Positions 1 to 26,486 of a stretch of 26,486 nucleotides of DNA are shown piece by piece. The translations under genes were made by a program, and so were the position numbers. Numbering within the stretch: the stretch's first letter is position 1; the number at the start of each line of letters is the position of its first letter. The stretch comes from a virus. Location: positions 1 to 26,486 of IMG/VR virus record IMGVR_UViG_3300049734_000122. One strand, given 5' to 3'. The notes beneath the pieces are model-generated. The model searched no databases. It had not been told where the DNA came from and was given only the letters and a program-made list of their open reading frames with translations.

Positions 1-21
1 GGCGCCCCACTCGGTGGGGGT

Positions 22-696
22 ATGCGCCCGTCCCCCGCGCCCCCCCCCCACGGCTCGACCGACCCGACGCCGGGCTCGTATGTCGGGACGCCGGATCTCA
101 CCATTGCGCCCGAGTGGCGCGGCGAGCGGTGTTTCATCATTGGCGGCGGCGAAAGCGTGACCGCGCAACGGCCGACGATCCCGCACCTCCGCGGGCGCTT
201 TATCGCGATCAAGCAAGCGGTCGCCCTCCGGCCCGATGCCGATGTGATGTTCGTGTCGGGCAAGCGCGCATACGAAATTTGCGCGCCGGTGCTCCCGCTG
301 TTTACCGGCAAATACATCATTACGCGCGGCCGCGGGGATCCGCGCTTTCCCGGCCCGGTCTCGCGCATCGGGCGCACCAAAATTGTCGATCGGCTCTGCG
401 AGGATCCGCGCTATGTCGCCGGCCTCGATGCCGGCACCTCGGCGATCAACCTGGCGTACCACTTCGGCGCGACCGAGATCGTGCTCCTCGGGCTCGACTA
501 TTGCGGTGCCCGCTGGTGTAACGGCGAGTACCCGCATTTTCAGCCGGTGCCGCCAAGCGAACATCACCGCCGGCACCTCGCGTGCCTCCCGCGGTTTGCC
601 GCGGATCTCAAGAAAAAAGGGATCCGGGTGATCAACACCTCGCGCCGCTCGCGCGCGACGATGTTCGAAAAACGCTCGCTTGAGGCCTTCCTATGA
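22..696 (+). CDS. Rossmann-type glycan/sugar enzyme, DUF115-like (phage)
   Basis: 224 aa. A nucleotide-binding-like opening (CFIIGGGES, residues 37-45) and a later segment (TSAINLAYHFGATEIVLLGLD, about 139-159) match the pattern of Rossmann-like DUF115/MptE-type and sialyltransferase-like proteins often found in phages; I recognise this only from motif style. It is the first of seven overlapping genes for sugar or methyl transfer and its stop overlaps the next start by ATGA (693-696). ATG at 22 is the first available start, but the frame is open to the window edge and the G-run just before it is too close for a normal ribosome site, so the true start may lie upstream of the window. The first 20 residues are Pro-rich and may be a linker. 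Function inferred, substrate unknown. Confidence 0.6.
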   Translation: MRPSPAPPPHGSTDPTPGSYVGTPDLTIAPEWRGERCFIIGGGESVTAQRPTIPHLRGRFIAIKQAVALRPDADVMFVSGKRAYEICAPVLPLFTGKYIITRGRGDPRFPGPVSRIGRTKIVDRLCEDPRYVAGLDAGTSAINLAYHFGATEIVLLGLDYCGARWCNGEYPHFQPVPPSEHHRRHLACLPRFAADLKKKGIRVINTSRRSRATMFEKRSLEAFL

Positions 697-1229
697 CCGG
701 CGCCTTGATTACGCCGGGGTACTTGTGGGAGCAAAAGCGGCTCCACGCCGAGCCGCGGGGCTACGGGCAACGCGGGCGCAAGTGGGCGGCCGAGGTGGTC
801 GCCCTGGCCTCGGCGTATCGGTGCGCAAGCGTGCTTGATTACGGGTGCGGGGCCGGCTCGCTCGGCGAGGTCTTACGCACGGTGCCGGGGCGCCTCGAGG
901 TGCGCGAATACGATCCCGCGATTCCCGGCAAGGACGGGATCCCGACCGCGGCGGCGGATCTGGTGGTCTGTACCGACGTGCTCGAGCATGTCGAGGCGGC
1001 GACCTTGCCGGCGGTGCTGGCGCACCTCGAGGCGGTGACCGGGCGGGTGCTGTTTGTCGTGATCTCGCTCGTGCCGACCGCGAAAACCCTCTCGACGGGC
1101 GAGCAAGCGCATATCACGTTGCGCCCGGTGGCCTGGTGGCGCGCGGCGCTCGAGGGCGCCGGCTTTGCCGTGGTCGAGGAGCTTCCGATCCGGCCCGATA
1201 AGCAATGGGTGGCGGTGTGCCGATGCTGA
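693..1229 (+). CDS. class I SAM-dependent methyltransferase
   Basis: 178 aa. SAM-binding motif I is clear (VLDYGCGAGS, residues 47-56), followed by an acidic EYDP (72-75) and the post-I/II motif DVLEHVE (95-101). This is the classic Methyltransf_11/23 pattern with a shortened fold. A conserved C-terminal helix region (AHITLRP..WW...L..AGF) resembles methyltransferases acting on sugars or small molecules. The start overlaps the upstream stop (ATGA) and the stop overlaps the next gene, so it belongs to one translationally coupled cassette. The substrate is not visible; the neighbours, all glycosyltransferase- or methyltransferase-like, suggest O-methylation of a glycan. Confidence 0.8.
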   Translation: MTGALITPGYLWEQKRLHAEPRGYGQRGRKWAAEVVALASAYRCASVLDYGCGAGSLGEVLRTVPGRLEVREYDPAIPGKDGIPTAAADLVVCTDVLEHVEAATLPAVLAHLEAVTGRVLFVVISLVPTAKTLSTGEQAHITLRPVAWWRAALEGAGFAVVEELPIRPDKQWVAVCRC

Positions 1230-1909
1230 CGATCGCATGCGTCTTTGTCGAGGGCGAGTACCCCTATACGCCCGAGTACGTGCACCGGTTGTACGCCATG
1301 GCGAAACGCTGGACGCGGCAACCGTTTCAATTCGTGTGCCTCACCGACCGGCCGCACCTGATCACCGATGCGATCCGCACGATCCAAGTCGCACGGATCC
1401 CGCATTGTTGGGCCTTCTGGACAAAAGTACGCCTCTTCGATCCGCGCCTCGGGTTCACGGGCCGTATGCTCGCGATGGATCTCGATTCCCTGATCGTCGG
1501 GCCGCTCGATGACTTCGCCGATTTTCCGGGGCCGCTCGTGCTCGCGACCGATGCCCTGGTCGAGGTGCCCGACGAGGTGGCGCCGCTCGAGGGCGCGCGC
1601 GATCGACACGGGCGGGCGCTCGTCCAGAAATTTCAAGGCTCGATCATGGTCTGGGATGCCGGCGCGGTCGATGATCTGTTTTTGGAGTGGGCGCCGGTGG
1701 TCGCGCGCCGGCTCTCGACCGATCAAGATTGGGTCGGCGAGCAATACCCCTTCGCCGCGCGCGTGCCGCTCGCGTGGACACCGCGGATCTCGCAAATCCG
1801 CGAGGGGCCGATCCCGCCCGAGGCGCGGCTCATCTTCTGCAAAAAACCGAAGAATCACGAGGCCGCCGAGATCTTCCCGTGGGTCGCGGACGTGTGGGGG
1901 GCCGCATGA
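1223..1909 (+). CDS. GT-A-type glycosyltransferase-like protein (copy 1)
   Basis: 228 aa from ATG 1223, chosen because it gives a 7-base overlap with the upstream stop; an ATG at 1205 is also in frame. A metal-binding DxD motif lies in MDLDSL (D86, D88), preceded by a strand carrying VCLTD (38-42), and is followed by FQGSIMVW and a TDQDW motif. These mark a GT-A fold nucleotide-sugar transferase of the GT8-like type. The same motif order occurs in the gene at 3835-4548 (VCVTD, LDLDT, YNGSMI, SDQGW), so the two are paralogues. It is coupled to the next gene by ATGA. The acceptor and sugar donor are unknown. Confidence 0.7.
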   Translation: MLTIACVFVEGEYPYTPEYVHRLYAMAKRWTRQPFQFVCLTDRPHLITDAIRTIQVARIPHCWAFWTKVRLFDPRLGFTGRMLAMDLDSLIVGPLDDFADFPGPLVLATDALVEVPDEVAPLEGARDRHGRALVQKFQGSIMVWDAGAVDDLFLEWAPVVARRLSTDQDWVGEQYPFAARVPLAWTPRISQIREGPIPPEARLIFCKKPKNHEAAEIFPWVADVWGAA

Positions 1910-2517
1910 TCCGCCAAGCGGGGTACTGGTGGCCCGATGATGTCGGCGACGCCTGGCGGCATGCCCTCCGGCACGTCGGATCGCTCGAGTGGGCGATCGC
2001 GGCCTGTCGCGAGCGGCGCACCGCGGTGCAAGCCGGCGGGAATGTGGGCCTCTGGCCGCGCCGGCTCGCGGAAAGTTTCGCGCGCGTCTATACCTTCGAA
2101 CCGGACGCGCGCGCGCGCGCGTGCCTCGAGAAAAACGTGCTCGCTAACGTGATCGTGTCGGCGGCCGCCGTCGGCGAGCGCGCCGGGGTGTGCGCCCTCG
2201 ATCACCGCGGCCTCGGCTCACACCGGATCATCGAGGGCGACGCGGTGCCGGTCGTGCCGATCGACGACCTCGCGCTGACCGATTGCGACCTTTTGCAACT
2301 CGACGTTGAGGGGTACGAGTGGCACGCGCTCGCGGGCGCGCGGGCGACGCTCGCGCGGTGCCGGCCGATCGTGCAAGTCGAGTTACGCGGCTTTACCAAT
2401 AAGTACGGGCAAACCGATCAAGCGGTGCGCCACTTGCTCGCCGGCCTCGAGTATCGGCTCGCGTGCGAGCGGCCGGGATCCGATTTCGTCTTTGTCCCGC
2501 GGCGGGTGACGGCATGA
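1906..2517 (+). CDS. FkbM family methyltransferase
   Basis: 203 aa from ATG 1906, which overlaps the preceding stop by 4 bases. The central QAGGNVGLWPRRLAESF (SAM-binding region), VYTFEPD (acidic residue binding the ribose) and especially LLQLDVEGYEWHALAGA near residue 130 are hallmarks of the FkbM family, which O-methylates hydroxyls, often on sugars. The length is normal for a phage FkbM protein. It lies between two other transferases in the coupled cassette, which supports methylation of a glycan assembled by the neighbouring glycosyltransferases. Confidence 0.85.
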   Translation: MIRQAGYWWPDDVGDAWRHALRHVGSLEWAIAACRERRTAVQAGGNVGLWPRRLAESFARVYTFEPDARARACLEKNVLANVIVSAAAVGERAGVCALDHRGLGSHRIIEGDAVPVVPIDDLALTDCDLLQLDVEGYEWHALAGARATLARCRPIVQVELRGFTNKYGQTDQAVRHLLAGLEYRLACERPGSDFVFVPRRVTA

Positions 2518-3053
2518 CGATCCCCGAATTCGACGCGATCGTGGCGACTACGCCGTACGTCAAGAGCGGGATGTTTTTCTCCGAACTGTATTTATTTCTG
2601 TCGCTGTGCAAGCAATTGGCCGTCGATCTGATCATCGAGTCGGGCGTGAAAAACGGCAACTCGACGCGGACCCTCGCGGCCGCGGCCGGCGTGCCCGTGA
2701 TCGCGATCGACTTCAAAAACTTTTGCGCGCCGCTCGCCGGGGTCGAGTTTCGCAAGGGCGACGCGCGCGAGATCGTGCCGGTGCTCCTCGCCGAGCACAC
2801 CGACCGGCGGATCGGGATTCTCCTCGACGGGCCGAAAAACGACAAGGGGCGCGCGCTCAAAGATCGGTGCCTGACCTTTCCGCACGTGCGGATCGTGGCC
2901 TGTCACGACACCTTACCGGGGTTTGGCGAAACGGTGCACAGTCACGATCCCGCGATGCGCGCGGCTCACGCCGCGCTCGATCGCCATATCCCCGATCCCT
3001 TTTACTCGGCGGCGCCCAATGGGCCCGGCCTCGGCGTATGGGTGGCCGCATGA
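2514..3053 (+). CDS. SAM methyltransferase-like protein
   Basis: 179 aa from ATG 2514 (ATGA overlap with the previous stop). It has an IIESGVKNGNST glycine-type loop (40-51), a following acidic strand AIDF (64-67), KGDA (81-84) and LLDGPK (103-108), the order seen in Methyltransf_24/TylF-like and cephalosporin-hydroxylase-like SAM enzymes. The usual E/D-x-G-x-x-x-G spacing is kept. A later CHDT and a histidine-rich stretch could bind metal, as in TylF-type O-methyltransferases. It is the third methyltransferase-like gene of the cassette. Substrate unknown. Confidence 0.65.
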   Translation: MTIPEFDAIVATTPYVKSGMFFSELYLFLSLCKQLAVDLIIESGVKNGNSTRTLAAAAGVPVIAIDFKNFCAPLAGVEFRKGDAREIVPVLLAEHTDRRIGILLDGPKNDKGRALKDRCLTFPHVRIVACHDTLPGFGETVHSHDPAMRAAHAALDRHIPDPFYSAAPNGPGLGVWVAA

Positions 3054-3838
3054 AAGGGCGCGCGTTGACCCTCGTCTTGCCCTACTACCGCAACCGCGGC
3101 ATGTTGCGCGAGCAACAAGCGATCTGGTCAAGCTATCCCGACCCGCTCAAAGCGCGCTTGCATGTGATCGTGGTCGATGACGGCTCGCCGGCCGATGAGG
3201 ACGCGCGCGCGGCCTTCGCGATCGTGCCCGGCCTGGCGTCTCAACGGCTGTTTCGGATCGGGGTCGACATCCGATGGAATTGGCTGGCATGCCGCAACCT
3301 CGGCATGTCGAAGGCCTCGACCGAGTGGGTACTCCTGACCGACATGGATCACGCGATGCCGGTCGAGACCTTGCACGCGCTCACGTCAAAGAAACTCGAC
3401 GATGCGCACGTGTACCGCCTCTCGCGGGTCGACGCGCCGCATCCCTGGCCGTATTCCCTCGAGGCGTGCACGGTGCGCCGGCGCAAGGATGGCTCAATCC
3501 ACATACATCCGAATACCTGGCTGATGACGGTCGACATGTTCGATCGTGTCGGCGGCTACGATGAGCGGCTCTCCGGGTGCTACGGGACGGACGGCGAATT
3601 TCGCGCGCGCGTGACCGCGGCCGCCGGCGTGATCATGCGCGACGAGCCCTTGATCCGCTATCCGCGCGAGGTGATCGCCGATGCCTCGACGGTCGGGTTT
3701 ACGCGCAAACACGATCCCGACAATGACGCCGAATTGAGCCGGCGCCGCCTCGCGCGCGAGGCGCAACAAGGCTGGCGGCCGTTGCGGCTGTCGTTTCCCT
3801 GGACCCTCGAGGTCGAGGCCGGCGAGGTGACGCCATGA
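3050..3838 (+). CDS. family 2 glycosyltransferase
   Basis: 262 aa from ATG 3050, overlapping the previous stop by ATGA. A textbook GT2 signature is present: LTLVLPYYRNR at the N-terminus, VVDDGSP (41-47), an ACRNLGM segment, and the DxD-like LLTDMDH (about 95-101), with an acceptor-side GGYDERLSGCYGTDGEF. No membrane segment is visible, so it acts in the cytoplasm, probably transferring a sugar from a nucleotide donor to a glycan or a virion protein. The stop overlaps the start of the next transferase gene. Confidence 0.85.
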   Translation: MKGRALTLVLPYYRNRGMLREQQAIWSSYPDPLKARLHVIVVDDGSPADEDARAAFAIVPGLASQRLFRIGVDIRWNWLACRNLGMSKASTEWVLLTDMDHAMPVETLHALTSKKLDDAHVYRLSRVDAPHPWPYSLEACTVRRRKDGSIHIHPNTWLMTVDMFDRVGGYDERLSGCYGTDGEFRARVTAAAGVIMRDEPLIRYPREVIADASTVGFTRKHDPDNDAELSRRRLAREAQQGWRPLRLSFPWTLEVEAGEVTP

Positions 3839-4548
3839 GGCCGGCCGCGGTGATCACGTGGAAATGGCGGCCGATCAGCCGGAACTATCGATCGACGTTT
3901 CGCGCCGAGACGGTCAACACGCTGTTTCGGATGGTACGCCGGCACTACCCCGAGCCCTTTCGCGCGGTGTGCGTCACCGACGATCCGCACGGGATCGATC
4001 CGTCGATCGAGATCGTGCCGATCGGCGATCACCTCGCCACGATCCCCAACCCGCACGGGGCCCAGAATCCAAGCTGCTACCGGCGGCTTCGGATGTTTGC
4101 GCCCGAGGCGGCCGACACCTTCGGGCCGCGGTTTGTCTCGCTCGACCTCGACACGGTGATCACCGGCGACCTCGTGCCCTTGTGGGATCGGCCCGAGGAG
4201 TTTGTCGCCTGGGGGGATACCAACCGCGGGACGCATTACAACGGCTCAATGATCCTCTTGACCGCCGGCGCGCGGCCGCGGGTGTGGCAAACCTTCGATC
4301 CGCGCGACTCCCCACGCAAAGCGAAGGCGGCCGGCTGTTTCGGATCCGATCAAGGTTGGATTTCCTATTGTCTCGGGCCCGGTGAGGCGCGATGGGGCCG
4401 GGCCGACGGCGTGTACTCCTATCGCAACGACATCAAACGATCGGGGCGCTTGCCGGCCGGCGCGCGCATTGTGTTTTTTCACGGGCGGATCGATCCCTGG
4501 GCCCGCGAGGCGCAAGCCCTCGACTGGGTACGCGAGGCCTGGCACTAA
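3835..4548 (+). CDS. GT-A-type glycosyltransferase-like protein (copy 2)
   Basis: 237 aa. It carries VCVTDD (45-50), a DxD in LDLDTV (D104, D106), YNGSMI (135-140), GSDQGW (170-175) and a C-terminal FFHGRIDPW. The motif order matches the gene at 1223-1909, making the pair ancient paralogues rather than a recent duplication, because the sequences are well diverged. The start overlaps the GT2 stop (ATGA). It is the last gene of the sugar cassette: its TAA shares its final base with the ATG of the tail terminator gene, which ties the cassette to the tail operon. Donor and acceptor unknown. Confidence 0.7.
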   Translation: MRPAAVITWKWRPISRNYRSTFRAETVNTLFRMVRRHYPEPFRAVCVTDDPHGIDPSIEIVPIGDHLATIPNPHGAQNPSCYRRLRMFAPEAADTFGPRFVSLDLDTVITGDLVPLWDRPEEFVAWGDTNRGTHYNGSMILLTAGARPRVWQTFDPRDSPRKAKAAGCFGSDQGWISYCLGPGEARWGRADGVYSYRNDIKRSGRLPAGARIVFFHGRIDPWAREAQALDWVREAWH

Positions 4549-4997
4549 TGGACGTGTTTTCGATGGTGCGCGCGTACATCCTGGCCGACCCGGCGATCAC
4601 GGCTCAGATCGGGACGCGTCTGTACCCGATCAAATTGCCGCAAGCGCCGACGTTTCCCGCGATGACGATGCAGCGGATCAGTAATTTTCCGGCCTCGTCG
4701 CTCCGCGGTCGCGCGAGCTTGGCCCGGCCGCGCTATCAATTCGACGTGTGGACGAAAGAGGGCACAAGCTCGGCGTTTTCGAGCACGCAAACCATCGGCA
4801 ATTTGTTACGGGCGCGACTCGAGGCCGCCAACGTCGATCTCCTCGATGAAAGCGTGTCACCGGCCGAGTATCGGCGCTTTGCGTTTGATTTCGACACCGA
4901 CCGCGACTTGTACGAGACCGATGTCAACGGAGGGTACTTTCGGTATTCGGCAGATTACTTGATTTGGCATCAAACCGGGGAAGGCCCGACAACGTAA
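4548..4997 (+). CDS. tail terminator / tail completion protein (DUF3168-like)
   Basis: 149 aa, starting at ATG 4548 inside the stop of the previous gene. The protein opens with a short helix, then LADPAITAQIGTRLYPIKLP, a proline, MTMQRIS, RPRYQFDVWT and a helix with TIGNLLRARLE. This is the layout of the DUF3168/gp17 family, which caps the tail tube and joins it to the head in siphoviruses. It lies directly before the tail tube gene, the usual place for this family. Its start depends on coupling, as no separate ribosome site is evident. Confidence 0.75.
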   Translation: MDVFSMVRAYILADPAITAQIGTRLYPIKLPQAPTFPAMTMQRISNFPASSLRGRASLARPRYQFDVWTKEGTSSAFSSTQTIGNLLRARLEAANVDLLDESVSPAEYRRFAFDFDTDRDLYETDVNGGYFRYSADYLIWHQTGEGPTT

Positions 4998-5009
4998 ACG
5001 GAGGACATC

Positions 5010-5561
5010 ATGAAGCGATGGGATTTCAAGGGCGGGATTTTTGTACGGATCGGGCGAATGTGGATCGGGCTCGTGCCGGCCTGGCCCGCGATCTACTGGT
5101 GCCCGGTGATTGCCGGCGGATCGGATGGCATGCCGGCGCAAGGCTCGTACCTGCTGATGGCCGCGAATGCCGGCGAGTCGCCCGATAGTCTGCAAGAAAT
5201 TTCGGAGGTGACGAGTATCAGCGGGGGCGGCGGCACGACCGAGCGGATCGACTTTACGCACCTTCGAAGCCCTGGCCGGCGGCGCGAGTACAAACCGAGC
5301 TTTATCGATTCGGGGATCTTGTCGTTCACGATTCAATACATTCCGGCCGACGCCTCGCACATTGCGATCCTCGCGTACCTCGACTCGCAGGAGGAATTTG
5401 TCATGCGCGAGGTCTTCCCCGACGCGACCGGGTGGGATTACTACGGGTACATCGCGAGTGTCGAGAAAACCGGGCAAGACGTGGGCGGGAAAATTCTCCT
5501 GAATGTGACGTACCAGATCACCGGCGCGATCGACTTTACGGGCACGGGCTCGCCGGCCTAA
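5010..5561 (+). CDS. major tail tube protein
   Basis: 183 aa. Residues about 41-183 show the lambda gpV/TP901-like tail tube pattern: ISEVTSISGGGGTTERIDFTHL, SPGRRREY, GILSFTIQYIPADASH, then YYGYIASVEK and a closing TYQITG. It polymerises into hexameric rings around the tape measure. A GGAGG site 5 bases upstream supports ATG 5010, which adds about 40 mostly hydrophobic and Trp-rich residues not usual for the family; an internal ATG at 5130 would give the usual N-terminus but has a weak ribosome site. It follows the tail terminator and precedes the chaperone genes, the usual order. Confidence 0.8.
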   Translation: MKRWDFKGGIFVRIGRMWIGLVPAWPAIYWCPVIAGGSDGMPAQGSYLLMAANAGESPDSLQEISEVTSISGGGGTTERIDFTHLRSPGRRREYKPSFIDSGILSFTIQYIPADASHIAILAYLDSQEEFVMREVFPDATGWDYYGYIASVEKTGQDVGGKILLNVTYQITGAIDFTGTGSPA

Positions 5562-5571
5562 GGGGGGCAAC

Positions 5572-6015
5572 GTGGCGGCGAATAGACAACGGGCCGAGGT
5601 CGAGATCAAGGGCTCCGACGGCACGGCGTACCGCTTCCGGCTCGGCACCGGCGCGATCTGCCGGCTCGAGGACACCCTCGATCTCGACGTGATGGCCCTG
5701 TTTGAAAAACTGCAACAGGGAAAAATCCGGCTCGGCATGGTGCGCGAGTTTGTCAAGGTAAGCGCGGTCGATCATCCCGACATGGACAACGACACCGCCA
5801 ACGGGCTGATCGACGATCTCGGGGTCGTGCCGGTGCTTAACGCGATGACCGATAGCATTTTGCTGACGTTCAATATCGAGACGCCGGCGGCGACCACGAA
5901 AGGCGGCAAGCCCAACGGGGCCGAGGCGGCGCCGGCAAACCCTCTCCCGCCGAGCGCAAAGCGGCGACGGGGTGGCGCGGACACCTCGAGCGCGCCGCCG
6001 CGCTCGGCGCATTAA
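5572..6015 (+). CDS. tail assembly chaperone, short form (gpG-like)
   Basis: 147 aa, GTG start preceded by AGGGGGG. The first 110 residues form a compact alpha/beta protein (VEIKGSDGTAYRFRLGTGAICRLE...); the last 35 are low-complexity Pro/Ala/Arg. The position between tail tube and tape measure is that of the lambda G gene. The slippery heptamer AAACCCT at 5937-5943 lies in frame as GCA AAC CCT, and the -1 frame stays open from 5856 to 6338. The short form stops at 6015. The full fusion would be 255 aa (124 + 131). Such chaperones bind the tape measure during tail assembly and do not stay in the virion. Confidence 0.75.
   Translation: MAANRQRAEVEIKGSDGTAYRFRLGTGAICRLEDTLDLDVMALFEKLQQGKIRLGMVREFVKVSAVDHPDMDNDTANGLIDDLGVVPVLNAMTDSILLTFNIETPAATTKGGKPNGAEAAPANPLPPSAKRRRGGADTSSAPPRSAH
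5937..5943 (+). promoter_or_regulatory. programmed -1 ribosomal frameshift site
   Basis: AAACCCT reads A AAC CCT in the frame of the chaperone gene, the X XXY YYZ form required for tandem -1 slippage. Both tRNAs can re-pair after moving back one base (AAA, CCC). A 5-bp stem CGCCG (5948-5952) with CGGCG (5962-5966) starts four bases downstream, and a perfect 8-bp hairpin with a 4-base loop lies at 5987-6006. The same arrangement between lambda G and T controls the ratio of the two products. The efficiency cannot be seen from sequence. Confidence 0.65.
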
Positions 6016-6032
6016 CGATCGGGCCGGCGGAT

Positions 6033-6338
6033 GTGTGGGATCTCTCGCCCGGCGAGCTACACGCCGCGATGAGCGGCGCCTCGACGTTGCGAACATGGTG
6101 GTACGAACTCGCGTTATACACGGCGTGGCATACGGCGGCGTTTGCGGCGCAAGCCATGGCCGGCAAGCTCGGGCCCTGGTCGGAGTACCGCGCGCGCGTG
6201 GTGCACGGTGATCCCGAGCGGGCGGCGCCGGGGCCTTCGTGGCAAGTGCAAAAGGCCGAACGGCAACGCCAAATGAATTTACATCGGCGCCACCTCGCAC
6301 AACGGGGCGCCCTCACGAGGAAACCGGCCCATGGCTAA
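6033..6338 (+). CDS. tail assembly chaperone, frameshift extension (gpT-like)
   Basis: 101 aa if read from GTG 6033, but this frame is open from 5856 and the translation before the GTG reads like protein (HLERAAALGALTIGPADVWD), so it is probably not translated alone: it is the C-terminal part of a -1 frameshift fusion with the gene at 5572. The extension begins at 5943 and adds 131 residues with WWYELALYTAWHTAAFA and a basic tail. The GPADVWDLSPGEL segment resembles the short T-domain proteins (DUF2376/Phage_TAC-like) of siphoviruses. Its stop overlaps the next gene by 8 bases. Confidence 0.7.
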   Translation: MWDLSPGELHAAMSGASTLRTWWYELALYTAWHTAAFAAQAMAGKLGPWSEYRARVVHGDPERAAPGPSWQVQKAERQRQMNLHRRHLAQRGALTRKPAHG

Positions 6339-6735
6339 AACCCTTGGCCCGACCTTTTCGTTTCAAGGCCTCCCCGGCTTTAAGGATCTCCTCGAGCGGG
6401 CAACCGATGAGGTGCGCGCGAAGGTGTACGCGCTGATGGAACAAACCGCGCTCGACGTACGCGACACCGCGCGCGCGCATGTCGACGTGGACGACGGCGA
6501 TCTGCGCGACAACATCATCACCGAGGGGAAAGGCAAATTCTGGCGGGTGGGGATCTCTGACGCGGTGATCTCGCGCCGCGGCGGCGATCGGATCCATCAA
6601 CGGCCGTTTATTTACGGCTGGATTCAGGAATACGGCAACAAAGATCAGCCGGCGGATCCCTTCATGCGCCCGGCGGCCGATACGCACCTCGCCCGCTTTC
6701 AAAGTCGCTTGCCGGATATTACGAAGGTGATCTAA
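6331..6735 (+). CDS. HK97 gp10-like head-tail/tail component
   Basis: 134 aa. The helix-rich N-terminus with ALDVRDTARAHVDVDDGDLRDNI, a beta section and the closing YGWIQEYGNKDQPADPFMRPA are the signature of the HK97 gp10/neck family (DLR.S near the middle and P.PF..PA near the end). These proteins act at the neck or tail completion and usually sit upstream of the tail terminator; here the gene lies between chaperone and tape measure, an unusual order. It overlaps the chaperone stop by 8 bases and ends directly before the tape measure ATG. Confidence 0.75.
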   Translation: MAKTLGPTFSFQGLPGFKDLLERATDEVRAKVYALMEQTALDVRDTARAHVDVDDGDLRDNIITEGKGKFWRVGISDAVISRRGGDRIHQRPFIYGWIQEYGNKDQPADPFMRPAADTHLARFQSRLPDITKVI

Positions 6736-9700
6736 ATGGCGATTGCCTCGTTACTGGTTCGCATCGGCGCGCAAGATCAGGAAATACAAAACGCGCTCGC
6801 CGCGGTGGGGCAAAAAGCAAAAAGTGTCGATGCCGATTTGAAAAAGCTCGGCTCGTCGCCGCTCGCGAATCAAGCGATCAAATCGTTTGACACGATGAAA
6901 GCGACGCTCGATCAGGTCACGAAAGCACAAGAGCGCGTCGCCGAGCGCGCCAAGCTCGCCGCCGGCGGCCTCGAGGCCATGGGCGGCGCCTCGCGCCTCA
7001 CGCAAAACGAATTAAAAGCCGTCAATCGGACGTTGCAGGAAGGATTGAGCGCGTACCAAGCCCTCGGGCAAAAAGCCCCGCAAGAATTGCAAAAGGTCGC
7101 CGATGCAGTGAAAGGCCGACTCGATCAACCGATCTCGGATATGAACGCGAAAATGGTCGCCCTCGGGACGGCGGTCGGCACCGCGTTTGCGGATATCGCG
7201 ATGCAGGTCGGGCGCGCGTTGATCGCGAGCGGGAAAGCGGCCTTCGATTATGCCGGCAAGCTCACCGACCTAAGCGCGGCAACCGGGGTTACCGTCGAGG
7301 GCTTGCAACGCATGGAGGCCCTCGGGATGAAGGGCGGCGTGTCGATCGAGCAACTCGCGAACTCGGTCGGCATGCTGCAAAAAAATCTCGATAGCAAAGC
7401 GGGACAAAAAGCCCTCGCGGATATGGGCCTCAACTTTGCGCAAATTCGCAATTTGAAGCCTGAGCAGCAATGGCTCGAGATCGCGAAATCGGTCGCCGCC
7501 ACCGAAGATCCGATCGAGCGGATGAACCGCGGCACGGCGCTTTTTGGCAAGCAATGGCTGACGATTGCGCCGGCGATTCAAGGCAACATCGAGGAGGTGA
7601 CCAAAGCGGTCAAGCTCTTGTCGACCGAGCAAGCGCAAGCCCTCGACGAGGCCGGCGAGGCCTGGGACAAATTCAAAAAAGATACCGATATTACGGTTGC
7701 GAGTTATCTCGGCAATCTCGTCCTGGCGGCGAAAAAAAGCCAAGTCGCCATGCGGGATCTGCTCAATCCCTGGCTCCTCATGCGCAAGCTCGCGCAAGGG
7801 GGCGAGGACGTGGCCGCGGATTTTCTCGGCAACATGCCGACACTCCCCGAGCGCGCGACGCCGGGCCTTCGGCCGATCCCGAAAGGCCTCGAGGTCGACG
7901 GCGAGGAGTACCTCGAGATCCTCGAGCGAAGCGACAAGGCCCTCGAGCCGTTGATCGAGAAGGGCCTGAAACTGAAAGCGATTCAAGATCAGCTATTCGG
8001 CCGCGCGATCATTGCCAACGTCAACGACACGATTACGGCGCTTGGCTCGACGGAAAACATAACCAAGCTCACCGCGGCCGCCTCGAAAAAACTCCATGAT
8101 GATGTCGGGGCCGCGATCGAGGCGTACCGCAAGCTCGGGCGCGAGGTACCGCCGATCCTGACGGAGATTTACAACAAAACGATCCCGATCCAACGATTCG
8201 ACGTGAAGGCGGTCGCCGGCCCCTCGCTCGCCGGCCTCACTAAAACCTTTGTCGCCTATGGCGAGGTCGCGCAAGACGGGACGATCTACACGCGCGACTT
8301 TTCCAACGAACTCAACGCCGCGCAAATTCAAACCGACGCGCTCGGCAACGCGATCAAGGTCCAATTGGTACCCTCGGTCAAAAGCGCCTCGATCGAGATC
8401 GAGCGCGCGACCACCGTAACCGAGGAAATGGCCGCCAATGTCAAAGCGGCTTTCATGTCGATCCCCGACATCTTGCGCGACGCCTTTATCGGGGGCGGCG
8501 GGTTTCTCGGCGGGCTGAAAGCGATCGGCGTGCAAATCGCCGACGCCCTCCTCGGGCCGCTCATGAGCAAGCTCGCCGGCATGGCGGGGAAATTCGCCGA
8601 TGTCATCCTCGGCGGGGTCTCGAAAAAGGCCGCCTCGGGGGCGCTCGCCGGCGCGGTGCCGATGATCAAGGGCACGGCGATCAATGTCGGCGCCGGCACG
8701 GGCGGGGCCGCGGCGGCGGGCGGCGCGGGCGCCTTCGGCTTCGGGATGACGGCGGCGCAAGCCATCCCGGTGTACGGCGCGGTCGCCGCGGGCGTGTTTG
8801 GCGTGGTCAAGGGGATCCAAGCCCTGAAAGCGCAAGCGGCGCACAAAGAAACCAACCGCTTACGCGAGGCCTTTTTCGACATGGCCGGCGGCCTCGAGAC
8901 GCTCAACCCGCGCGTCCAAGATCTGACCGGCAATGTCGATGCGGTGCAACGCGTATTCGATGCGCGCAACCCCGAGCAATATCAAATCGCGCTCAACGAT
9001 CTGAATGCGATCCTCGAGGCGGGGAAAGAACGCTTCGCCGGGCTGCAAGGCGGGATCGAGGGGGCCGCGAAGGGGCTCGCGAGCCTGACCTCGATCACGC
9101 CGGCGATCGAGGAGGCGCTCGCCGATATCTTCACGCAAACGACCACCGAGGGCACGGCGAACGCGGTCAACGCGTTGAATGACGCGCTCGACGAGCAAGC
9201 CAAGAAATACGGCGCGATCGAGGAGGCGATCGGGCGCTACGGGATCAAATTCGAGGAGGCGGGGAAAACCTTCCAGCAAACCAAGATCAACGAGCGCGCG
9301 CAACAACTCGTGTCGGATTTCAAGCTCTTGCGCGGCGCCGGGGTCGAGGTCAACGCGCAAATGCGGGGCATGGGCCAAAGCGTGCGCGATTTCATCAAAG
9401 ACGCGAAGGCGAGCGGCGCCGAAGTGCCCGAGGCCATGCGCGAGGTGATCCAAGTCGCCATGGATGCCGGGCAAGTCTTTGACGAGAACGGAAAAAACAT
9501 CCATGACATGACGCAACTGGGTTTGACTTTCGGCACGTCGATGGAAACCACGATGAAAAAAGTCGAGGGCGCGGTCGACCGTTTGGCCGGCGTGCTCGAG
9601 GGCCTCGCGCGATTCCTCGGCGTGACCTTGCCCCGCAAGGCCGAGGAGGGCGCGGACGGGGTCAACGAGGCGCTCGACGGGATCAAGAATCCGGTCATTA

Positions 9701-10026
9701 AGCCGAGGGTCGAATGGCCGGAAGGGTTTGACGTACCGGAATTCGCCGAAGGCTCGGGCGGGATCCGCGACTTCGGCAGCGGCACGCCGGCGATTCTCCA
9801 CGGGCGCGAGGCGGTGATCACCGAGGCCGATCTCCGGCGCGGCTTGGCGACCGCGAGCGCGCCGCCGGTGGTCGTGCATATGACGATCAATGTTGACGGC
9901 GTCTTTTCCGAGGGCGACCTCGTGAAAACCGTACAACGGCACATTGAACCGATCGTGCGGCAAACCTGGGAGGATAACGTCAACGGCTCGCGAACCAACG
10001 CGCAAGATATTCTCGGGGTGCCCTGA
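6736..10026 (+). CDS. tape measure protein
   Basis: 1096 aa, the longest tail gene after the hub. The N-terminal 130 residues are helical coiled-coil-like; residues about 140-190 contain a hydrophobic helix followed by TDLSAATGVTVEGLQRMEALG, frequent in phage tape measures; residues about 590-700 are Gly/Ala-rich and hydrophobic and could cross the host membrane at DNA injection. The C-terminus has the common AILHGREAVI motif followed by a beta-rich VVVHMTINVDG end. At about 1.5 angstrom per residue the tail would be near 165 nm, typical of a siphovirus. ATG follows the previous stop with no gap. Glutamine is almost always CAA (hand count about 50 CAA to 7 CAG). Confidence 0.9.
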   Translation: MAIASLLVRIGAQDQEIQNALAAVGQKAKSVDADLKKLGSSPLANQAIKSFDTMKATLDQVTKAQERVAERAKLAAGGLEAMGGASRLTQNELKAVNRTLQEGLSAYQALGQKAPQELQKVADAVKGRLDQPISDMNAKMVALGTAVGTAFADIAMQVGRALIASGKAAFDYAGKLTDLSAATGVTVEGLQRMEALGMKGGVSIEQLANSVGMLQKNLDSKAGQKALADMGLNFAQIRNLKPEQQWLEIAKSVAATEDPIERMNRGTALFGKQWLTIAPAIQGNIEEVTKAVKLLSTEQAQALDEAGEAWDKFKKDTDITVASYLGNLVLAAKKSQVAMRDLLNPWLLMRKLAQGGEDVAADFLGNMPTLPERATPGLRPIPKGLEVDGEEYLEILERSDKALEPLIEKGLKLKAIQDQLFGRAIIANVNDTITALGSTENITKLTAAASKKLHDDVGAAIEAYRKLGREVPPILTEIYNKTIPIQRFDVKAVAGPSLAGLTKTFVAYGEVAQDGTIYTRDFSNELNAAQIQTDALGNAIKVQLVPSVKSASIEIERATTVTEEMAANVKAAFMSIPDILRDAFIGGGGFLGGLKAIGVQIADALLGPLMSKLAGMAGKFADVILGGVSKKAASGALAGAVPMIKGTAINVGAGTGGAAAAGGAGAFGFGMTAAQAIPVYGAVAAGVFGVVKGIQALKAQAAHKETNRLREAFFDMAGGLETLNPRVQDLTGNVDAVQRVFDARNPEQYQIALNDLNAILEAGKERFAGLQGGIEGAAKGLASLTSITPAIEEALADIFTQTTTEGTANAVNALNDALDEQAKKYGAIEEAIGRYGIKFEEAGKTFQQTKINERAQQLVSDFKLLRGAGVEVNAQMRGMGQSVRDFIKDAKASGAEVPEAMREVIQVAMDAGQVFDENGKNIHDMTQLGLTFGTSMETTMKKVEGAVDRLAGVLEGLARFLGVTLPRKAEEGADGVNEALDGIKNPVIKPRVEWPEGFDVPEFAEGSGGIRDFGSGTPAILHGREAVITEADLRRGLATASAPPVVVHMTINVDGVFSEGDLVKTVQRHIEPIVRQTWEDNVNGSRTNAQDILGVP

Positions 10027-10937
10027 TGGCCGCGCCCGCCTTCAACACGATTTATACGCACTACTCCGACGAGGTGGCGCGGCTCGCCGATACCATCGAG
10101 ATCGAAAACGACACCTCGCCCTCGCTCTCGGGCGGTGACGATTACGCGCCCGAGGTGCTCGTCGATGACAACCCGGCGAAGGTCGCGAAGATCAACGAGA
10201 CCGATGGGGGCTCGCCGGCGGTCGGGCTCGTGTCGGGCGCCTGGATCTTTTCCTACTCGGCGCCGCAACCGATCGCGGTCGCCGGCCTGATTCACCATTC
10301 CTTTGACGAGACCGAATCGGTCTCGCCCGGCTCGCCGGCGCCGAGCGTGCGCCTCGAGGGGAATAGCACAAGCGATTTTTCGAACCCGGAATTTTCGGCG
10401 GCCTTTACGATCCCGCCCTGGCTCGGCACCGGTACCGGTCGCTGGCCGCAAAATCCCTGGCTCAATCTCACCGAGCAATCGGGGTACACCGCCGAGGGTT
10501 TCCAATTTTGGCGGCTGGTGATTGAAAACAATTCGCAAAATATTCAACTCGGGCAAGTCGTGTTTGGCTCGACGTTGCGGCAATTCGATCCCGACTTGCG
10601 GTGGGGCCTTCGCATCAATGCCGACAAGCCGCAAATTGAAAACCGGACAAGCTTCGGCGTAAGCACGATCTACGCGCGCGGGACGACGATCTGGAATCAA
10701 GAGGCGGATATTTTGCTCACCGATGACATGCGCGACGCGCTCGAGGCGCATTGGTACGACGTAGAAGGGCGCGCGCGTCCCTGGCTGTTAATTCCCTCCG
10801 GCCCTGGTGATCCAACCCGGTGCTATCTCGTGCGCTACACGATGACCGAGATCGCCGAGCAATGGCAAACGCACGAGACCTTTTCCAAGCGGCTGCAATT
10901 TCAAGAGGTCGGGCGCGGCCTTCGGCCCGGTGTGTAA
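10026..10937 (+). CDS. distal tail / minor tail protein with discoidin-like domain
   Basis: 303 aa, ATG sharing one base with the tape measure stop (TGATG). A beta-sandwich runs from about residue 65 to 185 with the features of F5/8-type (discoidin) carbohydrate-binding modules found in phage minor tail proteins: GLIHHSF, a run of WPQNPWLNLTEQSG, FQFWRLVIENNSQNIQLGQVVFG. The C-terminal third (YARGTTIWNQEADILLTDDMRD) resembles the attachment part of tail proteins. The position after the tape measure is that of the distal tail (Dit-like) protein, which joins the tube to the hub. Exact family not certain. Confidence 0.65.
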   Translation: MAAPAFNTIYTHYSDEVARLADTIEIENDTSPSLSGGDDYAPEVLVDDNPAKVAKINETDGGSPAVGLVSGAWIFSYSAPQPIAVAGLIHHSFDETESVSPGSPAPSVRLEGNSTSDFSNPEFSAAFTIPPWLGTGTGRWPQNPWLNLTEQSGYTAEGFQFWRLVIENNSQNIQLGQVVFGSTLRQFDPDLRWGLRINADKPQIENRTSFGVSTIYARGTTIWNQEADILLTDDMRDALEAHWYDVEGRARPWLLIPSGPGDPTRCYLVRYTMTEIAEQWQTHETFSKRLQFQEVGRGLRPGV

Positions 10938-13900
10938 ATGCCAACCGTAGTCGAAACCCTCGAGGCGACCGACCTCCGCTCGCGACAAGGCCGGATCCGG
11001 GGCCGCGTCGATGCGGATGGCGGGACGGTGACCGCGTATCTCGTGTGGGGCCTGTCGCCCGACGCCCTCGACTTTGAAACCGATCCGGTCGAGATCGCCA
11101 GCGATGAATTCTTTGCGTTCGCCGAACTGTTGGTCGACCTGACGCCGAACACCACGTATTACTACCAGGCCATCGCCGAAGGCGGCGGCGCCCCTGAGCT
11201 CCTGGCCGAAGTCAGTGCCTCGCCCGGCCAAAATGGCGGCACGACGGCGGCGATTGACACTACAGGCGCCACGCTCATCGTGATCAGCGTGTCCTACTTC
11301 GCGGGCAACCCGATCACGTGGTCGGATAACCAGGGCAACACCTATACGCCCCTGCCCGACCACGGGGGATCGGGAGGCAACTTCGCCACGCATCGCTTCC
11401 TGTACACGCTCAACCCGACGACGAACGCGAGTCATACGTTTACCGCAAGCGGGTCGACCACGTACCCGGCGTTCACCGTCTACGCCTTCTCGGGCATCGG
11501 CAGCTATGACTCGCCGCAACAAAGCGGCGCGTCCCAGTTCAGCGGCCTCACGATCCAGCCGGGCACCGTCACGCCGTCGGCCGATGGCGCCCTCATCCTG
11601 ACCGGCCTCGGTGGGGATGGCGCGAGCACGGACTCCGTCGCCCCGGCCGAATTTACGCAAACGACGCGACCGTACGGGGCCGGGAACAACATGCGGGGCG
11701 CGACCGCGTGGTTGATCCAAGAGACCGCGGCGGGCATCAATCCGACGTGGACCATGAGCGTCTCAGCGCAAAGCGCCGCGAGCGCGGCGGTCTTCTTGCC
11801 GGGCGGCGGCGGCGGCGGGTCGGGCGAGGGCGAGATCTTATCTTTCACCACGCCCGGCGAACAGACGTTTACCGATGGCTTGGTTTCTCATCCGCTCACG
11901 TGGATCACGCTCACGCAACGCGACGAAACCCGACATCCGTACGCCGAGGTCGACCTCAACGATCCGCCGGACTATTACGACGGGTACAAAGCGCCCTACG
12001 TCGAGCGGTTTTTGACGATTGCGCGCGGCTTGTCCGATCGCGACGGGCAAATTGAGCATCTCACCTTCGGCGCGATCTTCACCGATACGCACCGGCAATT
12101 TCGCGCGCTGCTCGAGGACGAGACCAATAAGTACCTGACGAATCGGCCGCTCGAGGAATGGTTTATTGACGATGAAGATCGGCGACTGCTCGGGCTCGCG
12201 CGCCTGGCCGCGGTCGGGTTCGTCAACGATTACGGCTTCCCGCCGAATCTGCAATTTGAACTCCGCGGCGCCGACTGGCTCAAGAAAAAATTTAGTCGCA
12301 AGCGCAAGGCGCAGCAGTCATGGCAACCGCTGATCCCCGTCGAAGATTTTCCCGATTGTCCCGAGTTAACGCTCAACACGCCGGCGCCGATCATTTACGG
12401 ATCGCTCGGCCTCGGCGGCGCCGATCCGGTGCTCGGCGTGACGGTCACGATCAACGCGCAACCGACGGCCGAGCCGGGCGGGTTTTCGATTACCACGGTC
12501 GCGGGTGGGATCACCGCCGGCGTCACGCGGTACTACAAAGTGTCGCAAGTCGTCGGCGGGCTCGAGAGCGATCAATCGGACACGCTGAGCGCGACGACCA
12601 CGAATACGAATCGCACGATCCGTACGTCATGGACGCCCGACGGAAGCGCCACGAAAATTTATCTCTATCGCAGTCACCGCGCCGATTTTCTGCAATTCGC
12701 GGTCGTCGAGTTACCGGGCAATGCGACCACGTACGACGATGACAGTTCACTGCGCGCGGATTTTACGCACGTCGGCACCGACGGCGATTGGAATGTGAGC
12801 TTCCGCCTCAATTTGAGTTATTACGTGTATGCGAATCTGGGCAACGGGCTCTTTAGTTTGCCGGGTGTCGGGGCGACGATCATCACGCCGCGCCCGCGCG
12901 ATCCCGATCGGTACGGCGATTACGAGCGCGACCTCACGATCTCATGGACGCCGCACGCGGGCGCCGTGGACGGGTACCGCGTGATCCGACTTGAATCGCT
13001 CTATTCCAATTGGGCGCCGACCTTCGATCGGCAATGGGATGTCGGGTCGGGCGATAGTCCGGGTGAATCGGTCGACGATGATCTCGTGACGATGACCGCC
13101 GTCGATGTCCCGGCCGGTGAATTGATCGCGGTCTCGGCGGCCGGACAAGCGGAGGCGATCTACGTCGGCGATCTATCGGTCGGCAGTCCCGCCCAAAATT
13201 TAAAGGCCTTACTCGTCGCCCGGCATGCGTGCGCGCGCGTCGGCGCGATCTATGTCCCGCAAACCCTCGAGAACGTCGAGGGGGAAACCGCGACCACGTA
13301 CGCCGCGGTCGCCGATGCCGAGTACGGCGTGACGTGGTTTGCGCCAGATCGTACCGGCTGGCTGTATCCCGAGAAGTACGTCGACATCAACGGCCGGCGG
13401 TATACGTTGATTTTCACGAGCGTGGAACCGCTCCCCGATAAGGTGCTCGTCGATGTCGACGGGATCGAGGAGAACGGCGACGGCGAGGGTACGTTGATCA
13501 CCTCGATCGTGCTGCAACGCCTGCATTTTATGAACAATTGGATCGCGCCCGAGACGCCGTACGAAAGCGGCGCCTATCTGACCGCGGCCGACACGCTCTT
13601 TCCCCATATCCCCGGCTTGCCGCTCGTCGACGAAGATTCCCATTATGCGGTCGTCGCGGCGCTCGAGGACCGGCTCGAGGGCGGCTATGTGGGCGCGACG
13701 ATCATCGGCGCCGGCGGGGAATTCGTCACCGCCACCGACGCGCTCGCGCGTTTTCACATGAGCGGGGATTTCGATCAGGCGTTCAATCGCAAGGGCCAGG
13801 ATACCGTCTCATGCGAGCCCGTGGCGCCCTCGAGCGACCTTGTCGCGATCACCGACATTATCAGCATTCGCGCGGATTCCTTCGCGATTCAAGATCAAGT

Positions 13901-14348
13901 GCAAACCGCCTTTTTCAATATCTTGCCGTATGTGCACTCGCGCGATTACACCGGGCGCGAGCGGACGGGCTGGTACGGCAACGAGGAAACCCGAAGCCAA
14001 ACGTCGATCGATAACTACGATCAAGAGCGCGAATCCCCGCGGTTCGAATTGCATTGTTGCCGGGCGAATAGCGCGCAAGGCGCCGCCACGATCGCCGATG
14101 TCATGGCGCGCAAGCTCGCGCGGTATCAGGATCCGCGGCGGGTCGGTACCCTCGTGTTGCCGTTTTCCGGCCTCGAGCGCGAGCCGGGATCGACCGCGGC
14201 GATCTCACACGTCGAGGGGATCGGCGCGAGCGGGTGGGAACTCAAAGAGGTCCGGTTTACGCGGCACGAGGTCGATCCGACCGACGGTACGGTGCGCCTC
14301 GATTTCTACGATCTGACAAAGGTCTTCGAAAATCAGGGGTCGGGATGA
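10938..14348 (+). CDS. large tail hub / tip protein with FnIII and lectin-like domains
   Basis: 1136 aa. Residues about 11-84 form the first part of a fibronectin-III-like domain ending in LTPNTTYYYQAIAEGGG; its last strand (GEGEILSFTTPG) appears only near 296-307. Between lie about 210 residues resembling the jelly-roll domains common in environmental phages (TTGATLIVISVSYF, ITWSDNQGNTYTPL, FTASG, VYAFSGI, bounded by glycine runs). Then comes a hub-like region, a second beta-module (about 490-600), another FnIII (LTISWTPHAGAVDGYRVIRL) and a C-terminal section with FELHC and LPFSGLEREPG, as in gpJ/Tal-type hubs. It would form the tail tip and contact the host surface. Starts directly after the previous stop. 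Confidence 0.7.
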   Translation: MPTVVETLEATDLRSRQGRIRGRVDADGGTVTAYLVWGLSPDALDFETDPVEIASDEFFAFAELLVDLTPNTTYYYQAIAEGGGAPELLAEVSASPGQNGGTTAAIDTTGATLIVISVSYFAGNPITWSDNQGNTYTPLPDHGGSGGNFATHRFLYTLNPTTNASHTFTASGSTTYPAFTVYAFSGIGSYDSPQQSGASQFSGLTIQPGTVTPSADGALILTGLGGDGASTDSVAPAEFTQTTRPYGAGNNMRGATAWLIQETAAGINPTWTMSVSAQSAASAAVFLPGGGGGGSGEGEILSFTTPGEQTFTDGLVSHPLTWITLTQRDETRHPYAEVDLNDPPDYYDGYKAPYVERFLTIARGLSDRDGQIEHLTFGAIFTDTHRQFRALLEDETNKYLTNRPLEEWFIDDEDRRLLGLARLAAVGFVNDYGFPPNLQFELRGADWLKKKFSRKRKAQQSWQPLIPVEDFPDCPELTLNTPAPIIYGSLGLGGADPVLGVTVTINAQPTAEPGGFSITTVAGGITAGVTRYYKVSQVVGGLESDQSDTLSATTTNTNRTIRTSWTPDGSATKIYLYRSHRADFLQFAVVELPGNATTYDDDSSLRADFTHVGTDGDWNVSFRLNLSYYVYANLGNGLFSLPGVGATIITPRPRDPDRYGDYERDLTISWTPHAGAVDGYRVIRLESLYSNWAPTFDRQWDVGSGDSPGESVDDDLVTMTAVDVPAGELIAVSAAGQAEAIYVGDLSVGSPAQNLKALLVARHACARVGAIYVPQTLENVEGETATTYAAVADAEYGVTWFAPDRTGWLYPEKYVDINGRRYTLIFTSVEPLPDKVLVDVDGIEENGDGEGTLITSIVLQRLHFMNNWIAPETPYESGAYLTAADTLFPHIPGLPLVDEDSHYAVVAALEDRLEGGYVGATIIGAGGEFVTATDALARFHMSGDFDQAFNRKGQDTVSCEPVAPSSDLVAITDIISIRADSFAIQDQVQTAFFNILPYVHSRDYTGRERTGWYGNEETRSQTSIDNYDQERESPRFELHCCRANSAQGAATIADVMARKLARYQDPRRVGTLVLPFSGLEREPGSTAAISHVEGIGASGWELKEVRFTRHEVDPTDGTVRLDFYDLTKVFENQGSG

Positions 14349-14704
14349 TGACAACGCCGAACTCCCCGATCCCGATCCAACTGCAATCGCTGCCCGCCTG
14401 GTTACAAGCCGCGGTCTTTCTCGGCGTCCCGAGTGTGATCGCGCTCTTTCTCGTGTACGTGGTCACGATGTCCATGGCCGCGCGTATTGTCGCGATTGAG
14501 CAAGCGCAAGCGAGCCAAATGCAAACGTTGCAATTGATCAAGATGGCCGGCGAGGCGCGCCAGGCTGACGCCGAAGCGACAAAGGCCCATTTCGACGCCG
14601 GCGTGGTGCGCATCGAAACGCTCTTGCGCGCGATGTGCGTCGCGATTGCCTCGACGCAAGAGGGCCGCACGCGCTGTACCATGGCGGGCCAATTGGTACC
14701 GTGA
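14345..14704 (+). CDS. small single-pass membrane protein
   Basis: 119 aa from ATG 14345, overlapping the hub stop by ATGA (ATG 14348 is an alternative). One clear membrane helix lies at about residues 20-43 (LQAAVFLGVPSVIALFLVYVVT), followed by a helical region with many Gln, Ala and Glu (EQAQASQMQTLQLIKMAGEARQ...). The topology resembles i-spanins or small phage tail/lysis membrane proteins, but no family motif is seen. It is followed by the beta-helix protein; a role in lysis or in anchoring is only a guess. Confidence 0.65.
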   Translation: MMTTPNSPIPIQLQSLPAWLQAAVFLGVPSVIALFLVYVVTMSMAARIVAIEQAQASQMQTLQLIKMAGEARQADAEATKAHFDAGVVRIETLLRAMCVAIASTQEGRTRCTMAGQLVP

Positions 14705-14717
14705 GGAGGGGAACCCC

Positions 14718-15998
14718 ATGCAACGAAAGGTCATTACGATCGACTCGGGGCTGCAACCCGCGATCAACGCGCTCACGCCTGGCGATACGCTGATCGTCGC
14801 ACCGGGGATTTACCGCGAGCGGTGCGGCGATCTCAAGTGCAAGGGCACCGAATCGGCACCGATTCGGATCATCTTCGAAGAGGGCGCGATCGTTCGCGGC
14901 ACGCGCTTTGTTCCGGCGGCCGATATGACGCCGGTCGGCGGCAACGTGTACCGCTTTCCTTGCCCGTTCGATCCGTTTCGGGTCGTGCAACTCGATCCCT
15001 GGGAACCGATCCGCGTGACCGACCCGGTCAATAAGTCCACGTTTGTGCTCGAGGAACCGGCGTTAATGGAAAAGGTGTCGGATCCCGCCGTCGTGCTCGA
15101 GGTGCCGGGCTGTTTTTCGTATGAACTCCCGACACAAGGCACGCCGACGGTTCTCGCGCATTTGTTTTGCCCGCTCGGCGAGGGGATCGAGGTGGGCCAG
15201 CAATACGACGGGACGATTTCAATTCGCACGCAGTACACCGATTTCAGCGGCTTGCGCCACGAATACGCGAACGGGTGCCAATGGTACCGGGCGGTGCGTA
15301 CCGCCCTATTCGATACGACGCTCGTCGCCTCCCCGCTCGTCATGGTGGGTACCGCCTCGTGCCAAGTCAATCGGTTGCGTGTCGAGAACGTCATCACGCG
15401 CGGCGAGACTCACGAATGGCATCACCACGGCGGCGGCACCGCGATCACGGTGACCGATGATTGTCTCGAGACCACGATCGAAAACGTCGCCACGATCAAC
15501 AACTGGAACGGGGGCGGGTTTGGCGGGACGCATACGACCTTGCGCAATATCCAATGCTGTAACGCGCCGAATCACGGGATCGGCCTGGGCATGATCGGCG
15601 GTCGCTGCTCGCAACTCGGCGTCTGGAATACACAGGAGGGGCTTTGGATCACGACGCTGATCGATACCGTGATCGAGGATTCGTACCTGTCGGGCGCGAC
15701 GGCCGCCTATTTGTACCGCTCGTGCTCGAACGTGGCATTTCGGAACAACGTGATCGCAAGCAACGGGATGAAAATTCTCCCCGATTCAATCGCAAATTTC
15801 CAAAGCAATTGGAATGTGTTTCTCATGGCCGCGCGCCTCGATTATCGGTACAACAACGTCCGCGCCGATTCGATCGCCGAGGTGCGAGAAAAATTCGGCC
15901 TCGAAATGAACTCGATTCAGATCACCGATCCCGCGATGAGCCTCGGCGCCTTGCGCGCGCTGCGCGGCGTGACCGATCTAACAAAGCAACTCTTTTGA
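14718..15998 (+). CDS. right-handed beta-helix protein (tailspike/depolymerase-like)
   Basis: 426 aa from ATG 14718, placed 6 bases after a GAGGAGGGG ribosome site. The N-terminus SGLQPAINALTPGDTLIVAPGIY is the standard opening of pectate-lyase-like beta-helix proteins (DUF1565/Beta_helix). The middle contains stacked repeats with Asn and Gly turns (VENVITRGETHEWHHHGGGT, IENVATINNWNGGGFGGTHT, LRNIQCCNAPNHGIGLG, FRNNVIASNGMKI). Such proteins bind or cut host polysaccharide when placed in the tail. Its place after the tail hub supports a virion role. No catalytic residue is assigned. Cys-rich turns (QCCN) are unusual. Confidence 0.75.
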   Translation: MQRKVITIDSGLQPAINALTPGDTLIVAPGIYRERCGDLKCKGTESAPIRIIFEEGAIVRGTRFVPAADMTPVGGNVYRFPCPFDPFRVVQLDPWEPIRVTDPVNKSTFVLEEPALMEKVSDPAVVLEVPGCFSYELPTQGTPTVLAHLFCPLGEGIEVGQQYDGTISIRTQYTDFSGLRHEYANGCQWYRAVRTALFDTTLVASPLVMVGTASCQVNRLRVENVITRGETHEWHHHGGGTAITVTDDCLETTIENVATINNWNGGGFGGTHTTLRNIQCCNAPNHGIGLGMIGGRCSQLGVWNTQEGLWITTLIDTVIEDSYLSGATAAYLYRSCSNVAFRNNVIASNGMKILPDSIANFQSNWNVFLMAARLDYRYNNVRADSIAEVREKFGLEMNSIQITDPAMSLGALRALRGVTDLTKQLF

Positions 15999-16007
15999 GG
16001 GACGCCG

Positions 16008-16175
16008 ATGTTTACCGTCACGATCGGGGCGCTTACCGTCGAGGTCGAATGTCCGTTGATCGAAAACATGGCGGCCGAGGTCGCCGCGATTAAAGCCCTG
16101 TTAGAGGATCCCACGGCCGACGGGCCGCGCATCGAATTCACGATCGGCCCCGTGGCTGAGCAACCGAAGGAGTAA
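16008..16175 (+). CDS. small hypothetical protein
   Basis: 55 aa, a small gene between the beta-helix gene and the Ig-like gene. ATG 16008 is 5 bases after GAGGGA that overlaps the previous stop. The protein (MFTVTIGALTVEVECPLIEN...) has a short beta-strand pair, a central helix with Ala/Glu/Lys and an acidic C-terminus. Its TAA is immediately followed by the next gene's ribosome site region. Codon use matches its neighbours, which supports it being real. No family recognised. Confidence 0.6.
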   Translation: MFTVTIGALTVEVECPLIENMAAEVAAIKALLEDPTADGPRIEFTIGPVAEQPKE

Positions 16176-16182
16176 ACGTCTT

Positions 16183-16554
16183 ATGGCGCTGATTCTCACC
16201 GCAACGCAGCAATGTCAACTCTCGATCGCCGTGGTCGACGCGAAGGGCAACCCCGCGCCGGTCGAGGGGATCCCCGAATGGGCCTCGTCTGAGCCCGCTT
16301 TCGCAACCGTGACGCCGGCGGCTGACGGCATGTCCGCGCTCGTGAAAGCGGTCGGGCCGATCACAACCGCACCGGTCCAAGTCAACGTCACTGCCGACGC
16401 CGACCTCGGCGCGGGCACAACGCCGATCGTGGGCTTGCTCGAGGTGTCGGTCGTCGCCGGTCAAGCGGTGTCGGTCGGCATTACGGCGGGCACGCCGGAA
16501 GAGCAACCGGCCGCGCCTCCAGCGGCGCCGGCGGCGAAAAAAGCGAAGGCGTAA
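16183..16554 (+). CDS. small Ig-like (BIG2-type) protein
   Basis: 123 aa. Residues about 5-95 look like a single Ig-like fold: LTATQQCQLSIAVVDAKGNPA, a WASSEPAFATVTPAADG strand pair and VNVTADADLG..., the pattern of BIG2 domains (x-W-x-S-S-x-P-x-x-A-x-V). The last 20 residues are Pro/Ala then Lys-rich (AAPPAAPAAKKAKA). Small single-domain Ig proteins of this kind are frequent in environmental phage genomes, near the tail genes, and may decorate the virion. AAGGAG lies 10 bases before ATG. It is the last gene before the operon-ending hairpin. Confidence 0.7.
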   Translation: MALILTATQQCQLSIAVVDAKGNPAPVEGIPEWASSEPAFATVTPAADGMSALVKAVGPITTAPVQVNVTADADLGAGTTPIVGLLEVSVVAGQAVSVGITAGTPEEQPAAPPAAPAAKKAKA

Positions 16555-16570
16555 GGGGGAACCGATCAGG

Positions 16571-16597
16571 GGCGCCGGCTCGAGGCGGGCCGGCGCC
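16571..16597. terminator. hairpin between convergent operons
   Basis: A perfect 9-bp inverted repeat (GGCGCCGGC, 16571-16579, with GCCGGCGCC, 16589-16597) around a 9-base loop sits between the plus-strand structural operon and the minus-strand unit ending at 16605. There is no T-run, but the stem is all G/C. I infer a bidirectional transcription stop. Confidence 0.55.
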
Positions 16598-16604
16598 GGC
16601 GGCC

Positions 16605-16862
16605 TTAACTGACATACACCGCGAAACGGTACTCCCCGAGCTTGATCACGCGGGCCCCGGACCATACCCGCTCATCCCCGCTCGCGATACGCCGGCTCAG
16701 CGTATCGGCGAGGGCTTGCGCCTCGGCGCGGTAAAAAAAGCCGGTTTGGTACATCTGCCAGTACCGCCGGCCGATCTTCCGGGTGTAGCGTTTCATCGCG
16801 CGCGAGCCTTCCAGAGCCGCGGCTTTTGCGGCACGATCCCGTTTTCGTGCAAGGTCGCTCAT
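16605..16862 (-). CDS. small basic hypothetical protein
   Basis: 85 aa from ATG 16862, which overlaps the stop of the next upstream gene by ATGA; a longer frame starting at 16955 is only the other-frame reading of that gene. The N-terminal half is rich in Arg, Lys and Ala (SDLARKRDRAAKAAALEGSR), the C-terminal half has aromatic residues (YWQMYQTGFFYRAEAQALA) and a short beta hairpin (VIKLGEYRFAVYV). No family recognised. It is the last gene of a three-gene minus-strand unit. Confidence 0.6.
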   Translation of the reverse strand: MSDLARKRDRAAKAAALEGSRAMKRYTRKIGRRYWQMYQTGFFYRAEAQALADTLSRRIASGDERVWSGARVIKLGEYRFAVYVS

Positions 16863-17029
16863 TCGTCGATCAAGAATCGCTCGAGCGCGTTGCTCTCCTC
16901 GGCGAGCAAGCCGGGCTCGAGCCGCTCGGCGAAGGACACCGCGATCGCCATCCACACGGTTTTGCTTGCCTGGACATTGCGCGCCGCGCGCGCATATCCG
17001 TTGTTTTTTTTCCCCTCGCCGTAACTCAT
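16859..17029 (-). CDS. small hypothetical protein
   Basis: 56 aa from ATG 17029, which overlaps the stop of the winged-helix gene by ATGA. It opens with MSYGEGKKNNGYARAARNVQ and continues with one amphipathic helix (TVWMAIAVSFAERLEPG). No known motif. Tight coupling on both sides (ATGA twice) supports it as a true gene of the unit. Confidence 0.6.
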   Translation of the reverse strand: MSYGEGKKNNGYARAARNVQASKTVWMAIAVSFAERLEPGLLAEESNALERFLIDE

Positions 17030-17577
17030 AGTTTCACCCTCGAAAGCGGGCCCTCGCGGTAGTACCGCGCGTGCTCGGCCGCACGTGCGCACCAACGCCG
17101 GCAATAGGTCGCGCGCCATGGGGCCGACTGGCGCCGGCGGGTCGGGGCCGGCATGGGCCCGCCGCACCATGCGCACACCGCCGGCGCCGGCTTCACGGTG
17201 GGCTCGCCGAGGGCGACAAAGCCGGCGCGCGTTTTCTTGAAAAGCTCGGGCCGGCGCCGGATCTCCGTGAGGATCACCGCGTCGATCCGCCGATCGGTGT
17301 TCTGGCCGGTGTGCTCGGCGACCTCGGCTTTCAAGGCCTCGAGCGTAAGGGGCCCTCGAGCCCTGAGCGCGGCCTCGATCCGTTCCCACAAAAACGCATC
17401 GGGCACGGCGACCGGATGGATCAGCCTCGAGTCGAGCGGCTTCCGCGGCCGGCCGCCCTTTGCCCCGTTTGCACGCGAGGAGGCGGCTTTTTTTTCGGTG
17501 CGCGCGAGCCCGCCCTCGCGGCCGATGTCGACGGCATTCTCGGTTGTGAACTGGCGGCCTCGCTGTCGTGTCGTCAT
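17026..17577 (-). CDS. winged-helix and zinc-finger DNA-binding protein
   Basis: 183 aa from ATG 17577, with AGGAG about 12 bases upstream. Three parts: a basic N-terminus with GAKGGRPRKP (38-47, AT-hook-like), a helix-turn-helix/winged-helix-like region (about 62-123, LWERIEAALRARGPLTLEALK... to FVALGE), and a C-terminal zinc-finger-like pattern with C135, C138, C159 and C163. It resembles phage-encoded regulators, with no close family name. It leads a unit of three genes and reads away from the attachment site, so it may be controlled from the attP-side region. Confidence 0.6.
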   Translation of the reverse strand: MTTRQRGRQFTTENAVDIGREGGLARTEKKAASSRANGAKGGRPRKPLDSRLIHPVAVPDAFLWERIEAALRARGPLTLEALKAEVAEHTGQNTDRRIDAVILTEIRRRPELFKKTRAGFVALGEPTVKPAPAVCAWCGGPMPAPTRRRQSAPWRATYCRRWCARAAEHARYYREGPLSRVKL

Positions 17578-17612
17578 TGTCGATCGCTCCTCTCCTGAGA
17601 AACCCAACCGCG

Positions 17613-17629
17613 GGGGCACTAATGGGGCA
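17613..17629 (+). repeat. 17-bp direct repeat, copy A
   Basis: GGGGCACTAATGGGGCA. Identical to copies at 17701 and 17943. Each copy carries GGGGCA twice, 11 bases apart, one helical turn, as expected for a protein bound on one face. Confidence 0.8.
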
Positions 17630-17645
17630 TCCCTGGCAATTCCCC

Positions 17646-17678
17646 TCGCGGTTAGGTTATCAGGTTCGCGGTTAGGTT
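17646..17678 (+). repeat. pair of 13-bp direct repeats, 20-bp period
   Basis: TCGCGGTTAGGTT occurs at 17646-17658 and 17666-17678. A related, inverted copy (AACCCAACCGCG) lies near 17601-17612. The two-turn period suggests cooperative protein binding, for example an excision factor or repressor, between copies A and B of the 17-bp repeat. Confidence 0.65.
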
Positions 17679-17700
17679 TCCAGTAGGTTACTCCCGACTC

Positions 17701-17717
17701 GGGGCACTAATGGGGCA
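17701..17717 (+). repeat. 17-bp direct repeat, copy B
   Basis: Identical to copy A, same orientation, 88 bases away. It lies next to an AT-rich stretch (17717-17750) upstream of the tRNA half. Confidence 0.8.
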
Positions 17718-17780
17718 AATTTTTTACTTACTTTTAATGACGTGTACTGACATTGCACACTTTCCAGCCGTACGGCGAGG

Positions 17781-17806
17781 CGGCCGGATCCTCGCGAATC
17801 CGGCCG
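17781..17806. other. 9-bp-stem hairpin in attP region
   Basis: CGGCCGGAT (17781-17789) is complementary to ATCCGGCCG (17798-17806) with an 8-base loop. It lies beyond the CCA end of the tRNA half. It may be a terminator or a structural part of attP; no T-run decides. Confidence 0.5.
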
Positions 17807-17845
17807 TATTCCGTTGATTTTGTTGAGATTTGCGCGGGTTTTAGA

Positions 17846-17899
17846 TGGTGGACGGCGCGAGGCTCGAACTCGCGGCCTCCGCGTTGCGAACGCGGCGCT
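17846..17899 (-). other. attP: phage attachment site core: 3' half of tRNA-Ala(CGC)
   Basis: On the minus strand this segment has a tRNA anticodon arm with a 5-bp stem and 7-base loop TTCGCAA (anticodon CGC, 17879-17895), a 5-base variable loop, a T arm with TTCGAGC loop (17857-17873), an acceptor 3' strand GCCGTCC (T at position 70 allows the G3-U70 identity of tRNA-Ala), discriminator A and encoded CCA. No D arm or 5' acceptor strand precedes it, so it is not a complete tRNA. It lies 11 bases from the integrase stop: this is how phages that integrate into a tRNA 3' end restore the host gene. Confidence 0.75.
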
Positions 17900-17910
17900 T
17901 TTGAGCGGCT

Positions 17911-19215
17911 TTACTGAGCATTTACGCGCCGTTTGACAAGCCGGGGCACTAATGGGGCACGGGATTTCGCCGGCTGGCGGCGCGCGGCCGGCTTCGAAGG
18001 GGCGGCCTGACCCTTGACCGCCTCGGCGATCGCCTGTCCTGGGCCATCCTGGCGAGCCCGGCGGGCCTTTTCGGCATCGGCCCGATCTTGCCGGCGCACG
18101 ATGTCGATCAAGTGGCTGTCGTGCGTCTGATTGTAAATCTCGAGCACCATGTCGGAATTGGCCCACCCTCCCATTTTGACCACCGCGCCGATCACGCCTT
18201 CGCCGCCCTGCTCGAGCATGCGGGTAACGCCGCTCGAGCGCGTGCCCCAATGGATCGTATTGCCGCCCTTCGCTCGGCCCCACCGGACGCCGGCGGCCTG
18301 GGCCGCGCGTTGAATGGCATGGGCAAGGCCGGTGCGCCGGGTATGCGCGGTCTCGCCGCCGCGGCGTTGCGGAAACAGGTACTCGCCGGCGGTCACCGGC
18401 AAGGCCTCGAGCGCGTGCACGATCTCTTGCGTGGCCGGCACGGTGTAGGGCTTGCCGCCTTTCGGCTTGCTGAACGTGAGCGTATGCCGGCCGGTCGCGG
18501 GGTCGACCTCGTGATCGGTTTTCTTGAGATCGAGCACGCTCGAGAGGCGCGCGAGGGTGTGCGCCATGATCAGCCAGATCGCCCGATCCCACGGGGTCGC
18601 GAGCTTGGCGAGGATCCGATCGTGCTCGGGCTCGGTCATGCGGCGCCGCACGATCGGCCGATCGGTCGTTTTGAGTTTCGCCACCCCGACGAGCGGTGAG
18701 GCCTCGAGGTGCTCGGGCACCGCGCCGGCGAGAATCTGTTTCAAAACATCGGTCTCCCGATTGATCGTGTTATGGCACGGGGCCTTGAGTGTGCGCCGCT
18801 TGCCGGCGGGCCCGCCGAAATGCTCGATGACGGTCGGGGCATGCTTGCGCCACGTGGCATAGTCGGCGAGGTGCGAGGCGCGGATCTCGTGTAGCTGCAT
18901 CCGCCCGAAAAATTTCATGAGGTGCCGGCGGAGGATGCCGAGGTCGCGCGCGGCGCCCTCGCGGTGCGCGATGACGTTCTCGGCGTACCACGTGGCAAAC
19001 GCGGCAAAGCGGATCGGCGCGCGCTTGGCGACGCCGTGCCGCTCGGCGCCCGTCGTACCCATGAGTTTGTGATAGGCCGCGGTCGCGAGGATCTTCGAAT
19101 CCTTCCGCGCTTGCGGCGTGTCACCGACCACGATATCGGTACGAATCTTTTCGCCGGTGACCTCGTTGCGGAGATACCAGAATTTCGGCCGGTCGGGACG
19201 AAACAGGATCCCCAT
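17911..19215 (-). CDS. int: tyrosine recombinase integrase
   Basis: 434 aa. A SAM-like core-binding domain (about 68-165) precedes the catalytic domain with R223 (TLARLSSVLDL), a beta-hairpin lysine (TFSKPKGGK, 247-255), H322 and R326 (IHWGTRSSGV), W351 (GGW, where many have His) and the nucleophile Y361 (EIYNQT). The H-to-R spacing is one residue longer than the usual HxxR. A basic Ala/Pro/Arg/Lys tail (385-434) ends over the third 17-bp repeat. The gene abuts attP and lies 3 bases after a small ribbon-helix-helix-like gene, probably its co-transcribed partner. Gln codons (5 CAA, 10 CAG) differ from the CAA-rich structural genes, a sign of separate ancestry. Confidence 0.9.
   Translation of the reverse strand: MGILFRPDRPKFWYLRNEVTGEKIRTDIVVGDTPQARKDSKILATAAYHKLMGTTGAERHGVAKRAPIRFAAFATWYAENVIAHREGAARDLGILRRHLMKFFGRMQLHEIRASHLADYATWRKHAPTVIEHFGGPAGKRRTLKAPCHNTINRETDVLKQILAGAVPEHLEASPLVGVAKLKTTDRPIVRRRMTEPEHDRILAKLATPWDRAIWLIMAHTLARLSSVLDLKKTDHEVDPATGRHTLTFSKPKGGKPYTVPATQEIVHALEALPVTAGEYLFPQRRGGETAHTRRTGLAHAIQRAAQAAGVRWGRAKGGNTIHWGTRSSGVTRMLEQGGEGVIGAVVKMGGWANSDMVLEIYNQTHDSHLIDIVRRQDRADAEKARRARQDGPGQAIAEAVKGQAAPSKPAARRQPAKSRAPLVPRLVKRRVNAQ
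17943..17959 (+). repeat. 17-bp direct repeat, copy C, inside integrase gene
   Basis: Identical to copies A and B but on the other side of the tRNA half, within the last codons of the integrase (it encodes PLVP on the minus strand). Together the copies flank the attachment core, like arm-type integrase sites. Confidence 0.8.
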
Positions 19216-19218
19216 GGA

Positions 19219-19398
19219 TCACCGGCCGCCTTTCGTGGGGATCGTCGGGATCATGTTTATGTCAACTTGCCCGCCCGCGTACAACGCGAGCAACCGCATG
19301 ATGATCCACTTGATCGGGCGCCCGTCGGCGGCCGCGCGGGCCTTGACGTGGCGCCACAAGCTCGCGTCGATATTGCGCATTTGATACGCCGAGGCCAT
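19219..19398 (-). CDS. small ribbon-helix-helix-like protein
   Basis: 59 aa from ATG 19398 with GGGGAGGG 7 bases upstream. A short N-terminal strand (AYQMRNIDASL) is followed by two helices (WRHVKARAAADGRPIKWIIMRLLALYAGG), the Arc/MetJ/CopG layout, and a short tail. It ends 3 bases before the integrase start, so the two genes form an operon. Small DNA-binding proteins in this place often serve as excisionase or repressor of the integrase; that role is inferred. Confidence 0.7.
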   Translation of the reverse strand: MASAYQMRNIDASLWRHVKARAAADGRPIKWIIMRLLALYAGGQVDINMIPTIPTKGGR

Positions 19399-19438
19399 GG
19401 TCGAGCCCTCCCCTTTCTGTCGCGCGGGATATAACTCG

Positions 19439-19468
19439 CGCGAGACATAGGTATAGCATACGTGTATT
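19439..19468 (-). promoter_or_regulatory. promoter/operator of the integrase operon
   Basis: On the minus strand an extended -10 (TGCTATACC; TATACC at 19455-19450) lies about 50 bases before the start at 19398, with only a weak -35. The 30 bases 19439-19468 match 20245-20274, upstream of the lipoprotein gene, at 23 positions, at a similar distance from the start codon. An imperfect dyad (AGGTATAGCA/TGTATTACCT) covers the -10, as expected for a repressor site. Confidence 0.5.
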
Positions 19469-19475
19469 ACCTAAA

Positions 19476-19547
19476 CCACCGGGGCGGGATTCGAACCCGC
19501 ATAACTGACTCCAAGGGCCAGCGTCCTACCGTTTGAACGACCCGGCA
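19476..19547 (-). tRNA. tRNA-Gln(TTG), phage-encoded, CCA not encoded
   Basis: 72 bases fold as: acceptor TGCCGGG (19547-19541) with CCCGGTG (19483-19477), the first two pairs being wobble; D arm GTTC/GGAC with loop AAACGGTA; anticodon arm CTGGC/GTCAG with loop CCTTGGA; variable TTAT; T arm GCGGG-TTCGAAT-CCCGC (19484-19500); discriminator G. Anticodon TTG, U1, G73 and the short D loop are all typical of tRNA-Gln. Position 33 is C where almost all tRNAs have U. It reads CAA, the codon the structural genes prefer. Confidence 0.8.
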
Positions 19548-19558
19548 AAATCAAAACC

Positions 19559-20209
19559 TTAGCGCACCTCGGTTAAGGTCCATTGCACGCCGTTAGAAAT
19601 CGTGACCTCGACGGTCCCGCCGCTCGTGAGGTGTACGCCTTCGTACCGCGTGCTCTCATGCCGCCGCCCGATGATCTCGTTGACGAGCAACCGGCCGCCG
19701 ACCCGGATCACGAAATTTGAACCATCGCCCGTGTAGACGCCGACCACGTGCACGCGCGAGACATAGGTCGGCATTTCAAACACGGTATTGCCAACGCCTG
19801 AGTGCGTCCACACTTGCGCCGGGATGAGATTGAGGGTGACGAGGCCGCGCGCGAATACGTTTTGACACGTCGTGGTGATCGTCGCCTGGCCGGAATTGTG
19901 CGCGGTCAAGAGGCCGGACCCGCTCACGCTCAACGCGAACGGATTATCCGAGGCCCACCCCGCACACGTGGGCGTGACGTTTTGCGTTGTCCCATTCGAG
20001 AACGTGCCCGTTGCGGTGATCTGCGCAGTCGCGCCCGCTTGTCGGAGCGAACTCAACGCCGCCGCTAAACTCACCGATTGCAGCGTCGGCGTGGTCGGCG
20101 TGGTCGGGGGCGTGCTCGTCGGCGGTGTGGGTGCGGCGGGATTGCTCTTACTGCCGCATGCGGCGAGGAGGAAACAGAAAACAATGGGGAAGCTGAATCG
20201 TCGGATCAT
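19559..20209 (-). CDS. secreted lipoprotein with Ig-like domain
   Basis: 216 aa. The N-terminus is a lipoprotein signal peptide: basic start, hydrophobic core (FSFPIVFCFLLA) and lipobox LAAC with C18 followed by G. A Pro/Thr linker (about 25-42) leads to a BIG2-like Ig domain (TLQSVSLAAALSS... WASDNPFALSVSGSGLLTAHNSGQATI, about 42-115) and a C-terminal beta domain (about 130-216, ending TLTEVR). It has its own promoter and lies outside the structural operon, so it may be expressed in the lysogen, possibly altering the host surface or blocking superinfection (inferred). A similar C-terminal domain is in my memory from Acidobacteriota proteins, but I cannot verify it. Confidence 0.75.
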   Translation of the reverse strand: MIRRFSFPIVFCFLLAACGSKSNPAAPTPPTSTPPTTPTTPTLQSVSLAAALSSLRQAGATAQITATGTFSNGTTQNVTPTCAGWASDNPFALSVSGSGLLTAHNSGQATITTTCQNVFARGLVTLNLIPAQVWTHSGVGNTVFEMPTYVSRVHVVGVYTGDGSNFVIRVGGRLLVNEIIGRRHESTRYEGVHLTSGGTVEVTISNGVQWTLTEVR

Positions 20210-20255
20210 TTACGCGCGCTCTCCTGTTATTGCGTGGATATTCACGCAAGACACG

Positions 20256-20284
20256 AGTGTATCATAGGTGTATTCTCGCGTCAA
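20256..20284 (-). promoter_or_regulatory. sigma-70-type promoter of the lipoprotein gene
   Basis: On the minus strand TTGACG (20284-20279) and TACACT (20261-20256) are separated by 17 bases, with TG two bases before the -10 (extended). The start codon is 47 bases downstream, after AGGAG. Overlaps the 30-base region shared with the integrase promoter. Confidence 0.7.
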
Positions 20285-20347
20285 GTGGGGGGTTTTTGTA
20301 CTGAAAACTTCCGCCGGCCGGCGGCCGGTGCGATAACGGTCGACGCG

Positions 20348-21172
20348 ATGCGGCGCTTTCGGTTGTGCGAGTGGCTCGCGCGCCTGATCTTCGGGCCGCC
20401 CATGGGGGTCGGGCTCAATACCCATTTCGGGTATGTCATCGGCGGCGACTACCTCACGCGCGCGCATGCGGTCGGCTATCGCCTGGCGCGGATCGACGGG
20501 CAGAACTGCACGACCGCGATCATGCTCGAGCAAATCGCCGAGGCCGAGGCCGCCGGCTTTCGCACATTAACAACGGTTTGGGAGGCCGCGCGCGTACGAC
20601 TCCTCGCCGGCAAGCGCGCGGAATTCTGGAATGAGCCCGACGGCGATCACCTCCCCGGCGTATTCCGGCGCTTGCTCGATGAGGCGTGCGCCGCGGCGTA
20701 CGAAAACGATGTCGAGCTTTGGGCGCCCGGTCTCAGCAATACCGATCGCGATTCGCTGCGCTGGCTCGAGGCGGTGCGCGACGCCGGCGGCGGCTGGCCG
20801 CGGCGCGGGCTCCGAGGGATCTCGCTGCACACCTACGGCCCCTTTCCCCATGATGGCTTTGCGACCCGCGAGGAGGAATGGGCCGCCGCGCGGGCCGCGT
20901 GCGCGGGCCGGCCGTTCATCGTGACCGAATTCGGCTGGGCCAATACCACCGGCTTCACCGAAGAGCAACAGGCCGCCGTCATGCGGAAGGAATGGCTCTC
21001 GATCGAGGCCGCCGGCGCGCGTGAGGCCTACGACTTCCAGATGTTGGATGGCACCGATCCCGACCAGCGCGAGCACCGCTATGGATCGTTTCGCTGCGAT
21101 GCGGCCGGCGTGATCGGGGAACTCAAACCGAAAGCCTATGTGATTCCTGATCACCTGATCGACGAGGTGTAA
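20348..21172 (+). CDS. clan GH-A (TIM-barrel) glycoside hydrolase
   Basis: 274 aa from ATG 20348; ATG 20402 is an alternative, and neither has a clear ribosome site. The protein has both clan GH-A motifs: EFWNEPDG at about residue 96-103 (acid/base Glu after Asn) and VTEFGWAN near 196-203 (nucleophile Glu). No signal peptide is visible. Catalysis on a glycan is well supported by these motifs, but the substrate is not. It heads a plus-strand unit with a small protein and a second TIM-barrel-like protein, outside the structural operon; it may be part of the virion, a lysis enzyme or a host-surface degrader. Confidence 0.75.
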   Translation: MRRFRLCEWLARLIFGPPMGVGLNTHFGYVIGGDYLTRAHAVGYRLARIDGQNCTTAIMLEQIAEAEAAGFRTLTTVWEAARVRLLAGKRAEFWNEPDGDHLPGVFRRLLDEACAAAYENDVELWAPGLSNTDRDSLRWLEAVRDAGGGWPRRGLRGISLHTYGPFPHDGFATREEEWAAARAACAGRPFIVTEFGWANTTGFTEEQQAAVMRKEWLSIEAAGAREAYDFQMLDGTDPDQREHRYGSFRCDAAGVIGELKPKAYVIPDHLIDEV

Positions 21173-21174
21173 GC

Positions 21175-21432
21175 ATGGCAACCGAGGACAACTTTTGCAT
21201 TTCGATGAAGTACTCATTCCCGGCGCCGGGCAAGGCCGGGCATTTCAACACCTACCATCCGAAGGATCAGACCGAGACGATCGTCAGCATCAACCCCGAC
21301 GGCAAGATCGAAACGCGCCCGGTGAGTGCGGCCGGCGGCGCCTGGGAAAGCTGGCAACCGAGCCCCGACGGCATGCGCGCGATCTTCTATGACCTCGACG
21401 GCGTGGTACGCGCGTACCCGCTGGTACCGTGA
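21175..21432 (+). CDS. small hypothetical protein
   Basis: 85 aa, starting 2 bases after the glycosidase stop with GAGGTG upstream. Beta-rich sequence (MKYSFPAPGKAGHFNTYHP, QTETIVSINPDGKIETRP, GAWESWQPSPDGMRAIFYD) suggests a small beta-barrel or carbohydrate-binding module resembling beta-trefoil repeats, and its place between two glycosidase-like genes fits this. No family assigned. Confidence 0.6.
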   Translation: MATEDNFCISMKYSFPAPGKAGHFNTYHPKDQTETIVSINPDGKIETRPVSAAGGAWESWQPSPDGMRAIFYDLDGVVRAYPLVP

Positions 21433-21433
21433 C

Positions 21434-22825
21434 ATGGCGACCAATCTGTTATTGCTCGATGTCGCGCCGGCGCCGGTGCGCCCGCAACCGGCCGGCCTGT
21501 TACGACCCGAGGGCCGCGGCGTGCGCGATGACGGCGGCCGCCGGCGCTTGCTCGGGGTCTCGCTGTTTTGGGCGGTCTCAGGATTCAAATTCGAGCGCGA
21601 TCGGCTGTTCAAAAATCTTGACTGGGCGGCCGAGCGCGTCGACTTCGTGCGGATCCTCGGTGACGTGACCGATTGGGATACGCAAACGCCGCCGGGAACC
21701 AATATCGACGCGACTTGGCCCGATTACGAGGAGATGCTCGCCGGCACGCTCGAGGCGATCGCGACTCGCGGGATGCGGACGGCGATCGCATGCGTCGGCG
21801 GCGGGCATAACGATCCGCTCGCGATCGGCCGCCGGATCGCGAATGTGTGCACCTCGCGCCGCGCCTGGCTGGCGTACCTCGAGGCCTGCAACGAGGCCGA
21901 CGCTCACGGCAAGATCACCGAGGCCGACCTCGTGGCCCTCGGGCAACTCTTACGCGCGTCGATGCCCGACGTATTGATCGCGCTCTCGAGACCGAAACCG
22001 ACCGGCGACAGTGACGGGCGCGATCGGATGAAAGAGCTTATGCGCGAGGTCGGCGGGCCGATGGTCTTTCCGAATCACACCGATCGCAAAGACGGGGATC
22101 GCGACTGGCGCAAGGTCCGGCAGTGTTACGACTTCGAGCAATACGAGCCCTGGCCGGCGAGTGATCAAGAGGGGCCGCCGGTGCAATCCGTCGACGGCTT
22201 TAACTCGCCGCTCCAGCACGCGATCAAGGCGTTCCTCGCGCATATGGCCGGGGCGCCCTTCTACGTCGTGCACCTCGGCGCCGGCACGAAAGGGGTACCC
22301 AACCCCGCGGTCGGGCGGCCGGCAAACCTCTACGAGGTGCCCGAGGCCGATCCGATCATTCGCGCCGTACGCCTGGCGCAAGCCCTGTGCCCGGCCGACC
22401 TCGAAAACTGGCGGGTCGTGAATAACGGCCGAAACGATCATCCGTTGCCCTTGCCCGAGGAAATCGGGATCGGCTTTTGGGAAGGCGACGGCGACGCGGT
22501 GAAAGGCGACCTCAACAAGAATTACGCCGCGCTCGGGCCGGGCGGGCAATTCGTCTCGGTCCTGTGCGGCGTGAATAGCACCGAGGAGGTCGGGCCGCGG
22601 CGGGTGACAAGCGGCGCCCTTCGCGGGTGCCACGTGCTCGCGATCGAGCCGGTGACCGGCGCCCGGCTCGAGGGCGACCTCGCCGCCGGCGCGGTGTGGA
22701 CGGTGCCCGGCCGGCGGGATCGCAACGTCGGGTACCTCGTCTTTGGCTCACCGCTCGCCGCCGGCCGCGAGCCCGACACCGTGAAACCGACACCGAAGAA
22801 ACGAAGGATGAAATGGAAACTCTAA
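21434..22825 (+). CDS. TIM-barrel glycosidase-like protein
   Basis: 463 aa from ATG 21434, one base after the previous stop. After a Pro/Gly/Arg-rich N-terminus comes GVSLFWAVSGFKFERDRLFKN, a beta/alpha alternation and LEACNEADA near residue 158, which corresponds to the NE acid/base motif of clan GH-A. A clear second catalytic Glu was not found, so activity is uncertain. The last 80 residues form a beta-rich domain with a basic tail (KKRRMKWKL). It may be a degraded or non-catalytic relative of the 20348 enzyme, acting in sugar recognition. Confidence 0.55.
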   Translation: MATNLLLLDVAPAPVRPQPAGLLRPEGRGVRDDGGRRRLLGVSLFWAVSGFKFERDRLFKNLDWAAERVDFVRILGDVTDWDTQTPPGTNIDATWPDYEEMLAGTLEAIATRGMRTAIACVGGGHNDPLAIGRRIANVCTSRRAWLAYLEACNEADAHGKITEADLVALGQLLRASMPDVLIALSRPKPTGDSDGRDRMKELMREVGGPMVFPNHTDRKDGDRDWRKVRQCYDFEQYEPWPASDQEGPPVQSVDGFNSPLQHAIKAFLAHMAGAPFYVVHLGAGTKGVPNPAVGRPANLYEVPEADPIIRAVRLAQALCPADLENWRVVNNGRNDHPLPLPEEIGIGFWEGDGDAVKGDLNKNYAALGPGGQFVSVLCGVNSTEEVGPRRVTSGALRGCHVLAIEPVTGARLEGDLAAGAVWTVPGRRDRNVGYLVFGSPLAAGREPDTVKPTPKKRRMKWKL

Positions 22826-22944
22826 GACTGATCCTCCTGTTGATCGCGTTGCTGTCGTTTATCCTGGCGACGATCGGCGTATCGGCGCGCGTGAACCTGA
22901 TCGCGCTCGGGCTCGCAAGTTGGATTTTGAGTTTGTTGATCTAG
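22813..22944 (+). CDS. tiny two-helix membrane protein
   Basis: 43 aa from ATG 22813, overlapping the previous stop by 13 bases, with AAGGA before it. Two hydrophobic stretches (LILLLIALLSFILATIGV and VNLIALGLASWILSLLI) around a short polar turn give a two-pass membrane protein. It could be a small holin-like protein for the adjacent glycosidases, but nothing specific shows that. Its TAG stop overlaps the stop of the convergent gene. Confidence 0.55.
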   Translation: METLRLILLLIALLSFILATIGVSARVNLIALGLASWILSLLI

Positions 22945-23204
22945 GTCGGACGCGGATCACCCTTCGGCACCGTCACAACCTCGGTCACCGGGCCGATCAG
23001 TGATTTGAGCGTGCGCGTTAACTCGGTCTCGGTCTCGCCGGCAAAAATGGTCACGTGTCCGACAGTTTGATCCGCGGGGATCTTCAACGTCTGCACGTCG
23101 AAATAAATCGGATCCCCATTCTGCAAGCGCCGAATATTTTCCGCCGATAAGCCGATCACGATCAAATGGCGGCCGTCTTTCAATCGGGCAGAGGCTTTGA
23201 CCAT
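22941..23204 (-). CDS. small conserved phage hypothetical protein
   Basis: 87 aa from ATG 23204 with AGAGAGG upstream. The pattern HLIVIGLSAENIRRLQNGDPIYFD followed by VTIFAGETETELTRTLKSL looks like an alpha/beta fold seen in small phage proteins of unknown function; I know it only as hypothetical. It is the last gene of the seven-gene minus-strand unit. The stop overlaps that of the convergent membrane protein at 22941-22944. Confidence 0.65.
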   Translation of the reverse strand: MVKASARLKDGRHLIVIGLSAENIRRLQNGDPIYFDVQTLKIPADQTVGHVTIFAGETETELTRTLKSLIGPVTEVVTVPKGDPRPT

Positions 23205-23217
23205 GTTTTCTACCTCT

Positions 23218-23541
23218 CTACATTTCCAAGCGGCTTGGCGTGGTCGTCCATGCGAGTACTCTTTCTTTCGATCCCCATGCGATGAGCGGGAACTCGCCGC
23301 GAAGATACTCGACGAGGGCCGGGAGGCCGGCGAGCGCAAACGGATCCCCTCTCACAATGGCCTCGCGGAGATTGTTACAAAGCACGGCTTGCAGAAACCC
23401 GCCCGGCAAAATGCCGTCGGCAAGATATCGAATGAGCCCCTCGCGAAGATGCTCGGGCACGTGCGATTGCTCGAGCGCGCCGATCGCGCCGCGGATGATC
23501 GTTTCGCGTTGCCCGTCGGTGATTTGATCCCACATGGTCAT
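23218..23541 (-). CDS. helical phage hypothetical protein
   Basis: 107 aa from ATG 23541 (ATGA overlap with the gene upstream). The protein is almost all helical with PGGFLQAVLCNNLREAIVRGD and a following LAGLPALVEYLRGEFPLIAWGSKE, a pattern seen in many phage early-region proteins of unknown role. A WGS..R..AW motif closes it. Confidence 0.65.
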   Translation of the reverse strand: MTMWDQITDGQRETIIRGAIGALEQSHVPEHLREGLIRYLADGILPGGFLQAVLCNNLREAIVRGDPFALAGLPALVEYLRGEFPLIAWGSKERVLAWTTTPSRLEM

Positions 23542-23678
23542 AGCGGTACCCGTACGCGGCACACGTGGCACCGCTGACACTCATCGATCCAATATTCGAT
23601 TTGTTGCCAATCGTGGCGAGTCCCTCGCGGGCAATCGCGCCACGGGCGCAAGAGGAAATCCACGAGGCGGAGGATCAT
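23538..23678 (-). CDS. small Cys-rich protein, zinc-finger-like
   Basis: 46 aa from ATG 23678, overlapped by ATGA on both sides. C16, H22, C34, C37 and C40 (DECQRCHVC) could form a small zinc site. The N-terminus (MILRLVDFLLRPW) is hydrophobic. No family name. Confidence 0.55.
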   Translation of the reverse strand: MILRLVDFLLRPWRDCPRGTRHDWQQIEYWIDECQRCHVCRVRVPL

Positions 23679-23962
23679 TGAACCTGGCCGGCCTCGAGGC
23701 CGCGAAGGTCGAGATCGTCTTTCACGCTCCGGTGCACGCGATCGATCATGGCGATATTGGCCTCGATTTGCCGCCGGAGGTGCGCGGCGTGGCGCTCCCA
23801 TGCCACGATCAGAAACACGCCAAGCGCCGCGATCGTGGCGCCGATAGTTTCAAACAAGAGCGAGTCGCCGCGCGCGAAGGCCCTGACGGCGCCGACGGCA
23901 TTCAAGATCGCCAAGCCGGCATTGAGCACAAGGCAACACGCGCGGATCGTGGTATGCAGCAT
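23675..23962 (-). CDS. two-pass membrane protein
   Basis: 95 aa from ATG 23962. Two membrane helices are seen at about residues 8-28 and 38-58 (LFETIGATIAALGVFLIVAW), followed by an amphipathic coiled-coil-like helix with HAAHLRRQIEANIAMIDRVHRS. The organisation resembles small phage inner-membrane proteins of unknown role. It starts 2 bases after the stop of the gene upstream. Confidence 0.65.
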   Translation of the reverse strand: MLHTTIRACCLVLNAGLAILNAVGAVRAFARGDSLLFETIGATIAALGVFLIVAWERHAAHLRRQIEANIAMIDRVHRSVKDDLDLRGLEAGQVQ

Positions 23963-23964
23963 GA

Positions 23965-24174
23965 TCAATTGTTCCCGGCTATCCCACCGTGGCGGATTTG
24001 TTGCGCGACCGCCTCGAGGATCTCGGGGAGGCGGATCGTGATCTCGCCGGTGGCCTGACACGCAAAGCCGGATCCTTTGTCGCCGCCGAGCACGATCAAC
24101 AGGACACCCTCCGCGCCGGTCTCGAGCCGGACGCGCGTACATGCCTCATCGTATTTACCGGGCCCGATTGCCAT
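23965..24174 (-). CDS. small conserved phage hypothetical protein
   Basis: 69 aa. The sequence (YDEACTRVRLETGAEGVLLIVLGG, GSGFACQA, IRLPEILEAVAQQIR) has a beta-strand then helix plan and matches a pattern I have seen in phage early regions without a function. The gene follows the next upstream one by six bases. Confidence 0.65.
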   Translation of the reverse strand: MAIGPGKYDEACTRVRLETGAEGVLLIVLGGDKGSGFACQATGEITIRLPEILEAVAQQIRHGGIAGNN

Positions 24175-24180
24175 AAGGTC

Positions 24181-24594
24181 TCACTCGGCCGCCTCATTGC
24201 CGTCTCGATACGCGCGGAAATCTTGCAGCAAGGCGCCGATCGTTTGTTGATCAGAAATGCCGATCTTCCCGCGGAGAAACGCCACGAGAAACGCATCGGC
24301 CGAGGCGCCGGCCGCGACCTCGAGGATCCGGCCGGCATGCGCGATCGCTTCGTCTGCGCTCAATTGGATCCGCACCGCGCCAAACTCGAGCGTAAGGTAC
24401 GGCTTGCCATCCTTCAGGGATACAAGCGAGGTGATTTCGAGCACGCCGGCGCCGGCGCGCTGTCGATTGAACGCGATTTCATTCAACAGGGATCGCAGAG
24501 TGAGGGCCGACACCTCGACCGGATCGGCACCGCGCGCCGAGGCCTCGAGCGCGGCGAGATCCTCGGCGGTCAACTGGCGGATCAGGTCATCCAT
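24181..24594 (-). CDS. hypothetical protein, helical with beta core
   Basis: 137 aa. Helices at the ends (MDDLIRQLTAEDLAALEASAR, LLQDFRAYRDG) frame a beta section (GVLEITSLVSLKDGKPYLTLEFGAVRIQL). Its start overlaps the end of the winged-helix gene by 8 bases. No family recognised. Confidence 0.6.
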   Translation of the reverse strand: MDDLIRQLTAEDLAALEASARGADPVEVSALTLRSLLNEIAFNRQRAGAGVLEITSLVSLKDGKPYLTLEFGAVRIQLSADEAIAHAGRILEVAAGASADAFLVAFLRGKIGISDQQTIGALLQDFRAYRDGNEAAE

Positions 24595-25138
24595 TGATCG
24601 AAAACTCTTTATCGGTGCGAAGGTACCCGCCGCCCTTCGCTTTCTTGAGATACCCGTTACGGATCATCAAGCTGGCCGATTGCCCCGGATACGCCTCGGG
24701 CACCGGTCGCGGCGTGTCGGTATCGAAATGCGCGAGCAACGCCGCGCCGCGCGTGCGTTGCTTCAAGCCATTGCCGCCGGCGAGGCGCCAGATCGATCGA
24801 TTTTTCTCGCCGGTGTCGCGGATCGCGCCGAGGCTCTCGAGGTACCCGGCGATATTGGTTTTGGGCGCCAAGCCGACGTGCCGGCGGATCTCCGTGCTGC
24901 TCGCGCCGCCATGGGTCGCCAGAAACGCGCGGATCTGGTCGAGGCGATTCGAGCCGGCCGGCCGGCTCGCTCGCGCGGCTTTCTTTGCCACGATCGGCAA
25001 CACGGCGGGGATCGAGCCGTCGGCGTTGCGCACAAGGTCGGGGAACTCGCGCGCGAGAAACGCTAGCTCGCGTTGTATCTCATGTAAGCGGGCTTTGACG
25101 CCGGCGGCGGCGTACTGTTTCAACTGTGCGCGATTCAT
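24587..25138 (-). CDS. tandem winged-helix DNA-binding protein
   Basis: 183 aa from ATG 25138, with AGGAG 7 bases upstream. The first 35 residues are a helix with coiled-coil character (ARLHEIQRELAFLAREFPD). A winged-helix-like domain follows (about 64-120; DQIRAFLATHGGASSTEIRRHVGL, then SIWRLAGG), and a second, similar one at 130-183 (LIRNGYLKKAKGGGYLRTDKEF-type wing). It leads the minus-strand unit and probably controls it or its own promoter. Its leader shares 14 bases with that of the lipoprotein gene. Confidence 0.65.
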   Translation of the reverse strand: MNRAQLKQYAAAGVKARLHEIQRELAFLAREFPDLVRNADGSIPAVLPIVAKKAARASRPAGSNRLDQIRAFLATHGGASSTEIRRHVGLAPKTNIAGYLESLGAIRDTGEKNRSIWRLAGGNGLKQRTRGAALLAHFDTDTPRPVPEAYPGQSASLMIRNGYLKKAKGGGYLRTDKEFSING

Positions 25139-25214
25139 GCTCTCTCTCCTGTTATTGTATGGTCTTTCTGGTTTCCTTTCGCCGGGATACCTTTCGAAGG
25201 GATATTGTGTACTT

Positions 25215-25403
25215 ATGCGACGCATGAAACGATCGCGCCCTTCGGTGGCGAAAATTCCGATTACCCGGCAGGGGTGGCGGTGCGAGCGGTGCGGTCACGA
25301 GTGGATCCCGAAAACGGAAAACTTCGAGCCGGCCGTGTGCCCAAAGTGCAAAAGTCCCTATTGGAACCGGCCGAGACGCCGGGGTAAATCCTCCCGGCGC
25401 TAA
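25215..25403 (+). CDS. small zinc-ribbon protein
   Basis: 62 aa from ATG 25215. C23-x2-C26 (CERCGHEW) and C42-x2-C45 (CPKCKSPYW) form a rubredoxin-like zinc ribbon, between basic ends (MRRMKRSRPS, RPRRRGKSSRR). Such small proteins occur in phage genomes and bacteria and often bind nucleic acid. It is transcribed away from the tandem winged-helix gene, with 76 bases between the two starts. Function unknown. Confidence 0.7.
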   Translation: MRRMKRSRPSVAKIPITRQGWRCERCGHEWIPKTENFEPAVCPKCKSPYWNRPRRRGKSSRR

Positions 25404-25411
25404 GCAACCCG

Positions 25412-25834
25412 TCATCGTGCGCGCCGCCTCGGGCGGCTATGTTTGGCGCGCAACGACCGCGCGCGCGCTTTCAACGTCGAGAACATCACAAAATCATGCC
25501 CGGCGATCTTGCCCTTCGCCGCCCTGGTGTATTCCTCGAGGGCGCGGCCTTCCCGGTCGCAATCCGCGAGCACGGCGAGGGCCGCATAAAACGCCGCATG
25601 CCCGACGCCTTCGAGGCTGGTCAATTCGTCGATCCGATCGGCGAGGGCCTCGGGGCTTTTGATTGCGAGCCGTTGCAACACGAGATCGAGCGTACGCGCG
25701 GCCTTGATTTGCGGGATCCCGATCTCGCCGAGCCGAAACCGGTCATACCGTCGAGGCCCGAGCGTGAGCACGATCTCGCCGCTCGTGCGTACAAACGTCT
25801 CGCCGAGCACGTGGCGAAACGTTTCAGGACGCAT
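25412..25834 (-). CDS. hypothetical protein
   Basis: 140 aa from ATG 25834 (GTG 25855 is an alternative). It opens with MRPETFRHVLGETFVRTSGEIVLTLGPRRYDRFRLGEIG and continues helical (TLDLVLQRLAIKSPEALADRIDELTS), ending in an Arg-rich tail (AKHSRPRRRAR). No family recognised. It overlaps the gene upstream by 11 bases. Confidence 0.6.
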   Translation of the reverse strand: MRPETFRHVLGETFVRTSGEIVLTLGPRRYDRFRLGEIGIPQIKAARTLDLVLQRLAIKSPEALADRIDELTSLEGVGHAAFYAALAVLADCDREGRALEEYTRAAKGKIAGHDFVMFSTLKARARSLRAKHSRPRRRAR

Positions 25835-26243
25835 CGGATCGGCGGTCGCCGACACGCCGATCGCGGCGGGTGGGGGCTTTCCAATCGGGCGGCTCGTCGC
25901 AGAACCGCATCCATTCGAGGGCTAATGAGACGGATCGCGGATGGTGGCCGCCCTCGCCGGCGGCGACTTGATCCTCGATCGCGCGGATGTCGCGGTACGC
26001 CTGCCGGTGCTCGGCGGGCAATCGCTCAAAGAACCGATCGCGCATGGTCGCGAGCCGATCCCGTAAGGCGTGCGGCGCTTCGGGGCGGGGGGGCAATGGG
26101 ATCACCTTTGCTGCTCGAGGCCGACGGTTGCGCGCCATGATCAGGATACTCCCGAAGCCAAAGCCGGGGGGCCGAGACTCGTCGATCACAACGGGGCTGA
26201 TCTCTACCAACGCGGCGGTCAAAAAACACACGGCAAGGATCAT
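25824..26243 (-). CDS. hypothetical protein with charged core
   Basis: 139 aa if started at ATG 26243, which overlaps the stop of the next gene by ATGA; that gives a hydrophobic N-terminus (MILAVCFLTAALVEISPVV). An internal ATG at 26138 would leave 104 aa with a Pro/Arg-rich start (ARNRRPRAAKVIPLPPRPE). The rest is helical with RDRFFERLPAEHRQAYRDIRA and ALEWMRFCDEPPDW. No family. I prefer 26243 because neighbouring genes use ATGA coupling, but the choice is uncertain. Confidence 0.5.
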   Translation of the reverse strand: MILAVCFLTAALVEISPVVIDESRPPGFGFGSILIMARNRRPRAAKVIPLPPRPEAPHALRDRLATMRDRFFERLPAEHRQAYRDIRAIEDQVAAGEGGHHPRSVSLALEWMRFCDEPPDWKAPTRRDRRVGDRRSDAS

Positions 26244-26486
26244 TGCGCGGCACGCCGGCGAGAATGAGAGGCGCGCGGAGAGGTGTGGTCGAGCTTTAAC
26301 GGTGGGGCGCCCTGGCGCTCGACCATATACGCGAGCATTTTATTAAACAGGATTTGCCTCGAGTGCGAGAGGCTTTCGAAATTCTGGATGAACTGACGTT
26401 GCACCTCGGGCGACATCTTGATCGAGCGGATCCGTTGCGGTGTGTACACCTCCTCGAGGAGGTCGACGATCTTGTGATGGCCGGCG
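26240..26486 (-). CDS. partial hypothetical protein, 5' end outside window
   Basis: About 81 residues visible, the start beyond the window. The reading frame continues upstream past GTG 26449 with coding-like sequence (HHKIVDLLEEVYTPQRI), followed by SPEVQRQFIQNFESLSHSRQILFNKMLAYMVERQG and a basic tail. Mostly helical. No family recognised. Its TGA overlaps the next gene's ATG (ATGA at 26240-26243). Confidence 0.6.
   Translation of the reverse strand, partial: AGHHKIVDLLEEVYTPQRIRSIKMSPEVQRQFIQNFESLSHSRQILFNKMLAYMVERQGAPPLKLDHTSPRASHSRRRAAQ

Follow-up and report, generated by a model that had tools for sequence, protein, structure and literature searches.

A candidate portable cassette for virion-protein glycosylation in the head-tail operons of environmental phages

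Phage particles are usually pictured as bare protein. For mycobacteriophages, virion glycosylation has been published (PMC12363180, PMC12619734, PMC11256854), and two of these articles state that phage glycosyltransferases modify the capsid and tail-tube proteins of Che8, Corndog and Myrna (Freeman et al., 2023, via PMC12363180 and PMC12619734). Among bacterial systems a close parallel is the Maf pathway, a Ser/Thr-directed O-glycosylation of flagellin published as taking place within the cytoplasm (PMC4065374). For Aeromonas, methylation has been reported on flagellin lysines (PMC9290775).

The window, a stretch of 26,486 nucleotides of viral DNA (IMG/VR record IMGVR_UViG_3300049734_000122), carries seven sugar-related genes (g1 to g7) between positions 22 and 4548, all on the plus strand, whose consecutive reading frames overlap along the whole set (Table 1). 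Five of the six internal joins are four-base ATGA overlaps, g2 and g3 overlap by seven bases, and g7 has a single base at position 4548 in common with the tail terminator gene (TAATG). The initial annotation had described this almost base-for-base overlap and the base shared with the terminator, and both descriptions stand, the terminator being recognised by PF11367. Its view that the cassette was complete has to be given up, as the window begins within the cassette: the near-identical contigs L004 and L028 contain two further glycosyltransferase genes on the 5' side, a second Maf-like gene and a GT-D gene. The nine genes thus run in the order Maf-like, GT-D, Maf-like, methyltransferase, GT8-like, FkbM, probable methyltransferase, GT2, GT8-like, and in the window's species they are flanked by head-completion on the left and by the tail terminator on the right. 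Over approximately its first 50 bases the window departs from L004 and L002, which is probably an assembly error, and therefore the N-terminus of g1 is best taken from L004.

Table 1. Features of the cassette and its borders
Feature	Position	Strand	Evidence
Contig-end stretch	1..49	+	disagrees with near-identical contigs L004, L002 (comparison)
GT-D gene 5' of g1 (read in near-identical contigs)			PF08759 2.5e-25, 90 bits versus cut-off 27
g1, Maf/CstII-like glycosyltransferase (MptE/DUF115-type fold)	22..696	+	phrog_4603 1.7e-15
g2, class I SAM methyltransferase	693..1229	+	PF13489 3.1e-9 (above cut-off); phrog_24759 1.3e-17
g3, GT8-like glycosyltransferase	1223..1909, start ATG 1223	+	phrog_1962 1.2e-13, residues 3-102 only
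g4, FkbM-type methyltransferase	1906..2517	+	PF05050 3.5e-14, TIGR01444 2.2e-16, both above cut-off
g5, probable class I methyltransferase	2514..3053	+	reading of own sequence
g6, GT2 glycosyltransferase	3050..3838	+	PF10111 3e-8, PF00535 3.2e-7, both above cut-off
g7, GT8-like glycosyltransferase	3835..4548	+	phrog_1962 5.4e-16
Tail terminator, right-hand cassette border	4548..4997	+	PF11367 1e-12; 60% identical to that of L078
Major tail protein	5010..5561	+	phrog_158 4.9e-19

Three methyltransferase-like genes, three glycosyltransferase-like genes and one Rossmann-type gene had been proposed at first. The number of methyltransferases is retained, g5 being counted from a reading of its sequence, and the supposed Rossmann-type gene, g1, is glycosyltransferase-like (PHROG 4603, Maf fold), which gives four glycosyltransferase-like and three methyltransferase-like genes in the window. 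Structure prediction had been suggested as a check of the proteins. The AF2 model of g1 (pLDDT 91.1) aligned best with Maf 5mu5 in VIA-align (Z 16.2), followed by MptE (12.1) and CstII (11.5); the alignment with Maf has an rmsd of 4.5 over 198 aligned residues at 17% identity and covers the catalytic domain only. Unlike Maf, with its full-length multi-domain architecture, g1 consists of the catalytic domain alone, with 224 aa versus the 632-residue chain of 5mu5. MptE, a pterin enzyme, was the sole Foldseek match with E < 0.001, and a profile of 32 g1 relatives searched against PDB sequences (E <= 1) listed MptE at 0.0047 and CstII at 0.45 and up, with Maf not listed. The match to PF01973 (6.5e-5) lies under the cut-off of that family. 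By its best structural match, g1 would be a glycosyltransferase-like protein with a Maf-type catalytic-domain fold.

Within the cassette, g7 is the most conserved gene. Its model (pLDDT 94.2) is of the GT8 type, a GT-A fold like that of LgtC (Z 18.4) and glycogenin (Z 17.2), and the DxD motif is conserved; D104, D106, G145, D172 and Q173 are invariant across 28 rows. The paralogue of g7 is g3 (24% identity, BLASTP 2e-11). Compared to SP_1767-type/GT-D enzymes, the gene 5' of g1 passes the PF08759 cut-off, a family also matched in 7 of the 12 records searched, yet with 98 bits it falls far below the cut-off of 291 for TIGR03728 'glyco_access_1', in spite of an E-value of 5.8e-28. For g5 no family was matched in Pfam, PHROG or NCBIfam, and when it was used as query itself its matches were confined to the window's species; relatives with 41-43% identity are present in the cassettes of L016, L031 and L032, and its sequence suggests a probable class I methyltransferase.

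Nei-Gojobori dN/dS ratios of five cassette genes were 0.03-0.13 between L021 and L022, with a dS of 0.7-1.1 that makes them rough, and 0.18-0.36 for the pair L030/L033; they were computed on stop-to-stop reading frames, and the ratios for L031/L032 (up to 0.98) cannot be used because the two differ too little. Judged by these rough estimates, the cassette genes are under purifying selection. The seven genes can be regarded as real because each has relatives in other phages and because dN/dS is low for L021/L022. A foreign base composition was considered and dropped, since the third-position GC of the cassette (0.81-0.87) differs too little from that of the compared structural genes (0.73-0.83) to argue from.

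Comparison with a close relative, L078 (58,408 bases), shows how the cassette is placed in the operon. In L004 the head-completion gene (PF05521) joins the first Maf-like gene at GTGA, and in L078 it is joined straight to the tail terminator, likewise at GTGA. The adaptor, head-completion, terminator and major tail proteins of L078 are 61, 69, 60 and 73% identical to those of the window's species, versus none of the nine cassette genes, and a local HMM scan matched none of eight cassette HMMs in L078, versus all seven structural HMMs; the same cassette HMMs do match other loci. Because L078 keeps an intact junction without the cassette, the cassette is an accessory insertion inside the operon, and the initial view that the sugar genes are not a separate moron is not supported. 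The opposite situation is found in L005, which has seven of the nine cassette genes in common with the window's species (42-63% identity) and none of the six compared neck and tail genes, its backbone likeness being limited to partial tape-measure matches.

Cassette genes also occur in phages whose neck proteins are poorly related or cannot be recognised, with g7 mostly 47-64% identical. Their cassettes usually lie beside head or neck genes, in a slot that varies between phages. Of the 26 records that contain g7 and are not from the window's species, 21 have the cassette no more than 350 bases from a head or neck gene that was identified, as measured between stop-to-stop reading frames, the exceptions being L023, L024, L025, L026 and L081; leaving the collagen-like gene out of account lowers the figure to 18 of 26. 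This set comprises 22 g7 loci outside the window's species, Tetraselmis viridis virus S20 and three loci from a bacterial and archaeal genome collection; SI1, EBPR siphovirus 3, P1 and loci recovered with g1 alone stand outside the count. Because the compared genes do not differ within the pairs L010/L011 and L025/L026, the 26 records are not all independent. The genome-collection loci come from a scan of one genome per species in 84,980 bacterial and archaeal species for g7 alone, with two short peptide patterns and thus limited sensitivity, in which three of 15 pattern matches were confirmed as relatives. Two of them adjoin phage neck genes on phage contigs, and L081 has no identified phage gene over 4.7 kb. 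The proposal that the head-tail operon contains a glycan cassette dedicated to the phage is supported by the same kinds of genes in comparable places in other phages and by the great rarity of g7 relatives in the bacterial genome collection. Absence from all relatives had been named as an observation that would weaken it; relatives do have cassette genes, though L078 does not. On these genomic comparisons, the cassette is a portable module that settles in morphogenesis operons.

As in the mycobacteriophage systems, the glycosyltransferases are phage-encoded and devoid of membrane segments; the cassette is known from its genes. In Che8, the three annotated glycosyltransferase genes (108-110) occupy positions 56171-58673 of 59472, at the right-hand genome end, unlike the cassette among head and tail genes. 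Against nine cassette HMMs, only gp109 was recovered, as a remote GT2 relative (2e-7), and the other eight HMMs were silent at E 10, so that gp108-110 had no match to the Maf-like, GT-D, GT8-like or methyltransferase HMMs. The deposited genome of S20 is much closer, with relatives of both Maf-like genes, GT-D, g2, g6, g4 and g7 between the head genes and the head-closure and tail terminator genes, that is, before head-closure and not after it. It has no g3 or g5 relative at the thresholds used, the order of FkbM and GT2 is reversed, two extra genes belong to no family, and the annotation is piecemeal. SI1 has matches to all five genes searched in the phage collection (g1, g7, GT-D, g4, g6). 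In phage P1, the genes pmgO-pmgP-ppp-pmgQ resemble a reduced version: the iterated Maf-like HMM recovers pmgO and pmgP, and the GT8-like HMM recovers pmgQ, which is also found by tblastn (24%). Within the 12.6 kb of P1 examined there was no GT-D, GT2 or methyltransferase match, and the genes are not at a head-tail junction. The statement that such a cassette had not been described thus holds only in part, since S20 has much of it and virion glycosylation as such is published for mycobacteriophages; beside the mycobacteriophage systems, the predicted enzyme set and the portability look like the new elements.

We moderately favour the interpretation that the cassette is a portable, phage-dedicated protein-glycosylation module that would put a methyl-capped glycan on a virion protein in the cytoplasm. 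By analogy with the decoration of flagella by bacteria, it probably decorates the phage's own particles with a capped sugar chain; that the virion is the target is our inference, and the position of the genes points to late expression. Translation late in infection would yield the cassette enzymes along with the head and tail proteins. Before assembly, either g1 or the Maf-like paralogue encoded upstream of it would attach the first sugar, perhaps of the Kdo or nonulosonate type and drawn from a CMP-sugar of the host, to Ser/Thr of a virion subunit. Chain extension would fall to GT-D, GT2 and the two GT8-like enzymes, and methylation of the chain to the FkbM and other methyltransferases. Because methylation was reported on flagellin lysines in Aeromonas (PMC9290775), the methyltransferases need not act on the sugar. 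The likely benefit would be a particle that is shielded or adheres differently. A more specific idea is tentative, namely, that a Maf-led pathway of the flagellin type, acting by O-glycosylation in the cytoplasm, was acquired by phages in the form of a module that can be transferred. On this view the block would pass from one tailed phage to another, dissimilar one, take its place in the head-neck-tail operon and give the particle a coat of methyl-capped glycan built on a sugar of the Kdo or nonulosonate type; P1 would have a reduced version.

Unlike Maf systems, the phages lack recognisable genes for the donor: NeuB (PF03102) and CMP-sugar synthetase (PF02348) were each matched in 0 of 24 phage records, which may be incomplete (controls 9 of 14 and 11 of 14). 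Therefore, a nonulosonate donor would need a host source, and sialic acid was rejected as the sugar in spite of the PHROG name of g1, alpha-2,3-sialyltransferase. Other cassettes contain sugar-making genes, namely a KdsD/KpsF-like isomerase (L029), an NAD epimerase (L035/L036), and a UDP-GlcNAc 2-epimerase and a PseB-like gene (L072). The KdsD/KpsF-like gene adjoins a Maf-like gene and scores under the equivalog and subfamily cut-offs, and this single gene is only a hint of Kdo. The candidate acceptors would be the capsid protein, the collagen-like neck protein where present and, possibly, the major tail protein, for which a serine/threonine-rich C-terminus was rejected as acceptor since no consistent signal was seen among the compared sequences. 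Long GXY runs mark the collagen-like protein in L004, L005, L009, L014, L015, L017 and L020-L022. It cannot be the general acceptor because it was not recognised in L031, L034 and S20; it is also present in the cassette-free L078.

Late remodelling of a polymer on the host surface (LPS core or O-antigen), or remodelling in lysogeny, could block superinfection or keep progeny off debris, but we consider it unlikely. The closest fold of the g7 model is LgtC, a galactosyltransferase, and the g1 model is close to CstII, a Campylobacter sialyltransferase. Both are lipooligosaccharide-building enzymes, and an integrase in the window makes lysogeny possible. Against this, the genes lie in the morphogenesis operon, approximately 13 kb away from the integrase, and the GtrA flippase of phage serotype-conversion (gtr) operons was matched in 0 of 18 possibly incomplete records (PF04138; control 7 of 14 genomes). 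None of the nine cassette proteins has a strongly hydrophobic segment, the highest 19-residue mean being 1.79 (g2) versus 2.76 in a membrane-like reading frame of the window. With only three g7 relatives in the genome collection, two of them on phage contigs beside neck genes, an ordinary host LPS operon was rejected as the main reading, within the limited sensitivity of that scan; nor were ordinary LPS genes of hosts seen in this order, which the initial annotation had regarded as a weakening observation.

Slightly less probable still is neutral or host-directed cargo, which would glycosylate host proteins or metabolites and would be found among late genes only as tolerated insertions at gene joins. 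The variable slots and the absence of any recognised cassette gene in L078 are in agreement with it, as is the scoring of pmgO, pmgP and pmgQ as non-essential for laboratory lytic growth of P1 (PMC10695390). The proximity to head or neck genes in 21 of 26 records and the purifying selection favour a role tied to morphogenesis, but neither proves it. Glycosylation of phage DNA bases against restriction is highly improbable. Methyltransferase, GT-D and Maf-like genes are a poor fit to DNA, and the thymidylate-synthase family, which includes base hydroxymethylases, was matched in none of 18 possibly incomplete records (PF00303; control 9 of 14), namely L078 and 17 records with cassette or Maf-like genes, the window's own record lying outside this set. 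Phage glycosyltransferases that hypermodify DNA have nevertheless been published (Pyle, 2024, as cited in PMC12619734).

If virion-protein glycosylation by this cassette is true, the assembly operons of many environmental phages would contain a portable sugar-coating module, and virion glycosylation would be a more general, and testable, trait. Roles would be suggested for several unnamed 'pmg' genes of P1, a classic laboratory phage, and the cassette would provide a new set of candidate protein glycosyltransferases.

The glycosyltransferase and methyltransferase genes of the window belong to a real, conserved and portable glycan cassette found in phage morphogenesis operons. The initial annotation had described seven overlapping genes joined to the tail terminator gene, and this arrangement was confirmed. 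Five of the joins within g1 to g7 are overlaps of 4 bases (ATGA) and one is an overlap of 7 bases, and g7 has one base, at 4548, in common with the tail terminator gene, which is followed by the major tail protein, a tail-completion/HK97 gp10-like gene and the tape-measure gene. However, the block had also been regarded as complete, which it is not. The near-identical contigs L004 and L028 extend farther 5'. There, genes for a collagen-like protein (PF01391 in L004), the head-tail connector (PF05135) and head completion (PF05521) come first, and between these and g1 lie another Maf-like gene, 31% identical to g1, and then a gene for a GT-D glycosyltransferase (PF08759, 2.5e-25 in L004). Because these contigs add two genes upstream of g1, the cassette is, as read from gene order, a set of nine genes from head completion to tail terminator. 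Positions 1-49 of the window mismatch the near-identical L004 and L002, probably due to an assembly error that affects the apparent start of g1. The window spans one entire IMG/VR record (26,486 bases); the ends of this record are linear, which often indicates a fragment. The integrase gene suggests that the phage is temperate.

Features of the window and of compared records, with their positions and family matches
Record	Position (strand)	Feature	Match or remark
Window	22-4548 (+)	Seven overlapping genes, g1 to g7	
Window		g1	PHROG 4603
Window		g2, methyltransferase	PF13489
Window		g3, glycosyltransferase	PHROG 1962, first hundred residues only
Window		g4, FkbM	PF05050
Window		g5	Unmatched in Pfam, PHROGs and NCBIfam
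Window		g6, GT2	PF00535/PF10111
Window		g7, glycosyltransferase	PHROG 1962
Window	14646-15998; 20168-21172; 21335-22825	Three long ORFs 3' of the tail genes	No Pfam or PHROG match at 0.01
Window	17911-19215 (-)	Phage integrase	PF00589
L021	8750-9169	Head-completion match	Between GT2 and g7
L022	7875-8291	Head-completion match	Between GT2 and g7
L029	10627	Start of KdsD/KpsF-like isomerase	Coincides with the final coding base of the Maf-like gene
L034	5616-7907	Radical-SAM gene of the cassette	Relative of L031:3031-4125
L076 (phage P1)	4075-6630	pmgO, pmgP, pmgQ	Maf-like HMM (pmgO, pmgP); GT8-like HMM (pmgQ)
L078	10491-11246	Major tail protein	Read as 251 aa (183 aa in the window)

The predicted model of g1 (pLDDT 91.1) best matched Maf from Magnetospirillum (Z 16.2, rmsd 4.5, 198 residues), followed by MptE (12.1) and CstII (11.5). 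MptE was the sole Foldseek match below 0.001, and a sequence search up to E 1 did not retrieve Maf; therefore, the putative Maf identity of g1 is a structural one only. The predicted model of g7 (pLDDT 94.2) matched LgtC (Z 18.4) and glycogenin (17.2), by which g7 is a GT8 enzyme at the level of the model, and all 28 sequences compared have the same residues at columns D104, D106, G145, D172 and Q173. Several other cassettes contain additional genes for making sugars, namely, the isomerase of L029, an NAD epimerase in L035 and L036, and a UDP-GlcNAc 2-epimerase together with a PseB-like dehydratase in L072. The radical-SAM gene of L034 looks as if it is interrupted by an intein-like insertion.

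The contig L078, which was retrieved via its tail terminator, represents an empty site. At the DNA level it aligns with L004 (66%) until head completion ends, and with the window (70%) from 4563, just within the tail terminator, onward. The head-completion gene of L078 runs straight into the tail-terminator gene, with a GTGA overlap. Throughout its 58,408 bases the eight cassette HMMs were silent and the g7-family profile, the g1-family profile and PF08759 were also without a match, while all seven structural HMMs were positive. Identities to the window's species are 61% for the adaptor, 69% for head completion, 60% for the terminator, 73% for the major tail protein and 30% for another tail protein; gp10 is unmatched, and none of the cassette genes is found. 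The major tail protein of L078 has a C-terminal extension that is absent from that of the window. The contig L005 has seven of the nine cassette genes in common with the window's species (42-63%), none of six compared neck and tail genes match, and its tape-measure matches are partial only (25 and 39%).

Among the 26 records that carry g7 and lie outside the window's species, a set that includes duplicates, the cassette lies at most 350 bases from an identified head or neck gene in 21 (18 if the collagen-like gene is not counted), the exceptions being L023, L024, L025, L026 and L081. The slot is located before the connector (e.g., L007, L012, L015, L031), downstream of head completion (in the window's species and in L019), or, in the Tetraselmis viridis virus S20, past the head genes and ahead of head closure. 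In L021 and L022 a structural gene is interleaved in the cassette, and in L030, L033, L035 and L036, which have other backbones, g7-type matches flank each side of one long ORF, presumably a lambda-type portal. The dN/dS values of L021 versus L022 are alike for cassette genes (0.03-0.13) and structural genes (0.05-0.20); for the cassette genes of L030/L033 they are 0.18-0.36.

The initial annotation had named a match to ordinary host LPS operons as a finding that would weaken a dedicated virion-glycan system, and a scan of bacterial and archaeal genomes for g7 speaks against a host operon. In a collection with one genome per species (84,980 bacterial and archaeal species) three relatives were confirmed with the g7 profile, although some may have been missed because the scan used two short peptide patterns of g7 alone; L079 and L080 adjoin phage neck genes, and the third is L081. 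The absence of membrane segments from the cassette proteins, and that of GtrA from all 18 records searched, count against a cassette that remodels the host surface, but LgtC and CstII act on host-surface polymers, so this may still be its function. Glycosylation of DNA is disfavored, as PF00303 was found in none of 18 records.

The closest cassette in the phage collection is that of the Tetraselmis viridis viruses S20 and SI1. The phage P1 record notes putative morphogenetic functions for pmgO, pmgP and pmgQ, with enzyme product names in addition for pmgO and pmgQ, and all three are scored as non-essential (PMC10695390). The published precedent is virion glycosylation in mycobacteriophages (PMC12363180; PMC12619734; PMC11256854; PMC10877033); however, the enzymes of mycobacteriophage Che8 are only remotely related to the cassette, via GT2 alone. 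Searches of an open-licence literature library listed no description of the cassette, which is weak evidence of absence.

The likeliest function is virion O-glycosylation, which we consider somewhat more probable than all other readings together. Comparison of tail-protein C-termini gave no consistent signal for an acceptor, and the collagen-like gene, another candidate, is unrecognized in several cassette phages. NeuB and CMP-sugar synthetase families had no match in any of 24 records, and therefore the donor sugar would be supplied by the host. Maf-dependent glycosylation of flagellin is described as cytoplasmic and preceding export (PMC4065374), one Maf takes Kdo and Neu5Ac (PMC11339370), and lysine methylation is reported for Aeromonas flagellin (PMC9290775). 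The cassette is presumably expressed late in infection, given its position in the operon. By analogy with flagellin, the Maf-like enzymes would attach the first sugar to a virion subunit ahead of assembly, the GT-D, GT2 and GT8-like enzymes would lengthen the glycan, and the methyltransferases would cap it, although they may instead methylate protein lysines.

Follow-up and report, generated by a model that had tools for sequence, protein, structure and literature searches.

Introduction

The attP site of phage lambda carries the arm-type sites P1, P2 and P'1–P'3, with the Xis sites X1 and X2 placed 20 bp apart in the P arm. The locus described here lies in a virus record of 26,486 bp (IMGVR_UViG_3300049734_000122), the whole of which is referred to below as the window. 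It resembles the lambda system in having arm-type repeats on both sides of a core, with neighbours about one helical turn apart, in having int on the P' side, and in carrying additional P-arm repeats at a 20-bp distance. An N-terminal arm domain comparable to that of lambda Int is predicted for the integrase of the window, and the structural matches of this protein include 1z1b and 1z1g. In contrast to lambda, the sequence of the boxes is different, the apparent target is a tRNA gene, and each site is a tight pair; no Xis or IHF site was identified, and int contains no arm domain recognised by Pfam.

Pairs of 11-bp arm-type sites are present in attP of the mycobacteriophages of Cluster K, L5 and Giles (PMC3203893), and arm-site pairs flanking tRNA cores have already been described (PMC3203893, PMC10865867). 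In these mycobacteriophages, as in the window, pairs of about 11 bp flank a tRNA or tmRNA core, and the letters of the boxes vary among relatives along with N-terminal residues of Int (PMC3203893). Their integrases and hosts are different, however, and the pairs in the window are all direct and three in number.

A further group is formed by Arm-DNA-bind_2 integrases (PF12167, DUF3596) of enterobacterial and Pseudomonas phages. Here too a TGCCCCAnnnnTGCCCC double box is located in the last int codons and, in some members, across att, and one contig of the group (L005) contains the exact 17-bp repeat of the window. These integrases show no detectable kinship with the window integrase beyond the catalytic fold, and the letters common to both, including the 17-mer of L005, are therefore most simply explained by convergence. 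P4-like arm domains (3rmp, 3jtz) superpose on the predicted window domain at 2.6–2.7 Å over 51 residues, but with a Z score of only 4.3–4.4 and 14% identity.

The window is thus best placed within a divergent phage family, with an attP that is lambda-like and otherwise ordinary, in an arrangement already known in kind. No earlier description of this integrase family was found in the literature covered, which lay mostly outside subscription journals.

Results

Three 17-bp Repeats in the Window

Three exact copies of GGGGCACTAATGGGGCA were found in the window, all on the + strand, around a block derived from a tRNA gene and next to int:

17613–17629, + strand: putative distal P-arm site, first copy, GGGGCA-CTAAT-GGGGCA; the extra copy (most relatives have only two double boxes)
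17701–17717, + strand: putative proximal P-arm site, second exact copy
17846–17899, − strand: 54-bp attP core, without a mismatch to an Acidobacteria tRNA-Ala(CGC) gene in its 3' part (anticodon arm to CCA)
17943–17959, + strand: third exact copy, putative arm site on the P' (integrase) side, within the final int codons, where it encodes APLVP
17911–19215, − strand: int, tyrosine recombinase of 434 aa (PF00589, E = 1e-12)

Each copy is built as GGGGCA-N5-GGGGCA, that is, two 6-bp boxes with an 11-bp period (one helical turn), and reads TGCCCC-ATTAG-TGCCCC in the direction of int. Two copies are located to the left of the tRNA-derived block (17846–17899) and one to the right, at irregular spacings of 88 and 242 bp, and the int-side copy encodes ...RAPLVPR... 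at the end of int. No further site was present in the window at up to three mismatches. The chance expectation for GGGGCACTAATGGGGCA was 0.05 copies on average, and three copies were never reached in dinucleotide shuffles. Identity between the copies ends at about the 17-mer, which indicates that no larger segment was duplicated.

These results confirmed the original prediction as regards the three positions and their common direction, the presence of GGGGCA twice per copy at helical-turn spacing, and the arrangement of two copies and one about the tRNA part with one of them in the last int codons.

The attP Core and the Probable Host

The core is located between the second and third 17-mer copies. 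A 41-base core pattern matched 5 among about 85,000 species genomes, all of them Acidobacteria; ARAGORN identified all five matched sites as tRNA-Ala(CGC) genes, and one of them was identical to the window core across the 54 bp (17846–17899). The core is flanked by phage tail genes on the left and by int on the right, so that it appears to be an unintegrated attP and the window an unintegrated fragment of a phage genome.

The host is probably a species of Acidobacteriota, as the tRNA match suggests. An integrated copy of the window phage was not found in a host genome. When 396 Acidobacteria genomes were searched for the 17-mer with one mismatch, the matches were situated away from integrases and were few enough to be chance.

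Two other features of the phage were recorded. A complete tRNA-Gln(TTG) gene is present at 19475–19548 (− strand), a short way upstream of int, and the regions 22–696, 2606–3838 and 3835–4548 (+ strand) match glycosyltransferase/sialyltransferase families near phage structural genes.

The Integrase

Two parts of the integrase are relevant to the repeats:

19036–19215, − strand: predicted arm-binding domain, residues 1–60, beta-beta-beta-alpha (structure prediction)
17914–18063, − strand: C-terminal extension of roughly 50 residues, absent from the closest relatives, carrying the putative P' site, low pLDDT

The full-length model matched the lambda Int fold in the core-binding and catalytic domains, with Z scores of about 17–18. 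Residues R223, R326, W351 and Y361 and the HWxTR motif are kept across close relatives. This motif occupies residues 322–326 of the window integrase, and corresponding residues of its relatives, where most integrases have HxLRH; in this family, W replaces the second active-site H.

The N-terminal domain was modelled with pLDDT values of 84–88 across residues 11–50. Arm domains of lambda and of the P4-like type were among its top structural neighbours, but the matches were weak (Z 4.3–4.5), and Pfam arm-domain models gave no match to this domain. For PF12167, no match to the window integrase was obtained at E ≤ 5, while one other member of the family alignment gave E = 0.18. Homology of the window arm domain to PF12167 was rejected, the match being weak and only 20 residues long.

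Relatives of the Integrase and Their Double Boxes

A protein search of IMG/VR, GTDB, and phage and plasmid collections at first returned no close relatives of the window integrase; these were reached only through the tRNA core search, and the family was then enlarged by two profile scans. Seven loci were obtained from the core search of viral contigs, and at five of these the integrase is related to that of the window (E below 1e-50). The integrases of these same-core relatives are about 34–38% identical to the window integrase, and double boxes of 11-bp period flank the core, written in other letters, e.g., GCGTGAACAATACGTGAATG.

Some of these loci showed peculiarities of layout. In L284, L285, L287 and L288, the same core is accompanied by a related int on its other side, and the boxes keep their orientation relative to the core, not to int. 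To the left of the core in L283, three tandem boxes at 11-bp period were observed instead of two, namely GCGTGAATCCA, GCGTGAACAAT and ACGTGAATG.

Repeated direct double boxes at the 11-bp period, counted at a score of at least 22 of 24, were present at 28 of the 49 evaluable distinct integrases (window included), or at 26 of 47 after removal of two contigs that had been counted twice. Eight other periods tested on the same 49 loci gave between 0 and 2 each. A significant double-box pair was absent from 21 of the 49 loci; some of these may have their att sites elsewhere or in degenerate form, or may be fragments.

The box types of the family comprise TTCCCG, CTCCCG, TTCACG, TGCACA and TGCCCA, as well as TGCCCC of the window, and positions 3 and 5 are nearly always C. 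The distance between two double boxes was mostly 198–232 bp, with a full range of 165–242 bp. Where the boxes enclose tRNA-Ala (10 loci), 47–50 bp separate the anticodon arm from the end of the near box; in two further tRNA-Ala loci the corresponding values were 31 and 24 bp. Most relatives possess two double boxes, whereas the window possesses three.

Relatives with the same int but without the repeats had been expected to speak against arm-type sites. The exact 17-mer was indeed absent in relatives having this kind of int together with the tRNA-Ala core, but double boxes of equivalent build and position were present. The same box build in other letters is the pattern expected of arm sites that co-evolve with the N-terminal domain of the integrase.

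The Copy Inside the int Coding Sequence

In nine distinct loci (window included), the int-side box falls within the last int codons, and it is read there in frames 0, 1 and 2, which points to constraint on the DNA rather than on the protein. The resulting peptides are unrelated among loci (APLVP, FPSRS, AHSVH and others). Elsewhere in the family, the int-side box follows closely after the stop codon or is found at a distance of several hundred bases. As judged from these sequences, it is the DNA site that is conserved, and the protein follows.

The perfect conservation of the int-side copy under coding constraint had been regarded as striking. The identity is real; the constraint on the protein is probably weak, since this copy is located in the C-terminal extension that the closest relatives lack.

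A Second Repeat Set and the Neighbouring Genes

Further features were found beside the two P-side copies and upstream of int:

17601–17612, − strand: inverted copy of CGCGGTT(G/A)GGTT with one change, directly abutting the putative distal arm site
17647–17658, + strand: first direct copy of CGCGGTTAGGTT, candidate site for an excisionase or repressor
17667–17678, + strand: second direct copy of CGCGGTTAGGTT, at a distance of 20 bp from the first, likewise a candidate site for an excisionase or repressor
17718–17740, no strand: A+T-rich stretch next to the putative proximal P-arm site, within an otherwise G+C-rich genome; may be bound by a bending protein
17026–17577, − strand: gene whose upstream region contains the putative distal arm site
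19219–19398, − strand: ribbon-helix-helix-like ORF of 59 aa, directly upstream of int, no family match

The CGCGGTTAGGTT family occurs at 17601–17678, between and beside the two P-side copies, and nowhere else in the window. This second set, together with the third 17-mer copy, is what is unusual in the window. By analogy with the lambda Xis sites, the CGCGGTTAGGTT repeats may serve a directionality factor.

No Xis was identified in the window. The ribbon-helix-helix-like gene was considered as a conserved excisionase and rejected, as it was not found upstream of int in relatives; the part assigned to its product in the original prediction was likewise unsupported, the small gene upstream of int not being conserved. 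The distal 17-mer is positioned about 36–52 bp upstream of the ATG of the 17026–17577 gene, and from this position it may contribute to the regulation of that leftward gene.

The Motif Elsewhere in Viral Contigs

A scan of viral contigs with TGCCCCANNNNTGCCCCA gave at least 124 matches. Among the 124 listed, 71 had the 3' end of an int gene no more than 300 bp away, and in 67 of those the match and int shared a strand; most listed matches belonged to one large group of Arm-DNA-bind_2 integrases. A version of the pattern with a 12-bp period gave 8 of 127 matches near an integrase 3' end; this control is no pure null, several of its int-adjacent matches looking like real sites. A permuted pattern, added as a control, gave 0 of 185 near int 3' ends.

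The exact 17-mer was found outside the window in two other contigs among 2.9 million, L004 and L005. No integrase was present within the 6 kb of the L004 contig, and occurrence of the exact 17-mer by itself is weak evidence.

Two further kinds of double box were noted. In L195, L092 and L180, TGCCCCA double boxes with a 12-bp period are located near integrases, some beside 11-bp ones, which suggests that spacing tolerance may differ between families. Double boxes of AGCCCCTnnnnAGCCCCT are common in viral contigs (L289 onward), often paired about 255 bp apart, and in those contigs they were never near integrases. At L303:5011–5500, such boxes are inside an ORF adjoining a DnaC-like ATPase gene; the AGCCCCTnnnnAGCCCCT boxes may be replication-origin repeats.

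A Possible Arm-Site Code

One position of the integrase appeared to vary together with the boxes:

19147–19149, − strand: K23 codon, candidate specificity residue (post hoc, suggestive)

Over 27 loci, the residue aligned with position 23 varied with box position 4, K accompanying C and R accompanying A: K was present in 15 of 17 C-type loci and R in 9 of 10 A-type loci. Among 766 column tests, this one ranked first (Fisher p = 1e-4, or about 0.08 with Bonferroni correction), but the pattern had been spotted by eye before testing and comprises only three supported independent pairs. The K/R covariation with box position 4 is therefore to be read as suggestive.

A readable arm-site code can be proposed tentatively, although its correctness is rather doubtful at present: the geometry would be fixed, residues of the arm domain, residue 23 first among them, would set box position 4, and several switches of specificity would have occurred. 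A similar proposal linking arm sites and N-terminal residues exists for mycobacteriophages (PMC3203893).

Discussion

The three repeats in attP are, with high probability, arm-type sites for the lambda-type integrase that the phage itself encodes, as far as can be judged from sequence comparison. The original prediction had read them in this way, and the double boxes of the relatives, which match in build and position, give it its strongest support. In the proposed arrangement, the int-side arm (P') would hold a single site and the opposite arm (P) the other two. Each box pair could accommodate two N-terminal domains of the integrase as neighbours on the same face of the helix, and the integrase would bridge the arms to the core, which corresponds to the 3' part of a tRNA-Ala(CGC) gene of the host. 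In an Acidobacteria host, the core would recombine with this tRNA gene and thereby restore the tRNA, and the second repeat set, situated between the P sites, may be where a directionality factor or a repressor acts.

The repeats could instead be operators through which a repressor or autoregulator (the ribbon-helix-helix-like protein, the product of 17026–17577, or Int) acts on the leftward gene and on int; their overlap with attP would then be incidental. The place of the distal copy, about 36–52 bp ahead of the leftward ATG, agrees with this, and there are known cases of an integrase acting at the att region as repressor of its own gene, such as KplE1 IntS (PMC2951348). The int-side copy, however, is at the 3' end of int, which is no promoter position; the relatives keep the distance from core to box though the genes upstream of int differ, and the letters of the boxes change among relatives of shared architecture. 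Taken as an explanation of the repeats, operator function is accordingly unlikely. Autoregulation of Int through its arm sites would not conflict with the reading of the repeats as arm-type sites.

Less probable still is a role as iterons in the replication of an episomal phage or a plasmid-like element. Three identical direct repeats with helical phasing do resemble iterons, but the spacing of 88 and 242 bp about a tRNA-derived att core is irregular, no replication initiator or Rep domain was recognised in the neighbouring genes examined, and in relatives the boxes are consistently paired with integrases. The word iterons, by which the repeats had first been called and which denotes replication sites, is not apt. 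A recent duplication, or chance G+C-rich repeats devoid of function, might be suspected from the perfect identity in a G+C-rich window, but is highly improbable, as shuffles never yield three copies, identity stops at about the 17-mer, and other double boxes fill the equivalent position in relatives.

With the repeats read as arm-type sites, a sequence curiosity becomes a defined attP with a likely target and host phylum. The case also advises caution, as repeats inside int need not mean constraint at the protein level. The integrase relatives with this layout, about two dozen, come from soil phages. With about 25 natural variants, alike in geometry and different in arm-site letters, this one integrase family offers a set suited to the study of how arm-binding domains choose their DNA. 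If the proposed code is true, co-infecting relatives that aim at the same tRNA-Ala gene would share attB, but not arm sites.
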